From NCBI GenBank assembly GCA_017991315.1, contig JAGOQS010000001.1:682001-746000 (forward strand): a DNA stretch of 64,000 nucleotides, read 5' to 3'. The notes beneath the pieces were generated by a model that saw only the letters and a program-made list of their open reading frames with translations, did no database searches and had not been told where the DNA came from. Position numbers and translations under genes: made by a program. Below are positions 1-64,000 of the stretch, piece by piece. The DNA is from Ferrovibrio sp. (GTDB lineage Bacteria; Pseudomonadota; Alphaproteobacteria; Ferrovibrionales; Ferrovibrionaceae). Every line of letters starts with the position of its first letter. Within the stretch, counting starts at the first letter, position 1.

Positions 1-190
1 GGAACTGGGCCGCCTCAGGAGAGAGCTTGAAACGCTGGAGCGGAGCGCCCGGGACCTCGATCACAAGCATCTTGCCCTCAGGAGTGGGAAGGACTTGAAT
101 GCTTTCAATCGCAAGGGATGCGCGCTCCACGGCTCGACCGTTGACGCACCACTGATAGAGGGAGGCCTTGATGTCGTTGCTGTCAGACAT
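1..190 (-). CDS. hypothetical protein, 5' part only
   Basis: An open minus-strand frame starts at ATG 188-190 and runs off the left edge, giving 63 codons beginning MSDSNDIKASLYQW. It continues with balanced, non-repetitive composition typical of real protein. The 5' end overlaps the divergent plus-strand gene at 171 by about 20 bp. An AGGG lies a few bases upstream of the start. The protein is not recognised and its full length is unknown because it is truncated by the window. Confidence 0.5.
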   Translation of the reverse strand, partial: MSDSNDIKASLYQWCVNGRAVERASLAIESIQVLPTPEGKMLVIEVPGAPLQRFKLSPEAAQF

Positions 191-482
191 GCTGAATGCC
201 CTGGATCGCTGGGATGAATGGCGGGAGATGCGCGCCGCGCCGAAACGCATTGCCGATCTGGAGGCCCGCATGGGCGCGCTTGAGGCCGCGTTGGCCAAGC
301 GGCCGCCGGCGGAGGCCTGCCCGATCTGCGGCGGCGAGATGAAGATCACGAAGGTCGTCCCGCATCGCCAATTTGGCGCGATGGGCCTGCAGGACAGGCT
401 CTATGCCTGCCAGGACGCGGCTTGCGGTCACAGCGAGCAGCGGATGCATGACCCGAATGGGCGCCTGGGAAAGAAGGGCTGA
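171..482 (+). CDS. small zinc-ribbon phage protein
   Basis: About 103 residues. The first half is a charged helical segment likely to form a coiled coil (LDRWDEWREMRAAPKRIADL). The second half carries a CPIC pair and a C-x4-C pair (CQDAAC) about 36 residues later, followed by H, the layout of a small zinc ribbon. Such short coiled-coil plus zinc-ribbon proteins are common hypothetical genes in prophages. A TTG at 168 precedes the ATG at 171; the GGGAGG at 160-165 sits close to both. Function unknown. Confidence 0.6.
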   Translation: MSLLSDMLNALDRWDEWREMRAAPKRIADLEARMGALEAALAKRPPAEACPICGGEMKITKVVPHRQFGAMGLQDRLYACQDAACGHSEQRMHDPNGRLGKKG

Positions 483-490
483 AGCGCGCA

Positions 491-907
491 TCACCGACGC
501 CCCATAGGCAGGACGGCCTCGGGACCGGCCTCACCGACATGCGCGATGCCGGCGCCTGCGAAAGGCGGGCGCCATTTCGGCCGGGCGGTCTGGCGGTCCC
601 GCGCCATGTAGCCGGAGAGCGCTTCATAAAGGCGACCCTCCCGGCGCTCATCGAGCGCCGCGGCGATATCGCGAGGCAATTCGGTCGAGCGTTCTTCGGG
701 CGGGATCGAGGCATCGCTCAGGCCGAATTCATAGCCCGCGCTATAGCCGATGAAAAAGATGATCCTGGTGAGGGCCGCGTCGCCGGCAAGGGCAGTGACG
801 TGCTTCCGGGCGAGCTGGTAGATGACCTCGTAGGCGATGGCGACCCGCAGTGCCGGCAGAAAGGCAAAAGCCTTGTCGGCGGTAGCGGCTGCGGCGGTGT
901 CGGGCAT
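491..907 (-). CDS. phage hypothetical protein with tape-measure-like C-terminal motif
   Basis: 138 residues from ATG 905-907, which has a GGGGAGA ribosome site five bases upstream; a longer in-frame start at 967 would lie inside the promoter and is disfavoured. The N-terminal two thirds are helical with no recognised domain. The last 20 or so residues contain AHVGEAGPEAVLPM, which resembles the GEAGPEAVLP signature often found near the C-terminus of phage tail tape measure proteins. The gene is driven by a promoter nearly identical to that of the Cro-like gene at 2624. Function not known; it could be an early gene or a decayed chimera. Confidence 0.65.
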   Translation of the reverse strand: MPDTAAAATADKAFAFLPALRVAIAYEVIYQLARKHVTALAGDAALTRIIFFIGYSAGYEFGLSDASIPPEERSTELPRDIAAALDERREGRLYEALSGYMARDRQTARPKWRPPFAGAGIAHVGEAGPEAVLPMGRR

Positions 908-932
908 CGTGGTCTCCCCTGGTGATGGGGAG

Positions 933-960
933 ATGGTACGCATATGCGGACTTTTGTCAA
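933..960 (-). promoter_or_regulatory. promoter with internal palindromic operator (copy 1)
   Basis: Read on the minus strand: TTGACA (-35, 955-960), 16-bp spacer, TACCAT (-10, 933-938). The spacer contains the 10-bp palindrome CGCATATGCG (939-948). The 25 bp from TTGACA onwards are identical to the copy at 2590-2614. A repressor bound to the palindrome would block RNA polymerase. The expected start of transcription lies about 20 bases before the ATG at 907. Confidence 0.75.
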
Positions 961-1057
961 TACGCAAAATCGTACTAATGAATTTTAATCTAAGAAGCGG
1001 TCCTTTCGACTAAAGCGAAGTTCCATTTAAATCAGTGAGACTTAAGGCTCTATATGA

Positions 1058-1651
1058 CTAAAATGCGCGCCGCCCACTCTTACTTAGAGCCTCAGCCTTC
1101 CGTCGAGAAATCTCCTGGGATGCATACGGGTGAGTCATTTCGAGATAAGAAAAATCTGCCGTGCTTGATCTTTGCCTTAACTTCATTTGCCCGTAAGCCG
1201 TTTCCCAAACGCAGTGTTCGGATTGGTACATGACTCCCATCCTACTCTGCCATGGCAATACTGTTTGGCTTGTTGGCGGCCCATATCGTGTGACCAGCAT
1301 CGATTTCAGAGCCTGATAGTCAGCGACAACAACACTCATTGCGAAAGCAACAAATTGATTATCCAAGTAAACGTACGAAAGAAACTCTACAGTTATCCCT
1401 TCCAATTTATACATATTGCCCCCAATGCGACCTGTGCTTTGGAGGGACCTGTCGTAACAAGTAACCAAACCGGGAATAGCATCATCATTATTGCAGGGTT
1501 GAGAAAACTGATGACCCATATAATTTCCCTGGTGTTTCGAAAGGCTATCGCCGAAGCGGTGACCGCGAAATGAGAATGTTTCGTCTATTTGGGCTGATGC
1601 AGATCCCAGCAAGACAATGAATATCATGGCTATATAGGTTGTGATCCTCAT
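1058..1651 (-). CDS. putative secreted protein, cargo gene
   Basis: 197 residues. The first 20 (MRITTYIAMIFIVLLGSASA) form a clear Sec signal peptide with an A-x-A type cleavage site before QIDETF. The mature part has several cysteines and ends in a basic helical tail; no family recognised. A GGGGGAAG ribosome site precedes the ATG. The gene is noticeably more AT-rich than the phage core and stands alone on the minus strand, as expected for a lysogenic-conversion (moron) gene. Envelope or periplasmic location is inferred from the signal peptide only. Confidence 0.6.
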   Translation of the reverse strand: MRITTYIAMIFIVLLGSASAQIDETFSFRGHRFGDSLSKHQGNYMGHQFSQPCNNDDAIPGLVTCYDRSLQSTGRIGGNMYKLEGITVEFLSYVYLDNQFVAFAMSVVVADYQALKSMLVTRYGPPTSQTVLPWQSRMGVMYQSEHCVWETAYGQMKLRQRSSTADFSYLEMTHPYASQEISRRKAEALSKSGRRAF

Positions 1652-2072
1652 AACTTCCCCCGCTAGATGTTACCCAAACTTTCTGAACTGCCAGATTCGG
1701 CGATAATCAGATTGCGGAAGTAACTATAGCGCGAACTTCTAATTGACAAAAACAGTAAAACACGCTTCGATTGATGTGCTGCGAGAGCGGCATAACTGCC
1801 GGGTGAATGCCCTCACCCCCCAACGTTAATTCGCCTGGGACTCCCTGCCAGCGCGCCGGCATTTCCAGGTCTAATCAACTCGCGACTGTGAGTCGATGGG
1901 GTGGGGGAACTAGTGACTAAATGCTTATCTATTTGCCGCTTTTTGCCGCAATTTACACTAATAGAGAGCCCAAATTTATCCATGCGGTACAGCCATGGAT
2001 AAACATGAAATGAGAATGAAAATCGAAATTGTGAAGAGTAGGCGACTGCGTATGCTCGGCTTAAAGCCGCGC
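1652..2072. other. intergenic region, AT-richer, with one inverted repeat
   Basis: About 420 bp between the secreted-protein gene and the end of the repressor gene. I see no convincing coding frame; a plus-strand frame at 1995-2258 runs antisense into the repressor and looks like chance. The clear structure is the inverted repeat at 1975-2003, listed separately. Confidence 0.5.
1975..2003. repeat. perfect 10-bp inverted repeat
   Basis: TTTATCCATG at 1975-1984 and CATGGATAAA at 1994-2003 are perfect inverted copies around a 9-base loop. No T-run follows on either strand, so it is not a standard intrinsic terminator. It lies about 70 bp downstream of the repressor gene and could end its transcript or be a protein-binding site. 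Role unknown. Confidence 0.6.
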
Positions 2073-2552
2073 TTATCTCTCGTGCTTTGCCCCACTACCA
2101 CTGCGGCCGGGCATCATAGCGGCAATATAACCAAGCATTCCGGGGCCGCGAGGGGGAGGGGGTATACCAAGCTCACTCTGCTCAGCGATAGCCACTCTGA
2201 TAGCCCATTCATCACATGTCGGACCGTCACCAGCAAGAATACGGTCGATAGTGGCTAATATTTCGTCTCGGACGCCGGGCTCTAGGCGTTCAAACTTTTC
2301 AAGGATCTCGGCTTGATCCAGGTCTTTGGCCCCTGAATCACGACGCCCCTGACCAGTGGCTAACCACTTAGCATTTATGCGCAGTGCTTTGCAGATTCGG
2401 AGGGCGTTTTCTAAGTTCGGCTCCGCATTAGGCCGCGTAAACATTGAGCTTAATGTGGTTTTAGGAATGCCGCTCAGTCTGGCTAACTCGGCAGGTTTCA
2501 TTTGCCGATCATCCATCGCCATCTGAATTCTTTTTACTACTGTCTCATTCAT
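2073..2552 (-). CDS. phage repressor, helix-turn-helix (CI/Xre-like)
   Basis: 159 residues. Residues about 5-60 form a Xre-type helix-turn-helix (MKPAELARLSGIPKTTLSSM followed by LENALRICKALRINAKWLA, typical of CI-like repressors). The C-terminal part lacks the Ser/Lys motifs of a LexA/CI peptidase, so induction by self-cleavage is not evident; an antirepressor or other route may act. It is divergent from the Cro-like gene, with about 70 bp between them containing the operator at 2602-2611. That arrangement and the HTH make it the likely immunity repressor, acting on both operator copies. Confidence 0.82.
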   Translation of the reverse strand: MNETVVKRIQMAMDDRQMKPAELARLSGIPKTTLSSMFTRPNAEPNLENALRICKALRINAKWLATGQGRRDSGAKDLDQAEILEKFERLEPGVRDEILATIDRILAGDGPTCDEWAIRVAIAEQSELGIPPPPRGPGMLGYIAAMMPGRSGSGAKHER

Positions 2553-2589
2553 CTGATTATTAGATCATTCCCGCAGTACGAAAAGGCGT

Positions 2590-2617
2590 TTGACAAAAGT
2601 CCGCATATGCGTACTAT
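2590..2617 (+). promoter_or_regulatory. early promoter with internal palindromic operator (copy 2)
   Basis: TTGACA (-35, 2590-2595), 16-bp spacer, TACTAT (-10, 2612-2617). The spacer ends with the palindrome CGCATATGCG (2602-2611). It is the plus-strand twin of the promoter at 933-960. The Cro-like start codon at 2624 is only seven bases after the -10 box, so the predicted mRNA would start at or next to the ATG. Confidence 0.8.
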
Positions 2618-2623
2618 GGGGGC

Positions 2624-2890
2624 ATGACTGACCCAATTTCCGCTTCCCTTGCTGCTCTTGATGCCGCCGCATCTATTGTTGGCAGCCATGCCGCTTTGTC
2701 TGGGAAGATCGGGGTGCCTAAAACCACCATGTCCTCTTGGCGAACCAGGAAGAAGGCCGTTCCCGCCGACCATTGCCTGCCCATCGAACAAGCCACCAAC
2801 GGCCAGGTCACGCGCCACGACCTCCGTCCCGACATCTTCGGGCCACCCCCAGCCCAGCCCCCAGCCCCCACAGGCGAGGCGGCGGCATGA
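2624..2890 (+). CDS. Cro-like / YdaS-type helix-turn-helix regulator
   Basis: 88 residues. The HTH spans about residues 18-50 (HAALSGKIGVPKTTMSSWRT), followed by the IEQATNGQVTRHDLRPDIF pattern typical of the YdaS antitoxin / Cro-like family, in which the protein recognises its own operator. The C-terminus is a proline-rich tail. It is the first gene of the rightward early operon and divergent from the repressor. Expected role: early regulator that shuts off the repressor promoter. The transcript appears leaderless. Stop codon overlaps the next start (ATGA). Confidence 0.82.
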   Translation: MTDPISASLAALDAAASIVGSHAALSGKIGVPKTTMSSWRTRKKAVPADHCLPIEQATNGQVTRHDLRPDIFGPPPAQPPAPTGEAAA

Positions 2891-3216
2891 CCCTGCGCAT
2901 CACCTCCGAGAGCGGCCACGGGGTCACTCTCAAATTTCTTGGCCCGAACGGCGAAGACATCACAAAAATGCTGGCGGTTGCCTATGGCGGGACCGTCCAT
3001 CTCGACACCATGATCTCGGCGTCGCTCGACCTTCTCATCGACCGGGTCGATATCGCAGCGGAAGATGTCCGCTGGTGTACCAAGAACCCCACCACCGGCA
3101 CCTTCGATGAGATTGCTTCCATCGACTTCCGGGACGGCACCCGCGTAGAGCTTGGGCGCGACGGATCGGTTCGATGCAGTCACGTCACTCCCCCTACAGG
3201 CGAGGCGGCGGCATGA
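2870..3216 (+). repeat. two identical 21-bp stop/start junctions
   Basis: The 21 bp at 2870-2890 and at 3196-3216 are identical. Each encodes the C-terminal TGEAAA, carries the GAGGCGGC ribosome site of the next gene, and ends with the ATGA stop/start overlap. A shorter relative (CGAGGCGGCG then CATGA) occurs at 3441-3455. The unit therefore transports a complete translational-coupling junction. Confidence 0.8.
2887..3216 (+). CDS. phage early hypothetical protein
   Basis: 109 residues starting MTLRITSESGHG. The start is at ATG 2887, which overlaps the stop of the Cro-like gene and has GAGGCGG upstream. Predicted mixed alpha/beta fold with no recognised domain; it ends in the same TGEAAA as the upstream protein because of the shared 21-bp junction. 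Translationally coupled at both ends. Function unknown. Confidence 0.7.
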   Translation: MTLRITSESGHGVTLKFLGPNGEDITKMLAVAYGGTVHLDTMISASLDLLIDRVDIAAEDVRWCTKNPTTGTFDEIASIDFRDGTRVELGRDGSVRCSHVTPPTGEAAA

Positions 3217-3455
3217 GCAGCGTCTACGAGCGCCATGGCCTGCTCACTCCGGACGAGCTTCGGGAGATGGTGAACCGCGATCCGCTGCCAGCCACTTCAT
3301 CTGGTTGGCGAAAAACGCCTCTATCGCTGTTCTGGTACCTGTTATCGCTGCCTTTTCTCCCGCATGGCCTTCGCCGCATCGGTGCAGGGCGTCTTCGTAA
3401 ATACCAGCCAGAAACTTCGCTGGATCGGCTTGTTCGCGCGCGAGGCGGCGCATGA
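3213..3455 (+). CDS. possible short early protein, coding status uncertain
   Basis: 80 residues starting MSSVYERHGLLTPDELREMV. It begins with the ATGA overlap and the duplicated ribosome site, and the first 28 codons have coding-like third positions. After about residue 30 composition becomes odd (FWYLLSLPFLPH) and the DNA is better explained by the minus-strand gene at 3244-3540. It may be a real N-terminus that has lost its natural end, or a translational relay through this stretch. Stop overlaps the next plus-strand start at 3452. Confidence 0.4.
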   Translation: MSSVYERHGLLTPDELREMVNRDPLPATSSGWRKTPLSLFWYLLSLPFLPHGLRRIGAGRLRKYQPETSLDRLVRARGGA

Positions 3456-3540
3456 GCTCGACCATGATGATCTCGGTGGCCAGCACGCGGGACTGCATGA
3501 ACGCGATCATGCGCCCGACTTCATCCAATGGGTCTTCCAC
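3244..3540 (-). CDS. helical phage hypothetical protein, antisense within early operon
   Basis: 98 residues starting at GTG 3538-3540, which has a strong GGAGGAG six bases upstream. The sequence (DEVGRMIAFMQSRVLATEII, then ELMRRLAREQADPAKF) is amphipathic helical and much more protein-like than either plus-strand frame opposite it, with high GC at third codon positions. It resembles short helical proteins common in prophages, but I cannot name a family. If real, it is a minus-strand gene embedded in a plus-strand operon. Confidence 0.55.
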   Translation of the reverse strand: MEDPLDEVGRMIAFMQSRVLATEIIMVELMRRLAREQADPAKFLAGIYEDALHRCGEGHAGEKAAITGTRTAIEAFFANQMKWLAADRGSPSPEARPE

Positions 3541-3808
3541 GGCGTTCTCCTCCGGTGTGTGTCTTAGCAGCCGCATCGTAGGCGCGGCGGGGCGGGGTGC
3601 CAATCCGGCACTTCTCCCCGCCGCTGTAGTTATCCTCGTCGCGATCGCCTGCCTCATGCCTGCCGCTCCTGTCCATGCCACCACCATGGCGCAGATCGGT
3701 CAGCAGGGCTGCGGCGGCGATGCCGCGATGCTGCCCGTGGGCTACGTGGCGTTGGTCGCGGCGTTCTTCTTCCTCATAGGCGCCCTCACCATGGGGTGCC
3801 GGCGGTGA
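3452..3808 (+). CDS. small membrane/secreted protein, start uncertain
   Basis: Reading from ATG 3452 gives 118 residues, but the first 35 are antisense to the minus gene and rich in S, T and M. The second half looks real: a hydrophobic segment (LLPAAVVILVAIACLMPAAP) ending in a possible cleavage site before TTMAQIG, then a second hydrophobic segment (GYVALVAAFFFLIGALTM). A GTG at 3557 is an alternative start but lacks an obvious ribosome site. The stop overlaps the next gene (GTGA at 3805). Likely a two-segment membrane protein of unknown role. Confidence 0.5.
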   Translation: MSSTMMISVASTRDCMNAIMRPTSSNGSSTAFSSGVCLSSRIVGAAGRGANPALLPAAVVILVAIACLMPAAPVHATTMAQIGQQGCGGDAAMLPVGYVALVAAFFFLIGALTMGCRR

Positions 3809-4959
3809 CCCGCAACGGCGCCATAGCGGCCCGCTTCAGCGCCGCCGTGCAGCGCCGCCTAGTGCCGCATACCGGCATCACCAAGAAGATGCTGGTGCAT
3901 CGCGCCTTGCCGCGCCTCAGCGTCGACACGCTGGACCGCTATCTCGCCGATGCCACCACCATACCCGCTTCCGCCATCCAGGCCCTGCATGTCGCTTTCT
4001 CGGCGCTTGGCTGCTCGGGCAGCTTCACCGATGAGGTGATGGGCGGGGAGGCCAGCGTCGCCACTGCTGGGGCGATGGCCGGGCAGGGGCCGGCACCCAT
4101 GCGCCTCCCTGGCCCGGAGATGGGTGCCGGTCTCGACCTTTGCTTCTGGTCCACCCACCAGGGCACGCTCCATAGCGCCCCGCTGGGCCATGAGGCAGCC
4201 GCGCGCTCGTATCTCGGCCTGCCACCGCATACCCGCAGTGACGCCACGGCGATAATGTTGGGGCAGCTGGGCTGGGTGGCGGCGCAGCGCGGAGCCGAGG
4301 GTGCTTTCACGGTCGAACTCATGGCCGCGCGCCTCAGCCCCGAGGCCGCCAGACGGGCTAGCGCCTGGATCACCCTGCAATCCATCGACCGCCTGGTGGT
4401 GATCGTGGATTGCCGGCCCGAGGTGATGGCGCGAGACGAAGCCGCGCAGCTGCTGCTGGTGCTCGCCCGTCAGGCCAGCGAGGCCGAAGGCATCGGGCAT
4501 GGCTGGGCATCGGAACACATTGCGGCAAGCAGCATCGAGGACCGACGCGCAGCCGATCTCTGGCGCGCATGGCATGAGGCAGCTGCTCTCAAGATGTCCG
4601 ATGGTGCGGCCCTGGAGGCCAGCGCGCGGCTCGGTTTGATCGGCCGCACCTCGCTGTTCCTGGTCGAGAGCGGCGATGCAGTGTCGGCGCATTGCGGACC
4701 AGGCTTGTATGTCGATCCCTCGGTCGTGGGGCGCTCTCTGCGTACTCGCCGCGATCGGCATTACGCGGCCATGGTACTGGGCGACCTCGAGCAGGCCAGC
4801 GCTCAGCCCGGACTCTGCCTTGCGCATCACGTTACCCGCGCTGCTGGCGGGAGCTACAAGCGCCTCGCGATGTCGCGTGATCTCGGAGCAGGGCGGCACC
4901 AGGTCATCACCGCGTCGTTTGACCTCGTGGTGCCGAGCGGCGAGGAGCGTCTGCAGTGA
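3805..4959 (+). CDS. phage early protein with possible PAS_5-like region
   Basis: 384 residues from GTG 3805, which overlaps the previous stop; GTG 3796 is an alternative. Residues about 10-60 are helical and HTH-like (TKKMLVHRALPRLSVDTLDR). Residues about 250-370 (ADLWRAWHEAA, PSVVGRSLRTRRDRHYAAMV, SYKRLAMSRDL) loosely recall the PAS_5 domain of alphaproteobacterial regulators; this is a weak resemblance. High-quality coding composition. Role unknown, perhaps a sensory or DNA-binding early regulator. Coupled to the next gene. Confidence 0.6.
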   Translation: MTRNGAIAARFSAAVQRRLVPHTGITKKMLVHRALPRLSVDTLDRYLADATTIPASAIQALHVAFSALGCSGSFTDEVMGGEASVATAGAMAGQGPAPMRLPGPEMGAGLDLCFWSTHQGTLHSAPLGHEAAARSYLGLPPHTRSDATAIMLGQLGWVAAQRGAEGAFTVELMAARLSPEAARRASAWITLQSIDRLVVIVDCRPEVMARDEAAQLLLVLARQASEAEGIGHGWASEHIAASSIEDRRAADLWRAWHEAAALKMSDGAALEASARLGLIGRTSLFLVESGDAVSAHCGPGLYVDPSVVGRSLRTRRDRHYAAMVLGDLEQASAQPGLCLAHHVTRAAGGSYKRLAMSRDLGAGRHQVITASFDLVVPSGEERLQ

Positions 4960-5726
4960 TGGATCCTGTGGCGTTTCTCCAGGCCGGTATGCTGTTGCCC
5001 CGAGGGCCGAAGGCGCGGGATGTCGCGATCAACATCGGGCGCCTGCATGGCGCACTCGAGCGCGCCGGCTACACGGTGAGCATCACCCACGAGCTAGAGC
5101 GTGTCGTTGAACTCTTCCAGCGCCGCGGCCTGCCGCTGAGCCCGGTCGCGGATCCCACCTACCACCCCCAGGCCTCGGCACCGGACCGCACTCTGATTGT
5201 GTTGCTCGAGCGCGATGGGGTGAGCGTTGGCACCACGGTGCAGCGACGCATCTACACGGGCGACCTTGCGGCTGACATGCGCGACCTGTCGTTTTGGTAT
5301 GGGCAGACCAAATGGCCGCCGCCTGGAACCACCTGCATGGTGGCAGGTGATTGGGCGGAGCCGATCCGCGAAACCGCCGTGGTCTACAGCTGCGCCTTCG
5401 CCCTCGCGGGCCAGCAAGGTCGCAAGGATTCATCCGCGGCCGCCCTGATCCGTCTTGGCCATGCCATGGCGCTCGCGACCTGGGATTGGGGCTGGCTGTT
5501 CGGGCGTGGCACGGCGGCCCTTGCGCAGCATTTCGGGTTCAACATCCATGGCAGCCACACGGTGGCGAACGGCGTCTGGCTGCTGCAGCCAGGCCAGGAC
5601 CCGGCCACCCACCCGCATCTCGTGGTGCTGGAGAAGCGCCAGGCTTTCTTCGAAACCGCCGCGCTTCACGCCTATGGCGACCCCGCCGCCACGCTCCGCA
5701 TCCCCGAAGAACTTCACCCCGCGTAA
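4956..5726 (+). CDS. phage hypothetical protein
   Basis: About 256 residues beginning (M)MDPVAFLQAGMLLPRG. GTG 4956 has the better distance from GAGGAG at 4942-4947 and gives a GTGA overlap; ATG 4959 is the alternative. Mixed alpha/beta composition with aromatic-rich stretches (ATWDWGWLFGRG). No catalytic motif recognised. Part of the early operon. Confidence 0.65.
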   Translation: MMDPVAFLQAGMLLPRGPKARDVAINIGRLHGALERAGYTVSITHELERVVELFQRRGLPLSPVADPTYHPQASAPDRTLIVLLERDGVSVGTTVQRRIYTGDLAADMRDLSFWYGQTKWPPPGTTCMVAGDWAEPIRETAVVYSCAFALAGQQGRKDSSAAALIRLGHAMALATWDWGWLFGRGTAALAQHFGFNIHGSHTVANGVWLLQPGQDPATHPHLVVLEKRQAFFETAALHAYGDPAATLRIPEELHPA

Positions 5727-5760
5727 CCCCACCACCGACAACTACCGACAAGGAGCCGAC

Positions 5761-6393
5761 ATGGCACGAGCCCTCAACAAAGAATCTGCCAACGCCGCCA
5801 GGGGGCGGGGCAGCAATGTGCCCGATGAACTCGTCCAGCAGCGCTATGCCGCCTATGTGAAGCTGAAGCAGGACGAGGAAAAGGCGCTGGACGAATACAA
5901 ATCGGCCCAGGCGTATTCCCGCAAGCACCTCAAGGCCTGCAAGGCCGATGGCATTACGCCATCCCAGTTCACCAAGCTCTATGCCGAGAGCAAGCTCGAT
6001 CCGATCCTGGTCGCTCAGGATCGCGCCGAGGAAAATCGCCTGCGCGAGATCCTCAACATGCAGATCCGCACAGGCGATCTCTTTCCCGAGACCCTCAACG
6101 CCGCGCCGGGCCGGTCCGACAACGAACTCGACAAGCACTATAGCGCTGGCCTGAGCGCGGCTGAGGCCGGCAAGACCGACGACTCCCATGGCCTGCGGAT
6201 CGGTTCTCCCGAGGAGATCGCCTGGACCAAGGGCTTCAAGGCCAAGCTCGCAGAGGCGTTTGGTGGTGCCAAGGCGCCGGCGACCTTGGCCGAGGCCGGT
6301 GCTGGCGAAGTCGCGGCAGCGCAGGCGGCTGCGGGCAATGGCAAGGGTAAGCGCGGCAAGAAGGCCAACGGCGGCGACGCGGCCGTCCATTGA
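5761..6393 (+). CDS. coiled-coil phage protein with basic tail
   Basis: 210 residues from ATG 5761, preceded by AAGGAG. Residues 20-110 are charged and helical (LKQDEEKALDEYKSAQAYSR), probably a coiled coil. A central segment (DNELDKHYSAGLSAAEAGK) resembles short motifs in other phage early proteins. The C-terminus is alanine-rich and ends in a lysine/glycine stretch (GKGKRGKKANGG) that could bind nucleic acid. No family assigned. Confidence 0.7.
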   Translation: MARALNKESANAARGRGSNVPDELVQQRYAAYVKLKQDEEKALDEYKSAQAYSRKHLKACKADGITPSQFTKLYAESKLDPILVAQDRAEENRLREILNMQIRTGDLFPETLNAAPGRSDNELDKHYSAGLSAAEAGKTDDSHGLRIGSPEEIAWTKGFKAKLAEAFGGAKAPATLAEAGAGEVAAAQAAAGNGKGKRGKKANGGDAAVH

Positions 6394-6414
6394 TCGACGA
6401 ACAGGGGCGGCAAA

Positions 6415-7092
6415 ATGCCGCCCCTGGCTATCCAACTCAGTAGGAATTATGCGCCGGCCATGAATATGCATCGCATCATAGCCATTGATATCGGGGCCAA
6501 TATTGGTTGGGCGGCGCACCCCAGGCCGGGCACAAACACCCCCGGCGAGCCGCTGCATGGCAGCTTCAGGCTGCCAAAATGCGAGGATGGCGATACCGGA
6601 CCGATGCTGAAGGCGCTGCGGCAAACCATGCTCCGCACCATCGCCGGCGAGCCTGTACTTACCACAGGCGATGCCTTCGGCAACCTCAAGCTCCGGAGCA
6701 TGACGGGTCAAGAGATCAAGCCGCTCTACGACATCCTGATCTATGAGGCCCCGATACCTCCGGCTGGCAAAGATAAAAAGGTGGTTACCAACATCTCGAC
6801 CACCGAGCAGCAATACCATCGTGGCGGTTGCCTCTCGATGCTGGCCGCCGAGCTTGGCATGCAATGTTTTACAGGGCACATCCAGAGCGTCCGCAAGCAT
6901 TTCTGTGGCTCGGGATTTCCGCCCGAGCCAAAACAGGCAGTACAGGAGGCCTGCCGTCGCATCGGTTGGTACCCGCAGGACCATGATGCTGCCGATGCCC
7001 TGGCGCTGTTCGATTTCGCCTGTCACCTCCTCAAGCAGCCGTTCCGGCGCGCCGAGGGCCCGATGTACTTCCAAAGCAAGGCGGGATTCTGA
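6415..7092 (+). CDS. RuvC-like Holliday junction resolvase
   Basis: 225 residues with an RNase H-like fold signature: IIAIDIGANIGWA with Asp25, ILIYEAP with Glu111, and the C-terminal DHDAADALALFDFA (Asp189, His190, Asp191, Asp194) characteristic of RuvC-type resolvases. These acidic residues coordinate the metal ions that cut four-way junctions. Expected to resolve recombination or replication intermediates before packaging. ATG 6415 has AGGGGCGG upstream; a second ATG at 6460 lacks one. First gene of the DNA-metabolism block. Confidence 0.8.
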   Translation: MPPLAIQLSRNYAPAMNMHRIIAIDIGANIGWAAHPRPGTNTPGEPLHGSFRLPKCEDGDTGPMLKALRQTMLRTIAGEPVLTTGDAFGNLKLRSMTGQEIKPLYDILIYEAPIPPAGKDKKVVTNISTTEQQYHRGGCLSMLAAELGMQCFTGHIQSVRKHFCGSGFPPEPKQAVQEACRRIGWYPQDHDAADALALFDFACHLLKQPFRRAEGPMYFQSKAGF

Positions 7093-7094
7093 CC

Positions 7095-7814
7095 ATGGCA
7101 CGTTTCCCCTGGGCGGATGCGAGCCGCGACGAGCGCAAGGCCTGGATGGCCATTCGCGCAGAGAACGGCGATACTATTGGCCAGATGGCCGCGCTTGCCG
7201 GCGTCACCCGAAACACTATCGCGGGCGCCGCCAACCGCGCCGGCATCAAGACCAAGACCCCGCAGCCCATCGCGCTGCAGGTCACCCATGCTCCAGAGGC
7301 CGAGCAGCTGCGCGGCGATATCCTGGCTGCGGCTGCCCAGGGCAAAACCCCGCGCGAAATCTCAGCCGAAGTGGGTGTTACCGCCCAGCATGTCGCTTTT
7401 GTGATTCGCCAACATGATCAACGGCAGCATGCCGAGGCCATGAAGAAGAACCGCGAGCGGGTGCGGGCCGCCGAATACAGGGCGCGGCGTATAGCGAAGG
7501 CTTCCCCTCAGTCACCGCCGCCACCTAGGGGTTCGGCGTCAGTATCAGCCGCGCCTGTGCGCAAGAGCCCTGCGGTTCGCATCGACCGCCTTTTCGAGCC
7601 GCCACGCTTGCCGCCCCAGGCGGCGGAGACCGTCGCGAAACGGGATGCCCGATATGGCGCCATGACCTGCCAATGGATCGCGGGCGATCCCAAGGCCCAG
7701 GCGCCGATTTGCGGGGAGGCGAGGGTGGTCGGACGGCCCTACTGCCTGGCGCATTGCTGCAGCGCTTACCAGGGATTTGCCGAGCGTCTCGAGGCCATCA
7801 ATGGAACTCTCTGA
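7095..7814 (+). CDS. GcrA-family cell-cycle regulator homologue
   Basis: 239 residues. The N-terminal part holds two HTH-like repeats (TIGQMAALAGVTRNTIAGAA and TPREISAEVGVTAQHVAFVI). After a proline-rich linker the C-terminus carries the GcrA signature: CQWIAGDP, PICGEARVVGRPYC and LAHCCSAY, with the conserved CG-x-GRPYC-x2-H pattern. GcrA in alphaproteobacteria is a sigma70 cofactor whose activity depends on DNA adenine methylation by CcrM. A phage copy next to a methyltransferase gene may redirect host transcription; this is an inference. Confidence 0.8.
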   Translation: MARFPWADASRDERKAWMAIRAENGDTIGQMAALAGVTRNTIAGAANRAGIKTKTPQPIALQVTHAPEAEQLRGDILAAAAQGKTPREISAEVGVTAQHVAFVIRQHDQRQHAEAMKKNRERVRAAEYRARRIAKASPQSPPPPRGSASVSAAPVRKSPAVRIDRLFEPPRLPPQAAETVAKRDARYGAMTCQWIAGDPKAQAPICGEARVVGRPYCLAHCCSAYQGFAERLEAINGTL

Positions 7815-8412
7815 AATCAGGTTGCGGCTCTATGTGGCAGCCATCGCCGGAGGCCACGAGCTTGAGGATATCGCACCGTTTGTGGCCCGCGCTGAGCAGC
7901 ACATCCTGGGCGGCGAAGAGGCGATGGTCGAAGCATCGCCAGCAGTAGCCATCGCACCGACTCTCGCTGCCAAGCCCGCAGCGCCTGTGCTTCCCGAGGC
8001 GCCGCTGCTGCCCACCCATCTCGCGCGCGTGCTCAAGGCCGTGCAGGAGGGGCTTTCGGACGATGGCATCCACGAGATCACCGGGTATTCGGTCGCTACA
8101 ATCGTCAACTACCGGGGCAAGCTGCGCCGGTTAGGGCTGCTGCCGCCCGCGCATCGCAGGGACGCGGCAAAGCCCGCTGTGGCGCTGCCATCCACGCAAG
8201 CACCCCTGCCGGCGCCGCCAGCTGCCCAAGCACAGCCATTGAAAACGCCCGAGGCCTTGTCGCCCGTGGATCGGCTGATCGTGGCCTGGCGCCAGAAGGG
8301 ACAGAACGCAATGGAGCTCGCGGGCCGCTTCTCGCTCACGATTCCGGAGATGAACCAGCGCCTGCGCCGGCTTGAGCGCGACGGCTTCCTGCCGAGGGAT
8401 GGCATCGGGTGA
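7801..8412 (+). CDS. putative double winged-helix regulator
   Basis: 203 residues from ATG 7801, overlapping the GcrA-like gene by 14 bp. Two helix-turn-helix-like segments are visible: LARVLKAVQEGLSDDGIHEI with YSVATIVNYRGKLRRLGLLP (residues about 80-125), and VDRLIVAWRQKGQNAMELAG with LTIPEMNQRLRRLERDGFLP (about 155-200), separated by a proline/alanine linker. Likely a DNA-binding protein coupled to the GcrA-like gene. No named family. Confidence 0.6.
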   Translation: MELSEIRLRLYVAAIAGGHELEDIAPFVARAEQHILGGEEAMVEASPAVAIAPTLAAKPAAPVLPEAPLLPTHLARVLKAVQEGLSDDGIHEITGYSVATIVNYRGKLRRLGLLPPAHRRDAAKPAVALPSTQAPLPAPPAAQAQPLKTPEALSPVDRLIVAWRQKGQNAMELAGRFSLTIPEMNQRLRRLERDGFLPRDGIG

Positions 8413-8621
8413 TCATGGTCGAGCAGGAGCTCCCCTTGGATAAACCGCGCAGGCGGCGCACCAGCCGGGAGGCGCGCAAGGTGCATGACGCCATTGTGTT
8501 TCTACGCAAGGCCGGCGTGAAGGTCTGGCGTGGTCACGGTCATGGATATCGGGTAGCGCGCGGCAGCTGCTCGGGCCGCGAACTCAAACGGCTCGCCCGA
8601 ACCATGGGTTGGGTAGGATGA
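8409..8621 (+). CDS. small basic phage protein
   Basis: About 70 residues; GTG 8409 overlaps the previous stop and ATG 8415 is two codons later. It is strongly basic (DKPRRRRTSREARK) and contains KVWRGHGHGYRVARG, which resembles the recognition end of a small winged helix. Probably DNA-binding. Its stop overlaps the methyltransferase start. Confidence 0.6.
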   Translation: MIMVEQELPLDKPRRRRTSREARKVHDAIVFLRKAGVKVWRGHGHGYRVARGSCSGRELKRLARTMGWVG

Positions 8622-10024
8622 AGGGCCTGGAGCGCATAACCGTGCATCACGGCGATAGCCGGGAGGTGCTGCGCGGGCTGCCGGACAACAGCATCGATAG
8701 CTGCGTCTGCGACCCTCCGTATGCGCTGGTGAGTATCGTTAAGCGGTTCGGAAAGGCCGGCAGCGCGCCGGCCAAGTACCGGGATGGTGTCTATGTCCGA
8801 GCCTCCAAGGGCTTCATGGGCCAGGCCTGGGATACGGGCCAGACAGCTTTTGATCCCGCGTTCTGGGCCGAGGTCTTGCGCGTACTGAAGCCCGGCGGGC
8901 ATCTTGTGGCCTTCGGTGGCACCCGCACCTATCACCGCCTTACCTGCGCGATCGAGGATGCGGGTTTCGAGATCCGCGACCAGATCGGCTGGGCCTATGG
9001 GAGCGGTTTCCCGAAGTCACACGATGTTGGGAAGCAGATCGATAAAAAGGCCGGGGCCAAAAGGGCCGCTCTTGGCCCGAAATACTCCGCTGATGGCCGC
9101 TCGAGGGCCTCGGAGCCATCTAAGGGGCGGTCCAAGCGTGCCCTCCATGGCGGCGGCATCAATGGCCATGAGCGGGACTTCGAAACAGCACCGGTTACCG
9201 ATGCCGCCAAGCAGTGGCAGGGCTGGGGTACGGCGCTGAAGCCGGCGTGGGAGCCGATCGCGCTGGCGCGGAAGCCGCTGATCGGGACCGTGGCGGAGAA
9301 CTTGCTGCAGTATGGCACCGGTGCGATCAATATCGATGGATCCCGCATTCATGCTGTTGATGCTAAGGGCGGTGAATACACGATACGTCGATTTGCGCCA
9401 GGTGCCTCTGTCACTTCAGATGGCAATTGGAAACAAGACAAAGAATTTAAGGGAAAGATGAAGCCGGGCCGCTGGCCCGCCAACCTCATCCATGACGGAA
9501 GCGACGAAGTACTGAGTCGCTTCGTTGGCACAGAGGATAAGGCGCGTCCCGGTAATCGCTATGAGGGGGCTGATGACTATTCAGCCGGCTCCTCCGAGCG
9601 TGTCTACGGGGAATACAAGGGGCACACCCGCAACCGGATCGAGCGGCACTTCGACGACGCTGGATCGGCAGCCCGCTTCTTTTACACCGCTAAGGCCGAT
9701 GCCGAAGACCGATGGGGCTCTCGTCACCCGACGGTGAAGCCCGTCGACCTCATGGCCTACCTCTGCCGGCTGGTGACACCTCCAGACGGCGTGGTCCTGG
9801 ACCCGTTCGCAGGCAGCGGGACGACCGGCGTGGCGGCGTTGCGTGAGGGGTTCGGCGCGGTGCTGATCGAACGCGAGGCCACCTTCCATGCCGATATACA
9901 GGCGCGGCTGGCGCATTACGCTGGCGAGGGTGGGCATTCAGCGGCCGTAACCCAGCGACACGCGGATCCAGAGAAGTCCGTAATCGAGAAACTGCCGCTG
10001 TTCGGCGGCAAGGGGGGCGCATGA
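8618..10024 (+). CDS. DNA methyltransferase, class beta (N6-adenine or N4-cytosine)
   Basis: 468 residues from ATG 8618. Motif IV DPPY is at residues 32-35 and motif I DPFAGSGTTG near 395, preceded by HPTVKP; this order (IV before I) defines the beta class. The long central region is the target recognition and substrate part. Transfers a methyl group from S-adenosylmethionine to an exocyclic base amine. No partner restriction gene is visible, so it is probably solitary, either protecting phage DNA or altering methylation-dependent transcription. Recognition site cannot be read from sequence. Confidence 0.88.
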   Translation: MKGLERITVHHGDSREVLRGLPDNSIDSCVCDPPYALVSIVKRFGKAGSAPAKYRDGVYVRASKGFMGQAWDTGQTAFDPAFWAEVLRVLKPGGHLVAFGGTRTYHRLTCAIEDAGFEIRDQIGWAYGSGFPKSHDVGKQIDKKAGAKRAALGPKYSADGRSRASEPSKGRSKRALHGGGINGHERDFETAPVTDAAKQWQGWGTALKPAWEPIALARKPLIGTVAENLLQYGTGAINIDGSRIHAVDAKGGEYTIRRFAPGASVTSDGNWKQDKEFKGKMKPGRWPANLIHDGSDEVLSRFVGTEDKARPGNRYEGADDYSAGSSERVYGEYKGHTRNRIERHFDDAGSAARFFYTAKADAEDRWGSRHPTVKPVDLMAYLCRLVTPPDGVVLDPFAGSGTTGVAALREGFGAVLIEREATFHADIQARLAHYAGEGGHSAAVTQRHADPEKSVIEKLPLFGGKGGA

Positions 10025-10323
10025 TCGACCAGGTCGAAATGTTCGGCGCCCCGAAGCGCGCCGCCATTCCAGCGGCGGCAACCAAGGGCAAGCCCCGCCG
10101 CCCGTCTCAACGGCGGCTCGAACCCGCGTTGGCGCTGCTGCGCGATCAGCACCGCGACTGGCGGCGCATGGCGGAGAATGCCGGGGGCCTGCCGAGCGCC
10201 AGCCGCTTCCATGCCAATGCCCAGGCGATCGCCAACGCAATCGCGGTGCTGGAAGAGACCATGGCCTTGCGCCAGGCGCTGAAGGCTGAACTGCGCAATG
10301 TCCGCCGGAGGAAGCGGTCATGA
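10021..10323 (+). CDS. phage hypothetical protein
   Basis: 100 residues, helical and basic (LALLRDQHRDWRRMAENAG, then LRQALKAELRNVRRRKRS). Start overlaps the methyltransferase stop (ATGA) and the stop overlaps the nuclease start. The middle (ASRFHANAQAIANAIAVLEE) is a predicted amphipathic helix. No family recognised. Position suggests a DNA-associated role. Confidence 0.65.
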   Translation: MIDQVEMFGAPKRAAIPAAATKGKPRRPSQRRLEPALALLRDQHRDWRRMAENAGGLPSASRFHANAQAIANAIAVLEETMALRQALKAELRNVRRRKRS

Positions 10324-10781
10324 GGGCGGGCGAGGGCATGAACGACTGGCTCAACCGGATGGCTGCCGAGAAGGATCAGCTAACCACCAGGCTCAAAACC
10401 TATTACGAATTCATCGGCCGCCAGCGCCTCGCGTTGACCGATGAGAAGCGGGCGCAGCAGGATCTGGCCAATGCCTTCGTCGCCGCGGGCATCTCATTCC
10501 AGCGCGAGTTGCAACTGACAATTGAGGACGTGCCGGAAGACCGGCGGGCGCAGGCCACCCATAAGCGCGACATCCCAGATTTTATGCTGCCCGGCGGCGT
10601 AGTGGTGGAACTGAAGCTGCGCGGCAACCAGAAGGTCGCCGTCTTCAATCAACTCGAGCGCTACGCCCAGCATGATGGTGTGAAAGCCATCATGCTGGTG
10701 ACCAACCTGGCCATGGGCCTGCCTGAGGAGATTAATGGCAAGCCGGCCTTCATCATCTCGATGGGGCGCGCATGGCTGTGA
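10320..10781 (+). CDS. PD-(D/E)XK superfamily nuclease (VRR-NUC-like)
   Basis: 153 residues. The core reads IPDFMLPGGVVVELKLRG, giving the catalytic D and the E-x-K on adjacent strands, followed by NQLERYAQHDGVKAIMLVT with the conserved Q and hydrophobic strand. This is the layout of small PD-(D/E)XK enzymes such as VRR-NUC, which cut branched DNA and are often encoded beside SNF2-type helicases in phages, as here. ATG 10320 has GGAGGAAG upstream. Confidence 0.72.
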   Translation: MRAGEGMNDWLNRMAAEKDQLTTRLKTYYEFIGRQRLALTDEKRAQQDLANAFVAAGISFQRELQLTIEDVPEDRRAQATHKRDIPDFMLPGGVVVELKLRGNQKVAVFNQLERYAQHDGVKAIMLVTNLAMGLPEEINGKPAFIISMGRAWL

Positions 10782-12460
10782 CCCGCACCTATGGCCGGCT
10801 GGAACTGGGGACGAGCGCCGGCGGGCCAACTGCCTGGCGGCTGTCGACCGACGAACCGCATATCGCCATCCGGCTTAAGCAGATTTTCGCGCGCATCCCA
10901 AAGCAGATGCCATCGCCATGGATCCTGCAGCGCGACGACATGCTGGATGCCGACCTGCACTGGTTCATGCAGCGCTACCCGCTGGAGATGGATGCCAAGG
11001 CACGGAAGGCTATTGCCGAGGGCCGTGCCCGCTTCGAGCGCGACCAAGCAGAAGCTGAGCGCATCCTGCTGCCTAGCTACAAGCCTGGCGAAATTCCCGG
11101 GCTGAAACCAGGCCAGGTGGTGCGCGGCTATCAGGCCCAGGCCATCGACCTGCTGCGCCTGCGCAAGCGGCTGCTGATCGGTGACGAGGGTGGTCTTGGC
11201 AAGACCTACACAGCGACGGCTTTCCTGGCCGGCACGCCGGCGGCGCTGCCTGCCGCCATCGTGATGGATGCGCACCTGCAGACGCAATGGTCCGAGGTGA
11301 TCGAGAAATACTCCCATCTCACCTTGCATCGCATCAAGGGTACCAAGCCCTATGGCGTGCCGAAGGCGGATTGCTACCTGTTCCGCATCACCTGCCTGGC
11401 CGGCTGGGTCGATATCTTCAACATGGGGCTGTTCAGGACGGTGATATTCGACGAACCGCAGAACCTTCGCACCGGCATCGGTACGGCGAAGGGGCAGGCG
11501 GCGGCAGTGCTGGCCAGCAAGGCAATCTATCGGGCCGGCCTGAGCGCCACGCCGATCTACAATTATGGCAACGAGATGTGGAACATCGCGCAGTTCATCG
11601 ACGAAGAGGCGCTCGGCGATTCCTATGAATTCCGACGCGAATGGTGCGATGATTTTGGCAAGGTAAAGGACCCGAAGGCACTCGGCACCTACCTGCGCGA
11701 ACGGCATTTCCTGCTGCGGCGGCTGAAATCCGATGTCGGGCAGGAACTGCCCAAGGTCTCGCGCATCGTTCAGGCGGTGGATCATGACGCCGCTGCCATC
11801 GCTAATGTCGAGCAATTGGCCCGCAGCCTCGCGCTCGCAGCCACCAAAGGCAGTTTCGTCGAACGCGGCTCGGCAGCCCGCGAACTAGATCTCCGGGTGC
11901 GCCAGGCCACCGGCATCGCCAAGGCGCCATATGTCGCCAAGTTCGTGCGCATCATCGCCGAGGCTGGCGAAAAGGTGGTGCTGTGGGGCTGGCACCGCGC
12001 CGTCTATCAGATCTGGCTGAAGGAACTACAGGACCTCAAGCCGGCCATGTATACCGGCTCGGAGAGCGCCAGCCAGAAGAATGCCGCCAAGGCCGCGTTC
12101 ATGGGCGACGAGACCAACATCCTGATCATGTCGCTGCGCTCGGGCGCCGGTATAGACGGCCTGCAGCATGTCTGCTCGGTTGGTGTGTTCGGCGAGCTGG
12201 ATTGGAGCCCCGGCATACATCAGCAGTGCATCTGGCGGCTCGACCGCGACGGCCAGACCCAGCCGGTGCAGGCGTTCTTCCTGGTCTCGGACGACGGCAG
12301 CGACCCGCCGATGCAGGAGGTGCTGGGCCTCAAGGCATATGAGGCCAGCAGCATCGTGGATCCGCATCTCGGTCAACAGGCGGTTGAGAACGACACCAGC
12401 AGGATGGCGAAGTTGATCCAGCGCTATCTCGACGGCCGGCAGGCGAGGGGGGTGGCATGA
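10772..12460 (+). CDS. SNF2/DEAD-type DNA helicase
   Basis: 562 residues. Helicase domain 1: GYQAQAIDLL (Q-like motif), Walker A GDEGGLGKT near residue 137, Walker B FDEPQ near 227 and motif III LSATP. Helicase domain 2: VVLWGWHR, ILIMSLRSGAGIDGL and motif VI QCIWRLDRDGQ. The family uses ATP to remodel or unwind DNA. Overlaps the nuclease gene by 10 bp, implying a joint role in phage replication or recombination. Confidence 0.88.
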   Translation: MAVTRTYGRLELGTSAGGPTAWRLSTDEPHIAIRLKQIFARIPKQMPSPWILQRDDMLDADLHWFMQRYPLEMDAKARKAIAEGRARFERDQAEAERILLPSYKPGEIPGLKPGQVVRGYQAQAIDLLRLRKRLLIGDEGGLGKTYTATAFLAGTPAALPAAIVMDAHLQTQWSEVIEKYSHLTLHRIKGTKPYGVPKADCYLFRITCLAGWVDIFNMGLFRTVIFDEPQNLRTGIGTAKGQAAAVLASKAIYRAGLSATPIYNYGNEMWNIAQFIDEEALGDSYEFRREWCDDFGKVKDPKALGTYLRERHFLLRRLKSDVGQELPKVSRIVQAVDHDAAAIANVEQLARSLALAATKGSFVERGSAARELDLRVRQATGIAKAPYVAKFVRIIAEAGEKVVLWGWHRAVYQIWLKELQDLKPAMYTGSESASQKNAAKAAFMGDETNILIMSLRSGAGIDGLQHVCSVGVFGELDWSPGIHQQCIWRLDRDGQTQPVQAFFLVSDDGSDPPMQEVLGLKAYEASSIVDPHLGQQAVENDTSRMAKLIQRYLDGRQARGVA

Positions 12461-13980
12461 ACCTCCCAGCGAAGTTGCCTTCGAGCGAAAATCTCCCGCA
12501 TAACCTGGATGCCGAGCAGGAATTGCTGGGCGCGATCCTGGTCAACAATGAGGCCTTCGAGCGCGTCCAGGGCATCGTGCGGGTTGAGGATTTCCATTCC
12601 GAGGCGCACCGCCGCATCTTCCATGCCATCGCCCTAAAACTGGGTCGCGGTGAGGTCGCCAATCCGGTGACGCTCAAGATTTACTTCGAGAAAGACCAAC
12701 TGCTCGATGCCGTTGGCGGGTCCAAGTATCTGGTGCGGATCGCCGCCGTCGCCACCACGATCATCAATGCGATCGAATATGCCAAGGTGGTGCGGGAGCT
12801 ATCGCTACGGCGGGAATTGCTGCGCATCGCCTACCAGGCGTTCGAGCGCGCCAGCAACCCGCTGGTGGAGGAGGATTCAGGAGCGCTGGTGACCGAACTC
12901 CGCCGTGCCATCGATTCACTCGACGAAGCCGGGGATATCGAGTTTCTCTGGCATGGCGACCTGCTCAAGCGGGGCCTGGAGAAGGCCAACGACGCATACC
13001 GCCGGGGCGCGCCCATCGGCATCCCGACCGGCATCCGGGCGCTGGATGACAAGGTAGGAAGGCTTGAGAACGGCAACCTGATCCTGCTGGGTGCCAGGCC
13101 ATCGATGGGCAAGACGGCCCTCGGCCTCTTCATCGCCATCATGGCGGCGCGCTTCTTCAGGGACCAGCACCAGGACCAGCAGCAGGGTGCCAGGGCGCGC
13201 TGCGTGCTGTTCATCTCGCTCGAGATGTCTGAGGACCAGGTAGGGCAGCGCGGCCTCGCGGAAGCCAGCGGCGTCCGCTACAGCGACATGCGCAACGGCC
13301 GCCTCACCTCCGATGACGTGAGCCATATGCTGCTGGCGGCAAAGACCAACGATAGCGTGCCACTGGCCTATGTGGTTGAGCGTGGGCTGAACCTGCACAA
13401 GATCAGGCAGGCGATCCGCCGGGCCAAAGCCAAGCATGGCTGCGGGCTGGTGGTGATCGACTACCTCGGCCTTATCGAAGGTGATCAACTGCACCGTGGC
13501 CAGAATATCACCCACATGGTTGGGGAGATCAGCCGCGGCCTGAAGAAGATGGCCGGCCAGTTCGATCTCCCAATCCTGGCGCTGGCGCAGCTCAATCGCG
13601 ACCTGGAGAAGCGGGACGATAAGCGGCCCCAGCTATCCGACCTGCGCAACTCAGGCGACCTCGAGCAGGACGCAGACGATGTGTGGTTCCTGTATCGAGA
13701 CGAATATTACCTCGAGCGCAGCCAGCCACCGCCGAGCACTCCCGAATGGGAGGCCTGGGAGGAGAAGCTGAACCGTGTTGCCGGTGAAGCCGAGATCATC
13801 GTTGCCAAGAACCGCCATGGCGGGGTGGGTACGGTACGGGTCCGCATGGACGTTGCCCGCAACCAGATCCGCGCACTCGATAATCCCAGCGATCCCCGCC
13901 AGGCCACTATGGCGCTCCCCAGCGGCTCAAATAGCACACCCGATCTCCCCGACCACGCGACCGATTTTGCTCCCCTTTAA
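12457..13980 (+). CDS. replicative DNA helicase, DnaB family
   Basis: 507 residues. The N-terminal domain (LPHNLDAEQELLGAILVN) is the DnaB primase-interaction domain. The RecA-like C-terminal domain has Walker A GARPSMGKTALG (about 212), Walker B LVVIDYLGLI, the LRNSGDLEQDADDV motif and the arginine-finger region KNRHGGVGTV. It encircles and unwinds DNA at the phage fork. A 40-residue tail is phage-specific. It overlaps the SNF2 helicase gene and precedes the origin-bearing gene. Confidence 0.93.
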   Translation: MNLPAKLPSSENLPHNLDAEQELLGAILVNNEAFERVQGIVRVEDFHSEAHRRIFHAIALKLGRGEVANPVTLKIYFEKDQLLDAVGGSKYLVRIAAVATTIINAIEYAKVVRELSLRRELLRIAYQAFERASNPLVEEDSGALVTELRRAIDSLDEAGDIEFLWHGDLLKRGLEKANDAYRRGAPIGIPTGIRALDDKVGRLENGNLILLGARPSMGKTALGLFIAIMAARFFRDQHQDQQQGARARCVLFISLEMSEDQVGQRGLAEASGVRYSDMRNGRLTSDDVSHMLLAAKTNDSVPLAYVVERGLNLHKIRQAIRRAKAKHGCGLVVIDYLGLIEGDQLHRGQNITHMVGEISRGLKKMAGQFDLPILALAQLNRDLEKRDDKRPQLSDLRNSGDLEQDADDVWFLYRDEYYLERSQPPPSTPEWEAWEEKLNRVAGEAEIIVAKNRHGGVGTVRVRMDVARNQIRALDNPSDPRQATMALPSGSNSTPDLPDHATDFAPL

Positions 13981-13991
13981 GGCCCGCACCC

Positions 13992-15122
13992 ATGACCGAA
14001 CTTCCCGCACCACCCACCCCCGCCGATGCCGATCTGAAGGACTTTGCCTTCATGCCGCTCGAGGTTGGACGCCTGCTTCGGAGCAAGGCCTGGCTGATCT
14101 GCAAGCGCCGCCCAGACCTCGCCTTCTACATGCTGAACCTCTGGCTCTCGGCCTGGCACTCGGTGCCGGCGGGCTCGCTCGAGGACGATGACGACGTTTT
14201 GGCAGATATGGCGAAATGTGACCCTGCGAAGTGGGAGAAGGTGAAGAAGGACGCTCTGCGGAATTGGTACAAGGCCAGTGATGGCAATCTGTATCACCCG
14301 GTGGTGGCTGAGAAGGTCAACGAAGCATGGCAGGATAAGGCGGAATACCGCTGGAAAAAGGAAGTAGACCGCATCCGTAAGGAAAATAAGCAGCGCGCGG
14401 AAAAAGGCGAACTTCCGTTGGAATTCCCACCGAAGCCCATTCGGAATTCCGAAAGAATGGCTTCGGAATTCCAGCGGAGCGCCGATGGAATTCCAGCGGA
14501 AAACGCTCTTAAGGGAAAGGGAAAGGGAGAGGGAGAGGGAAAGGGAAAGGGAAAGGGAAAGGGAGAATCACCTACGGTGAGCGCGGGCGAGGTTTCCGAT
14601 GGAAAGCCGGATCCGTCATCGGCATCCACCAGCACCAGCCCCCTCGACCAGAACACTCCGGAGCGGCGTCTCGCGGATCGCTTCCTGGCGTTGCGCGACG
14701 AGCTCTGGCCCAACGAGGTCAGGCTTCCTTCGCCCGGGTTGACCCTGCTGAGCCAGGCCAAGGGGTTTCTCGGCGAAGAGCCGTTGCACGAGCCGCTCAT
14801 CGCCGAGGTTCTGGATCGCGGCATGCGGCAGCAGGCTGCAAACGGCCAACCGGCCCCAACCTCGCTCAAGGCCTATGGGCTTTCGATCGAGCGCGCGATT
14901 GCCAACCATCGCCAGGCGAGCAAGCCGGCAGCAGTCAATCCACGGTCGGCGCCTGCCCAGGCCGATCCCGAGCTCCTGGCCAAGCAGCGAAACCGGGCTG
15001 TGTCGCTCTTTCGCCGTGGTGTGGAGTGGAGCACCGACTTTGGCCCCGCGCCCGATCACGAGGGCTGCCTCGCGGATCACGCGGTGCTGGTCGAGCATGG
15101 CTACCGGAAGGCGGAGGCCTGA
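13992..15122 (+). CDS. DUF1376 (YdaU-like) replication initiator-like protein
   Basis: 376 residues. Residues about 15-125 match DUF1376 (FMPLEVGRLLRSKAW, AFYMLNLWLSAWHSVPAGSL, NLYHPVVAEKV), a winged-helix-like domain found in phage replication proteins. A basic helix follows, then a low-complexity GK/GE stretch (about residues 174-192) encoded by hexanucleotide repeats, and a C-terminal helical domain (RLADRFLALRDELWPNEVRL). The linker DNA contains four iterons, so I infer it binds the phage origin within its own gene, as lambda O does, and loads the DnaB-type helicase encoded immediately upstream. Confidence 0.75.
   Translation: MTELPAPPTPADADLKDFAFMPLEVGRLLRSKAWLICKRRPDLAFYMLNLWLSAWHSVPAGSLEDDDDVLADMAKCDPAKWEKVKKDALRNWYKASDGNLYHPVVAEKVNEAWQDKAEYRWKKEVDRIRKENKQRAEKGELPLEFPPKPIRNSERMASEFQRSADGIPAENALKGKGKGEGEGKGKGKGKGESPTVSAGEVSDGKPDPSSASTSTSPLDQNTPERRLADRFLALRDELWPNEVRLPSPGLTLLSQAKGFLGEEPLHEPLIAEVLDRGMRQQAANGQPAPTSLKAYGLSIERAIANHRQASKPAAVNPRSAPAQADPELLAKQRNRAVSLFRRGVEWSTDFGPAPDHEGCLADHAVLVEHGYRKAEA
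14420..14567 (+). other. putative phage replication origin: iterons plus polypurine tract
   Basis: GGAATTCC occurs four times at 14420, 14443, 14465 and 14487, spaced 23, 22 and 22 bp. The second is the centre of a 14-bp palindrome (TTCGGAATTCCGAA, 14440-14453); the third and fourth share the longer GGAATTCCAGCGGA. Sixteen bases further is a 57-nt run of purines only (14511-14567), made of nine GGGAAA/GGGAGA hexamers. Four iterons followed by a strand-asymmetric purine tract inside an initiator gene is the lambda ori layout. Confidence 0.65.
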
Positions 15123-15123
15123 C

Positions 15124-15330
15124 ATGAACGCGCAATACAGCCTCGGGCGCATGACGGGTCGCGAACCGATGTCTGCGCAGCAGTTCGAAGCCCTGAGCGC
15201 GCTCGCCTGGGAGCGGTATGGCATCCTGCTGGTGAACCCACATGATCCCCGTGCGCCCCTCACCGATCAGGAGCGGGCGGTGCTCAAGGGCTTGGGCGCC
15301 AGGCGCCACGGCAAGCGGTTCGCGCCATGA
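15124..15330 (+). CDS. small phage protein
   Basis: 68 residues from ATG 15124, one base after the previous stop. Helical, with SAQQFEALSALAWERYGILL and a basic C-terminus (LGARRHGKRFAP). No domain recognised. Stop overlaps the NusG-like start (ATGA). Confidence 0.65.
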   Translation: MNAQYSLGRMTGREPMSAQQFEALSALAWERYGILLVNPHDPRAPLTDQERAVLKGLGARRHGKRFAP

Positions 15331-15935
15331 TGCGCCCCACGCCATCCCGCCGCCCGCCAGGCCGGCCACCGAAGCCGGTGGCCCGTCCTGAGGTGCCGGA
15401 GCAGGCAAGGCCAGATGCTGGGCTGACCTGGTATGTGGTGGTGCTCAAGCCGGGTGCTGATGCGGAGAAGGCACGCCTGGGCCTGATCGCTCAGGGCTAT
15501 GCCGCGTGGTGCCCCTACGCGCTGCAGTCCCGCTACCACGCGCGCTGCCGCAGCATCGTGCTAAGGGCCTTCTGGAACCCATACCTGTTCCTGGGCGTGG
15601 CGCCCGATCAGGGTATCGATCGCGTGGCCAAGGTGCCAGCAATTGCCTCGCTGGTGCGAGACGCCAAGGGCGTGATCGTGTCGATAGAACCGGCCAAGCT
15701 CGCACATTGCTGGGATGAGCTGCAGGCCATGGGTGGCTGCTACGACCAGACGCGGGCGGGGTCGAACCGCCACCACCACGCCGATGGTACGCTGCTGCGC
15801 ATCAAGTCTGGTGCCTTCGCTGGCTTCCCCGGCCAGGTGCTCAACCACACTGGGGAAAGGCTGCGGATGCTGGTGGCGATCTTCGGTCGGCCCACCACGG
15901 TGGAGATTGACCAGTTCGAAGTCGAGCAAATGTGA
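15327..15935 (+). CDS. NusG/RfaH-like transcription (anti)termination protein
   Basis: 202 residues. A 30-residue proline-rich N-terminus precedes an NGN domain (TWYVVVLKPGADAEKARLGL, then AYLFLG-like NPYLFLGV), and a C-terminal KOW region (IKSGAFAGFPGQVLNH, RLRMLVAIFGRPTTVEIDQF). NusG paralogues bind RNA polymerase and modulate pausing and termination, often on particular operons. As the last early gene, immediately upstream of a terminator and the whole late operon, it is the probable late-gene antiterminator, in the place of lambda Q. Confidence 0.82.
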   Translation: MMRPTPSRRPPGRPPKPVARPEVPEQARPDAGLTWYVVVLKPGADAEKARLGLIAQGYAAWCPYALQSRYHARCRSIVLRAFWNPYLFLGVAPDQGIDRVAKVPAIASLVRDAKGVIVSIEPAKLAHCWDELQAMGGCYDQTRAGSNRHHHADGTLLRIKSGAFAGFPGQVLNHTGERLRMLVAIFGRPTTVEIDQFEVEQM

Positions 15936-15948
15936 ATCGTATTCTAAA

Positions 15949-16045
15949 CGCAGATCAAATCTGCGCTGTGGTTTACATGATGTGAGAAAAGCCGCGTATT
16001 TCTTGGCATTTGAAAATGGTGTTGACGAGCGCCGCGAAATGGCGC
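15949..16045 (+). promoter_or_regulatory. two hairpins before the late operon
   Basis: Hairpin 1: CGCAGAT (15949-15955) pairs with ATCTGCG (15959-15965) around a 3-base loop. Hairpin 2: GCGCC (16029-16033) pairs with GGCGC (16041-16045). Neither has a T-run. They lie between the NusG-like gene and the terminator at 16053 and could be recruitment elements comparable to the ops hairpin used by RfaH. No strong promoter is evident, although TTGGCA and TTGACG occur around 15990-16026. Confidence 0.4.
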
Positions 16046-16052
16046 AATGAGC

Positions 16053-16074
16053 ACTCAGCCGATGGCTGAGTTTT
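16053..16074 (+). terminator. intrinsic terminator upstream of late genes
   Basis: ACTCAGCC (16053-16060) pairs with GGCTGAGT (16064-16071) around GAT, followed by TTT. A second T-run occurs at 16086-16090. It separates the early operon from the packaging and structural genes and is the natural target for the NusG-like protein. Confidence 0.65.
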
Positions 16075-16130
16075 GGGCGGGGTAGTTTTTCACCCGTCCT
16101 GCGTGAGCAATCCAGCTAGGCGATCAAGAC

Positions 16131-16448
16131 ATGCCCTCAAGACCACCAACACACCGCCCTAGCGGGTGGAAGCCTGCGCCGCCGCGTCAGCCGCAGGCGA
16201 ATGATGGTTTCTACCAAAGTCCAGAGTACAAGGCCTTCCGAGCGGCTGTGCTGAAGCGTGATCGGTATCGCTGTACGGCGGCCGATTGTGAGACACCGAA
16301 CAGGGGTGCGGATGGTCGGCTGATCGCCAACCACAAGACCAGGATCACCGAAGGCGGCGCGAAGCTCGACCCTCGGAACGGCGAGACCCTATGCCCGACC
16401 TGCGATAATCGCTTTCATCGCGAAAAAGGGCGGTTTTCCAGGGCCTGA
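16131..16448 (+). CDS. HNH endonuclease
   Basis: 105 residues. The HNH core runs from YKAFRAAVLKRDRYRC through IANHKTRITEGG to LCPTCDNRFHREKGR, with zinc-binding CTAADC and CPTC pairs and the catalytic NHK. In HK97-like phages an HNH nuclease gene sits directly before the terminase genes and is needed for efficient cos cleavage by the terminase. Start ATG 16131. Confidence 0.85.
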   Translation: MPSRPPTHRPSGWKPAPPRQPQANDGFYQSPEYKAFRAAVLKRDRYRCTAADCETPNRGADGRLIANHKTRITEGGAKLDPRNGETLCPTCDNRFHREKGRFSRA

Positions 16449-16571
16449 CCCCCAGGGGGGTGAAAATCCTTGTCGCAATGGGGGCCAAACCGGCTCGGGT
16501 AGTCGCGAATCCGCCCGCAAAATTGGCGATAGGGGGGGTGGTGATCACGCCGGCCCCGATGAAAGGAAATC

Positions 16572-17102
16572 ATGATGCGCGGCCGCAAGCCTGAAGCGAC
16601 GGCGGTAAAGAAGCTCAAGGGCTTCCCCGGCAAGCGTAAGCGCAACACCAAAGAGCCGGTCCCGACCACCGGCTCGTTGTTTCAGACCCCACCCGGCTTC
16701 AACGATTATCAGGCGGCTGAGTGGCAGTTCATCATCGCGAACGCGCCGCCGGGCGTGCTCTACCGCATCGACCGTTCCGTGCTGGCGGCCTACGTGGTGG
16801 CGGTCTGCCTGCATCGCAAGGCGATGGTGGCCTTCAACGCCAAGGATTCGCTGCTGGAGGCATCGCCAAAGCAGGGCGTCCTGATGCAATCGGCCCTCAT
16901 CCCGATCATCAACAAGCAGGCTGCGTTGATCGTCAAACTCGCTTCCGAGCTTGGCTTCTCACCGGCGAGCCGGACGCGGATCGAGGCGGGCGATCCGCCT
17001 CCCGTGCCGGGCAACCATGAAGGTGATGATGCCCGCGCCGGCCAGAGTGGCGACGAATTCGACCGGTACCTCGAAAAATCCACGCGCCCAACCCAGCACT
17101 GA
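16572..17102 (+). CDS. terS: terminase small subunit, P27 family
   Basis: 176 residues. It opens with GRKPEATAVKKLKGFPGKRK and continues with a helical AAEWQFIIANAPPGVLYRID region, the layout of P27-type terminase small subunits, which recognise the phage packaging site. AAAGGA precedes ATG 16572. The last 86 bp overlap the probable start of the large subunit. The 120 bp upstream contain G-tracts and may include cos. Confidence 0.85.
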   Translation: MMRGRKPEATAVKKLKGFPGKRKRNTKEPVPTTGSLFQTPPGFNDYQAAEWQFIIANAPPGVLYRIDRSVLAAYVVAVCLHRKAMVAFNAKDSLLEASPKQGVLMQSALIPIINKQAALIVKLASELGFSPASRTRIEAGDPPPVPGNHEGDDARAGQSGDEFDRYLEKSTRPTQH

Positions 17103-18789
17103 TCGCCGGCGTCGGCTTTGGGTCGAGCAGGATCCGGTTCGGGATTACGCGGAGAAGGTCTTAGCCGGCAAGATCCTCGCCGGCCGTTTTGTGAAGCTGG
17201 CCTGCCAGCGTCACCTGCGGGATATCGAGGAAGGCCACAAGCGCGGCCTGCACTGGGATCTCGCGGCAGCCCGTCACGGCATCGGCTTTTACGGCTATCT
17301 GCGGCACGGCAAGGGCGAGTTCGCCGGCAAGCCGTTCCAGCTTGAGCCCTGGCAGCAATTCTATGTGGGCTGCGCCTTCGGGTGGAAGCGCGAGGACGGT
17401 TTCCGACGCTTCACCACCGCCCTGCTGGTGGTAGGGAAGAAGAACGGCAAGTCCACGCTGTTGGCTGGTTCAGCGCTGTATTGCTTCGTGGCCGATGGCG
17501 AGAAGGGAGCCGAGGTCTATGCGGCAGCGACCAAGAAGGACCAGGCCAAGCTGGTCTTCGACGAAGCCAAACGGATGGTTCGCGGCTCTCTGCCGCTCAA
17601 AAGCCGCATCCGCGTGCTGAAAAACAACATGTCGGTGGCAGCGACCTACTCGAAGTTCGAGCCGCTAAGTGCCGATGCCGATGCCGCCGACGGCATCAAC
17701 CCGAGTTTCGTATCGGTCGACGAGCTGCACCGCCACAAGACCCGCGCGCTGCTCGATCTCATGGCCGAGGGCAGCGGTGCCCGCGAGCAGCCGTTCCTGA
17801 TGATCATCACGACCGGCGGCGATGATAATCCGGAATCGCCCTACAACACCGAACTCGACCACGCCAAGGATGTGCTCGAGGGCACGGTCGAGGACGACAG
17901 CTACTTCGCGCTGCTCTATCTGCTCGATAAGGGCGACGACTGGCGCGATCCGAAGAACTGGATCAAGGCCAACCCGAATCTCGGTGTCTCGGTCAAGCTC
18001 CAGGATATGAAGAACCGCATCGTGAAGGCGAAGAACTCGCCCAGCGCGGCCTCGAACTTTAAGCGCCTGCGGCTGAACATCAACCAGTCCGAGGCCCAGC
18101 GGGCCATCGACATGGAGAAGTGGGCGGCTTGTTCCCGACAGGCTATCGACTTCGATGCTCTGGTCGGTCGCCGGTGCTGCACTGCCATCGATTTGTCGTC
18201 GAAGATCGATATCACGGCCCAGGCCAACGTGTTTCCGCCCGATCCTGGTGAGAATCAATACCGGGTCCAGATGCGGTTCTGGATGCCGGAAGAGAACATC
18301 GAGGAGGCCGAGCGGCGCGACAAGGTCCCATATCGCCGCTGGGTCGAGCAGGGCTGGATCGAGGCTACGCCCGGCAACGTCGTCGACCAGGAGGCCATGT
18401 ACCTGGCCCTGCAGGAAGATCGGCGCCTTTACCGGATCGAAGACATCGCTTTCGACCCTTACAACGCCACGCATCTCAGCACGCGGCTGATGGATAGCGG
18501 GCTGCCGGTGGTGGAGTTTCCACAAACCATCCGGACCTACAACGAGCCGACCAAGCGGCTCCTCGAACTCATCGTCGCCGGTCAGTTCGATCATGGCAAT
18601 AACCCGGTGCTCAACTGGATGGCAGGCAGCATGAAGGTCATTGCCGACACCAAGGAGAACATGATGCCTTCGAAGAAGCATTCGCGGCGCCGCATCGACG
18701 GTATCACGGCCTGCATCATGGGGGTGGGGCGCGTAATGGCGGCCGGTGAGAACACGCTGCCGGATAATTTCGGCGTCCGGGTCATCTGA
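17017..18789 (+). CDS. terL: terminase large subunit
   Basis: About 590 residues. ATPase domain: LLVVGKKNGKST (Walker A, about 139-147), FVSVDELH (Walker B, about 234) and FLMIITTGGDD (coupling motif). Nuclease domain: AIDLSSKIDIT (Asp about 390), IAFDPYNATHL and a late DGITACIMG, the three acidic ligands. It drives DNA into the prohead and cuts it (Terminase_1 family). The start is uncertain; ATG 17017, 17026 and 17029 all lie inside terS. Confidence 0.92.
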   Translation: MKVMMPAPARVATNSTGTSKNPRAQPSTDRRRRLWVEQDPVRDYAEKVLAGKILAGRFVKLACQRHLRDIEEGHKRGLHWDLAAARHGIGFYGYLRHGKGEFAGKPFQLEPWQQFYVGCAFGWKREDGFRRFTTALLVVGKKNGKSTLLAGSALYCFVADGEKGAEVYAAATKKDQAKLVFDEAKRMVRGSLPLKSRIRVLKNNMSVAATYSKFEPLSADADAADGINPSFVSVDELHRHKTRALLDLMAEGSGAREQPFLMIITTGGDDNPESPYNTELDHAKDVLEGTVEDDSYFALLYLLDKGDDWRDPKNWIKANPNLGVSVKLQDMKNRIVKAKNSPSAASNFKRLRLNINQSEAQRAIDMEKWAACSRQAIDFDALVGRRCCTAIDLSSKIDITAQANVFPPDPGENQYRVQMRFWMPEENIEEAERRDKVPYRRWVEQGWIEATPGNVVDQEAMYLALQEDRRLYRIEDIAFDPYNATHLSTRLMDSGLPVVEFPQTIRTYNEPTKRLLELIVAGQFDHGNNPVLNWMAGSMKVIADTKENMMPSKKHSRRRIDGITACIMGVGRVMAAGENTLPDNFGVRVI

Positions 18790-18965
18790 TGGCCAAGCCG
18801 CGTGTCGAGTTCATGATCGAAGTCGTCCGCATCGTGGCGGCTTTAGCCGGCCTGGCGCTGATCGGCTACGGGGCATGGCTCGCCTATGAGCCGGCTGGAT
18901 ACTTCATCCCAGGTGCCGTCCTGTTCGCCGCCTCTGCTATCGGCGCCCTCAGGAATCGCCCGTGA
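18789..18965 (+). CDS. small two-segment membrane protein
   Basis: 58 residues starting MAKPRVEFMIEVVR. Two hydrophobic segments (IVAALAGLALIGYGAWLAYE and YFIPGAVLFAASAIGAL) and a short basic end. The start shares one base with the terL stop (TGATG) and the stop overlaps the portal GTG. Small membrane proteins in this position occur in several HK97-like phages; function unknown. Confidence 0.65.
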   Translation: MAKPRVEFMIEVVRIVAALAGLALIGYGAWLAYEPAGYFIPGAVLFAASAIGALRNRP

Positions 18966-20242
18966 GCTTCTTGGCACGCTTTCTCGGCGGGCCCATGGCC
19001 TCCGCTGACGTCAGCGGCACCGGTGCGCCTGAGCAATGGCTCGTCGACATCTTCGGCGGCATGGTTACGGCCTCGGGCTTTCGGGTCTCGGTCAGGGATG
19101 CGCGTTCAGTCCCCGGTATCCAGGCCTGTATCCGGGTCTTCGGTGATGATCTCAGCAAGGTGCCGCTGGCGCTCTATCGGCGCAAGCGCGGTGGCGGCCG
19201 CGAGGTTGCAGATTACAAGCCGCAGCACAAGTTGGTGAAGTTCGGGCCGGCGCCTTGGCTCTCCAGCCACCGCTGGCGCCGCGTGCTCTGGGATGCCTGC
19301 CTGGCGCATGGCAATGCCTTCTCCAAGGTGGTCCGCAACGGCATGGGTGTGCCGATCCGGTGCTCGAACACAGCCATCGGCGCGGTGTCGGTGCGATGGA
19401 CCGCAGAGGGCGAGCCGTTCTTCGATTTCACGTCGCGCAGCAATCAGCTGCGCGGCCTGACCTACATGGACATGATCCATCTCGCCTACCAGGAGACATC
19501 GGACGGCGTGCCGGACGGTGGATCAATCGGGGTGTCGCCGATCATGCTGCACCGCGAAGCCGTGGCGCTGAGCATAGCCACCGAGCGGTTCGCGGCTTCG
19601 TTCTTCCGCAACGGCGCCAAGCCCAGCCTGGCGCTGGAGACCGAAAAGAGTATGAACGACGAGGTCTTCAACCGCCTCAGGCAGCAGGTCGAGGCCAATT
19701 ATTCCGGCCTGCCCAATATGCACAAAGTGATGATCCTTGAGATGGGGTTGAAGCTCAAGCAGATCAGCTCGACCAACGTCGATAGTCAGCTTACCGAGAT
19801 TCGCAAGGAACAGGCGGTCCAGCATTGCATCATGTACGGCATGCCGCCGCACAAGATCGGCATCCTGGATCGCGCGACCAACAACAACATCGAGCACCAG
19901 GGAATCGATTACGTCACCGGCCCGGTCTCTTCGAAAGCCAAGGCACTCGAGGAAGCCTTGAATCTCTCGCTGCTTACCGATGTCGAGCGTGAGGAATTCT
20001 ACTTCGAGCACAATCTTGATGCGCTGCACCGCGGCGATCTGCTGTCCCGCTACCGCGCTTATGCCATTGGTCGCCAGTGGGGCTGGCTGAATGTCGACGA
20101 GATCCGGGACTACGAGAACCGCAACCCGCTGCCCGACGATGCAGGGAAGACCTACCTGCAACCGCTGAACATGACCAAGCCTGGCGCGGGATCCAAAGAC
20201 GATACTCCCGACGATGCCCGGGACGACGACAAGAAGGATTGA
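18962..20242 (+). CDS. portal protein, HK97 family
   Basis: 426 residues from GTG 18962 (MSFLARFLGGPMAS). Characteristic stretches are VRDARSVPGIQACIRVFGDD, LVKFGPAPWLSSHRWRRVLW, HGNAFSKVVRNG, and GISPIMLHREA-like GVSPIMLHREAVAL. The protein forms the dodecameric vertex ring through which DNA enters. The acidic tail (DDTPDDARDDDKKD) is unusual but harmless. Coupled to the small membrane gene and followed at once by the protease. Confidence 0.93.
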   Translation: MSFLARFLGGPMASADVSGTGAPEQWLVDIFGGMVTASGFRVSVRDARSVPGIQACIRVFGDDLSKVPLALYRRKRGGGREVADYKPQHKLVKFGPAPWLSSHRWRRVLWDACLAHGNAFSKVVRNGMGVPIRCSNTAIGAVSVRWTAEGEPFFDFTSRSNQLRGLTYMDMIHLAYQETSDGVPDGGSIGVSPIMLHREAVALSIATERFAASFFRNGAKPSLALETEKSMNDEVFNRLRQQVEANYSGLPNMHKVMILEMGLKLKQISSTNVDSQLTEIRKEQAVQHCIMYGMPPHKIGILDRATNNNIEHQGIDYVTGPVSSKAKALEEALNLSLLTDVEREEFYFEHNLDALHRGDLLSRYRAYAIGRQWGWLNVDEIRDYENRNPLPDDAGKTYLQPLNMTKPGAGSKDDTPDDARDDDKKD

Positions 20243-20245
20243 TGC

Positions 20246-21148
20246 ATGACCATCCTCCAAGCCATCACCGCCGAGCCCTGGGCCATCATGCCGAGCTACC
20301 TGCATGTGATCGCTGCTTTGGCGCAGCGCGACCATGCATCACCGGCGCTGCGCGAACACCAGGAATGGAGCCGGCGCGATGGCGAGACGTTGCTGCAATC
20401 CATGGCCTCAGCGGTCACGGGGCGCCGCATGGAGGGGGCGCGCTATGCCATGGTCACCGATCAGGGTGTGGCGATCATCCCCGTCTATGGCCCGATCTTC
20501 CCGCGCGCCAATATCATCACAGAGTATTCCGGTGGCGCCTCTGCCCAGATGCTGCAGGCCGATTACCGCCTGGCCCTCAATCACAATGAGGTTGAGGCCG
20601 TACTCTGGGTCTTCGATACCCCTGGCGGTGCCGCATCCGGTGTCAACGCCCTGGCTGATGCTATTCATGCCGGTGCGGCCAAGAAGCGTACCGAGGCTTA
20701 TGTCGCGGGTGCGGCCGCGTCGGCTGGTTACTGGCTGGCCTCGCAGGCCAAGCGCATCAGCGCCGAACGCACCGGCATGGTGGGCTCCATCGGTGTCGTG
20801 GCGGCGGTGCCGAAGCAGGTCGAGGCCGGCAACGATGGCGTGATGACGGTCGAGATCGTGTCGTCGAACGCCCCGAACAAGCGTCCTGATCCGACGACCG
20901 ACGATGGCAAGCAGCAGATCCGCACCATGCTTGACGCCATCGAGGCACAATTCATCGCCGATGTGGCGCGCGGCCGCGGCGTGAAAACCGAGCGCGTCAT
21001 TGAGGCCTATGGCCAGGGCGGCATGCTGATCGGCTCGGACGCCGTGGCGGCTGGCATGATCGACAAGATTCAGAGTTTCGAGGCGTGCTTCGACGAAATC
21101 GCCCAGGCCGTGAGTTCGGCCCGGCGCGTGAAGAAGCTAGCCCGCTAA
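20246..21148 (+). CDS. prohead protease, S49 (lambda C / SppA-like)
   Basis: 300 residues. VAIIPVYGPI opens the protease fold, FDTPGGAASGVNALAD follows, then GAAASAGYWLAS with catalytic Ser159 and SSNAPNKRPD with Lys212; the 53-residue distance fits the S49 Ser/Lys dyad. It processes the scaffold and capsid during prohead maturation. No separate scaffold gene is visible; the capsid protein carries its own delta-like N-terminus. Confidence 0.9.
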   Translation: MTILQAITAEPWAIMPSYLHVIAALAQRDHASPALREHQEWSRRDGETLLQSMASAVTGRRMEGARYAMVTDQGVAIIPVYGPIFPRANIITEYSGGASAQMLQADYRLALNHNEVEAVLWVFDTPGGAASGVNALADAIHAGAAKKRTEAYVAGAAASAGYWLASQAKRISAERTGMVGSIGVVAAVPKQVEAGNDGVMTVEIVSSNAPNKRPDPTTDDGKQQIRTMLDAIEAQFIADVARGRGVKTERVIEAYGQGGMLIGSDAVAAGMIDKIQSFEACFDEIAQAVSSARRVKKLAR

Positions 21149-21213
21149 GCATTCCCGGCGAGGGCTGGGATTACCTGGGCGCGCGGCGCCCATTCATCTC
21201 CATGGAGGTTCAG

Positions 21214-22575
21214 ATGGACATCAATGCCCTTCGCCAGGCCCGGGCGAAGCTCTTCGAGCAGCTGCAGGCCCTGCAGGCGCGCGTCAGCGGCGAAAACCGC
21301 GCCATGACCGAGGCCGAGCAGAAGGAATTCGACGAGCTCGAAGCCAAGATCAACCAGATGGACGCGCAGGTCCGCAATGAGGAGCGCATCACTGCTCTGC
21401 GCGGCCAATCGGCCGTCCCGGCGGCCGGCAATTCCAACGTCGGCGCCCGTCCTGTTGCCGCCCCGGCGGTTCTCGACGGTGAACGCCTCACCGTAGCTGA
21501 GCAGCAGGTCATGGATTCTCGCGGTGATCTGCGTGCCGACGCGCCCGGCATTGCCGCCGTTCGCATGATGCGTGCCGTCACTTTCGCCCGCGGCGACATC
21601 GACCGTGCCGCCGCCTTCGCCGAACATGTTTTCGGCGCAGGCGATCCCGCTACGCTGGAACTGCAGGCCGCCATGCAGAGCAACGATTTCGGCTCTGGCG
21701 GCGCCCTGGTGCCGGAGCGCTTTACGGCCGAGCTTATCCCCTTGCTGCGCCCCCTCACGGTGATCCGCCGCAATGCCATGACCCGGCCTTTGGTTGGTGG
21801 CAGCGACAGCCAGCCGGTCGCCATGTCCGGCACTACCGCTGCCTATGTTGGTGAGAGCGAGGACTCACCCACCAGTGAGGCCGCCTTCGGCAATGTCCGC
21901 TTCACCGAACGCAACATGCGCGTGCTGTTGCCGGTGTCGAACAAGCTGATCCGCAATGCCTCTCTGGCGGTGGATGGCATGCTCCGCACTATGCTGCTGC
22001 GGGATATGGCCGTCGGTGAGGATCTCTATTTCCTGCGCGGCGACGGCATTGGCCCGCGTGTAAAGGGCATCCGGTTCCAGGCGAAGAACGTGATCCCGAC
22101 CAATGCCACGGTCAACCTTGCCAACATCGAGACTGATGTTCGCGCCATGGAACTGGCCCTGCTCAACGCCAACGTGCCGATCTCTTCGGCACGCTGGCTG
22201 ATGGCGCCGCGGGCATTCACCTACCTGCGTGATCTGCGTGACGGCAATGGCAATCTGGTCTTCCCGTCCCTGTCGAATGCCAATCCGACCTGGAAGGGCT
22301 ATCCCGTCGACATGACCACGCAGATTCCGTCCAATCTCGGTGGCAGTGGCAACGAGTCCGAAATCTACCTCGTGGCTTTCGACTACGTCTGGATTGCGGA
22401 TGCCTTCACCATCCGCATCGATGCCAGTGAATCGGCCAGCTACAAGGTCGGCAATGCGATGGTTTCGGCCTTCTCGACGGACCAGACCCTGATCCGCGCC
22501 ATGGTCGGTCATGACATGCAGCTCAGCCGCCCCGAGGCCGTCGCGGTCGGCACTGCTTTGAAGTGGGGTAACTAG
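21214..22575 (+). CDS. major capsid protein, HK97 fold
   Basis: 453 residues from ATG 21214, which follows GGAGG. Residues 1-70 form a coiled coil (LRQARAKLFEQLQALQARVS, EAEQKEFDELEAKINQMDAQ), equivalent to the HK97 delta domain. The fold signature begins at SNDFGSGGALVPERFTAELI and continues with MRVLLPVSNKLIRNAS and AFTYLRDLRDGNGNLVFPSL. The S49 protease should remove the delta domain. A GC-rich hairpin follows the gene. Confidence 0.94.
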   Translation: MDINALRQARAKLFEQLQALQARVSGENRAMTEAEQKEFDELEAKINQMDAQVRNEERITALRGQSAVPAAGNSNVGARPVAAPAVLDGERLTVAEQQVMDSRGDLRADAPGIAAVRMMRAVTFARGDIDRAAAFAEHVFGAGDPATLELQAAMQSNDFGSGGALVPERFTAELIPLLRPLTVIRRNAMTRPLVGGSDSQPVAMSGTTAAYVGESEDSPTSEAAFGNVRFTERNMRVLLPVSNKLIRNASLAVDGMLRTMLLRDMAVGEDLYFLRGDGIGPRVKGIRFQAKNVIPTNATVNLANIETDVRAMELALLNANVPISSARWLMAPRAFTYLRDLRDGNGNLVFPSLSNANPTWKGYPVDMTTQIPSNLGGSGNESEIYLVAFDYVWIADAFTIRIDASESASYKVGNAMVSAFSTDQTLIRAMVGHDMQLSRPEAVAVGTALKWGN

Positions 22576-22592
22576 CCCACTCACCAAAGGTG

Positions 22593-22614
22593 GGGGCCGG
22601 TTCACGCCGGCCCC
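22593..22614 (+). repeat. GC-rich stem-loop after capsid gene
   Basis: GGGGCCGG (22593-22600) pairs perfectly with CCGGCCCC (22607-22614) around a 6-base loop. No T-run follows. It may stabilise the capsid mRNA 3' end or cause partial termination. Confidence 0.55.
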
Positions 22615-22664
22615 GCCTCGGCGTTTCCACGCCCCTCAACCCCTTCCACTCTATGAGGTGAACC

Positions 22665-23132
22665 ATGTTCTCCAATGCCCGCGATCCGGCGAGCGAAATC
22701 GCCACCCGCTACGCTGCTGCCAACACCGCCGCCACCGCCGGCGGGTCCGGCGATGCCACCGAGGTCACCGGCGTGACCATCACTCAGTCCGGGTTGGCCA
22801 CGCTTCTCGGCAAACGCTTTGAGGGCATCGCCTTCTCGGTTTCCGCCACCGCCACCCTGGCGGCGGCCGCGACCTTGACGGTCACCGCCAAGATCGAACA
22901 CCGCGATCCCGGCGGCTCCTGGACTGACCTGGTGGCCTCCAAGACCATCTTGACTTTGCTCGGTGGCTCTGGCGGCACCACCGAACGCGGCACCGGCGTG
23001 ATCGATGTCAGCCTTGAATACGCCAAGGACGAGATCCGCATCAAATTCACCCCGGACCTCTCGGCGTCCAACACCGACACGGCAGCGCTGAGCTGCCAGG
23101 CCATCCTCACCGGCGCCGACCGGCGCCCGTAA
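22665..23132 (+). CDS. putative head decoration protein
   Basis: 155 residues, preceded by GAGGTGA. Beta-rich, with alternating small and hydrophobic residues (FSVSATATLAAAATLTVTAK) and GTGVIDVSLEYAKDEIRIKF. The position just after the capsid gene and the composition fit a capsid surface or decoration protein, but no family was identified. Flanked by two GC-rich hairpins, suggesting separate expression control. Confidence 0.6.
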   Translation: MFSNARDPASEIATRYAAANTAATAGGSGDATEVTGVTITQSGLATLLGKRFEGIAFSVSATATLAAAATLTVTAKIEHRDPGGSWTDLVASKTILTLLGGSGGTTERGTGVIDVSLEYAKDEIRIKFTPDLSASNTDTAALSCQAILTGADRRP

Positions 23133-23142
23133 GGCCGCTACC

Positions 23143-23168
23143 GGGCGCGGCGGCCTGCTGCCGCGCCC
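23143..23168 (+). repeat. GC-rich stem-loop after decoration-like gene
   Basis: GGGCGCGGC (23143-23151) pairs perfectly with GCCGCGCCC (23160-23168) around an 8-base loop. There is no T-run. Same type as the stem-loop at 22593. Confidence 0.55.
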
Positions 23169-23198
23169 CCCATCTCCTAACCGACACGGAGCAGCGAT

Positions 23199-23573
23199 AT
23201 GAAAGCCGTTACTTTTCGCGGTGCGCACCCCCCGTATATGCCGGGCGAAACCGCAGGCTTCGACGATACAAAGGCCGCCGATCTTGTGCGGCAGGGCATC
23301 GCCGTCTACGCCAAGGACGAGGACGGCCCGAGCGAAGCCGCACCCGCCAAGCAGGCGGAAGCTGCTGGGGCTGGGCAGGGGGACCTTGCCATCCCGACCC
23401 AGAAGCCAGGCTTCAAGCTCGAGCAGGTTGCCGATGGCTGGAACGTCATCGATCCCGATGGCAAGGCCGTCAATGCCGAACCCTTGAGTCAGGCCAAGGC
23501 CAAGAAGCTCCTCAAGGAGCGTGAATCCGCCGCACCCGCCAAGCAGGCGGAAGCTGCTGGGGCTGGGGCCTGA
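23199..23573 (+). CDS. phage head-associated protein with internal duplication
   Basis: 124 residues. It contains two copies of AAPAKQAEAAGAG, at about residues 48-60 and at the C-terminus, encoded by an exact 39-bp repeat. Between them lies a compact segment (PGFKLEQVADGWNVIDPDGK) that looks like a small globular fold. The N-terminus (VTFRGAHPPYMPGETAGFDD) resembles short phage proteins that line the head-tail connector genes. Function unknown. Confidence 0.65.
   Translation: MKAVTFRGAHPPYMPGETAGFDDTKAADLVRQGIAVYAKDEDGPSEAAPAKQAEAAGAGQGDLAIPTQKPGFKLEQVADGWNVIDPDGKAVNAEPLSQAKAKKLLKERESAAPAKQAEAAGAGA
23337..23567 (+). repeat. exact 39-bp direct repeat
   Basis: Copies at 23337-23375 and 23529-23567 are identical, 192 bp apart start to start and in the same reading frame. 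The second copy forms the end of the gene. The interval is a candidate for loss or gain by recombination. Confidence 0.85.
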
Positions 23574-23580
23574 TCTCCTG

Positions 23581-24213
23581 ATGGCTCTCATCACCGTCAT
23601 CACCGCGGCGTCATCACGCGCCCTGACCACCGTCGCGGCGGTGATGGCGGAGCTTGGCCCAGAATGGGCTGGTCAGGAGCAGTTGATCGCCGGCTATATC
23701 GCGGAGGCCAGCGAGATCATCGAGGGCCAATGCAATCGCATCTTCGCCCTTGAGCGTTTGCTCCAGGTCGACCGCGAACTGGCGGATCAGAAGACCATGC
23801 TGCTGGGCCGCTGGCCAGTGGTGTCGGTGCTGCAGGTGAGCCGCAACGGCGCCGGCCTTGATGCGGCCACCTACGAGGTCAACAACACTGCCGGCACCAT
23901 CCGGCCGCTGGCGGGTGAGTCCTACTGCAGGTTCCCTGCCGGCCGCCATGAGGTGGATTTCTGGGCCGGCTACCGGCTGCCCGAGCAATCCACCATCGGC
24001 CTACCGACCGAAGGCGTCCAGCCGCTGCCCGCCGTCATCGGTCAGGCCTGCATCCGCATGGTCAAGGGCCGGGTGCTCGGCCGCGAGCGCGATCCGGCAC
24101 TCAAGGCCCAGGAAGTCGAAGGCGTGGGGCGCGACGAATACTGGGTCGGCGGCCCGGCCATCCCCGAGGATATCGCCGATGCCCTGGCGCCCTTCCGCAT
24201 GCCCGCCATCTGA
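23581..24213 (+). CDS. head-tail connector protein (gp6-like)
   Basis: 210 residues from ATG 23581. The N-terminal helices (YIAEASEIIEGQCNRIFALE) with the following ELADQKTMLLGRWPVVSVLQ, WAGYRLP and VIGQACIRMVKGRVLGRERD are the pattern of HK97 gp6 / phage connector family proteins that form a ring under the portal. The ribosome site is poor, so it may depend on coupling to the upstream gene. Followed by the remaining neck genes. Confidence 0.78.
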   Translation: MALITVITAASSRALTTVAAVMAELGPEWAGQEQLIAGYIAEASEIIEGQCNRIFALERLLQVDRELADQKTMLLGRWPVVSVLQVSRNGAGLDAATYEVNNTAGTIRPLAGESYCRFPAGRHEVDFWAGYRLPEQSTIGLPTEGVQPLPAVIGQACIRMVKGRVLGRERDPALKAQEVEGVGRDEYWVGGPAIPEDIADALAPFRMPAI

Positions 24214-24222
24214 GGAAACGCG

Positions 24223-24645
24223 ATGCTCCCCCAATCCATCGTCTCGCTCTCGATGACCGAAACCGGCACCGATTTCACCATCGGCGCAGCCGGCTCCTAT
24301 GTGTCGCGACCCGTCAAAGACCTCTATGGCCTGCAGGCCGCCGATGTCTCGGTCTACTTCGCTGGCGGCGCTGGAGGCACCAGCGTCAAGGCCTATATTC
24401 AGACCAGCCTCGACCAGGGCACTTCCTGGATCGACCTCTATTCCTTCGCGGCCCTTACCTCGGCGAAGCGTACCGCGGTATCGCTCCGGCCCGGCGGCGC
24501 GATTATCACGCCCAGCGATGGCGCGCTGGCCGATGACAGCCTGGCGGCCGGTATCGTGCTCGGGCCGGAACTACGCACGAAACTCATCGTCGCCGGCAAC
24601 TTCACCGGCAGCCCGCTGCTGGTTGTCCGCGCGGCGTTGCGCTGA
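24223..24645 (+). CDS. phage neck/head protein, beta-rich
   Basis: 140 residues, preceded by GAGGAA. Beta-rich with IVSLSMTETGTDFTIG and TSLDQGTSWIDLYSFA; the latter resembles the surface proteins with beta-sandwich folds seen in phage heads. No family assigned. The stop overlaps the next start by one base. Confidence 0.55.
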   Translation: MLPQSIVSLSMTETGTDFTIGAAGSYVSRPVKDLYGLQAADVSVYFAGGAGGTSVKAYIQTSLDQGTSWIDLYSFAALTSAKRTAVSLRPGGAIITPSDGALADDSLAAGIVLGPELRTKLIVAGNFTGSPLLVVRAALR

Positions 24646-24980
24646 TGACGCCCAAGAGCATTTCGGCCTTCATCCGCCGCCGGGGGCGCGATGTGGTATT
24701 GCGCCGCCTCAGCGGTGGCGCCCAGCCCTCGCATCTCGACGTGGTGGTCAAGGCGGTGATCCGTGGTTACAAGCCATCCGAGATCACCGGCACCCTGCAG
24801 CAGGGTGACCGTCTGCTCTTTGCTGGCAACACCGAGATCGCTGAGGCTCGTTGGCCCGGGCCCCCGAAGCGCGGCGATGTCGTGCTGGATGGTGGCAAGG
24901 CCTTCACGATCGTGGCCCCCGATATACGCTTCATCGGCGGCGAGGCCGGCCTCCACGTCCTGACAATCCGGGGCGGCTGA
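24645..24980 (+). CDS. head-tail stopper / joining protein
   Basis: 111 residues. DVVLRRLSGGAQPSHLDVVV, QQGDRLLFAGNTEIAEARWP and KRGDVVLDGGKAFTIVAPD match the small beta-barrel head-closure (stopper) proteins found at this position in siphophages. It seals the DNA-filled head before tail joining. Coupled to its neighbours. Confidence 0.7.
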   Translation: MTPKSISAFIRRRGRDVVLRRLSGGAQPSHLDVVVKAVIRGYKPSEITGTLQQGDRLLFAGNTEIAEARWPGPPKRGDVVLDGGKAFTIVAPDIRFIGGEAGLHVLTIRGG

Positions 24981-24982
24981 TC

Positions 24983-25648
24983 ATGGGCCTGCGCATCACA
25001 GCCGTCGAGCGCACCGTGAGGCTCGGCAAGGAGCACGTCTCGCCGGAGCGTGTCGGCGCTGCGTTGGCAAGCCTGGCCCGCGCTGAACTCGAGAAAGCCA
25101 TCGCGGCGGGCGAGGGCACGGCCGAGTATGAGACCTATGTCAATGGCCGCGCGGGTGCCGCGCTTGAAAGCGTCCGGCCCCCTGGGCCGATTGTCTTTGT
25201 CTTTGCCTGGTTGGGCCCGGTGGTGGAATTCGCCACCACTTTCCTGCGCCAGCGCTATGCCGTGCGGGGTCCGGCTGCAGGTGGCCACTACCAGGATAGC
25301 CACCGCGTGCTGATAGATGGCCGTGCCTGGAGCGGCGGCTCGATCCCGAGCCGCGCCGAGGTGACGATAGTCAACACCCAGCCTTATGCCCGTAAGGTGC
25401 AGATTGGCGCCAGGGGTTTCGAGGTGGCGCGCGGAATCTATGACGATGCTGAAAAGGCCGTGCGCCAGCGCTATGGCCGATTGGTGATCTGCCGCACCCG
25501 GTTCGTGTCGATCACAGATCCATACCTGCTGCGCTATCAGGGTTACCGGTTGACCCGTTCGGGCCGGCCAAAGGCCCGCAAGGACATGCGCGCGGGCACG
25601 GCGCTCACCTATCCTGCGCTGGTGATCGCGCTGCGGGAGCCCGCCTGA
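24983..25648 (+). CDS. minor tail / neck protein (HK97 gp10-like position)
   Basis: 221 residues from ATG 24983. DSHRVLIDGRAWSGGSIPSR, VTIVNTQPYARKVQIGARGF and YDDAEKAVRQRYGR are features of phage neck proteins that come after the stopper. The assignment rests mainly on position and moderate motif resemblance. Stop and next start overlap (TGATG). Confidence 0.6.
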   Translation: MGLRITAVERTVRLGKEHVSPERVGAALASLARAELEKAIAAGEGTAEYETYVNGRAGAALESVRPPGPIVFVFAWLGPVVEFATTFLRQRYAVRGPAAGGHYQDSHRVLIDGRAWSGGSIPSRAEVTIVNTQPYARKVQIGARGFEVARGIYDDAEKAVRQRYGRLVICRTRFVSITDPYLLRYQGYRLTRSGRPKARKDMRAGTALTYPALVIALREPA

Positions 25649-26073
25649 TGGCCAGCGACGATGCCTTCACGCTGCTTCAGGGTTATCTCGAGCAGCATTG
25701 GAATAATGCCGGCGTCAGGTTGGTCTGGCCCAACGAACGCGACACAGAATTACCGCCGCGGCCCTTCATCTATCTCGATATCGAGAGCGGCGAGGATGAT
25801 CTTGCTTCCATCGGTGCCGCAGAGCCGCGCGATAATCTCTGGCGCGAGGCTGGCTGGCTGGCTGCCACGGTGCTGGTCGAGCAGGGAGAAGGCACACGGC
25901 AGGCCCGCCAGATCCGAGACCAGCTTGCGGAAATATTCCGCGGCCTCTCGATCGGACCGCTGCGCTGCCGCGCTATGTCGCGCTCCCGGGGCGAGGCCTG
26001 GGAGTCCGAGGGCTGGGGTAACCTCTACGGTCTGCCCCTGATTGTGAACTGGGAACTCGACGTCACACCATGA
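25648..26073 (+). CDS. tail terminator/completion protein (DUF4128-like)
   Basis: 141 residues. LLQGYLEQHWNNAGVRLVWP and PPRPFIYLDIES, followed by AATVLVEQGEGTRQARQIRD and WGNLYGLPLIVNWEL, match tail terminator proteins (lambda U-like fold). It caps the tail tube at its correct length and joins it to the head. Gene order immediately before the tail tube supports this. Confidence 0.72.
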   Translation: MASDDAFTLLQGYLEQHWNNAGVRLVWPNERDTELPPRPFIYLDIESGEDDLASIGAAEPRDNLWREAGWLAATVLVEQGEGTRQARQIRDQLAEIFRGLSIGPLRCRAMSRSRGEAWESEGWGNLYGLPLIVNWELDVTP

Positions 26074-26084
26074 AAGGAACACCC

Positions 26085-26312
26085 ATGACCAGCGTCCCGC
26101 AGGCGCCGAAGCGCTTCACCGTGGCCAAGGATTTCGCCACCCCACAGCGCCGCTTCCAGGCCGGCAGCATCATCACCGCCGTCGATCTTGATGGCACGCT
26201 CGGGATCGCCGATTGGGAGCGCACCGGCCATCTCGTGCCGGCCCCGGCTGAAAAGGCGCAGGCCGAGAAGAGCGGCGGCGAGAAGGGTGCCAAGCCGGCC
26301 GCCCCGGCCTGA
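26085..26312 (+). CDS. small phage tail-module protein
   Basis: 75 residues if started at ATG 26085, which has AAAGGA six bases upstream; ATG 26070 overlaps the previous stop and is an alternative. RFTVAKDFATPQRRFQAGSI and LGIADWERTGHLVP, then an alanine/lysine-rich tail. No family identified. Confidence 0.6.
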   Translation: MTSVPQAPKRFTVAKDFATPQRRFQAGSIITAVDLDGTLGIADWERTGHLVPAPAEKAQAEKSGGEKGAKPAAPA

Positions 26313-26369
26313 GCAGCGCGGCGCAAGCGCGGTTCCCTATCGTAATCAACCCCCACCAGGAGAGCAGCC

Positions 26370-27839
26370 ATGAGCGACTCTAACCGCACCCGGATCGCCG
26401 GCGTGCGCGAAACCACCATCGGCACCACGCCCAACACCCCGCGCCTGCGCGGCATCACTTTCGTGGGTGAAAGCCTGAGCAGCCGTCCCGATACCGTGAA
26501 GTCCGATACGGTGCGGGCAGACCGCATGAACGAAGACGCGCTCGATGTCGGTGAGACCAATGCCGGCGGTCTGACCTTTGAACTCCAGTATCCGGTCGAC
26601 AAGTCGATGATCGCCGAGATTTTCGCTTCGGCGCTGCAGGCCGACTGGGTTTCCTCACCGTCTCGCGACAACGATGGTGTTGCGGATTCTGTCATTAGCG
26701 ATGTCGCGGCTACCGGCGGCGTCATCACGGTGACGAATGCCACCGCCTTTGTGGTCGGCCATCTGGTGCGCAATACCGGCTTCGGCGTCTCGGCCAACAA
26801 TGGCCTGTTCCGCTGCACCACCGGCTCAGCCACCGCGCCGGCCTTCGCCAGCCAAAGCCTTGCCAACGAGGCAGCGCCTTCGGCGGCGGCCCGCATGAAG
26901 GTCGTGGGCTTCGAAGGCGCGTCCGGCGATATCACTGCCACCGCCGATGGCCTCGGCAGTACCACGCTGAACTTCACCACGCTGGGCCTCCAGGTTGGGC
27001 AGTGGATCAAGATCGGCGGCTCCGGTGCCGGCTATCGCCTCGCCACCGAGGCCTGCAACGGCTGGGCCCGCGTCAGCGCTATCGGGGCGCAGGCCCTGAC
27101 CCTCGACAACAAACCCGCGGGCTGGACCACCGACGATGGCTCGGGCAAGACCCTGCGTGTGTTTTTCGGCGACCAGCTCAAGAACGGCACCACGCAGATC
27201 GGTCTCACTTTCGAGCGCGGCTTCCTCAGCCAGCAGACCCCCACCTATATCGTGCAGCGTGGCATGGAGGTGAACTCGCTGCGACTCCCGATCCAGGCCA
27301 AGCAGACCGTGAAGCTGCAGGTCGAGTTCATGGGCATGTCGAGCAGCCAGGGCACTTCGACCCTCGATGCGTCGATCGATCCCGCGCCCGCGACGGTCGA
27401 TTATCCGATCATGGCCGGCAGTGCCAACGTCAACAATATCTCCGAAGCCGGCGCCGCGATCTCGGGCGGCAATTATGCCCGCGAGCTCCAGTTCGAGATC
27501 GCCAACAACCTGCGGGATCGGCCTGTGGCGGACAGCAAGTATACTTCCGGCCACGGCGTCGGCTCCAGCGATGTCAAGGTCACGCTCACGACCTACTTCG
27601 CGTCGAACGCCCTGCTTCAGAAGCTGTTCAACCGCACCCCGACCTCGGTCTCGTCGCGCCTCACCAAGGGCGGGCGCGCGGTGATCACCGAAGTGCCGCG
27701 CGCCATCTACATGACGGGCAGCCCCAACGCCGGCGGCAGGAACCAGGATGTCATGCTGCCGCTCGAACTTGAGGCCAGCATCGATCCGCTCACCCAGGCG
27801 CAGTTCATCGTTAACCGCCTCGAATACTACGAACCCTGA
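26370..27839 (+). CDS. major tail tube protein
   Basis: 489 residues, preceded by AGGAGAG. It opens with RTRIAGVRETTIGTTPNTPR and SRPDTVKSDTVRADRMNEDA, the pattern of the phage tail tube family in Gram-negative siphophages (Phage_tube). A beta-rich middle contains an extra Ig-like or tube-decorating region. FERGFLSQQTPTYIVQRGME and NTMLPLELEA-like DVMLPLELEASIDP finish the fold. It polymerises around the tape measure to form the tail. Confidence 0.85.
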   Translation: MSDSNRTRIAGVRETTIGTTPNTPRLRGITFVGESLSSRPDTVKSDTVRADRMNEDALDVGETNAGGLTFELQYPVDKSMIAEIFASALQADWVSSPSRDNDGVADSVISDVAATGGVITVTNATAFVVGHLVRNTGFGVSANNGLFRCTTGSATAPAFASQSLANEAAPSAAARMKVVGFEGASGDITATADGLGSTTLNFTTLGLQVGQWIKIGGSGAGYRLATEACNGWARVSAIGAQALTLDNKPAGWTTDDGSGKTLRVFFGDQLKNGTTQIGLTFERGFLSQQTPTYIVQRGMEVNSLRLPIQAKQTVKLQVEFMGMSSSQGTSTLDASIDPAPATVDYPIMAGSANVNNISEAGAAISGGNYARELQFEIANNLRDRPVADSKYTSGHGVGSSDVKVTLTTYFASNALLQKLFNRTPTSVSSRLTKGGRAVITEVPRAIYMTGSPNAGGRNQDVMLPLELEASIDPLTQAQFIVNRLEYYEP

Positions 27840-27886
27840 TCGCAGCCATTCCGGGGCCGACGCCCGGAGACCAGGTTGCGCGCAAC

Positions 27887-27922
27887 GGCGGGGAGGCGAG
27901 GGTGTCGGCTCGTCTCCCCGCC
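27887..27922 (+). repeat. GC-rich stem-loop after tail tube gene
   Basis: GGCGGGGAG (27887-27895) pairs with CTCCCCGCC (27914-27922) around 18 bases. There is no T-run. It separates the abundant tube gene from the low-abundance chaperone genes and may reduce read-through or protect the tube mRNA. Confidence 0.5.
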
Positions 27923-27955
27923 ACCCTTCTTCCGACACGACACGCGAGATCATCC

Positions 27956-28441
27956 ATGACCACCGACACCACCACCCCTTCCGCCAAGCCCGCAGCAACC
28001 AAATCGGTCTTGAAGCTGCAAAGCCTGCGGGCCGATATCCAGCGCCAGAACGATGGCGACTGGGTCGATGTGCCTGGCTATCCCGGGATTCGCCTCAAGG
28101 TTCGGGCGCTGAGCTATACCCCGTACCAGAACGCTCTGCAGAAACTGATCGAACGGGTCAACGCCGAGGCAAAGAAGGCGCTGAAGGTGGGCAGGTCCTA
28201 CGACAAGGTCGAGGCCATGGATCGCGGCAATGGGCTGCTGCTGGCGACTATGATCCTGCAGGACTGGGATGGCTTCGATACGGCGTATTCCCCGGAGGTT
28301 ACCGCCGAACTGCTGCCCGAGCCTGAATGGCGTGAGCTGCGTACCATGGTTGTCGGCGCCGCCAGCATCCTCGGCCAGGTCGAGGGTGAATGGGAGGAGC
28401 AGGCGGTGGGAAACTCCGCCGCGCCCTCCGCCACAGCCTGA
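27956..28441 (+). CDS. tail assembly chaperone, zero-frame product (gpG-like)
   Basis: 161 residues from ATG 27956 (MTTDTTTPSAKPAATK). Contains GIRLKVRALSYTPYQNALQK and LLLATMILQDWDGFDTAYS, typical of siphophage G-like chaperones. A slippery heptamer G-GGA-AAC at 28408-28414 lies in the right frame near the end. A fraction of ribosomes shifting back one base make a G-T fusion with the frame that ends at 28776. The two forms assist tape measure folding and tube assembly. Confidence 0.85.
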   Translation: MTTDTTTPSAKPAATKSVLKLQSLRADIQRQNDGDWVDVPGYPGIRLKVRALSYTPYQNALQKLIERVNAEAKKALKVGRSYDKVEAMDRGNGLLLATMILQDWDGFDTAYSPEVTAELLPEPEWRELRTMVVGAASILGQVEGEWEEQAVGNSAAPSATA

Positions 28442-28776
28442 CGGTTGGCGCCGCAAGCGACTGGCTTGATGAACTCTCGGAACTCGACCCGCGCACTGCC
28501 GAATATCGGGCGCGGGCCGAGCCGCCCGAGAATGCCGAACTGCCGCCCGGTGCGGGCCGCTTCTGGTCGGCATTCTGGATCCTGGTCAATGACCGCACCT
28601 ACGCCATGACCGGCGAACCTTACCCGATCCCCTTTTCCGCCATCGACGCCTATGGGCGGCGCATGGCGCTCGAGGGCACAGAGTTTGAACGCTTTGTCAC
28701 GGCCATCACCGCCATGGATGAGGAATACCGCGCGGTGATCTGCGAGCGCATCGCCGCCGCCCACCAGCGCCTCTAG
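28408..28776 (+). CDS. tail assembly chaperone, -1 frameshift extension (gpT-like)
   Basis: Reached by -1 slippage on GGGAAAC at 28408-28414, continuing GKLRRALRHSLTVGAASDWL to the stop at 28776; 122 residues added to the first 151, giving a 273-residue fusion. SDWLDELSELDPRTAEYRAR and TYAMTGEPYPIPFSAIDAYG are the visible segments. An ATG at 28390 exists but lacks a ribosome site. Position between tail tube and tape measure matches the lambda G/GT arrangement. Confidence 0.85.
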   Translation, partial: GKLRRALRHSLTVGAASDWLDELSELDPRTAEYRARAEPPENAELPPGAGRFWSAFWILVNDRTYAMTGEPYPIPFSAIDAYGRRMALEGTEFERFVTAITAMDEEYRAVICERIAAAHQRL

Positions 28777-28828
28777 AGGACAGAATGCCACATATCCGAC
28801 ACCATTTCGCAGCCCAGGGAGCACCGGC

Positions 28829-31800
28829 ATGACGGTAGCGCTCTCAAGTCTGCGCGTGGAAGCGGATCTTCCTGGAGCGCAACGCTTTGCCGGCGATGCC
28901 GCTGGCGTCGCTCAGGGCTTGGATAAGGTCGGAGCAGCTGCCGCTGGTGCCGCGCGCGGTGTAGAAACCACCGAGCGGGTACTGGCTGCCGGCGCCGGCT
29001 CATTCGAGCGCCTGCGCCGCAGCCTGGATTCCAGCTACGAGGCCCAGGCCCGCTTCGAGGCCGGCCAGACTCGCATCCAGCGCCAGTTCGAGCAGGGTCG
29101 AATCTCGCTGGCGGATTCCGAACGTCTCCTCGGACTCCTCAAGCGCCGCTACGATGACCAGGTAGCAGCGATCGACCGAGCCACCGAGGCTCAGCGACGC
29201 AATGCGCTGCAGGTGGCGGCGGCCCGCGCCGAGCAGCAGGCCCTGCTGCAGGCCAGCTGGTCTTCACAAGGCCAGGCCATCGCCAACCGCTTTGCTGGCG
29301 TGAACGACAATCGCACCGATACTGCCGCCCGCATGGCGGACTTCGAGGCGGCAGCACGCGCGGCCGATCAGCTTCGCGCGCGCTATGTGCCGCTGGTGGC
29401 CGAACAGCAGCGATACCTGCTGAGCCTGCGCGAGATCCGCGAAGCCCAGGCCGCTGGCATCCTCACCCAGGCTCAGGCAGCCGCTGCAATCGAGCGCACC
29501 AAGGTCAATTTCGCGGCTCAAGTGGCGAGCATCAATGCATCAAAGACCGCTGCCGAGACCCATACTGGCGCGGTGAAGCTGCAGGCGCACCAGATCGCCA
29601 ATCTCGGCCAGCAGATCCAGGATGTCGGCGTGCAGCTCGCCGGCGGGCAGAATCCCTTCCTCATCCTGGCCCAGCAGGGGCCGCAGGCCGCCTATGCCGT
29701 GGGCGGCTTTGCCAATCTCGCCAAGCTGGCACTCTCCTTCGTCACACCGCTGAATGTCGCCCTCGGCGCCCTCGCGGTTACCGGCGGCATAGTGACGCTG
29801 CGCGCACTCGACCTCAGCAGCGAGACCAGGGCGGCCGGCGTGGCGATCCGCGCCATGGGTCGCGATGCCGATTTCACCACCGGGCGCTTCAACGCGCTGG
29901 TCGAGCGCATGCGCGACCTCGGCGTGTCGAAGGACGATGCCCGCGCCGCCCTCACTGCCGGCCTCCGCAACCCGCTCGCCGGCAGCGCCGACCTGCAGCG
30001 CGCCGCCACACTGGCGCCGGATTTCGCTGCCGGCTTCGGCACCGATATCAGCACCGCCACCAAGGCCCTGATTGAACTCGGCACCGGCGGCTATGCGGCG
30101 ATCAAGAAGCTCGACGAAGCCTACAATTTCCTCGAGCCGGAGCAGTTGCGACAGATCCGGCTGCTGTCTGAGCAGGGGCGCCAGGCCGAGGCCACGGCGC
30201 TGGCCTATCAGGTGCTCGGTGATAGGATCCGTGGCCTCGCCAACGACAGCATGTCGGGTGGCGGCCAGGCCTGGCTGAATTTCAAGCGTGGCTTCGAGGA
30301 TGCTTCCACGTGGGCGGCAAATCTCAGCCTCGTGGCCTTCTCGGTCACCCAGCTAGGCAAAGCCATGTCGGAGCTGGCGAACAACAATTACCTCAAGGCG
30401 ATCGGCGAACTCCCACTCTTCAAATGGATGGCGAATGGCTTTGGTTTCAGCAGTTCTGCTGGGGCCGGAGCTGGTGCGAGCGGCCCGAGTGCCGTATCCG
30501 TCCTGCTCGCTGATATCGCGCGCATTGAAACCGCGCTCAAAGACGCCAAGCTTCCTGGGCAACGAATGGGCCTTGAAACCGCGCTCGCGGTTGCCCGGCG
30601 GAAGTACACCGATATGTCGGTCGCCGCCGTAGCAGGGGAGGGCGGTTCTTATGGTCCGCCCGCAGCCTTGCAGGCCGCAGAAGCTGGCGGCTACACCAGC
30701 AGCGGCGCCCAGAAGGCGGCGGTAAGCTACGTCAACGACATCACCGACGCCTACAAGCGCCAGCTTCCCGTCCTGCAGGCGGCGGCCAATGCCCGCGATG
30801 TGATGCGCGCCAAGATCGCCGCCGAGATCGAGGCAACGCAGAAGGGGGCGGTCGGCAAAGAGCGCGAAGCTATCATCGCGCTGCGCGTCCGCGAGGTCAC
30901 CGATCAGCAGGCGGTGTCCTATCGTGATGCCACGGCGGGGCTCAATCTCCAGATCGACGGCCTTGGCCGTGTTGCCGAGGCCTATGCGATCTCGGAAGCT
31001 GCCGGCAAGCAAGCAGAGGCCCGGCTGCAGGCTGAGCAGGAGCACCGCACCAACGCTTCCGTCTCGATCGAGGGCCAGACCAGGCGCCTCATCCTGCTGG
31101 CCCAGGCCCAGGACCGCATCGCCGCTGCCCGCCAGGGCCGCGATCTCGATCAGCAGGCCAGCGGCCTGCGCCTGGTGGCAGAGGCCTATTCCATCTCGGA
31201 GGCTGCGGGCCGCGCCATGGAGATCCAGGTGCGGGCCGAGGCCGATGCCAGCGCCAATGCGGAGATCAATGCCGCCAAGCACGCCCAGCGCCTCCAGGAA
31301 GTAGCCGCCGCCCAGGATCGCATCGCCGGTTCCAAGGCCGTGGCCGATATGCGCCTCCAGGCCGATGCGGCGCAGCGCCTCACTGTGGCGGCGCGTGGCG
31401 GCGCCGAGGCCAGCCAGGAGGCACAGCGTCTCCTCGAGGTCGAGGCCTTCGAGCGCCAGCGCGTGGCGGCTGCAGGTGATGTCATGACCGACAAGATCCG
31501 CGAGATGGTGGCGGCCTACGATGCGGAATCTGCCCGCCGTCTGCGTGCCCAGCAGGATCTGCAGCGCGAAACCGCGCTCCGCAACGCCGGCCGCGAGGCC
31601 ACGCTCGCCGCCGCCCAGGCCCAGGCCGCTGCCATCAGCAATCCCGCCGAGCGCCGCGCCGCCGAACTCGCGATCGAACGCCAGCGGGAATTGAACCGCC
31701 TCTCCGACCAGTATGGCGACCTGATGTCCCGCCAGGCCCAGCAGGAGCTGGCTTTCTGGGATGCCGCTGCCCAGAGCCGCGAAATGACGCGCTTCTGGGA

Positions 31801-33961
31801 TGACGTGCGGGCCAAGGGCGAGGAACTCTCAAAGGATCTGACCTCTTTCCTGGTCGACGGCTTCGTCAACGCCCAGGCGGGCGGGAAGTCGATGTTCGAC
31901 AATCTCTGGTCCGCCGCCACCGCCGGCATGAAGCGCTTCTTCGCCAGCATGATCGCCGAGGCCGCGCGGGTGAATTTCGTGCAGCCGATCGCGAATGGCG
32001 TGGTGTCGCAATTCTCCCGCGCCTTTGGCATCGTCAGCCCCGGTGGCTCGCCGGCCGGCAGCAGCGGTCTTGCCATGGGCTTCGGCCCGCTGGCGGGCCT
32101 CGGCAACATGGGAGGCCTTGGCGCCGACAACTTCGCCGGCCAGACCCCCGGCAGCTATGGTCCCTTTGCTCCGAACGCGGCCAATAGCTTCTCACCTCTT
32201 GGTGCCCTCGGCGCTGCCTTGGCGGCAGCCGGCGCCGGCTATGGCCTGCAGCAGGCCACCGGCTCCAAGGCGCTGGGTGCGCTGGGTGGCGCCGGCACCG
32301 GCGCGCTTACCGGCTACATGCTGGCCGGCCCCTGGGGCGCGGCGGCGGGCGGCCTGGCTGGGCTGCTGGGTGGCCTGTTCGGCAACACCTCCAAGTCGGT
32401 GGGGCCGAATTCTGGGGCCTACGGTTATTTCACTTCTACCGGCAGCCTCACGGGCATCGGTTCAGGGGCCGACAATGGTGGCTCGACCGGCGGCGTGCTT
32501 GACCTGCTGAATAAGACCAGCACCGCCTTGCAGACACTGGCCACCGCCACCGGCGCCACGATCAACAGCGGCGTCTCGGTCAGCTATGGCAGTTTCGCGA
32601 GCGGAATTCAGGCCGGTGTTTATGACCCGACCACGCGGCAGTATCTCGGTGGACTCGGGCCGGGCACCGGTGTGGGCCAGGATGCCGAGGCCGCCGCCAC
32701 CCGCGTAGTACGCGCCATCCTAGGCGAGGGCAGCGCCGGCATCAGCGCCGAGATCAAGCTGGCGCTCGCCAACAGCAAGGCCACCACACTCGAGGGTCTG
32801 GGCAGCGATGTCGAATTCGCCCGCAGCTTCGAGGCCTCGATCCGCAGTCTCACCGCCGGCGTAGCCGATCTCGCAGCCAATGCCGAGACGGCGGCGCGCG
32901 ACGAGGTCGCGGCCCTCACCGCCAGCCTGGTGGAATTCAAGCGCCGGACCCGCGAACTTGGCCTTGACATCACCGGTGCCGATACCGCGGCGCAGGAAGC
33001 GGTGAAGGTCTATCTCGGGCTCAAGGACAGCAGCCAAGCCGCGAGCCGCGCCGAGGCTGAATTGGCGGCTTTGCGGGGCAAGTCGGCGGCGGCTGCAGAC
33101 CTCCTCAAGGCCGTGGGCCTGGATCCCGCGCTCGCCGCCCTGGTCGAGGCCAATGGCATCGCGGCCCTGATCAAAACCGCAAACGACAATGTCGCCGCCG
33201 AACTCCGAGCCATGACCGATCCGCTCGGTGCGCAGCTTGACCAGCTCGAAGCGCAGCGCCGCGAGGCCGTCGAATACGCCGCGAAGATCGGGGCCGATGT
33301 GAACCTGGTCGAGCAGCTCTATGGCGCCAAGCGCGTGCAGCTGGTCGAGCAGGCCAATGCCGCCATCATCGCTTCGACCAAATCGGCCAACGAAGCCATC
33401 ACGGCGTACCTCTATGGCAATGCCGTCACTGATCCGAGCCTCACCGCCGCCCAGCGATTCACCGCTGCCCAGGGCCAGTTCGCCGAAACCCTGACTCTGG
33501 CCCGCGCCGGTGACACCGATGCGCGCGGCCGTGCCGCCCAGGCCGCCGAACAGCTTCGCGCCGCGGCGGCCGACCAGTACGGCACCGCGACCCTCGATTA
33601 CGCGACGGTGCGCGACCTGATCCGCAGCCAGCTGACGCAACTGCTTGATGTCCCGGGCTACGCCTCCGGCACCCCCTATGCGCCGGGCGGCTGGTCGCTG
33701 CTCGGCGAGCAGGGGCCCGAATACGCCTACATTCCGCGTGGCACCACCGTGTTGCCCGCCCATGTCTCGGCCAACCTGATGGCGGGTGGTGGCGCCGATA
33801 TGAGCCAGGTGACGGCGCTGCTGACCCAGATCCTCGCCATGCAGCGGGAGACCGCTGCCCAGGTGGCCGGTCTGAAGCAGGCTCGTCTCGAAGCCAACCG
33901 CGATAACCAGGCCGCGCGGGATCGGCTTGAGAATGCGGAACTCGCACGGAGGCGCGCCTGA
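28829..33961 (+). CDS. tail tape measure protein
   Basis: 1710 residues. The N-terminal third is coiled coil (YEAQARFEAGQTRIQRQFEQ). At about 250-290 is the TMP_2-type region IANLGQQIQDVGVQLAGGQN with PFLILAQQGPQAAYAVGGFA, then hydrophobic helices. Residues about 700-840 hold repeats of about 68 residues keyed by AEAYAISEAAG / AEAYSISEAAG. Residues about 1130-1190 form a glycine-zipper membrane segment (LGALGGAGTGALTGYMLAGP). Near the end is GWSLLGEQGPEYAYIP. It sets tail length and may help DNA cross the membrane. At 0.15 nm per residue the tail would be about 250 nm. Confidence 0.93.
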   Translation: MTVALSSLRVEADLPGAQRFAGDAAGVAQGLDKVGAAAAGAARGVETTERVLAAGAGSFERLRRSLDSSYEAQARFEAGQTRIQRQFEQGRISLADSERLLGLLKRRYDDQVAAIDRATEAQRRNALQVAAARAEQQALLQASWSSQGQAIANRFAGVNDNRTDTAARMADFEAAARAADQLRARYVPLVAEQQRYLLSLREIREAQAAGILTQAQAAAAIERTKVNFAAQVASINASKTAAETHTGAVKLQAHQIANLGQQIQDVGVQLAGGQNPFLILAQQGPQAAYAVGGFANLAKLALSFVTPLNVALGALAVTGGIVTLRALDLSSETRAAGVAIRAMGRDADFTTGRFNALVERMRDLGVSKDDARAALTAGLRNPLAGSADLQRAATLAPDFAAGFGTDISTATKALIELGTGGYAAIKKLDEAYNFLEPEQLRQIRLLSEQGRQAEATALAYQVLGDRIRGLANDSMSGGGQAWLNFKRGFEDASTWAANLSLVAFSVTQLGKAMSELANNNYLKAIGELPLFKWMANGFGFSSSAGAGAGASGPSAVSVLLADIARIETALKDAKLPGQRMGLETALAVARRKYTDMSVAAVAGEGGSYGPPAALQAAEAGGYTSSGAQKAAVSYVNDITDAYKRQLPVLQAAANARDVMRAKIAAEIEATQKGAVGKEREAIIALRVREVTDQQAVSYRDATAGLNLQIDGLGRVAEAYAISEAAGKQAEARLQAEQEHRTNASVSIEGQTRRLILLAQAQDRIAAARQGRDLDQQASGLRLVAEAYSISEAAGRAMEIQVRAEADASANAEINAAKHAQRLQEVAAAQDRIAGSKAVADMRLQADAAQRLTVAARGGAEASQEAQRLLEVEAFERQRVAAAGDVMTDKIREMVAAYDAESARRLRAQQDLQRETALRNAGREATLAAAQAQAAAISNPAERRAAELAIERQRELNRLSDQYGDLMSRQAQQELAFWDAAAQSREMTRFWDDVRAKGEELSKDLTSFLVDGFVNAQAGGKSMFDNLWSAATAGMKRFFASMIAEAARVNFVQPIANGVVSQFSRAFGIVSPGGSPAGSSGLAMGFGPLAGLGNMGGLGADNFAGQTPGSYGPFAPNAANSFSPLGALGAALAAAGAGYGLQQATGSKALGALGGAGTGALTGYMLAGPWGAAAGGLAGLLGGLFGNTSKSVGPNSGAYGYFTSTGSLTGIGSGADNGGSTGGVLDLLNKTSTALQTLATATGATINSGVSVSYGSFASGIQAGVYDPTTRQYLGGLGPGTGVGQDAEAAATRVVRAILGEGSAGISAEIKLALANSKATTLEGLGSDVEFARSFEASIRSLTAGVADLAANAETAARDEVAALTASLVEFKRRTRELGLDITGADTAAQEAVKVYLGLKDSSQAASRAEAELAALRGKSAAAADLLKAVGLDPALAALVEANGIAALIKTANDNVAAELRAMTDPLGAQLDQLEAQRREAVEYAAKIGADVNLVEQLYGAKRVQLVEQANAAIIASTKSANEAITAYLYGNAVTDPSLTAAQRFTAAQGQFAETLTLARAGDTDARGRAAQAAEQLRAAAADQYGTATLDYATVRDLIRSQLTQLLDVPGYASGTPYAPGGWSLLGEQGPEYAYIPRGTTVLPAHVSANLMAGGGADMSQVTALLTQILAMQRETAAQVAGLKQARLEANRDNQAARDRLENAELARRRA

Positions 33962-35613
33962 TGTCGGCCTTCACCGATTTCTGCGACTCCATCGAGCCGC
34001 GCGCCGCCGTCTACCTGCTGGAGGTGAATATCTACTCCGCGGGCCTGCCGCGCGGTGGCCTGCTGCCGATCTGGAATCGCGTGCCGTGGAACACGCTGCC
34101 CTTCGGCAGCCCCTATATCGCGGGCGAGACCACGAAGCGGCTTGCCTCGCGCGGCGGCTACACCACCCATGCCAGCGATACGCCGGCGGTGGAGAACTAC
34201 CTTGGGCTCCTCGAAGGCCTGCCCACCATGAACCGGCAACTGCCCCTGAGCCCGCTCTCATCCCGCATGCTGGCATCGAGCGTCGGCCGCATCTCGCTCG
34301 CGAACCGTGGCGGCGATCTCACCTCATCATTCAATGCCGGAGGCATCGATGGCCGCGATGTGGTGCTGCGCGTCGGTGATCCGGCCTGGCCGCTCTCGGA
34401 TTTCGGGATCGTGATGGCCGGTGCAGGCGTGGCCTGGTGGGAGGAGTCCGCAGGCGCCTTCCTGGAACTGCGCGACCGCACCTATCGTTTGGCCCGCACG
34501 CTCCAAAACGAGACCTATGCCGGGACGGGCGGTTACGAGGGCGGGGCCGATCTCGCGGGCCAATGCCGACCGCTCTGCTTCGGCCTGCGCCGCAATGTCC
34601 TGGGTGTCGCGGTTGACCGCCCCAACGGCATCTACCAGTTCCACGTCCGGCAGATACAGGCCTTCGACAAGGTACTGGTCAGGGCTGCCGAGATCACGTT
34701 CGACACCAACGATTATCCTACCTACGCCGCGCTGCTGGCCGCCTCGGTGACCCCGGGATATTACGCGACCTGCAAGTCGCTCGGCCTGATCAAGCTCGGC
34801 GCCCAGGCCGATGGCCAGGTCACGGCGGATCTGCGCGGCGATGCCCAGGGTGGATATGTCGCGACCGCCGCCGGCATCGTGCAGCGCCTCATCGAGGACT
34901 TCACCGACAGCCAGGCCGGCGATATCGACACGACGGCATTCTCCGACTTCGCCGCTGCCGAGCCCGCGACCATCGGCTGGTGCCGCGGGACTGAGAAGAT
35001 CAATGCCGATGAGGCCATCACCGAGATCGTCAATGGCGTGCAGGGCTATTGGGGCGGCTCGCGCGCCGGCAAATATACCATCGGCGCCCTGCGCGCACCC
35101 TCGGCGCTGGATGCCGATTTCGATCTCACGGAAGGCGTCGAGATCACCTCACTGGTCAAGCTGCCGCCATCGAGCGAAGTGGAGACGCCGCCCTACCGGG
35201 TCCAGATCGGCTACGCGCAGAGCAACACCGTGCAGCCCGGCGACGGCCTGTCGGGCAGCGCCATCGCAGCGCAGCTGGATTTCATCAAGCAGGAATTCCG
35301 CTATGCGGTCGCCGGCAATCCAGTGATCCAGGCCAAGTATCGCAACGCCCAGGATTGGAAGCTGCCCGGCCTCTATGCCGAGTATGCCGACGCGCTGGCC
35401 AAGGCGACCGCGCTGTTCAACGAGTTCAGCCCTGGGGTGCCGCTCTACAAGGGCGCGATGGCCTGCCGCCGCGCATGGCGTCTCGATCTCGGTATGGGTG
35501 GTCGCCTAACCAGCGGCCCGCGCGGGCTTGTCTCGGCCCCGGCACGCATTGTCGGCATCAACGAGTTTCCCGGCCAGAACCAGGCCATTGTGACTTTCTG
35601 GGTGGCCCCATGA
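33961..35613 (+). CDS. tail tip / baseplate hub protein
   Basis: 550 residues. MSAFTDFCDSIEPRAAVYLL starts directly at the tape measure stop (TGATG). VYLLEVNIYSAGLPRGGLLP and GYWGGSRAGKYTIGALRAPS are distinctive, and the C-terminal part (PARIVGINEFPGQNQAIVTF) resembles tail tip proteins that follow the tape measure in siphophages. Equivalent to distal tail or hub proteins by position; exact family not identified. Confidence 0.68.
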   Translation: MSAFTDFCDSIEPRAAVYLLEVNIYSAGLPRGGLLPIWNRVPWNTLPFGSPYIAGETTKRLASRGGYTTHASDTPAVENYLGLLEGLPTMNRQLPLSPLSSRMLASSVGRISLANRGGDLTSSFNAGGIDGRDVVLRVGDPAWPLSDFGIVMAGAGVAWWEESAGAFLELRDRTYRLARTLQNETYAGTGGYEGGADLAGQCRPLCFGLRRNVLGVAVDRPNGIYQFHVRQIQAFDKVLVRAAEITFDTNDYPTYAALLAASVTPGYYATCKSLGLIKLGAQADGQVTADLRGDAQGGYVATAAGIVQRLIEDFTDSQAGDIDTTAFSDFAAAEPATIGWCRGTEKINADEAITEIVNGVQGYWGGSRAGKYTIGALRAPSALDADFDLTEGVEITSLVKLPPSSEVETPPYRVQIGYAQSNTVQPGDGLSGSAIAAQLDFIKQEFRYAVAGNPVIQAKYRNAQDWKLPGLYAEYADALAKATALFNEFSPGVPLYKGAMACRRAWRLDLGMGGRLTSGPRGLVSAPARIVGINEFPGQNQAIVTFWVAP

Positions 35614-36377
35614 GCAACGGCGCGCTCTCCTGGATCAACCACATCGCCACCGCGACTCTAACAACCAACGATCAGGCCCTGCCGGGCGGCGCGGTGACGA
35701 ACCTCGCCGTGCGGCGCCTCATGAAGGCCTGGCGCACCACCGGCAGCACGGCGTATTTCCGCGCTGACTTCGGTTCGGTGAAGCCGGTGCAGGTCCTGGG
35801 CCTGTTCGGCGCCACCTACAATGCAGCCGCTACGATCAGGTGGCGTCTGGATGCCGATACACCGGGCGGCTCCGATGAACTGAACGTCACGGCCGTCGCC
35901 GATATGGCGGAAGGCTATGGCCAGACGGTGCGCTGGCTGCCGACGCCGGTGAATGCCCGTTATCTCGAGATCCAGATTACCTCGTCGGCGCCCTTCGCCG
36001 TGGGCCAGGCCTGGACCGGGCCGGCATGGGTGCCGGGTCGCAATTTCTCCTGGGGCGCCGCGCGGCAATGGGTCGATACCAGCCGGGTCACGGGTGACAG
36101 CGAGGAGAATGTCTCCGGCGTGGTCGATATCGAGCAGGGCGTGATGTTGCGCGAGCGCAACTTCGGCTTCAACTGGCTCTCGGAAGCGGATTCCTGGATT
36201 GCGGACGAGATGATCCGGCAGACCGGTCGCTTCGGGCAGATCCTGTTCCTCCCCAATCCCACCGGTACCTACCTGCAGCGTGAAGCATTGCTGGGCCGCC
36301 AGACGGTCATCGATGCCATCACCGATCCCGCTTTCGATATCCACGCAACGGCGTTCCGCCTCCGGGAGGACAAGTAA
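35610..36377 (+). CDS. tail tip protein
   Basis: 255 residues from ATG 35610 (overlap ATGA). Beta-rich, with ARYLEIQITSSAPFAVGQAW, RNFSWGAARQWVDTSRVTGD and a late SWIADEMIRQTGRFGQILFL region. The carbohydrate-binding-like N-terminal part (GGAVTNLAVRRLMKAWRTTG) suggests an adhesion or tip-attachment role. The assignment is by position. Confidence 0.6.
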   Translation: MSNGALSWINHIATATLTTNDQALPGGAVTNLAVRRLMKAWRTTGSTAYFRADFGSVKPVQVLGLFGATYNAAATIRWRLDADTPGGSDELNVTAVADMAEGYGQTVRWLPTPVNARYLEIQITSSAPFAVGQAWTGPAWVPGRNFSWGAARQWVDTSRVTGDSEENVSGVVDIEQGVMLRERNFGFNWLSEADSWIADEMIRQTGRFGQILFLPNPTGTYLQREALLGRQTVIDAITDPAFDIHATAFRLREDK

Positions 36378-37987
36378 TGTTCGGCCGCAAGATCTGGGAG
36401 ACCACGTCCTCGCCCGGCACCGGCACCATTACGCTGCTGGGGGCCAACCCCGGTTATCTGCGTTGCCGCGACATGAAGCCGGGCGCGACCAGCTTCCGGG
36501 CCTGCTGGCAGATCGACAATGAGACCGACACCGAGGTTTTCATCGGCACCCTGACCCTTGGCACGCCCGATACGCTGACCCGTGACACGGTGCTGATGAG
36601 CACCAATGGCGGCGCCAAGATCAACGCCGTGGGGACCTTCTCGGTTTTCTCGCCAATCGACATCATCCAGGCCTTGCCGCGCGTCAACCAGCAGGCAGGT
36701 GCCTATTCGGTGGTGGCCGAGGATTATAACTCGGTGATCGAATACACTGGCACCGGCGATGTCACTTTCACCGTGCCCGATGTTGCGACCCTCGTGCCGG
36801 GATTCTTCTTCACGCTCAAACATGCCGGCACGGCGGGCAGCGTCACCCTCGACCCCTCGGGCTCACAGCTCTACGAGGGGCAGGGCACGGTGGTGCTGCG
36901 GCCCGGCATGTCGATCCAGCCGGTCTCTACCGCCACGGGATGGCGTGAGCGCGGCAATATCGGCTATCTGCCTGCGCTGGTGAACTGGACCGGTAAGACC
37001 ATCCAGGCCGCGACGCTGCTCAACGCACTTCTGAACGGCACGGTCTATGGCAGCGCCATCGGCATCGGGCCGGAGCAGCTTGTGGTCAATCGCAATCTCG
37101 GCCCGCTGGCCTATGCCGGCACCATTGATGCCGGCGATCTGCGCGGCACCGCTAACCGCATCATGGTCACGGATGGCAGCGGCATTGGCACAGAGGGGAC
37201 GGTGGCGGGCGGCCTGGCGCTTTCCGCCGGCGTGCTGACCGGCACTGTGCTGCGCGGCCATATCGATGGCCTGACGCTCTCAAACAATGTCAGCGATGCC
37301 AATAACGATATCGATATCGCGGCTGGCCAGGCGGCCGATGATGGTGCCGCCGCCTATCTCTCGCTCGGCGCCACGCTGACCAAGCGGCTCGATGCCGCCT
37401 GGGCTGTCGGCAGTGGCAATGGAGGCATCGATACCGGCAGCAAAGCGAACTCCACTTGGTATCACCTCTGGCTGATCCAGCGACCCGACACCGGCGTGGT
37501 AGACGCGCTGTTTTCGACCAGTGCCACGGCGCCGACGATGCCGGCGAATTATACCCGCAAGCGCCGCATCGGTGCCGTGCTGACTGATGGCAGTGGCAAC
37601 ATTCGCGCCTTCACCCAGATCGGCGATAGCTTCCATCTCAACACTGCGCTCGGTACCACCGCCTCGTTCGGTACGACAGCCACCGACATCACTCTGGCCG
37701 GAGTGCCCACGGGCGTGTCTGTGATCGCGCTGCTTGACCTGGCGCTGCAGAGCGATGTCAGCGCCTATTCGGTGCGCGTTTATTCCAAGGTGCAGGCCGA
37801 TACCGCACCGAGCGGCACTGCCGTGCCGGGCATGACTCTTTACAAGCCGGCTAGCGCCAACGCCGCTGCCTACAAGGAAATCTGGACCGATACGTCGGGT
37901 CGCATCCGCGCCGTGGCGTCGGCCACCATCACCAACCTGATCTGCAGCGTGAATGGCTGGCGCGATCCGCGCGGCCGGAATCTTTGA
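36377..37987 (+). CDS. tail fibre / receptor-binding protein candidate
   Basis: 536 residues. The N-terminal part (MFGRKIWETTSSPGTGTITL) is followed by YNSVIEYTGTGDVTFTVPDV, a repeat-rich shaft, and a C-terminal domain with ASFGTTATDITLAGVPTGVS and ICSVNGWRDPRGRNL. Polar, glycine- and threonine-rich composition fits a fibre. GGGAGG precedes the start. Confidence 0.65.
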   Translation: MFGRKIWETTSSPGTGTITLLGANPGYLRCRDMKPGATSFRACWQIDNETDTEVFIGTLTLGTPDTLTRDTVLMSTNGGAKINAVGTFSVFSPIDIIQALPRVNQQAGAYSVVAEDYNSVIEYTGTGDVTFTVPDVATLVPGFFFTLKHAGTAGSVTLDPSGSQLYEGQGTVVLRPGMSIQPVSTATGWRERGNIGYLPALVNWTGKTIQAATLLNALLNGTVYGSAIGIGPEQLVVNRNLGPLAYAGTIDAGDLRGTANRIMVTDGSGIGTEGTVAGGLALSAGVLTGTVLRGHIDGLTLSNNVSDANNDIDIAAGQAADDGAAAYLSLGATLTKRLDAAWAVGSGNGGIDTGSKANSTWYHLWLIQRPDTGVVDALFSTSATAPTMPANYTRKRRIGAVLTDGSGNIRAFTQIGDSFHLNTALGTTASFGTTATDITLAGVPTGVSVIALLDLALQSDVSAYSVRVYSKVQADTAPSGTAVPGMTLYKPASANAAAYKEIWTDTSGRIRAVASATITNLICSVNGWRDPRGRNL

Positions 37988-37996
37988 GGCCTAGCC

Positions 37997-39223
37997 ATGA
38001 GCACGAACGATCCAAGCCTCAATCTTATCTTCAAGCGGTGGCGCGAGAACGCCAAGGGCTACGGCGTGGCGGATCTGTTCAGCCGTGCCACCGGCGCGCA
38101 GGGCATGACGCCCACCGGCCTGCTGCAATCCGTGGCAGCCGGCGTGGCGCGGCACAGCTACGATCCCGTGACACTGGCCTATCAAGGGTTTCTGCCCGAG
38201 GCCGCCAGCACGCAGTTGGCCCTCGACACCGAGGATTTCGGTGGCGGCGCCTGGTCGAGCAGCAATACCAGCCTGACCGCGAATTCCCTCGCGGCGCCGA
38301 ACGGCACGGTGACGGCGGATACCATCACCGATACCGCCTCGGGCGCCTATGGCTATCGCGCGCAGTCCTTCACCGTGGCCAATGATTCGCTGGCCCACAC
38401 CGCGAGTACTTTCTTCCATGCAGGCACCTCGACCAAGCCGGGCATCACGCTGCTGCTGAGTGGCGGCTCGTCGATCTATGTCGATGCCGCCTTCGACCTC
38501 GCCACTGGCACCGCTTCGATTTCCGGCCCGGGCACCGGCGTGGCGCGGATGCAATACTGGGGCGCCGGCTGGTGGCGCTGCCTGGCGCGGCTGCTCAACA
38601 ACTCTACCGGCAACACCACGCTGCAGGCCCGCGTGCTGCCGGCGGTGAATGCCGCAGCCGATGTCACCAGCGTCTATGCCTGGGGCTTCAACCTCACAAA
38701 ATCCAGCACGTTGTTTTCCTACATGCCGGCCACCAGCGGCACCGTGACGCGCAACGCCGACACACTGACGACGGCGCTGACCACCGCTAACTTCAACCCG
38801 CTGGAAGGGACCATGCTGTTCGAGGGTCTCGTACCGGAAACCAGTGGCGTGCGCGTGCCCTTCCTGCTCGGCTCGAACTCCAGCAGTACCAACTACATCG
38901 CGCTTTATGTCAACGGCAGCAGCGCTGGCGCCGATGTCTCGGCCGGCGGTCCATCGATCTTCAACCCGACGCTCGCCACCGGCCTGGTTGAGGGCGCGCC
39001 GATCTGCCTGGCGCTGGCCTACAAGGCGGGTGACTTCGCCGCCATCGCGCGCGGCGGCACTCTGCTAACGCAGGCCAGCGGCGCGCTGCCCAGCCCATCG
39101 GTGTTCAACACCGCCTATCACGGCTCATCGCTCGCCGGGCAGCATTATGGCGCGCCGATGCTGCGCAACCAGTATTGGCCGGTTCGTTTCAGCGATGCCG
39201 ATCTTGCGCGGCTGGTGCTTTGA
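37997..39223 (+). CDS. tail spike/fibre protein with carbohydrate-binding-like region
   Basis: 408 residues. FLPEAASTQLALDTEDFGGG, followed by TVTADTITDTASGAYGYRAQ and GWWRCLARLLNNSTGNTTLQ, is typical of phage fibre proteins with a carbohydrate-binding-module-like fold. A second beta domain (MLFEGLVPETSGVRVPFLLG, laminin-G-like) ends the protein. Likely host surface recognition. No chaperone gene follows, but a 130-residue protein at 39237 could help. Confidence 0.68.
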   Translation: MSTNDPSLNLIFKRWRENAKGYGVADLFSRATGAQGMTPTGLLQSVAAGVARHSYDPVTLAYQGFLPEAASTQLALDTEDFGGGAWSSSNTSLTANSLAAPNGTVTADTITDTASGAYGYRAQSFTVANDSLAHTASTFFHAGTSTKPGITLLLSGGSSIYVDAAFDLATGTASISGPGTGVARMQYWGAGWWRCLARLLNNSTGNTTLQARVLPAVNAAADVTSVYAWGFNLTKSSTLFSYMPATSGTVTRNADTLTTALTTANFNPLEGTMLFEGLVPETSGVRVPFLLGSNSSSTNYIALYVNGSSAGADVSAGGPSIFNPTLATGLVEGAPICLALAYKAGDFAAIARGGTLLTQASGALPSPSVFNTAYHGSSLAGQHYGAPMLRNQYWPVRFSDADLARLVL

Positions 39224-39236
39224 GGGGAGGGGTAAA

Positions 39237-39629
39237 ATGACACTGTCACCGGGGGCGACGCCCGAACCGATCTGGCTGCGCGCTGCCGATGAGGCGGCGG
39301 CGGTGGCGGCATTGCCGATGCTGCGTGATGCCGAGACGGGCGATTGGCGCTGCGAGCTCGGCCATCTCGGCTATCTCGATATCATCGAGGCTATCGAGGT
39401 AGTGCCGGCTGTGTTCGACGAAGACGGCAACCTTGTGACGCCCGCTGAACTGGTGCCGGGCTGGCATGCCAATTTCTATCTCGGGAATCCGGCTTTGCCC
39501 GAGGCGGTGGCGCTGGCTGAAACCGTGGCCGCGAGCGGGCTGGCCATCGCGCGGCCCAACAAGCCGGCGCGCGTGCAGGCCGGCTATGTGGTGCCGCAAA
39601 GTGAGGGGTCGGAAGAAGAGGGGGCGTGA
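39237..39629 (+). CDS. tail-module protein, possible fibre assembly factor
   Basis: 130 residues from ATG 39237, preceded by GAGGGGAGGGG. WRCELGHLGYLDIIEAIEVV and GWHANFYLGNPALPEAVALA; acidic end. Located directly after the fibre gene where assembly proteins commonly lie. No family assigned. Confidence 0.55.
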   Translation: MTLSPGATPEPIWLRAADEAAAVAALPMLRDAETGDWRCELGHLGYLDIIEAIEVVPAVFDEDGNLVTPAELVPGWHANFYLGNPALPEAVALAETVAASGLAIARPNKPARVQAGYVVPQSEGSEEEGA

Positions 39630-39922
39630 TGGAGATGACGTGGATGCAATTCATCCAGCTGGCAGCGCTTCCCGCGCTCGGTGGCCTGTGGTGGTACGCG
39701 CGCCAGGCGCATGAGCGGGCAGAGGCGGCGCGGGCGGTGGCGGAAGAGAAAGCCGCGAAAGTTCTGGCGGAACTCAATGCCTACAAGCTTCAGGCAGCGA
39801 AAGAATTCGCCACCATCGGCTATCTGAAGGATGTCGAACTGCGAATGCTTTCGGCGATGAACGAGATCAAGGACGCGGTGAAGGAAATCAGCCGGCATAT
39901 GCGCCACCAGGCCGGCGAATAG
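39629..39922 (+). CDS. membrane protein with coiled coil, lysis-module
   Basis: 97 residues from ATG 39629. An N-terminal membrane segment (FIQLAALPALGGLWWYARQA) is followed by a charged coiled coil (RAEAARAVAEEKAAKVLAEL). Proteins of this layout occur in phage lysis cassettes, sometimes as holin accessories. Function inferred from position; not certain. Confidence 0.55.
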   Translation: MEMTWMQFIQLAALPALGGLWWYARQAHERAEAARAVAEEKAAKVLAELNAYKLQAAKEFATIGYLKDVELRMLSAMNEIKDAVKEISRHMRHQAGE

Positions 39923-39944
39923 AGCAACAAGAAGGAGACCTGCC

Positions 39945-40748
39945 ATGGATTGGATCGTCATTCTCAGTGGTTCGATGAAACTCACCTTCGCCGCTGTGGC
40001 CGTGCTGATGCTGGTGCAGCTGCTCGGGTTGTTCGATCAGCGCATCGCGGCGCGCATCAAGGCGGGCGAGGAAACGCCGTTTCTCAAAGCCTGGAGCGGC
40101 ATGCTGGCGGAGCCGCGCGCCGTGGCGCTGTATCTGGGCTTGAGGATCCTGGCCTGCGCGCATCTGATCGGCATGGTGATGGCGATGCTGCTGCTGGCCA
40201 TCGTGATCGCACCGCGCGGCGCCACGGCCGCGCCGATGTTTGCCAAGACCTATGACCGCGCCATCGAGCGCGCGGCGGCGGCCTATCTGCCCGGCGTGCC
40301 GTGGCGTCTCTACAAGGCGCAGCTCTACCAGGAGAGCCGGCTTGATCCTGCGGCGCGCAGCCCGGCCGGCGCGGAAGGCCTGGCGCAGTTCATTCCGGCG
40401 ACCTGGGTGGAGATCAGCCGCGCCATGGGCGTGCAGGCGGTGGATCGCCGCCTGGCCGAGCCGAGCATCCAGGCCGGCGCCTATTACATGGCGCGGCTGC
40501 GCGGTCAGTGGCGCGGCGCCCATATAGCCGGGGGGCGGCCCGAGCGCGATCGCCACGATCTGGCACTGGCCAGCTACAATGCCGGCATCGGCCATATCCT
40601 GGCAGCGCAGCGGCTCTGCGGGGACCCGCCGCTCTACGAACCCATCATGGCCTGTCTGCCGCGCGTCACCGGCCGGCATGCGGCGGAGACGCTGGGCTAT
40701 GCCCCGGCGATCCGGCGCTGGCATGCCGCGATGGAGGCGCAGCGATGA
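39945..40748 (+). CDS. membrane-anchored lytic transglycosylase (endolysin)
   Basis: 267 residues, AAGGAG before ATG 39945. Two hydrophobic segments (LTFAAVAVLMLVQLLGLFDQ and ACAHLIGMVMAMLLLAIVIA) precede an SLT-type lytic transglycosylase domain starting about residue 100: LYKAQLYQESRLDPAARSPA with catalytic Glu130, AEGLAQFIPATW, and LALASYNAGIGHI. It should cleave peptidoglycan between MurNAc and GlcNAc. The fused membrane part may deliver it across the membrane or act as a holin. Confidence 0.85.
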   Translation: MDWIVILSGSMKLTFAAVAVLMLVQLLGLFDQRIAARIKAGEETPFLKAWSGMLAEPRAVALYLGLRILACAHLIGMVMAMLLLAIVIAPRGATAAPMFAKTYDRAIERAAAAYLPGVPWRLYKAQLYQESRLDPAARSPAGAEGLAQFIPATWVEISRAMGVQAVDRRLAEPSIQAGAYYMARLRGQWRGAHIAGGRPERDRHDLALASYNAGIGHILAAQRLCGDPPLYEPIMACLPRVTGRHAAETLGYAPAIRRWHAAMEAQR

Positions 40749-41254
40749 GCGACCTGCTGAAGCGTGTCTGGGGTTTCGGCAGCACATTCTTCAGCGGCGG
40801 CGCCGGCCTCCAGGCCTATCTCATCGCCGGCCTGTTAGGCGCGCTGCTGCTGGTCGCGGGCGGCGCCTGGCTGCTGCATGGCAGCGACCAGCGCGCCCTG
40901 GCGGCCGCGCATGAGGCCAAGGGCCTGCTGCAGGGCCAGCTTGACGAGACCCTGGCCACCAATGGCCGCATCGCTGCGGCCTTCGACCTCTACCGCCAGG
41001 AGACGGCGCGGGGCAACAGCATTGCCGCCTCCCATGACAGCCAGCGCCAGGCGCGCGGCGCGGCCGTCAAGATCGAGATCAAGGAGGTGTACCGTGACCG
41101 AACCATCGAAGTGCCGGCCGGCTGCCCGGCTCTCAGCCCTGTGCTTGATGATGCTCTTAACCGGCTGCGCCGCCTCCGCGCCGCCGAAGCTGATCCGGGA
41201 CGACCAGGTCCAGCGCGTCCCGATACCCGAGACCTTGCTGCGCTGCGCCAATGA
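40745..41254 (+). CDS. i-spanin (Rz-like)
   Basis: 169 residues from ATG 40745 (overlap with the previous stop). One N-terminal membrane helix (AYLIAGLLGALLLVAGGAWL), then a charged coiled-coil periplasmic part (DQRALAAAHEAKGLLQGQLD). The second half overlaps an out-of-frame lipoprotein gene at 41094, the standard Rz/Rz1 layout. It joins inner and outer membranes in lysis. Confidence 0.75.
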   Translation: MSDLLKRVWGFGSTFFSGGAGLQAYLIAGLLGALLLVAGGAWLLHGSDQRALAAAHEAKGLLQGQLDETLATNGRIAAAFDLYRQETARGNSIAASHDSQRQARGAAVKIEIKEVYRDRTIEVPAGCPALSPVLDDALNRLRRLRAAEADPGRPGPARPDTRDLAALRQ

Positions 41255-41408
41255 TCCGGCGCCGCCGGGCGGTGAGGGCGTCGAGATCACCGACCGCGAC
41301 GTGGCGGCTTATCTGATTGAACTCTGGGAGGCCGGCGCCGATTGCCGCGCCGCGCTCGCCGCCGTGCGCGAGATCCAGATGGCTCCGCTGGCGCCGGCGA
41401 AGCCCTGA
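41094..41408 (+). CDS. o-spanin lipoprotein (Rz1-like), overlapping
   Basis: 104 residues from GTG 41094, with AAGGAGGTG (41081-41089) just upstream, inside the i-spanin gene in another frame. The signal LCLMMLLTGC is a lipobox with the acylated cysteine near residue 25, followed by AASAPPKLIRDDQVQRVPIP, proline-containing as in Rz1. It continues 150 bp past the i-spanin stop. Confidence 0.8.
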   Translation: MTEPSKCRPAARLSALCLMMLLTGCAASAPPKLIRDDQVQRVPIPETLLRCANDPAPPGGEGVEITDRDVAAYLIELWEAGADCRAALAAVREIQMAPLAPAKP

Positions 41409-41435
41409 TCCAGTTTAACATGAAAGGAAAGACAA

Positions 41436-41639
41436 ATGCGTAAGCAGATCTATGGTTACACGAAACCGGAAGCACCTGCCGCTGGCGAGTATGTGCGCTT
41501 CGTCGCGGCCTTCAAAAACGACGATGGCTCTGTGTCGATCGAGGTCCGGAATACTGCCGGCATAACGAACGAGATCACGGTGCCGAAGGCCGAGGTGAGC
41601 ACCTTGATCGCCGGCTTCACCGAGGCTTTTGATCCTTAG
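41436..41639 (+). CDS. small phage protein
   Basis: 67 residues, AAAGGAAAG upstream. MRKQIYGYTKPEAPAAGEYV then VSIEVRNTAGITNEITVPKA; a small beta-strand protein with no signal peptide or recognised domain. Located after the spanin genes. Confidence 0.6.
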   Translation: MRKQIYGYTKPEAPAAGEYVRFVAAFKNDDGSVSIEVRNTAGITNEITVPKAEVSTLIAGFTEAFDP

Positions 41640-41729
41640 ACGCCGCTCATCCGTTGATCCAGTTCCACTGACCGCGCCCCTGGAATCAGCCTCGCGCGGG
41701 AGGCTTACCACAACGAAGGAGAGTGAGTG

Positions 41730-42056
41730 ATGATTGCGATCCGATACGGTCTGTATGGCCTGGTTTCCCTGGCTATTGGCGCCGCGCTGGCGGCCCTGCT
41801 GCTCGATGGCGGCTCGCTGCTGCTGGGCTATCACGCGGTGGCGATTATGCTGCCGACGTGGAGCGACGCCCTCTATTTCGTGCTGCCGCTGGCGGCGGTG
41901 GTGCTGGCCTGGCCCTGGGCCGATGAACTGCGTGGCGTGGTGCGCTATGGCCTCAGCGCCGTGCAGCGGCTCAAGCGCGATACCGCCATGGCGATGACGC
42001 AGCATACCGGCACGGTGCCGCGCCAGCAGACCAGCTACGGCCCGGTCTGGGCCTAG
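41730..42056 (+). CDS. two-segment membrane protein, holin candidate
   Basis: 108 residues from ATG 41730, AAGGAGAG upstream. Hydrophobic segments VSLAIGAALAALLLDGGSLL and ALYFVLPLAAVVLAWPW, followed by a cationic tail (RLKRDTAMAMTQ). Two membrane segments and a charged C-terminus fit a class II holin, but no family was identified, and the membrane region of the endolysin is a competing candidate. Confidence 0.5.
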   Translation: MIAIRYGLYGLVSLAIGAALAALLLDGGSLLLGYHAVAIMLPTWSDALYFVLPLAAVVLAWPWADELRGVVRYGLSAVQRLKRDTAMAMTQHTGTVPRQQTSYGPVWA

Positions 42057-42153
42057 CAATCGGCAGGCCGGCCTAGACCGGCCGCCTCCGAGGCAGCAAC
42101 GCTTCCCGGCTTGCTGCATGCCCTTCTCGGGCGTTTCCTCCCTGTCCAACTCG

Positions 42154-42187
42154 AGCCCCGCCAGCATGTCTGGTGGGGCTTTTTTTT
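42154..42187 (+). terminator. intrinsic terminator
   Basis: GCCCCGCCAG (42155-42164) pairs with CTGGTGGGGC (42170-42179) with one G-T pair, loop CATGT, followed by eight T residues (42180-42187). Ends the lysis/late operon. Confidence 0.9.
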
Positions 42188-42260
42188 CGTTCTGGCGCTT
42201 CCCTGGCGGCAAAGCACCATGCCGCGCCGCCAATCCGGCGGCGTAGCCAAGGAACGGATA

Positions 42261-42533
42261 ATGGAAAAGCATATTGAAGGGCGCCTGCAGCAGCTTGAGG
42301 CGCGTCAACTGGCGCTGCGGCAGATACTGGTGGCGCTGATCGACAAGCTGACGGTCGGGATGACAGACCAGGAGCGGACGGAATCCATCACACGGCTGTT
42401 CAACATCGCCACCGATGCGGTGGAGCTGGCCAGCGCCGCCGACTTGGCGCCGGTATGGATCCTGGCCAGCGCCAGGCGGGAAGTGCTGGAGGTCGCCCGG
42501 ATGCTGCTCAGCATGGGGGCGGTGGAGGCCTAG
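42261..42533 (+). CDS. small helical phage protein
   Basis: 90 residues from ATG 42261, AAGGAACGG upstream. Fully helical: IEGRLQQLEARQLALRQILV, LTVGMTDQERTESITRLFNI, then SARREVLEVARMLLSM. Flanked by terminators on both sides, so it is a single-gene transcript. Function unknown; possibly a moron gene expressed from the lysogen. Confidence 0.65.
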   Translation: MEKHIEGRLQQLEARQLALRQILVALIDKLTVGMTDQERTESITRLFNIATDAVELASAADLAPVWILASARREVLEVARMLLSMGAVEA

Positions 42534-42546
42534 GGCCTGGAACGAG

Positions 42547-42575
42547 AAAGCCCCGCCAGAAGCGGGGCTTTTTTT
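42547..42575. terminator. intrinsic terminator, possibly bidirectional
   Basis: AAAGCCCCGC (42547-42556) and GCGGGGCTTT (42562-42571) form a perfect 10-bp stem with a 5-base loop, then TTTT to 42575; A residues on the other side allow use for the convergent minus-strand gene that ends at 42611. Confidence 0.92.
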
Positions 42576-42610
42576 GTAGTCGGCGCTAAACGCTTGTTGG
42601 TAGCGGCCGT

Positions 42611-43219
42611 TTAGGCTGCCTGCTCCGGCACTCCGAGGAGAGCATCGAGTATCTTGCGGTAACGAGGCTGGAAGAGGCGCTGCACCCATTGCTGAGGCAT
42701 GCGCAGTTCCATCGCGATCTGCAGGTCGTCCATATACTCTGGGTCGGCCTGGTCCAGAGTGTTGCGGCGCATGTATTCGACCCGCTGATGCTCTGGACAG
42801 AGCAAAGCGGCCGCCATCCACATCGTCTCCAACTCAGACCGTAACTGCGGGCTATTCGGCAGCTGACCGGTATTCTCGAACGCTAGCATCACGGCATCAA
42901 GGTGCACTGCTTGAGTGGTCGAATCCATCGGGTCGTCGAAGAGATGCATCATTTCCTTGAACAGCACGAAGCGAGTCCAGCAGCGGTTATTCAGGCGCGC
43001 CAGAACGATAACGTTCCTGCCGCCGAGTTGCTGGACTACTCGGTGCTGGTCGTTGCGAGCCGATAGGTAGTAGCCGCGGCAGATCGTCGGGTCCAGGCCA
43101 TCTTGAATGACGGAAAACGGCGCGCGCGGCAGCAACTCGCGAACGCACGCCACCACGGCATTGCGGCCCACCATGCCCGGGAAGGTCTGACAGTAATCGT
43201 AAAGCTCCCGAAAACTCAT
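42611..43219 (-). CDS. IrrE/ImmA-like protein with altered HExxH
   Basis: 202 residues, AGGGAAG eight bases before the ATG. The region NNRCWTRFVLFKEMMHLFDD aligns in layout with the HELGH-L motif of the IrrE/ImmA (M78, COG2856) metallopeptidases, and SELETMWMAAALLCPEHQ with their E-x-x-x-x-x-A-x-x-L-L-x-P element. Lys88 replaces the first zinc-binding His, while Glu89 and His92 remain. Activity is therefore doubtful. It forms a two-gene minus-strand unit with the 66-residue gene upstream, beside the right end of the prophage. Confidence 0.6.
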   Translation of the reverse strand: MSFRELYDYCQTFPGMVGRNAVVACVRELLPRAPFSVIQDGLDPTICRGYYLSARNDQHRVVQQLGGRNVIVLARLNNRCWTRFVLFKEMMHLFDDPMDSTTQAVHLDAVMLAFENTGQLPNSPQLRSELETMWMAAALLCPEHQRVEYMRRNTLDQADPEYMDDLQIAMELRMPQQWVQRLFQPRYRKILDALLGVPEQAA

Positions 43220-43260
43220 CAGACTGCTTCCCTGCAGTTTCTTTTTATTGGCGCCGGTGA

Positions 43261-43461
43261 TCAGTCTTCGAAGGTTTCGACGACTTCGAAGTTGCCCGAG
43301 CCGATACGATCAAGAGACTTGTTGATCTCTTGGCCCATCTGCTCGGAAGTCACATCACGGCTGCTGCCAGGAAACAGCTTGAAATTGGACGCACGGAGAC
43401 CATCCTCACCGAAGAGGACGGCCTTGGCCTGATCCAGTTCGCTCTTGGTCTGCGTAGTCAT
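43261..43461 (-). CDS. 66-residue unknown partner of IrrE-like gene
   Basis: 66 residues from ATG 43459-43461 (MTTQTKSELDQAKAVLFGED). Mainly polar, acidic end (NFEVVETFED), no HTH visible, which differs from the usual Xre partner of ImmA-type genes. A GGAG lies about 11 bases upstream. The stop is 41 bp before the IrrE-like start, indicating co-transcription. Function unknown; could be an inhibitor, antitoxin or substrate. Confidence 0.55.
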   Translation of the reverse strand: MTTQTKSELDQAKAVLFGEDGLRASNFKLFPGSSRDVTSEQMGQEINKSLDRIGSGNFEVVETFED

Positions 43462-44034
43462 AGCTAACGTTCTCCACTCCTGTAGGTATATGCGCGGACG
43501 ACCGCCATCCACGTTCCGTGTACTTACTCTCGGATTGTGGCATTATTAAGCGGGGCGCCGGGTCAACTCTGGGCTGACAGCGTGATATTTGGGGTTTATT
43601 ACTTCATAGTCAACACACAATTTGTGTAACCCATTGGTAACCAAGGCAATCTTAGTGCCACTCGCGGCAGCGTGGTCTAGACCGGATATACGCTGTATTC
43701 CAAGTGGTTAGCGCACCATGCGCCATTAAAAATATAGGGCTCTCTGGGGGTGCGACATTTTCGCCACTCCAGCCCATTTTCGTCCATTGGAAGTCACTGG
43801 AACCCATTCAGGGGCACCGCTGTTGCCTTTTAGCACCACCACCCGTCAGTGCCGATCAGCACCACAGTGGCGGATTCGAGGCCGGTTATCCGGCTAACCG
43901 GCCCCACCCAGCTACCAGCAGCAGCGACCCCGCTAGCGCCGCCGTATACGACGGGGAACCGCCATTCTGGCGGCGGGGCGGGGTGCAAATTGAACCCCTC
44001 AGCGGGCCTCGCCGGCACCTACCGCGCCCCGCCG
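43462..44034. other. gene-free stretch, probable right prophage boundary
   Basis: 573 bp with no convincing frame. The first part (43540-43740) is AT-rich. A perfect 9-bp inverted repeat lies at 43880-43903 (GGCCGGTTA, 6-base loop, TAACCGGCC) with no T-run. Short repeated words (CATTTTCG at 43757 and 43776) are present. I could not identify an attachment core without the left end. Confidence 0.5.
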
Positions 44035-45297
44035 CTACCCGATCCGCGCCACCGGCAGGTCCTCGACCCGGGTGGTATAGGCCGGGCTGAGGCGGTCGCG
44101 CTTGTGCTGCCAGTCGCGCCGGATGCCCGCGGCGGCGGGGAATATCGTGTGGCGGCCGTAGGTGGCGTTGATGCGGTCAACCGCCGCCATGAGGCGCCCG
44201 CTGCGCTCAGCCGTCTCCACCAGGAACAGATCCCCGGGCACCGCCTCAGCCGCCACCAGGTCGAGCGCCAGCACGCCGGCCTTGGTAAAGCGCTGGCCAT
44301 CGATCCAGAGTTTCTCCGCCATGCGCTGCGCACCGCTGACCAGCCGCAGCGTGTCTTGCGTTGGTGGCCCGAAGCGCACATTGCCGGCGCGCGACACCAC
44401 GCGGGCCGGGCCATGCGGGCTGGTGTGGAAGAATACCTGCAGCAGGCCGGCCGCCATGCCTTCATGGCGCAGCTTCTCACCCAGCCGCGTGGCATGGGCG
44501 GCCAGGGCCTCCAGCATCTCGGCGCGAGCCGTCACCGGGGTGCCGAAGCTGCGCGTTACGGCGATGCTCTGCTTCGGCGATGGCGCGTCATCGAGCGGGA
44601 TGCAGGGCAGGCCGTTGAGTTCCCGCACCGTGCGCTCCAGCACCACGCCGAAGGCCTGCCGGATCCGTGCCGGCGGCTGCGCTGCCAGTTCCGCCACGGT
44701 GGTGATGCCCAGAGCCTGGAGCCTGGCGGTGATGCGCGGCCCGACGCCCCAGACCTCCGAGACCGCGATGCCAGCCATGACATGGCGGCGCAGCGCCTCA
44801 TCCGAGAGATCGCAGCAGCCGGCCGCCTCGGGGCGTTTCTTCGCCACATGGTTTGCAAGCTTGGCCAGCGTCTTGCTCGGGCCGATGCCGACGCAGGTCG
44901 GGATGCCGGTCCAGCGCCGCACCTGGCCGCGCGCCTGGTGTGCCCAGGCGAGCCGCTCCGGGATGGTCTGGCCCGTCACCTCAAGGAAACTCTCATCGAT
45001 CGAATAGACCTCCAGGCGCGGCGTGAAGCCCTGCAGCACCGAAACGACGCGGCTCGACATATCGGCATAGAGCGGATAGTTCGACGACAGCACCTGGATA
45101 TCATGGCGCTCCACCAGCGCCCGCAGCTTGAACAGCGGCTCGCCCATCGGGATGCCGAGTGCCTTCGATTCCGCCGACCGCGCCACCACGCAGCCGTCGT
45201 TGTTCGACAGCACCAGCACCGGCCGGCCTTCGAGGCGCGGATCGAATACCCGCTCGCACGAGACATAGAAATTGTTGCCGTCCACCAGCGCGTACAT
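44035..45297 (-). CDS. umuC: DNA polymerase V catalytic subunit UmuC
   Basis: 420 residues, the usual UmuC length, from ATG 45295-45297. Y-family motifs: [20 protein letters not shown] with the first Asp of the active site, [26 protein letters not shown] with the Asp-Glu pair, and [19 protein letters not shown]. The little-finger domain follows ([20 protein letters not shown]). It performs error-prone bypass synthesis in the SOS response. Its start is eight bases past the umuD stop. Confidence 0.92.
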
Positions 45298-45305
45298 GGC
45301 GGCCG

Positions 45306-45755
45306 TCAGCCTTTCAGCAGGTGATGCACCGCGTGCGCCGCCACGCCGAAGATCACGGCATCCTCGCGGTCGGTGATCTCGATGGGCGGGAAGTCGGGAT
45401 TGGCGGCCACCAGCCAGGCGCGGCGGCCCTGCCGGCGCAGGCGCTTCACCGTCAGGTCGCCGTCGATGCCCGCCACCACGATATGGCCATGCACGGGAGG
45501 GATGCTGCGGTCGACGATCAGCAGGTCGCCATCCAGGATCCCGGCATCGCGCATGGATTCCCCTTTCACCCGCATCAGGAAGGTGGCAGCGGGGTGGCGT
45601 ATCAGCAGCTCGGTAAGATCGAGGCGGCCTTCCTCGTAATCGGCGGCGGGCGAGGGGAACCCGGCCGGCACCGTGGCCAGCAGCAGCGGCAGGGTGGTGG
45701 CGCTGGGCAGCGCGGCAGGGCGGGGCAGGGGGATGATCTGGGCCATGCGCGGCAT
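45306..45755 (-). CDS. umuD: SOS mutagenesis protein UmuD
   Basis: 149 residues if started at ATG 45755 (MPRMAQII). The self-cleavage site is [11 protein letters not shown], with Ala31-Gly32 in place of the E. coli Cys-Gly. [15 protein letters not shown] carries Ser67 and GDLTVKRL carries Lys104, the same 37-residue distance as the E. coli dyad. RecA-stimulated cleavage gives UmuD', which joins UmuC. Only degenerate LexA half-sites (GTTT-N7-GTTG) were seen upstream, so SOS control is not shown. Confidence 0.85.
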
Positions 45756-45900
45756 GGAAACATGATGAGAACGGGTTTTGCAACGTCGCAGAAACGATTT
45801 TGCCGCGTGGTGGCAAATGTGCACCCGTAACACATTGTTTCGGTTACATTTGGCAAAACCTTTTGATTTCCGATGTTGCCCAAGGATATGAGACAAACAC

Positions 45901-45921
45901 CGCCAGCCCCCGAGGCTGGCG
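45901..45921. repeat. stem-loop between umuD and glmU
   Basis: CGCCAGCC (45901-45908) and GGCTGGCG (45914-45921) form a perfect 8-bp stem with a 5-base loop, 35 bp before the glmU start. No T-run follows. It could influence glmU expression or be an old terminator. Confidence 0.45.
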
Positions 45922-45955
45922 ATTCACCTTGTTTGGTTGTAGACGGCATTCGGTC

Positions 45956-47317
45956 ATGGCGAAACACTCACTAGCAGTAATTGTGCTGGCGGCAGGGCAG
46001 GGCACGCGGATGCGGTCCGGCCTGCCCAAAGTGCTGCATCCGGTGGCCGGTCTGCCGATGCTGCGGCATGTGCTGAACGCGGCTGCGGCGCTGAAACCCG
46101 ACCGCAATGTGCTGGTGCTCGGCCGTGGCATGGAGGCCGTAGCCAAGGCGTTTGCGCCGATTGCCGTGGCGGTGCAGGACCCGCCGCTCGGCACCGGCCA
46201 TGCGGTGCAGGCGGCGATGCCGGCGCTGAAAGGTTTCAAGGGCGACGTGCTGGTGCTCTATGGCGACACGCCATTGCTCACCGCCGACACGCTTAAGAAA
46301 CTGGTCGCCGCGCGCCGCTCCAAGACGGACCCAGCCGTGGTGGTCTCCGGTTTCCGCCCGGCCGATCCCGCTGCCTATGGCCGCCTGATCCAGGATGCCA
46401 AGGGCAATCTCGACGCCATTGTCGAATTCAAGGACTGCACGCCCGAGCAGCGCGCCATCGGCTTCTGCAACGGCGGCATGATGCTGCTGGATGGCGCCCG
46501 CCTGCCGGCTTTGCTCAAGAAGCTGGATAACAACAACGCCAAGGGCGAATACTACCTCACCGATCTGGTGCATCTGGCGCGCGCCAAGGGCTGGGCCTGT
46601 CGCGCCGTCGAGGTTTCCGAGATCGATGTGATGGGTGTGAACAACCGCGCCGAACTCAGCATCGCCGAAGGCCATATGCAGGCCCGCCTGCGGCTGGCGG
46701 CACTGGAAAGCGGCGTCACCATGACGGCGCCGGAAACGGTGTATCTGCGTGCTGATACGAAGCTCGGCCGCGATGTCACCATCGAGCCGCATGTGGTGTT
46801 CGGTCCCGGCGTCGAGATCGCCGACAACGTGATCATCCGCGCCTTCAGCCATATCGAAGGGGCGCGTGTCGCTTCAGGCGCTACCATCGGACCTTACGCG
46901 CGGCTGCGGCCCGGCGCCGAGATCGGTGCGGATGCGCATATCGGCAATTTTGTCGAGGTGAAGCAGGCGCGCATCGAGCAGGGCGCCAAGGTGAACCACC
47001 TGACCTACATTGGCGATGCCCGCGTCGGCGCCAAGGCCAATATCGGCGCTGGCACCATCACCTGCAATTACGATGGCTACAACAAGCACCATACCGATAT
47101 CGGCGCCAATGCCTTCATCGGCTCGAATTCGGCGCTGGTGGCGCCGGTGAAAATCGGCGATGGCGCGCTGATCGCCGCTGGCAGCACCATCACCCAGGAT
47201 GTGCCGGCAGATGCGCTGGCGCTGGGCCGCGGCCGGCAGGAAACCAAGCCGGGCCTTGCTGCCCGTCTGCGTGCCCAGCTTGCCGCCCAGAAGCTGAAAG
47301 CCAAATCGAAGAAATAG
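45956..47317 (+). CDS. glmU: bifunctional GlmU: GlcNAc-1-P uridyltransferase / GlcN-1-P acetyltransferase
   Basis: 453 residues. N-terminal uridyltransferase: LAVIVLAAGQGTRMRSGLPK, LVLYGDTPLL and FCNGGMMLLD. From about residue 255 a left-handed beta-helix of hexapeptide repeats (IGPYARLRPGAEIGADAHIG), then HLTYIGDARVGAKANIGAGT and YDGYNKHHTDIGANAFIGS, the acetyltransferase signature. It makes UDP-GlcNAc for peptidoglycan and lipid A. Followed 29 bp later by glmS, the enzyme that starts the same pathway. Confidence 0.96.
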   Translation: MAKHSLAVIVLAAGQGTRMRSGLPKVLHPVAGLPMLRHVLNAAAALKPDRNVLVLGRGMEAVAKAFAPIAVAVQDPPLGTGHAVQAAMPALKGFKGDVLVLYGDTPLLTADTLKKLVAARRSKTDPAVVVSGFRPADPAAYGRLIQDAKGNLDAIVEFKDCTPEQRAIGFCNGGMMLLDGARLPALLKKLDNNNAKGEYYLTDLVHLARAKGWACRAVEVSEIDVMGVNNRAELSIAEGHMQARLRLAALESGVTMTAPETVYLRADTKLGRDVTIEPHVVFGPGVEIADNVIIRAFSHIEGARVASGATIGPYARLRPGAEIGADAHIGNFVEVKQARIEQGAKVNHLTYIGDARVGAKANIGAGTITCNYDGYNKHHTDIGANAFIGSNSALVAPVKIGDGALIAAGSTITQDVPADALALGRGRQETKPGLAARLRAQLAAQKLKAKSKK

Positions 47318-47346
47318 CCTCCCGTCCAGTTTCCAGGAGTTAGCCT

Positions 47347-49173
47347 ATGTGTGGAATTGTCGGCGTAATCGGTACCCGCGATGTGGTGCCGCTGCTGGTC
47401 GATGGCCTGAAGCGGCTGGAATATCGCGGCTATGATTCCGCCGGCGTTGCCACACTGATGAGCGATGGCACCATCGAGCGGCGCCGCGCCGAGGGCAAGC
47501 TGGTGAACCTGGAGGCACGGCTGGAGGAACAGCCGCTGCAAGGCCTGATTGGCATTGCCCATACCCGCTGGGCTACCCATGGTGTGCCGAACGAGGTCAA
47601 CGCGCATCCCCATGCCACCGAGCGCGTCGCCATGGTGCATAACGGCATCATCGAGAATTACCGCGAACTGGCGGATGAACTGATCGCCAAGGGGCATCGC
47701 TTCCAGAGCCAGACCGATACCGAAGTGGCGTTGCGCCTGATCGACCAGTATCTGCTGGAAGGCCAGAAGCCGGAGGAGGCGGTGAAGACCGCGCTTGGCC
47801 GTCTGCGCGGCGCCTTCGCGTTGGCGATCATGTTCCACGGCGAGGATGACCTGCTGATCGGCGCACGGCGCAATGTGCCGCTGGCGGTCGGCTTCGGCAA
47901 TGGCGAGATGTATCTCGGTTCCGATGCGCTGTCGCTGGCGGCGCTCACCGACAAGATCGCCTATCTGGAAGAAGGCGACTGGGTGGTGCTGACGCGCGGC
48001 ACGGCGCGCTTCTTCGATGCCGCCAACCAGTTGGTCGAGCGCGAAATCCGGCCCACCGCGATCAGCGGCGCGATGATCGGCAAGGGCAATTACCGCCACT
48101 ACATGCTGAAGGAAATCTACGAGCAGCCGGCGGTGATGGGCGATACCATCAACACCGTGCTGAGCCCGACCGACCGCTGGGTGCATCTGCCCGATCTTGG
48201 CATTGATCTGGCCAAGTTCAGCCGCATCACCATCGTCGCCTGCGGCACGTCGTATTACTCGGGCCTGGTGGCGAAATACTGGCTGGAGCGCTATGCGCGG
48301 ATCAATGTGGAGGTGGATGTAGCCTCTGAATTCCGCTATCGCGAAGCACCGGTTGATCCCAACAGTCTTTCGATCTTCATCTCGCAATCGGGCGAGACCG
48401 CCGACACCCTGGCGGCGATGCGTTATGTGAAGCAGGAAGGTGGCCGCACACTGGCCATCGTCAACGTGCCGGAAAGCAGCATGGCGCGCGAGGCCGATGG
48501 CATGCTGCCGACCAAGGCCGGGCCGGAAATCGGCGTTGCCTCGACCAAGGCTTTCACCTGCCAGCTTGTCACGCTCGCCGCTTTCAGCCTGGCTGTGGCG
48601 CGGGCGCGCAAGGCGCTGAGCGAAGAAGAAAGCGCCCGCCTGATGGCGGCGCTGATCGAGGTGCCGGCCCAGGCGGCGGAAGTGCTGAACCATGACGACG
48701 AGCTCAAGGCGCTGGCCGAGAAGATCATGGATGCCCGCGACGTGCTCTATATCGGCCGCGGCCCCTGCTTCCCGCTTGCCCTGGAAGGCGCGCTGAAGCT
48801 GAAGGAAATCTCCTACATCCATGCCGAGGGCTATGCCGCCGGCGAATTGAAGCACGGCCCCATCGCGCTGATCGACGAGCAGGTGCCGGTGATCGTGATT
48901 GCGCCGACCGATGCGCTGTTCGAGAAGACCATTTCGAACATGCAGGAAGTGATGGCGCGCGGCGGCAAGGTGATCTTCATGTCCGACAAGCCGGGCCTGG
49001 CGCATGTCGATGACCGCACCTTCGCCACCGTGGTGCTGCCGCAGGTCGAGCCCTTCGTCGCGCCGATCCTTTATGCCATCCCGGTGCAGCTTCTGGCCTA
49101 TCATGTCGCGGTGCTGAAGGGCACCGATGTCGACCAGCCGCGCAACCTCGCCAAATCGGTGACTGTAGAATGA
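47347..49173 (+). CDS. glmS: glutamine-fructose-6-phosphate aminotransferase GlmS
   Basis: 608 residues. MCGIVGVIG places the catalytic Cys at position 2; the glutaminase domain continues with RLEYRGYDSAGVA and HTRWATHG. Two SIS sugar-isomerase domains follow (VACGTSYYSGLVAKYWLERY, SQSGETADTLAAMR). C-terminal KSVTVE is the conserved end. It converts fructose-6-P to glucosamine-6-P. GGAGT precedes the start. No ribozyme or riboswitch is visible in the short leader. Overlaps the next gene. Confidence 0.97.
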   Translation: MCGIVGVIGTRDVVPLLVDGLKRLEYRGYDSAGVATLMSDGTIERRRAEGKLVNLEARLEEQPLQGLIGIAHTRWATHGVPNEVNAHPHATERVAMVHNGIIENYRELADELIAKGHRFQSQTDTEVALRLIDQYLLEGQKPEEAVKTALGRLRGAFALAIMFHGEDDLLIGARRNVPLAVGFGNGEMYLGSDALSLAALTDKIAYLEEGDWVVLTRGTARFFDAANQLVEREIRPTAISGAMIGKGNYRHYMLKEIYEQPAVMGDTINTVLSPTDRWVHLPDLGIDLAKFSRITIVACGTSYYSGLVAKYWLERYARINVEVDVASEFRYREAPVDPNSLSIFISQSGETADTLAAMRYVKQEGGRTLAIVNVPESSMAREADGMLPTKAGPEIGVASTKAFTCQLVTLAAFSLAVARARKALSEEESARLMAALIEVPAQAAEVLNHDDELKALAEKIMDARDVLYIGRGPCFPLALEGALKLKEISYIHAEGYAAGELKHGPIALIDEQVPVIVIAPTDALFEKTISNMQEVMARGGKVIFMSDKPGLAHVDDRTFATVVLPQVEPFVAPILYAIPVQLLAYHVAVLKGTDVDQPRNLAKSVTVE

Positions 49174-49745
49174 GCGCCGTAGCCCTGGGCCTGCTGCCCT
49201 TTGAAGTGAGCGTCTGCGGCGTCAGCGAGCTGCCGGGCTTCGCTGGCCGCGAGGTCTCGCACCTGATCGGCATTCTCGATCCGGGCACGCGGCGGCCCGA
49301 GGCCTATCAGGATGTCTCGCCCCGCCACATGGCGGAATTCCGCTTCCACGATATCGTGCTGCCGGACTCCCTGCGCCTGGCGCCGAGTGCCGCCGACATG
49401 GCGGCGATCATTGCGGCCTGCGAGCGGGTGCTGGATGACCAGCCGCAGCATGTGCTGGTGCATTGCTGGGCCGGCATCTCGCGCTCCACCGCCACCGCCA
49501 CCATCCTGATGGCGCTGCGCAACAAGGGCCGCGAGGCCGAGGTATTCCAGGCGCTGGCGAAAATCCGCCCGCGCTCCTGGCCGAACAGCTTGATGATCCG
49601 CCAAGCCGACCGCATGCTGGGCCATGGCGGCGCCCTTGTCGCGGCCATGGAAGCGCACCATCTTGCCGTGGCGCGGCAACATGCCGATATGTGCGATCTG
49701 ATGCATTCGGTCGGACGCGGACACGAAGTGCCCGCCGGCCCCTGA
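49170..49745 (+). CDS. dual-specificity-like protein tyrosine phosphatase
   Basis: 191 residues. VLVHCWAGISRSTATATILM contains the C-x5-R phosphate loop with Cys99 and Arg105. LIGILDP and the RFHDIVLPDS region provide the general acid loop. Small cytoplasmic phosphatase. Its ATG overlaps the glmS stop, giving strict coupling with amino-sugar synthesis. The substrate may be a phosphoprotein or a phosphosugar; unknown. Confidence 0.82.
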   Translation: MSAVALGLLPFEVSVCGVSELPGFAGREVSHLIGILDPGTRRPEAYQDVSPRHMAEFRFHDIVLPDSLRLAPSAADMAAIIAACERVLDDQPQHVLVHCWAGISRSTATATILMALRNKGREAEVFQALAKIRPRSWPNSLMIRQADRMLGHGGALVAAMEAHHLAVARQHADMCDLMHSVGRGHEVPAGP

Positions 49746-49762
49746 AGGACGGGCGAGGCGTT

Positions 49763-51121
49763 ATGACCCAGTATGATTTCGACCTCTTCGTGATCGGCGG
49801 TGGCTCGGGTGGCGTGCGCGCTGGCCGCATTGCCGCCGGCCACGGCGCCCGCGTCGCGGTGGCGGAGGAATACCGCTATGGCGGCACCTGCGTGATCCGG
49901 GGCTGCGTGCCGAAGAAGCTGCTGGTCTATGCATCGGAATATGCCCATGGCTTCGAGGATGCCGCCGGCTTCGGCTGGAGCGTCGGCGAGCCCCGCTTCG
50001 ACTGGCCGACCCTGATCGCCAACAAGGACAAGGAAATCGGCCGGCTCGAGCGCATCTATCGTGGCCTGTTCGAGAATGCCGGGGCTAAGACCTTCGATGG
50101 CCGCGCCACCCTGGTCGATGCCCATACCATCGAGGTGGCCGGCCAGCGCGTCACTGCCGGCACGATCCTGATCGCCACGGGTGCCGCCGCCGTGAAGCCG
50201 GACGTGCCCGGCGCCGAGCATATGATCACCTCGAACGAGGCTTTTCATCTGCCCAGCCAGCCGAAGCGCGTCGTGGTGCTGGGCGGCGGCTATATCGCGC
50301 TGGAATTCGCCGGCATCTTCAATGGCCTCGGCTCCAGGACCACGGTGCTCTATCGCGGCGAGCAGATCCTGCGCGGCTTCGATGATGATGTGCGCAACCA
50401 CCTGGCCAATGAACTGGTGAAAAGCGGCATCGAACTGCGGGTCAAGACCGATGTCACCCGCCTCGACAAGCAGGCCGATGGCACGCTGCGCCTGACGCTC
50501 ACCGATGGCAGCCAGATCGAGGCCGATGCGGTGATGGCGGCGACCGGCCGCAAGCCCAACACTCAAGGGCTTGGCCTCGAGGCGCTGGGCGTGGCGCTGG
50601 ACGGGCAGGGGGCGGTGAAGGTGGATGGCTTCTCGCGCTCCAGCGTGGCGCATATCTATGCCGTCGGCGATGTCACCAACCGCATCAACCTGACACCGGT
50701 GGCGATCCGCGAGGGCCATGCCTTCGCCGACACGGTGTTCGGTAACAAGCCGCGCCAGGCGGATCATGCCGACGTGCCCTCCGCCGTGTTCAGCCAGCCA
50801 CCGGTTGGCAGCGTCGGCCTCACGGAAGCGCAGGCGCGCGAGAAATACGGCCAGGTGGATATCTATCGCACCAGCTTCAAGCCGATGCGCCACACGCTTT
50901 CGGGCCGCGACGAGCGTGTGCTGATGAAGCTGATCGTCGATGCTGCCACCGACCGCGTGGTCGGCGCCCACATGGTCGGCCCGGAAGCCGGCGAGATCAT
51001 TCAAGGCATCGCCATCGCCGTGAAGGCCAAGGCGACCAAGGCGGATTTCGACGCCACCGTGGGCATCCACCCAACGGCGGCGGAGGAATTTGTCACCCTG
51101 CGGGAGAAGGTGAAGGCCTAG
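49763..51121 (+). CDS. gor: glutathione-disulfide reductase
   Basis: 452 residues from ATG 49763. FAD site DLFVIGGGSGGVRAGRIAAG, redox-active disulfide GGTCVIRGCVPKKLL, NADPH site VVVLGGGYIALEFAGI and C-terminal catalytic His in GIHPTAAEEF. It keeps glutathione reduced. The ribosome site GCGAGG is close. Located 17 bp after the phosphatase gene, so it may extend the glmUS operon. Confidence 0.93.
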   Translation: MTQYDFDLFVIGGGSGGVRAGRIAAGHGARVAVAEEYRYGGTCVIRGCVPKKLLVYASEYAHGFEDAAGFGWSVGEPRFDWPTLIANKDKEIGRLERIYRGLFENAGAKTFDGRATLVDAHTIEVAGQRVTAGTILIATGAAAVKPDVPGAEHMITSNEAFHLPSQPKRVVVLGGGYIALEFAGIFNGLGSRTTVLYRGEQILRGFDDDVRNHLANELVKSGIELRVKTDVTRLDKQADGTLRLTLTDGSQIEADAVMAATGRKPNTQGLGLEALGVALDGQGAVKVDGFSRSSVAHIYAVGDVTNRINLTPVAIREGHAFADTVFGNKPRQADHADVPSAVFSQPPVGSVGLTEAQAREKYGQVDIYRTSFKPMRHTLSGRDERVLMKLIVDAATDRVVGAHMVGPEAGEIIQGIAIAVKAKATKADFDATVGIHPTAAEEFVTLREKVKA

Positions 51122-51146
51122 GGCCTTCGCTCAAGCCTTCACCAAT

Positions 51147-51194
51147 TTATCCACAGACTGTCACGCCGCTGTCACCGAACTGCGATGCAATCAT
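51147..51194 (+). promoter_or_regulatory. Pho-box-like direct repeat with adjacent DnaA box
   Basis: CTGTCAC at 51158-51164 and again at 51169-51175 form two identical 7-mers with an 11-bp period, the layout of the PhoB box (CTGTCAT-N4-CTGTCAC). A -10-like CAATCAT lies at 51188-51194, as in PhoB promoters where the box replaces the -35. The start codon is at 51225. TTATCCACA, a perfect DnaA-box word, sits at 51147-51155 just upstream. Confidence 0.65.
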
Positions 51195-51224
51195 CGCGTG
51201 TTGCATTGAGGGTGAACGGTCGTC

Positions 51225-52247
51225 ATGCGGATCTTGATCATATCGGATGCTTGGCATCCCCAGGTGAACGGCGTGGTGCGCACGCTGACCAAGACGGTGG
51301 AAGTGCTGAAACAGCGCGGCCTTACCGTGGAAGTGGTCGGCCCGAGCGAATTCCGCCGCGTGCCGTGCCCGACCTATCCCGAGATCGAACTGGCGATCCT
51401 GCCTTATCGTGCGCTGGTGCGGCGGATCGAGGCCTTCCAGCCGGATGCCATCCATATTGCCACGGAAGGGCCGCTGGGCCTGGCGGCACGGCGCTATTGC
51501 CAGCGCCATGGCCTGGCCTTCACCACTGCCTACCACACCAAATTTCCCGAATATGTCGAGGAGCGCGCCAAGCTGCCGCTATCCTGGTCCTATGCCTTCA
51601 TGCGCTGGTTCCATGGCGGCTCGTCGGCGGTGATGGTGGCGACCAAGAGTCTGGCCGAGAGCCTGGAGGCGCGCGGCTTCCGCAACATGCGCACCTGGTC
51701 GCGTGGCGTCGATACCGAGCGTTTCCGGCCGCGCGACAAGAGCCTGCTCGATCTGCCGCGTCCGATCCATCTCTATGCCGGCCGGGTCGTGGTCGACAAG
51801 AATATCGAAGCCTTTCTCAAGCTCGACCTGCCGGGCACCAAGCTGGTGGTCGGTATCGGGCCGCAGCTTGAGGAATACCGCGCCAAGTATCCTGAAGCGG
51901 TATTCGCCGGCTATCTGGAGAATGGCGCGCTGGCGAGTTACTTCGCGGCTTCCGATGTTTTCGTGTTCCCGAGCCTTACCGATACGTTCGGCTTGGTGCT
52001 GCTGGAGGCGCTGGCGTCGGGCATTCCGGTTGCCGCCTATCCGGTCACCGGGCCGCTCGACGTGATCGGGCCTAATCCGGAAGTCGGCTGCCTGCATGAG
52101 GATCTCGGCGAAGCGATCAAGGGCGCGCTCGGCAAGTCACCGGAAGCCTGCCGCGCTCTTGCGCTGCAATACTCCTGGGACGCTTGCACCGATCAATTCC
52201 TGGCCAATCTCAACCCGTTCCGGGAGCCGGCTGCCCGTGCTGCTTGA
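51225..52247 (+). CDS. family 4 glycosyltransferase (Agt/SqdX-like)
   Basis: 340 residues. MRILIISDAWHPQVNGVVRT at the N-terminus is the classic start of GT4 lipid glycosyltransferases. HIATEGPLGLAARRYCQRHG and WSRGVDTERFRP follow; the C-terminal GT-B domain has LYAGRVVVDKNIEAFL and PSLTDTFGLVLLEALASGIP. Such enzymes make glucosyl- or glucuronosyl-diacylglycerol when phosphate is scarce. The Pho-box-like repeat supports that role, but no PlcP-type phospholipase gene is adjacent in the window. Confidence 0.83.
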   Translation: MRILIISDAWHPQVNGVVRTLTKTVEVLKQRGLTVEVVGPSEFRRVPCPTYPEIELAILPYRALVRRIEAFQPDAIHIATEGPLGLAARRYCQRHGLAFTTAYHTKFPEYVEERAKLPLSWSYAFMRWFHGGSSAVMVATKSLAESLEARGFRNMRTWSRGVDTERFRPRDKSLLDLPRPIHLYAGRVVVDKNIEAFLKLDLPGTKLVVGIGPQLEEYRAKYPEAVFAGYLENGALASYFAASDVFVFPSLTDTFGLVLLEALASGIPVAAYPVTGPLDVIGPNPEVGCLHEDLGEAIKGALGKSPEACRALALQYSWDACTDQFLANLNPFREPAARAA

Positions 52248-52280
52248 AGCCCGTGCTGCTTGAAGCCTGGGCGGCTTGAA
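52233..52280 (+). repeat. 16-bp tandem repeat at stop codon
   Basis: GCCCGTGCTGCTTGAA is repeated exactly at 52233-52248 and 52249-52264, with a third degenerate copy (GCCTGGGCGGCTTGAA) at 52265-52280. The first copy includes the TGA stop of the glycosyltransferase; later copies are non-coding. Confidence 0.75.
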
Positions 52281-52339
52281 CCGGCAGCGAAGCACCACTA
52301 GGCTTTCTCTGGTTGCGTATCAGATGCCAGAGGGTGGAC

Positions 52340-53275
52340 ATGCCGATTGAGATTTTGCAGGCCGGGCCGTTGCTGCCGAGCGTCGAACAGGCGCTTAACG
52401 CTGCCTATACCGTGCATCGTTTGTGGCAGGCCGAGGACCGCAAGGCGCTGCTGGCGGAAATCGCGCCGCGTGTACGCGCCATCGCCACGTCCGGCAATGT
52501 CGGCGCCAAGGCTGAATTGATCGACGCGCTGCCCAAGCTTGAAATCATTTCCTGTTTCGGCGTCGGCGTCGATGCCATCGATACCGGCTATTGCGAGAAG
52601 AAGGGCGTGATCGTCACCAACACGCCGGATGTGCTCACCGATGAGGTTGCCGACCTCGCCATCGGCCTGACGCTGGCGACGCTGCGGCGAATTCCCCAGG
52701 GCGATGCCTTCGTGCGCGCCGGGCAATGGCCTGGGGGCAAATTCCCGCTCACCGACAAGCTCGGCGGCAAGACCATGGGCATTCTCGGCTTCGGCCGCAT
52801 TGGTCAGGCTATCGGCCAGCGCGCCGAGGCATTCGGCGTCACCGTGGTGCATAGCGGCCCGCGCGACAAGGGCACCGGGCATCGTTACTACGCCGACCTG
52901 GCTGAGATGGCGGCGGCAGTCGATATCCTGATGATCGCCTGCCCGGGCGGGCCGGAAACCGAGAAGCTGGTGGATGCCAGGGTGATCGCCGCGTTGGGGC
53001 CGAAGGGCTATGTCATCAACATCGCGCGCGGCAGCGTGGTGGATGAGCCGGCCCTGGTCGAAGCCCTGGTGCAGGGCAAGCTGAAGGGCGCCGGCCTGGA
53101 TGTCTTTGTCAACGAGCCACAGGTGCCGGAAGCCCTGTTCACGCTGGAGAATGTGGTGCTGCAGCCCCATGTCGGCAGCGCCACGCACCAGACCCGTGCT
53201 GCCATGGGCGACCTGGTGGTGCGGAATCTGGCGGCGCATTTCAGCAACCAGCCGCTGCCCAGCCGCTATTGCTGA
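52340..53275 (+). CDS. D-isomer-specific 2-hydroxyacid dehydrogenase
   Basis: 311 residues from ATG 52340, after GAGGGTGG. The NAD(P)-binding core is TMGILGFGRIGQAIGQR. Catalytic residues: Arg in NIARGSVVDEPAL, Glu in FVNEPQVPE and His in LQPHVGSAT. The family reduces glyoxylate, hydroxypyruvate or aryl-pyruvates; the exact substrate is not clear from sequence. Convergent with the GNAT gene, stops four bases apart. Confidence 0.88.
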   Translation: MPIEILQAGPLLPSVEQALNAAYTVHRLWQAEDRKALLAEIAPRVRAIATSGNVGAKAELIDALPKLEIISCFGVGVDAIDTGYCEKKGVIVTNTPDVLTDEVADLAIGLTLATLRRIPQGDAFVRAGQWPGGKFPLTDKLGGKTMGILGFGRIGQAIGQRAEAFGVTVVHSGPRDKGTGHRYYADLAEMAAAVDILMIACPGGPETEKLVDARVIAALGPKGYVINIARGSVVDEPALVEALVQGKLKGAGLDVFVNEPQVPEALFTLENVVLQPHVGSATHQTRAAMGDLVVRNLAAHFSNQPLPSRYC

Positions 53276-53279
53276 AGGT

Positions 53280-53867
53280 CTAACGCCGCGCCACTGCCTT
53301 CAGCGCCAGCTTGGCGATCTGATCAGGGTAGAGGAACTGGTAGGCGATCTCGGTCAGCGGTGCGCCGCCGATGGTGATGCGCCGCCGCGATGCCGGCATG
53401 CCGCCGAGGATTTCGTAGAAGTCGCGGGCGCGGGTATTGTCGGCCAGCACCCAGAGGAAGAAGGGCGTCAGGCGCCGGCCGCTCAGCCAGTTGGCAGCAT
53501 GCACCAGCAGGCGGCGGCCATGGCCACGGCCCTGCAGGCTCGGCAGGATATTCATGGCATGCACTTCGCCGCGATAGACCGCGGCGCCGCCGGGCGGCAG
53601 GTCCACCGGCCTGCCGGCGGAGAGGAAACCGCCGAGCGTGCCGTTCTCGGCTTCCAGCAGCAGGACCAGCCGGTCCGGGTCGGGCTCGGCCAGCAGGTGA
53701 GTCCAGAATTGCGTGCGCTGTTCCAGGGACAGGGCGTCGAGGTAGGAATCCGGCATGATGCCGCGATAGGCGCTTTGCCATACCGCCACATGCAGCGCCG
53801 CCAGGGCAGGGGCGTCCGGCCCCGTGGCCGGGCGGATGCTCAGATGGGTCAATCGGGCATTGCTCAT
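53280..53867 (-). CDS. GNAT-family N-acetyltransferase
   Basis: 195 residues. LSIRPATGPDAPALAALHVA at the N-terminus, then LPSLQGRGHGRRLLVHAANW with the acetyl-CoA pyrophosphate loop (Q-x2-G-x-G/A) and a late ADNTRARDFYEILGGMPA strand, standard for GNAT. Acceptor unknown. Lies between the convergent dehydrogenase and the LysR gene. Confidence 0.82.
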   Translation of the reverse strand: MSNARLTHLSIRPATGPDAPALAALHVAVWQSAYRGIMPDSYLDALSLEQRTQFWTHLLAEPDPDRLVLLLEAENGTLGGFLSAGRPVDLPPGGAAVYRGEVHAMNILPSLQGRGHGRRLLVHAANWLSGRRLTPFFLWVLADNTRARDFYEILGGMPASRRRITIGGAPLTEIAYQFLYPDQIAKLALKAVARR

Positions 53868-53968
53868 GGCCTGCCGCTTCCTCCGTGGAGCGAGTGTAGT
53901 GGCCCGGCCTTACTCATTCGTTAGCGGGACCATCGCGCTCCTTTACGGCGAATAGTCTGCCCGCCAAT

Positions 53969-54853
53969 TCAGGCAGCATTGCGGCCCAATTGTGCCGTTT
54001 CCTGGTCCAGGGCCGCCCGCATCGCCTCCAGCAGCGCCTCCACCGCCGCGCCGCGCGCAGTGCGGGCGCGATGCAGCACCAGCTCGGCCTCTGGCAGCGG
54101 CGGCAGGCCGCTTTCCGGCCCCAGCACACAATGGTCGGGCCGGAGCGCGGTAGTGCCCAGCGGGCCGATGCCGATGCCGCTGGCAATCGCCGCCTGCAGC
54201 CCGGCCAGACTGGGGCTGGTATAGGCCAGCCGCCAGGCCCGGCCGGCTTTCTCCAGGGCATGAATGGCGCGGTTGCGGTAGATGCAGCCTTGCGGGTAGA
54301 CCGCGAGCGGCAGGGGGGCCTGGTCCAGTGGTGCCGCCTCGCGGGCCGCCACCCAATGCACCGGATCGCGCCAGGTGGCGATGCCGCCGCGCTCGCCCGG
54401 CTCCTGCTTCACCAGGATCACATCCAGTTCGCCGCGCTCGATCTCGCCGCGCAGCACCACGCTGAGGTCGCAGCGCACATCCAGGCGGGCGCCGCCGCGC
54501 TCGCGGGCGAAGCGGGCCAGTACCTCGGTGAGATGCCGGCTGGCGAAATCCTCGGTGATGCCGAGCCGCAGCAGCGGCTGGCCGGGCGTGGCGCCGACAA
54601 GGGCGCGGGCTTCGTCGTGCAGCGACAGGATGCGGCGGGCATAGGCGAGCAGCCGTTCGCCCTCGTCGGTCGGGCTGACCTTGCGGCCTTCGCGCAGCAG
54701 CAGCGGTTTGCCCACCGCCGCTTCCAGGCGCTGGATCTGCTGGCTGACGGTGGATTGGGTGCGGTGGACCCGCTCGCCGGCGCGGGTGAAACCGCCAGCA
54801 TCCACCACCGCCACCAAGCAGCGCAGCAGGTCGATATCGAGGTCTGGGATCAT
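53969..54853 (-). CDS. LysR-family transcriptional regulator
   Basis: 294 residues from ATG 54853; an upstream TTG at 54874 is less likely. N-terminal winged HTH: DLLRCLVAVVDAGGFTRAGE, RVHRTQSTVSQQIQRLEAAV. C-terminal substrate domain from about residue 90. Divergent from the EamA transporter gene; the 93-bp gap holds an inverted repeat typical of LysR sites. Probably controls that transporter and itself. Confidence 0.9.
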   Translation of the reverse strand: MIPDLDIDLLRCLVAVVDAGGFTRAGERVHRTQSTVSQQIQRLEAAVGKPLLLREGRKVSPTDEGERLLAYARRILSLHDEARALVGATPGQPLLRLGITEDFASRHLTEVLARFARERGGARLDVRCDLSVVLRGEIERGELDVILVKQEPGERGGIATWRDPVHWVAAREAAPLDQAPLPLAVYPQGCIYRNRAIHALEKAGRAWRLAYTSPSLAGLQAAIASGIGIGPLGTTALRPDHCVLGPESGLPPLPEAELVLHRARTARGAAVEALLEAMRAALDQETAQLGRNAA

Positions 54854-54872
54854 ATCATTCACAAATCCAATC

Positions 54873-54890
54873 AAATGAATTCTATCATTT
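54873..54890. promoter_or_regulatory. candidate LysR operator
   Basis: AAATGA (54873-54878) and TCATTT (54885-54890) are perfect inverted half-sites around six bases, in the AT-rich interval between the divergent LysR and EamA genes. It contains the T-N11-A pattern of LysR boxes. Confidence 0.55.
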
Positions 54891-54946
54891 AATTTCCAAA
54901 TGTCAGGCGGTTTCCATAAGGTCGCGGCCGGTTTAAGGAGAAAGCC

Positions 54947-55852
54947 ATGTCCACCGCCGTTCCTATCCCTGAAGCCGCTCAGCCGGGCCGCAGCGGGCTT
55001 CTGGCCCTGGCGTTGCTGTTCTGCCTGATCTGGGCCTCGGCTTTCACGGTGGCGAAGATCGGTCTGGCCGATGCGCCGCCGAAGCTGTTCCTGGGGGTGC
55101 GCTTCCTGCTGGCCGGGCTGCTGCTGCTCGGCCTGGCGGCCTGGCGTGAGGGACGGGCGCTACTCACCTGGCGGGCGCTTGGCATCGCCGTGCTGCTCGG
55201 ACTGCTTAACAACGCCATCTATCTCGGCTTCAGCCACCATGCCATGGCGCGGATTTCCTCCGGCCTGGCCAGCGTGATCATCTCCACCAACCCGATCCTT
55301 ACCGGTTTCCTGGCCGCCCTGCTGCTGCGTGAGCGGCTGGGACTGGCGCGGCTGGCCGGCCTTGGCCTGGGGCTGTTCGGGGTCTGGTGGATCCTGCGTC
55401 ACCGGGTGGTGATGGGGGATGATCCGCTGGGCCTGGCCTATGCCGTGGCCGCCGTCCTCTCCATGGTGCTCGGGACGGTGCTGTTCAAGCGCCTGGGGGG
55501 CGGGCTTGGACTGGTCTGGAGCACCGGCCTGCAATGCCTCAGCGCCGGCCTGGCCCTGCTGCCGCTCGGCCTTTGGCTGGAAGGCTGGGAGAGTCTGCAT
55601 TGGACGCCGCGCTTTATCGGCAGCCTGGCCTACCAGGTGCTGGCGGTATCCATCGGCGGCTACCTGCTCTGGCTGCACCTGCTGCGGCAATACAGCGCCA
55701 CCGCCGCCAGCAGCTACCACTTCCTGATTCCGCCGCTCGGCCTAGGCCTCGGCTGGCTGGTACTCGGCGAGGCGGTCAACCCGGCCGACCTGATCGGCTG
55801 CCTGCCGATCGTGCTCGGCATCTACCTTGTGAACCGTCCAGCCCGACCGTAA
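54947..55852 (+). CDS. EamA/DMT-family transporter
   Basis: 301 residues, AAGGAGAAAG upstream. Ten predicted membrane helices in two EamA halves: LALLFCLIWASAFTVAKIGL in the first, QVLAVSIGGYLLWLHLLRQY and PPLGLGLGWLVLGE in the second. Inner-membrane exporter of small metabolites such as amino acids; substrate unknown. Likely regulated by the divergent LysR protein. Acylphosphatase follows after nine bases. Confidence 0.9.
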   Translation: MSTAVPIPEAAQPGRSGLLALALLFCLIWASAFTVAKIGLADAPPKLFLGVRFLLAGLLLLGLAAWREGRALLTWRALGIAVLLGLLNNAIYLGFSHHAMARISSGLASVIISTNPILTGFLAALLLRERLGLARLAGLGLGLFGVWWILRHRVVMGDDPLGLAYAVAAVLSMVLGTVLFKRLGGGLGLVWSTGLQCLSAGLALLPLGLWLEGWESLHWTPRFIGSLAYQVLAVSIGGYLLWLHLLRQYSATAASSYHFLIPPLGLGLGWLVLGEAVNPADLIGCLPIVLGIYLVNRPARP

Positions 55853-55861
55853 GGTCCGGGA

Positions 55862-56149
55862 ATGGAAATGCGCTGCTACCTGATCGCCGGCAAAGTGCAA
55901 GGCGTCGGCTTCCGCTTCTGGACCGTCGGGCGGGCCCGGCTGCTCGGCCTGGCCGGCTGGGTGAAGAACCGTGCCGATGGCGGGGTCGAGGTCGTTGCCC
56001 GGGGCCAGCCCTACAACCTGGACATGCTGGCCGGCCAGCTCTGGGATGGCCCGGCCATGGCCCGCGTCGAGCGCGTCGAACTGGCGCCGCTGGCCGAGGA
56101 GGGCAAGGCCGCCCTGCTTGCCACCCACAGCTTCGACCAGACGCAGTAA
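55862..56149 (+). CDS. acyP: acylphosphatase
   Basis: 95 residues. KVQGVGFRFWTVGRAR with the catalytic Arg (about 18) and LAGWVKNRADGGVEVVARG with the catalytic Asn (about 36). Small ferredoxin-like enzyme that hydrolyses acyl phosphates. It begins nine bases after the EamA stop, suggesting one transcript. Residues of the active loop are intact. Confidence 0.92.
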   Translation: MEMRCYLIAGKVQGVGFRFWTVGRARLLGLAGWVKNRADGGVEVVARGQPYNLDMLAGQLWDGPAMARVERVELAPLAEEGKAALLATHSFDQTQ

Positions 56150-56174
56150 TCTCTCGTGAAATCGGCTTAAGAAT

Positions 56175-56435
56175 ATGGAAAAGAAGAAAAATCCAGTTAA
56201 ACTGACATGGCAGCAATGGATCACCTGCTATATGGCTTCAATGGCCGGTGGCGGCCTGACCTGGTATCTGAGCGGCAATGTCTGGCTTGGCGGTGGCGTT
56301 CTTGCTGTTATTACAGCAATTTACGTCTTCTATCTGTCAGGCAGGGCGATCCGGGCGCAAAAGCTGCAGGAAGTCGATCCGGCAACCATGACACGGCAGC
56401 AGCGCCGCGCCATGGAAAGAAAGAAAAATAAGTAA
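56175..56435 (+). CDS. small two-segment membrane protein, low GC
   Basis: 86 residues. Membrane segments ITCYMASMAGGGLTWYL and GGGVLAVITAIYVFYLSGRA, then a basic tail (TRQQRRAMERKKNK). Codon use is more AT-rich than the neighbours (AAA, TTA-like and ATT codons), and the downstream 45 bp are very AT-rich. This suggests a different origin or weak selection. Function unknown. Confidence 0.65.
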   Translation: MEKKKNPVKLTWQQWITCYMASMAGGGLTWYLSGNVWLGGGVLAVITAIYVFYLSGRAIRAQKLQEVDPATMTRQQRRAMERKKNK

Positions 56436-56461
56436 ATAGAGTTATTTATAATATTATTATG

Positions 56462-56477
56462 ATCTAATTTTTTAGAT
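56462..56477. terminator. AT-rich hairpin between convergent genes
   Basis: ATCTAA (56462-56467), loop TTTT, TTAGAT (56472-56477). It overlaps the lipB stop codon and lies in an AT-rich island (56405-56480) between two convergent genes; could end transcription from the plus-strand side. Weak by stem strength. Confidence 0.35.
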
Positions 56478-57199
56478 TAACCGCAGCGTGATGCGGTCAG
56501 CCGTGCGAATAGGCTGCCATCGATGCTGGCGCGGAGCTGGCTGTCGACATCCGCCAGGCTGACCGGCAGGCCCAGATCGACCAGGGAGGTAACGCCGAAG
56601 GGTGTCGCTTCCTGGTTGTGAATGCCGCAAGGCACGATGCCACCGTAATGGCTCAGTTCGGGCTCCACATTCAGGCTCAGGCCATGGAAGCTGACCCAGT
56701 GGCGGACGCGGACGCCGATGGCGGCGATCTTGTCCTCACGGCCTTCCGGGGCCTGATCCGGGCGCGGCACCCAGACCCCGACCCGGCCTTCCCGGCGCTC
56801 GGCGCGGATATTATATCGTCCAAGTGTGTGAATAACCCAGTCTTCCAGTCCGCAGACGTAATTCCGCAGGTCACGGCCGCGCCGGCCGAGATCGAGCATC
56901 ACATAGACAATGCGCTGGCCGGGGCCATGGTAGGTGTATTGCCCACCGCGCCCGGTGGCGAAGACCGGGAAGCGGGAATCCAGCAGGTCGCCGGGCTTGG
57001 CCGAGGTGCCGGCGGTGTAGAGCGGCGGGTGCTCCAGCAGCCAGATCAGCTCATTGGCCTGGCCGGCATGGATCGCGGCGACCCGGGCCTCCATGGCCGC
57101 CACGGCCTCCAGGTAAGGCACCGGGGCGTCGCTGACGGCCCAGTCAATGGCGCCGGCCTCGGTTTCCAGGCGGTCGGAAGCAGGGGGTATCACTTGCAT
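56477..57199 (-). CDS. lipB: lipoyl(octanoyl) transferase
   Basis: 240 residues. [20 protein letters not shown] carries the GRGG-Q-T-x-H-G-P-G-Q signature, [17 protein letters not shown] has the conserved Lys, and [11 protein letters not shown] carries the acyl-accepting Cys. It moves octanoyl from acyl carrier protein to lipoate-dependent enzymes such as pyruvate dehydrogenase. Length fits the family. Divergent from fliN-like gene. Confidence 0.95.
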
Positions 57200-57291
57200 G
57201 GATTTACCATATACTAACCAGACAGCGGCTATGTAGCAGGGGCTATGTAGCGGCGCCGGCTGCCGAAGGAAAGGCCGGGGAAAGGTTTGCC

Positions 57292-57531
57292 ATGCCCGCC
57301 AATAATGCCGTCAACGATGTGACGGTCGAGATTTCGGTCGTGCTCGGCAAGGCCACCATGCCGATCCACCAGGTGCTGAAAGTGGGCCGTGGCGCCGTCA
57401 TCGAACTGGATGCCAGCGTCGACGACCATGCCTGGATTTTCGCCAACAATAAGCTGATTGCCCGGGGCGAAATCGTGATTTCCGGCGAGAAGGTGGCGGT
57501 CTCGATCACCGACACCATGTCGGATGACTGA
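57292..57531 (+). CDS. fliN: FliN-like flagellar motor switch (SpoA domain) protein
   Basis: 79 residues, close to the minimum for Fli[41 protein letters not shown] and [16 protein letters not shown] form a complete SpoA domain. It forms the cytoplasmic C-ring that switches rotation. GGGGAAAGG precedes the start. It stands alone, with no other flagellar gene in sight, so it may be a second copy or have moved away from the flagellar cluster. Confidence 0.85.
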
Positions 57532-57626
57532 CGCGAATGGGTCGGATGACTAATTTGCCCAAATCGGTCCGCCAGGGTCCTTGAAGGCGGGGTGAGGATT
57601 TGCTACACCCCCGCGTCGCCCGGTTT

Positions 57627-57713
57627 GCGGTCGTGGCGGAATTGGTAGACGCGCAGCGTTGAGGTCGCTGTGGCCGAAAGGCCGTGAAAGTTCGAGTCTT
57701 TTCGACCGCACCA
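57627..57713 (+). tRNA. tRNA-Leu (GAG)
   Basis: 87 nt including the encoded CCA. Acceptor stem GCGGTCG pairs with CGACCGC; D-arm GGCGGAATTGGTAGACGC; anticodon stem CAGCG/CGCTG with loop TTGAGGT gives anticodon GAG; long variable arm TGGCCGAAAGGCCG; T-arm GTTCGAGTC. The long variable arm and GAG identify tRNA-Leu reading CUC and CUU. Confidence 0.97.
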
Positions 57714-57768
57714 TTATTTGCCCCCGCAGCGGGTAGACCGCCGGGGCCTTCCCGGAAGCACCAGACAC

Positions 57769-60084
57769 ATGACAGACGAGCTTGATCGCGCAGCCCTCGA
57801 ATATCACCGGCTGCCGCGGCCGGGTAAACTTGAGATCGCGGCCACCAAGCCGCTGGCTACCCAGCGCGATCTTGCACTCGCCTACAGCCCCGGTGTCGCC
57901 GCCGCCTGCCGCGCCATTGCCGACGATCCGGCCCAGGCCGCCGAGCTGACCGCGCGCGGCAATCTGGTTGCCGTGATCTCCAATGGCACTGCCGTCCTCG
58001 GACTTGGCAATATCGGCCCGCTTGCCTCCAAGCCCGTGATGGAAGGCAAGGCGGTGCTGTTCAAGAAATTCGCCGGCATCGATGTGTTCGACATCGAGGT
58101 GAACCAGACCGACCCGGAAAAGCTGGTCGAGATCGTCGCTGCCCTGGAACCGACCTTCGGCGGCATCAACCTGGAAGACATCAAGGCGCCGGAATGCTTC
58201 GTGGTGGAGCGCGCCTTGCGCGCCCGCATGAACATCCCGGTGTTCCATGACGATCAGCACGGCACCGCGATCACGGTCGCCGCCGCGATCCTCAACGGCT
58301 TGCGTGTGGTCGGCAAGACCATGGAAGACGTGCGCCTGGTCGCCTCCGGTGCCGGCGCCGCGGCGCTGGCCTGCCTCGACCTGCTGGTCGAACTCGGCAT
58401 GAAGCGCGAGAACATCGTCGTCACCGATATCGTCGGCGTGGTCTATGAAGGCCGCACCGAGCAGATGGACGAATTCAAGGCCCGCTATGCCCGCCCGACC
58501 AACCACCGCACGCTCGGCGACGCCATTGCCGGCGCTGATGTGTTCTTAGGCCTTTCCGCCGGCGGCGTGCTGAAGCCGGAGATGGTGGCCAAGATGGGGC
58601 CGAAGCCGCTGATCCTGGCGCTGGCCAACCCGACGCCGGAAATCCTGCCCGAAGTCGCCAAGGCGGCGCGGCCGGACGTGATCATGGCCACCGGGCGTTC
58701 GGACTATCCGAACCAGGTCAACAACGTGCTGTGTTTCCCGTTCCTGTTCCGTGGTGCGCTCGATGTCGGCGCCACCACCATCAACACCCAGATGGAAATG
58801 GCCGCCGTGCGTGCCATCGCCGATCTGGCGATGGCCGAGATTTCCGATGTGGTGGCCCGCGCCTATGGCCCGGACCAGGATATCAGCTTTGGCCCGGACT
58901 ACTTCATCCCGAAGCCGTTCGACCCGCGCCTGATCCTGGAGATCGCGCCCGCGGTGGCCAAGGCGGCAATGGAAAGCGGCGTGGCGACGCGCCCGATCGC
59001 CGATCTTGAAGCCTACCGCCAGAGCCTGGAACGCTTCGTCTACCGCACCGGCTTCATCATGCGCCCGATCTTCGAGCGCGCGAAAAGCCGTGCCATGCGT
59101 CTGATCTATGCCGAGGGCGAGGATGAGCGCGTGCTGCGCGCAGCCCAGATCGTGGCCGACGACAAGCTGGCGCAGCCGATCCTGATTGGCCGCCGCAGCG
59201 TGGTGGAGCGCCGCATCGAGAAGCTCGGCCTGCGCCTCAAGCTCGGCGAGAATGTCGAACTGGTCGATCCCGAGCGCGACGACCGCTACAACGAATACTG
59301 GACCGGTTACTTCAACCTGATGGCCCGCCGTGGCGTGGCGCCCGACGATGCCCGCACCATTATCCGCACCAATACCACGGTGATCGCCGCCATGGCGGTG
59401 CATCGCGGCGATGCCGATGCCATGATCTGCGGTGCCGTCGGCCAGTATGACCACCATCTGCCGCATCTGCTCGATGTGCTGGGCCTGCGTACCGGCGTGT
59501 CGCGTCCGGCTGCGATGCAGTTGCTGGTGCTGCCGCAGGGCGTGATCTTCATCGCCGACAGCAATGTCGCGGCCGATCCGACGGTGCCGGAAGTGGTGCA
59601 GATCACCCGTCTGGCGGCGGAAGAGGCTTTGCGCTTCGGCGTTACGCCGAAGATCGCGCTGCTGTCCAATTCCAATTTCGGCTCATCCAATTCCGTCGCC
59701 GCGCGCAAGATGCGCGATGCGGTGCGCCTGCTGCAGGCGGAATTTCCCGATCTGGAGATTGAGGGCGAGATGAAGGCGGATGCCGCGCTGTCCGCCGCGA
59801 TCCGCGAAAAGACGATGCCGAACAACAAGCTCAGCGGCGCCGCCAATATCCTGATCATGCCGAACCTGGAAGCGGCCAATATCGCCGCCAACCTGGTGCG
59901 CCAGCTTGAGCAGGGCTTCTATGTCGGCCCGATCCTGATGGGCATGGCGCGCTCGGCCCATATCGTGTCGCGCAATGTCACTGTGCGCGGCCTGGTTAAC
60001 ATGAGCGCCGTCGCTGTGGTCGATGCGCAGGACCATGCCGATGGCCTGATGGGCAAGAGCCTGCGGTCGCTGCACCAGGGCTGA
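57769..60084 (+). CDS. maeB: NADP-dependent malic enzyme, MaeB type
   Basis: 771 residues from ATG 57769. The malic enzyme domain holds [50 protein letters not shown] and [17 protein letters not shown]. The C-terminal third resembles phosphotransacetylase ([20 protein letters not shown]), the mark of the MaeB class, where it is regulatory. It decarboxylates malate to pyruvate, giving NADPH. The gene begins 55 bp after tRNA-Leu. Confidence 0.95.
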
Positions 60085-60109
60085 ATGGGGCCAGGCTGAT
60101 CGGGCAGGG

Positions 60110-60991
60110 CTAATGCCCGATCGGCGTCTCGGCCATGCTCCAGGTATGGCCGGCGGCATAGGCGGTGAGCAGGCTGAGTGCCGGGCCGGGTTCGCCCTGC
60201 CACAGCAGCCCGATGCGGTGATACAACTTCAGTTCCGGTAAGCTCAGGCTGGCCACCGCTTCGGAATGGCTGAGCCAATGCGGCACGATGGCAATGCCTA
60301 AGCCGGCTTCCACCAGCGCCAGCAGCGCGGCATCGCTTTCCGCCTTGCCGACAATTCGCGGGCGGGCATTGTGCTGGGCGAAAAGCTGTTCGCTCATCGG
60401 CATCACCGCCGCATCGGGGTGAATCACGAAAGCCTGGTCATGCAATTCGGCGATGCGCACGCTGGCGCGATGCGCCAGCGGATGCCGCGTCGGCACCGCC
60501 AAGCGGTAGCGTTGGCGGAACAGCGGCAAGGCCGTGTCGCCGGCATTCTCGGTGAGCAGCAGCAGGGCGGCATCCAGGCGGCCAAGCTCAAGCCGCCGCT
60601 TGAGCGTGGCCGGCGGCGCTTCCAGGGTTTCCAGCGCCACATCCGGCTGCGCTGCGGCGAAACCACCGAGCAGGCTGGAGAGGCCGCGCAAGGGCAGGCC
60701 GGGCATATGGCCAAGCCGCAGCCGTTGCCGCGCCGGCCTGGTCTGGCGCAATTCGCGCCGCGCGGCGGTCCATTCCTGCAGCATCACCCGGGCGCGCGGC
60801 AGGAAGCGGGCACCAGCCGGCGTCAGCGCCGCGCCCCGGCCACGTTCGAACAAGGCGGCGCCGAGGTCTTCCTCCAGGCGCTTGATGCCGGCTGAAAGCG
60901 TCGGCTGGGTGATGTTGGCACGCTCTGCCGCCTTGGTGAAATTGCCGGTTTCCACCACGGCCATGAAATAGCGGATCTGGCTGATGTTCAT
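60110..60991 (-). CDS. LysR-family transcriptional regulator
   Basis: 293 residues from ATG 60991. HTH: MNISQIRYFMAVVETGNFTK and RANITQPTLSAGIKRLEEDL. Substrate-binding domain from about residue 90 (LRLGHMPGLPLRGLSSLLGG). Divergent from the thioesterase genes at 61095, with 103 bp between, so it probably regulates them. Ligand unknown. Confidence 0.9.
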   Translation of the reverse strand: MNISQIRYFMAVVETGNFTKAAERANITQPTLSAGIKRLEEDLGAALFERGRGAALTPAGARFLPRARVMLQEWTAARRELRQTRPARQRLRLGHMPGLPLRGLSSLLGGFAAAQPDVALETLEAPPATLKRRLELGRLDAALLLLTENAGDTALPLFRQRYRLAVPTRHPLAHRASVRIAELHDQAFVIHPDAAVMPMSEQLFAQHNARPRIVGKAESDAALLALVEAGLGIAIVPHWLSHSEAVASLSLPELKLYHRIGLLWQGEPGPALSLLTAYAAGHTWSMAETPIGH

Positions 60992-61094
60992 GCGGCATAG
61001 AGAAAGCCTATTCCCCAGATAAAAACAATCGATTTCCTCTATTCCTGCTGCCTGGCTAGCATTGCGGCCGAGGAAACCGATCCCGGAGGCCGCC

Positions 61095-61556
61095 ATGACG
61101 GACCGTTACGTCGAAACCCTGCGCCTGATGGCCCAGGCCTGGCATTGCGATCATCTCGGGCATGTCAATGTCAGTCACTATATGGGTTGGCTTGGCGATG
61201 CCGCTTTTGCCTTCCTGGCCATGCATGGCCTCGACCGTGCCCGGTCGGCCGAGGAGAATCTGGGCGTTGCCGCGGTGCGGGCGGAGATCGACTACCAGGC
61301 CGAATTGCGCGGCGGCGATCTGGTGCGGATGGAAACCGGAGTGGAAACCATCGCCGAGCGCAAGATCGTGTTCCGCCACCGGCTGGTGCGCGTGGGCGAT
61401 GACAGGATAGCGATGGCGGCGCGGCTGACCGGTGTCTGCCTCGACCTGAACAGCCGCCGCGCCAGGGCGTTTCCGGCTGCATTTGCCTCCGGCGTGGCCT
61501 CGGCCTTTGGCCTGCCAACGCCTGGACAGAATCTGGCCCAGGGAGCCGCCGCATGA
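61095..61556 (+). CDS. acyl-CoA thioesterase, 4HBT hotdog fold
   Basis: 153 residues from ATG 61095, after CGGAGG. QAWHCDHLGHVNVSHYMGWL contains the Asp-x3-H-x-N-x2-Y pattern of 4-hydroxybenzoyl-CoA thioesterase-like enzymes, and DYQAELRGGDLVRMETGVET follows. It hydrolyses acyl-CoA thioesters. The stop overlaps the second thioesterase gene. Divergent LysR gene likely controls both. Confidence 0.85.
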   Translation: MTDRYVETLRLMAQAWHCDHLGHVNVSHYMGWLGDAAFAFLAMHGLDRARSAEENLGVAAVRAEIDYQAELRGGDLVRMETGVETIAERKIVFRHRLVRVGDDRIAMAARLTGVCLDLNSRRARAFPAAFASGVASAFGLPTPGQNLAQGAAA

Positions 61557-62014
61557 CGGCGTTTATTCCCAAAGACCCGGATTTTGCCGCCCGCTGCCGC
61601 GACAGCTTCAACCGCCAGCCGGCGATGCACCTGATCGGCGCCACCATGAGCCGGATCGAGCCCGGTTTCTGCGAGGTGGAACTGCTGCGGCGCCATGAGG
61701 TGACGCAGCAGCATGGCTTCGTGCATGGCGGCATGGTCGGCATGATTGCCGACAGCGCCGCAGGTTATGCCGCCTATAGCCTGTTTCCCACTGACGCCAC
61801 GGTGCTGACTGTGGAATACAAGCTGAACCTGCTGGCGCCGGCCGATGCCGACCGCCTGCTGGCGCGCAGCCAGGTGAGCAAACATGGCCGCACCCTGACC
61901 ATCTGCACCATGGACGTGGTGGGCATCCAAGGGGGCCGTGAGGTCGCCTGCGCCACCGGCCTGGCCACCATGATGTGCCTGCTTGGGCGCCCGGATGCGC
62001 CGCCTAAAAAGTGA
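61553..62014 (+). CDS. PaaI-like thioesterase
   Basis: 153 residues. TQQHGFVHGGMVGMIADSAA is the PaaI/YbgC-type H-G-G-x2-x-x2-D motif and TVEYKLNLLAPADADRLLA completes the hotdog core. ATG overlaps the stop of the 4HBT gene. It hydrolyses small acyl or aryl-CoA esters. Together the two hotdog genes and ivd point to acyl-CoA catabolism. Confidence 0.85.
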   Translation: MTAFIPKDPDFAARCRDSFNRQPAMHLIGATMSRIEPGFCEVELLRRHEVTQQHGFVHGGMVGMIADSAAGYAAYSLFPTDATVLTVEYKLNLLAPADADRLLARSQVSKHGRTLTICTMDVVGIQGGREVACATGLATMMCLLGRPDAPPKK

Positions 62015-62092
62015 TACCCGCCAGGAAATGACAGTCACTTGGTGGCAGGCTAAAGTCCCGCCCGCTTTGTAGAGTCTTGAGGAAACCCCGCC

Positions 62093-63265
62093 ATGATCTC
62101 CAACAGCTATCCCACCCTGGATTTCGACCTCGGTGAAACCGCCGACATGCTGCGCCAGTCAACCCGCGCCTTTGTCGATGCGGAACTCGCGCCGCGCGCC
62201 GACGAAATCGACCGTACCGACGAGTTCCCGCGCGACCTGTGGCCGAAGATGGGTGAACTCGGCCTGCACGGCATCACGGCGGAGGAGGAATATGGCGGCT
62301 CCGGCCTCGGCTATCTCGAACACGTCATCGCCATGGAGGAGGTGAGCCGTGGCTCGGCCTCCGTCGGCCTGTCCTATGGCGCTCATTCCAATCTTTGCGT
62401 CAACCAGATCAGCCGCAACGGCTCGCCCGAGCAGAAACGGCGTTACCTGCCGAAACTGATCTCTGGCGCGCATCTCGGCGCCCTGGCGATGAGCGAGCCG
62501 AATGCCGGCTCCGACGTGGTGTCGATGAAGCTGCGCGCCGACAAGAAGGGCGACCGCTACATCCTCAACGGCTCGAAGATGTGGATCACCAACGGCCCCA
62601 GCGCCGATGTGCTGGTGGTCTATGCCAAGACCGATCCCGCCGCCGGCCCGCGCGGCATCACGGCGTTCCTGATCGAGAAGGGCTTCAAGGGCTTCTCCAT
62701 CGCGCAGAAGCTCGACAAGCTCGGTATGCGCGGCTCGGAAACCGGCGAGCTGGTGTTCCAGGATTGCGAAGTGCCGGAGGAGAATGTGCTCGGCACGGTC
62801 GGTCGTGGCGTCAACGTGCTGATGAGCGGCCTGGATTACGAGCGCGCCGTGCTCGCCGCCGGTCCCATCGGCATCATGCAGGCGGCGTTCGATATCGTGG
62901 TGCCCTATGTGCATGACCGTAAGCAGTTCGGCGAGCCGATCGGCACCTTCCAGCTTATCCAGGCCAAGCTGGCCGACATGTATACCGAGATGAACGCGAC
63001 CCGCGCTTACGTGTATGCCGTGGCGAAAGCCTGCGACAAGGGCAAGACCACGCGCAAGGATGCCGCCGGCGCCATTCTCTTTGCCGCCGAGAAGGCGACC
63101 AAGGCGGCGCTGGATGCGATCCAGATTCTCGGCGGCAACGGCTATATCAACGACAATGCCACCGGCCGCCTGCTGCGCGATGCCAAGCTCTACGAGATCG
63201 GCGCCGGCACGTCTGAAATCCGCCGCATGCTGATCGGCCGTGAAATCTTCCAGGAGACCGCGTGA
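62093..63265 (+). CDS. ivd: isovaleryl-CoA dehydrogenase
   Basis: 390 residues, the usual length. FAD contacts [20 protein letters not shown] and [19 protein letters not shown]; catalytic Glu at about 250 in [17 protein letters not shown], the position specific for isovaleryl-CoA dehydrogenase; C-terminal [20 protein letters not shown]. It oxidises isovaleryl-CoA in leucine breakdown. GAGGAAACC precedes the start. Confidence 0.92.
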
Positions 63266-63879
63266 CCCGCGCCTGGCTTGTTCTCGGCTGCCTGATCGCC
63301 GCGCTTCTCGCCCCTGATCTGGGGGCCGAGGAACGTTGGCAGGTTCTGCGTGGTGCCGAGGCGCGGCTGCATTGGCGCGCGCCCGGCCTGCAGGCGCATC
63401 CTGAAAAGGCGGAGGCGATGGCCAGTTCCATCGGCTATCGCGTCGAACGTTATTTCTGGAAGGCGCAGGAAACCGGCGGTGCCTTCGCGCTGGCGGGCTT
63501 GCGCGATTTCACTGACAGCGAGCATTACATCGGCGGCCGCGTCGATCTGCAAAAGAGCGCCGCCACCCTGCTCAAGGGCCTGGAGACGCCGCCGCTGAAA
63601 CCACTCGATCAGGCCGACCGGGTGTTGTTCACCGGCTTGGGGCTGGCGACGGCGCGGCGCTTTTCGCTTGGCGTGCGCGAATGCCTGAGCCTCGGGCTCT
63701 ACGCCCCGAGTGCCGAGCCAGCCGAGCCGCCGAACGGCAAAGCCAAGGCTGAACCGATGACCGAGGGCAATCTGCGCCTCGATGCGCTCTATTGCGCCAA
63801 GGCCGGCAAGCCGCTGGCGCTGGAAGACCTGCCCGATCTGGCGAAAAGCCTGGGCGTGAAGCAAACGGGAGAGAACTGA
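63262..63879 (+). CDS. putative secreted/periplasmic protein
   Basis: 205 residues from GTG 63262, overlapping the ivd stop (GTGA). The N-terminus ([20 protein letters not shown], then GAE) is a signal peptide with probable cleavage after GA. The mature protein has no recognised domain; a C-terminal Lys-rich region ends at KQTGEN. It is inserted between two acyl-CoA dehydrogenase genes, so a catabolic or envelope role is possible. Confidence 0.65.
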
Positions 63880-63881
63880 CC

Positions 63882-64000
63882 ATGCTGAGCCAGGACCAGA
63901 GCATGATCCGCGACATGGCGCGCGATTTCGCCCGCGACCGGCTGGCGCCGGGGGCGCAGGAACGTGACCGCAGCGCCAGGCCGCCGCTGGAACTGTTGCG
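63882..64000 (+). CDS. acyl-CoA dehydrogenase, N-terminal part only
   Basis: 39 codons to the window edge: MLSQDQSMIRDMARDFARDR then LAPGAQERDRS. This is the opening helix of acyl-CoA dehydrogenases (compare the start of ivd upstream). The rest lies beyond 64000. Start two bases after the previous stop, with GGGAGAG upstream. Confidence 0.75.
   Translation, partial: MLSQDQSMIRDMARDFARDRLAPGAQERDRSARPPLELL

Follow-up and report, generated by a model that had tools for sequence, protein, structure and literature searches.

Does a phage-type gene that lies beside a helicase gene and carries a cluster of repeats in its middle also contain the origin at which its own product starts replication? 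The question is raised by a DUF1376 gene in the window (the whole stretch of DNA that was analysed, 64 kb), in which phased inverted repeats are followed by a G-rich purine tract. Taking the locus together with its relatives, positions 14413-14580 are, with high probability, a prophage replication origin located inside the gene of its own initiator.

A DUF1376 gene with iterons and a purine tract

The genes of the region follow a prophage-like order: repressor (2073-2552, minus strand), DNA methyltransferase, DnaB, DUF1376, antiterminator-like gene, terminase and portal. The DUF1376 gene (13992-15122, plus strand; PF07120, phrog_22470), for which we propose a replication initiator as product and an origin within the coding sequence, starts 11 nt past the stop codon of a DnaB-type replicative helicase gene (12457-13980, plus strand), which lies immediately 5' of it. 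The sequence-only reading had placed the gene directly after a DnaB-type helicase, and the matches of the upstream gene to PF00772, PF03796 and phrog_19 bear this out. The antiterminator-like gene (phrog_6386) lies at 15327-15935, shortly 3' of the initiator gene. The assembly of the host genome is 2.38 Mb large and 73% complete. No match to the DUF1376 gene (695992-697119 of the contig) was found in the one genome of the same species that was searched (G295) or in two genomes of the same genus, a pattern as for a mobile prophage. GC skew across the window gave nothing decisive around 14.4 kb and was dropped as an uninformative origin locator.

The DUF1376 domain comprises residues 20-109 (14049-14318, plus strand) and matches PF07120 with an E-value of 6.7e-11 and 42.9 bits, against a curated cut-off of 30.1; all 41 relatives sampled reach an E-value of 0.001 or lower, and PF07120 has matches in 0 of 14 control genomes. 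Among the PHROGs, two families match the window protein, both N-terminally: phrog_22470 ('replication protein', E 1.6e-25) and phrog_3992. These two, labelled 'replication protein' and 'primosomal protein', are matched by 41 of the 41 members scanned. The window protein has no match to lambda O-like families. Among the 41 members, O-like matches do occur: within the 25 of 34 families listed, two members match phrog_678 and one phrog_345. Single members match DnaT, Phg_2220_C or a DnaD-like loader family, and O-like or other initiation families have one to four matching members each. These extra matches would lie C-terminally. A variable remainder of the protein, joined to a constant DUF1376 domain, would suit an origin-binding module combined with interchangeable helicase-loading modules. 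In nine annotated phage records, a DnaB or loader gene adjoins the DUF1376 gene in three and is absent from the stretches of the other six.

An AlphaFold2 model of residues 1-135 has a mean pLDDT of 96.5 and ends in a long helix, residues 103-134. In a Foldseek search with the domain, MarR-type regulators and Rep initiators come out on top, with a best E-value of 0.064 and TM scores of at most 0.43 among the best 50 matches; the Rep structures 4pta, 4pt7 and 5kbj, which we take to carry the RepA_N label, score E-values of about 0.1-0.2, TM 0.31-0.43 and rmsd 9-10. A PDB sequence search with the domain profile returned just two weak, unrelated-looking chains, the best at E 0.17. The winged helix first assigned to the protein is a tentative prediction: the model is of high confidence, but no PDB match is better than E 0.064.

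Within the gene, GGAATTCC occurs at 14420-14427, 14443-14450, 14465-14472 and 14487-14494, in steps of 23, 22 and 22 bp, exactly where four palindromes spaced by 22-23 bp had been reported. The 64-kb window contains six copies, against 1.09 +/- 1.20 expected, a number reached by 1 of 100 shuffles. In the rest of the window, no 120-nt stretch has more than one match to GGAATTCCNNNSGAA (up to two mismatches) or to TTCCNNNGGAA (up to one). Chance clustering was dismissed on the shuffle counts and the absence of like clusters elsewhere in the window. The four copies are in codon frames 2, 1, 2 and 0, that is, in all three frames, and the repeat is therefore not accounted for by the encoded amino acids. 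With the protein kept, the inverted-repeat score is 12, versus at most 6 across 25 synonymous-codon shuffles.

The palindrome had been taken to be the iteron itself. It is present four times, but it is a portion of a 15-bp unit, GGAATTCCnnnSGAA, in the window, and the unit conserved among relatives is TTCCnnnGGAA. So defined, the iterons, all on the plus strand, are GGAATTCCCACCGAA (iteron 1, 14420-14434), GGAATTCCGAAAGAA (iteron 2, 14443-14457), GGAATTCCAGCGGAG (iteron 3, 14465-14479) and GGAATTCCAGCGGAA (iteron 4, 14487-14501), the last of which contains an exact TTCCnnnGGAA. An extra exact site, TTCCGTTGGAA, lies at 14413-14423 (plus strand). The four repeats also contain EcoRI sites (GAATTC) at 14421, 14444, 14466 and 14488, so that four of the window's 28 such sites fall within 75 bp.

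A 9-nt junction (14502-14510, plus strand) separates the last iteron from the purine tract (14511-14567, plus strand), which is G-rich on the coding strand and contains nine GGG runs in GGGAAA and GGGAGA hexamers; the initial description, 57 nt of pure purine in GGGAAA-type hexamers, is exact in length and composition. It is the only purine run of at least 30 nt in the 64 kb and the only plus-strand chain of at least four closely spaced GGG runs; the other strand has one such chain, at 2848-2867. The purine score is 57, versus at most 54 across 25 synonymous-codon shuffles that keep the protein. No AT-rich stretch adjoins the tract in the window (AT 0.25-0.45 per 20 nt), unlike lambda. A small hairpin, TCACC-TAC-GGTGA, follows the tract directly (14568-14580, plus strand) and is no better than shuffles, 52 of 200 of which fold equally well.

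Iterons and tract across the family

From genomes, viral contigs and phage records, 256 DUF1376 genes were gathered. Genes running off their stretch, and those at least 85% identical to a retained one, were removed before counting, leaving 187 complete genes of less than 85% identity; the longest other ORF of each stretch served as control (n = 184). A scan of viral sequences with the window protein alone found no relatives, and later scans used alignments of closer relatives.

A search for iterons in other DUF1376 genes, proposed in the sequence-only reading together with the view that a lack of comparable repeats in homologous genes would tell against an origin, found phased inverted repeats and then a purine tract, at the same linker, in most genes examined. 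The inverted-repeat iteron score exceeds all 25 synonymous shuffles in 81/187 DUF1376 genes and in 1/184 controls. A purine score of at least 18 is reached by 165/187 DUF1376 linkers, versus 3/184 control ORFs, leaving 22 genes without a tract by this threshold; it exceeds all 25 synonymous shuffles in 96/187 genes versus 4/184 controls, and fails to do so in 91/187. When only one gene is taken per cluster of less than 65% identity, iterons are found in 12/29 (controls 0/28) and the tract in 23/29 (controls 0/28). Tract and an assigned iteron class, by the looser labels given below, occur together in 157/187 genes, with the tract starting about 182 residues past the domain start (10-90%: 158-196).

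The family tract unit is mostly GGGACA or GGGAGA. For the 165 genes scoring at least 10 (periods 3-12), the best repeat period is 6 in 116, 5 in 16, 12 in 13, 11 in 10, 7 in 4, 3 in 4 and 10 in 2, with a period-6 score above all 40 synonymous shuffles in just 84/187 DUF1376 genes. Around the tract end, the mean AT content of the family is 0.58-0.60 in two 5-nt bins, versus a gene mean of 0.37. Hairpins with a stem of at least 7 follow the tract in 45/164 genes, versus 5/162 further downstream and a fraction of 0.066 in shuffles. Tetraloop hairpins with TGAC or TAAC recur after the tract, for instance in L188, L133, L014 and L053, with nine of each among 66 stems of at least 6. In two distant relatives (L017 and L018), the hexamers are ACCGGA instead of GGGANA, and TGTCCCACGGGACA or a close variant of it lies upstream. 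Two viral contigs, IMGVR_UViG_3300045049_000120 (L468 and L476) and IMGVR_UViG_3300049207_000026 (L382 and L426), each carry a pair of DUF1376 genes separated by about 40 kb, perhaps as tandem prophages.

By exact sites (at least two per gene), 41 genes belong to the TTCCnnnGGAA class, 24 to GTCCCnnGGGAC, 20 to CGTnACG and 9 to GTCCnnnGGAC, with 93/187 outside these classes. Looser labels class 175/187 genes and leave 12/187 without a class; 11 of the labels were set by eye from the DNA before residues were tested, and none of these 11 enters the exact-site counts. Family iterons are helically phased. TTCCnnnGGAA sites are spaced mainly by 21-22 bp, with further peaks at 11, 32-33 and 43-45, and the dominant spacing is 23 bp for GTCCCnnGGGAC, 22 for GTCCnnnGGAC and 12 for CGTnACG.

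The distance from the last iteron to the tract could be measured in 43/47 TTCC, 55/81 TGTCCC and 28/32 GTNAC genes. In the TTCC class, to which the window belongs, it is 9 nt in 41 of the 43. Of the 55 TGTCCC genes, 25 have 9 nt, 5 have 10 and 10 have 32, the last group being as expected if a degenerate last site had been overlooked; of the 28 GTNAC genes, 11 have 7 nt, with the others spread.

Scanning viral contigs for (GGGANA)4GGGA gave at least 120 stretches, and in 86 of the 120 listed (55/80 and 31/40) the tract lies across a DUF1376-domain ORF. Of the 34 listed stretches outside such ORFs, seven were compared with Pfam and five of the seven also with PHROGs; all five PHROGs-tested tract genes encode replication-initiation proteins. 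Two are of the Lin1244_N, phrog_2562 type (tracts at L315:6413-6440 and L331:6123-6150), and the others belong to phrog_1408 (L316:5688-5715, with GATCTT hexamers preceding the tract), phrog_26426 (L330:3474-3501) and phrog_5810 (L257:846-873, with the tract on the opposite strand). Because parts of the C-terminal region are common to L257, L330 and the DUF1376 families phrog_22470 and phrog_3992, the independence of L257 and L330 is partial. L278 and L332 seem to be the ends of truncated DUF1376 genes at a stretch border, and by eye L342 and L343 are similar to the L316 and L315 types. The remaining tract genes are unresolved or unrelated, so the GGGANA array is not exclusive to initiators.

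The terminal helix and the iteron class

Residues 119-133 of the long terminal helix (encoded by 14346-14390, plus strand) are proposed as the iteron-recognition segment, based on their covariation with the iteron class. Mutual information between class (TTCC versus TGTCCC, 128 genes) and the alignment columns up to about residue 130 is highest for residues 126, 123, 129, 119 and 120, all within the terminal helix of the AlphaFold2 model (103-134); the excess is 0.74 at residue 126, versus 0.23 for the best column outside residues 112-129. This basic helix may resemble the basic regions of bZIP proteins. With exact-site classes, residue 126 is Asp or Glu in 41/41 TTCCnnnGGAA genes and Ala, Gly or Ser in 23/24 GTCCCnnGGGAC genes, while residue 129 is Arg in 40/41 of the former and Lys in 24/24 of the latter.

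The GTCCnnnGGAC class is an intermediate, hybrid one: Arg120 (9/9) is as in the GTCCC class (19/24), and Lys123, Asp or Glu126 and Arg129 (7/9 each) are as in the TTCC class. Such a modular residue pattern is what direct readout would give. Six of eight apparent exceptions at residue 126 under the TGTCCC label belong to this hybrid class.

For a comparison at similar relatedness, 47 disjoint cross-class pairs were matched on residues 5-110, alongside 63 same-class pairs of similar identity. The cross-class pairs differ at residue 126 in 47/47, at 123 in 45/47 and at 129 in 44/47, versus 28/63, 22/63 and 8/63 in the same-class pairs, and residues 127 and 130 are identical in all 47. They also differ at residues 133 and 135 (47/47) and at 114, 131, 134, 136 and 137 (at least 42/47); with residues 114, 131 and 134-137 lying outside the proposed reading face or beyond the modelled helix, the signal is not limited to a few positions, and the covariation may partly reflect linked inheritance of the helix end and the neighbouring linker.

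On a tree of residues 1-110, 42 class changes are required, versus 81.7 with shuffled labels. An independent-pairs test gave just two contrasts on well-supported branches of this poorly resolved tree, too few for significance, which leaves the phylogenetic independence of the covariation unproved. A fixed residue rule applied to 57 held-out genes agrees with strict sites in 9 of 11 decidable cases, and in 20 of 21 after a relaxation of the site definition that was made once the strict result was known; the other 36 of the 57 are undecidable, including four of a CC-type DNA class to which the protein rule gives no call. The tracts of the held-out genes (55/57) are partly selected for, since 32 of the 57 genes came from the tract-pattern scan.

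Proposed origin opening, competing explanations and known systems

The family-wide iterons, the tract, the fixed spacing and the helix/iteron covariation together indicate that the DUF1376 domain most likely binds the origin by recognizing iterons within its own gene, in the manner of lambda O, and from them we infer an initiator function for the protein. Building on these four features of the comparison, binding, dimer formation, opening and helicase loading can be arranged in a conditional scheme. The DUF1376 protein, probably as a dimer, would contact the phased inverted-repeat iterons by inserting the long, basic helix at the end of its domain (residues 119-133 or thereabouts), and the bound protein would form an O-some-like complex spanning about 90 bp. 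Wrapping of the DNA could then strain the region beside the last iteron. The purine tract, 9 nt away, would open and stay open on one strand, most likely because the initiator or a loader engages the repeated G-rich single strand; transcription across the tract, with formation of an R-loop, may help. Finally, the variable C-terminal part may recruit DnaB, the helicase encoded by the adjacent gene. A repeated unit at a fixed offset of 9 nt is reminiscent of DnaA boxes beside DnaA-trios; single-strand engagement would be the likeliest role of the tract, with R-loop formation next.

That the tract acts mainly as an R-loop starter, with G-rich RNA that remains on the C-rich template to open the origin, and perhaps to prime, in a transcription-activated initiation, is a possibility to be taken seriously, albeit the less likely one. 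In its favour, 83/187 genes have chains of at least four GGG runs on the coding strand, versus 2 with such chains on the other strand, but gene direction is fixed relative to the origin, and the strand bias by itself is no proof of R-loops. By stability of RNA:DNA over DNA:DNA, positions 14511-14567 rank third among 63,943 plus-strand 57-mers, and in 151/165 genes the tract overlaps the 36-mer that favours the hybrid most (both calculated with nearest-neighbour values). The occurrence of unit lengths 5, 6 and 7 fits a demand on composition more than on strict register; against the R-loop reading, ACA and AGA loops are strongly preferred (284 and 95 of 430), suggesting that the sequence is read, and the template strand is the G-rich one in L257, whose initiator has a different N-terminal domain.

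It is unlikely that the tract keeps the origin open by folding into a G-quadruplex on the coding strand once this is displaced. At least four GGG runs with loops of 1-4 nt are indeed present on the coding strand in 83/187 genes, versus 1/183 controls, but 58/187 genes have no coding-strand chain of even three GGG runs, and several keep purine repeats of GG or AGA only.

Less probable again is that the iterons are operators, at which the DUF1376 protein acts as a transcription factor, repressing or activating its own operon, with the tract as a pause site or by-product and the origin elsewhere. The helix/iteron covariation by itself would indicate specific binding, not replication; however, the sites lie about 420 nt into the coding sequence with a purine tract at a fixed distance, the replication and primosome families are matched by every one of the 41 members, and a helicase or loader gene adjoins both in the window (DnaB) and in three of the nine phage records.

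Very improbable is a tract with no function as DNA, be it a flexible protein linker of Gly-Lys/Gly-Gln or a microsatellite prone to slippage. The linker is of low complexity, slippage can lengthen tandem hexamers and about half of the genes (the 91 above) have a purine score not above all their synonymous shuffles. Yet the other 96 do exceed them, the distance to the last iteron is fixed, a like tract occurs in initiators with other N-terminal domains, and of the 127 genes with GGGANAGGGA, 105 have it in frame 2, 13 in frame 0 and 9 in frame 1, encoding different dipeptides; the codon frames and the synonymous shuffles rule out a purely protein-level linker.

Intragenic origins are a known kind. 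In lambda, whose helicase is that of the host, the neighbouring helicase gene of the window prophage has no counterpart of the phage's own. The lambda origin is situated midway along gene O, where inverted-repeat iterons adjoin the AT-rich region to be opened (PMC7466680, PMC5043065). The parallel with lambda ori drawn in the sequence-only reading holds to that extent, in another protein family: phased inverted-repeat iterons lie mid-gene in an initiator coding sequence, next to the proposed opening region. The window iterons are distinct, and a G-rich purine hexamer tract lies where lambda has its AT-rich region.

In the B. subtilis oriC, DnaA boxes lie beside DnaA-trios, which are read as single strand, and there is a DnaD recognition element (PMC10201434). 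The likeness is in double-strand boxes at a fixed distance from a tandem array of a short motif; the differences are that the window has no DnaA, that the G-rich units are of 5-7 nt rather than trinucleotides, and that single-strand binding is conjectural. The iterons of iteron plasmids are likewise phased with the helix (PMC5043065), and the weak fold similarity of the DUF1376 domain to Rep structures is a second resemblance; DUF1376 iterons differ in being inverted repeats inside the gene, and the covariation implicates the terminal helix. In ColE1, opening proceeds via RNA II and not via an iteron-binding initiator; a transcribed stretch as possible hybrid former is the shared trait, and the presence of iterons in the window the difference (PMC5043065).

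A role in replication is not new in itself, as PHROGs already labels the family as 'replication protein' and 'primosomal protein'. In the parts available of the literature on DUF1376, including PMC5795418, no initiator function is shown, and searches of the literature on phage iterons, purine-rich origins, R-loops and replication modules did not find the intragenic iteron origin, the tract or the helix/iteron code. We lean, by a little, towards a wider proposal: DUF1376 would be a large family of phage initiators with self-encoded iterons, read by a basic helix with a simple residue-to-base code, and the fixed-distance GGGANA array would be an origin element of phages in general, present also with initiators of the Lin1244_N, phrog_1408, phrog_5810 and phrog_26426 types, in which opening relies on single-strand engagement or an R-loop and not on AT-richness. 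An intragenic origin of the kind proposed would give a function to a common phage domain of 'unknown function', and for many proteobacterial phages and prophages the sequence alone would suffice to locate the origin. The natural helix/iteron pairs would serve to study how initiators choose their origins, and the G-rich tract poses a testable question, how an origin is opened without an AT-rich region.
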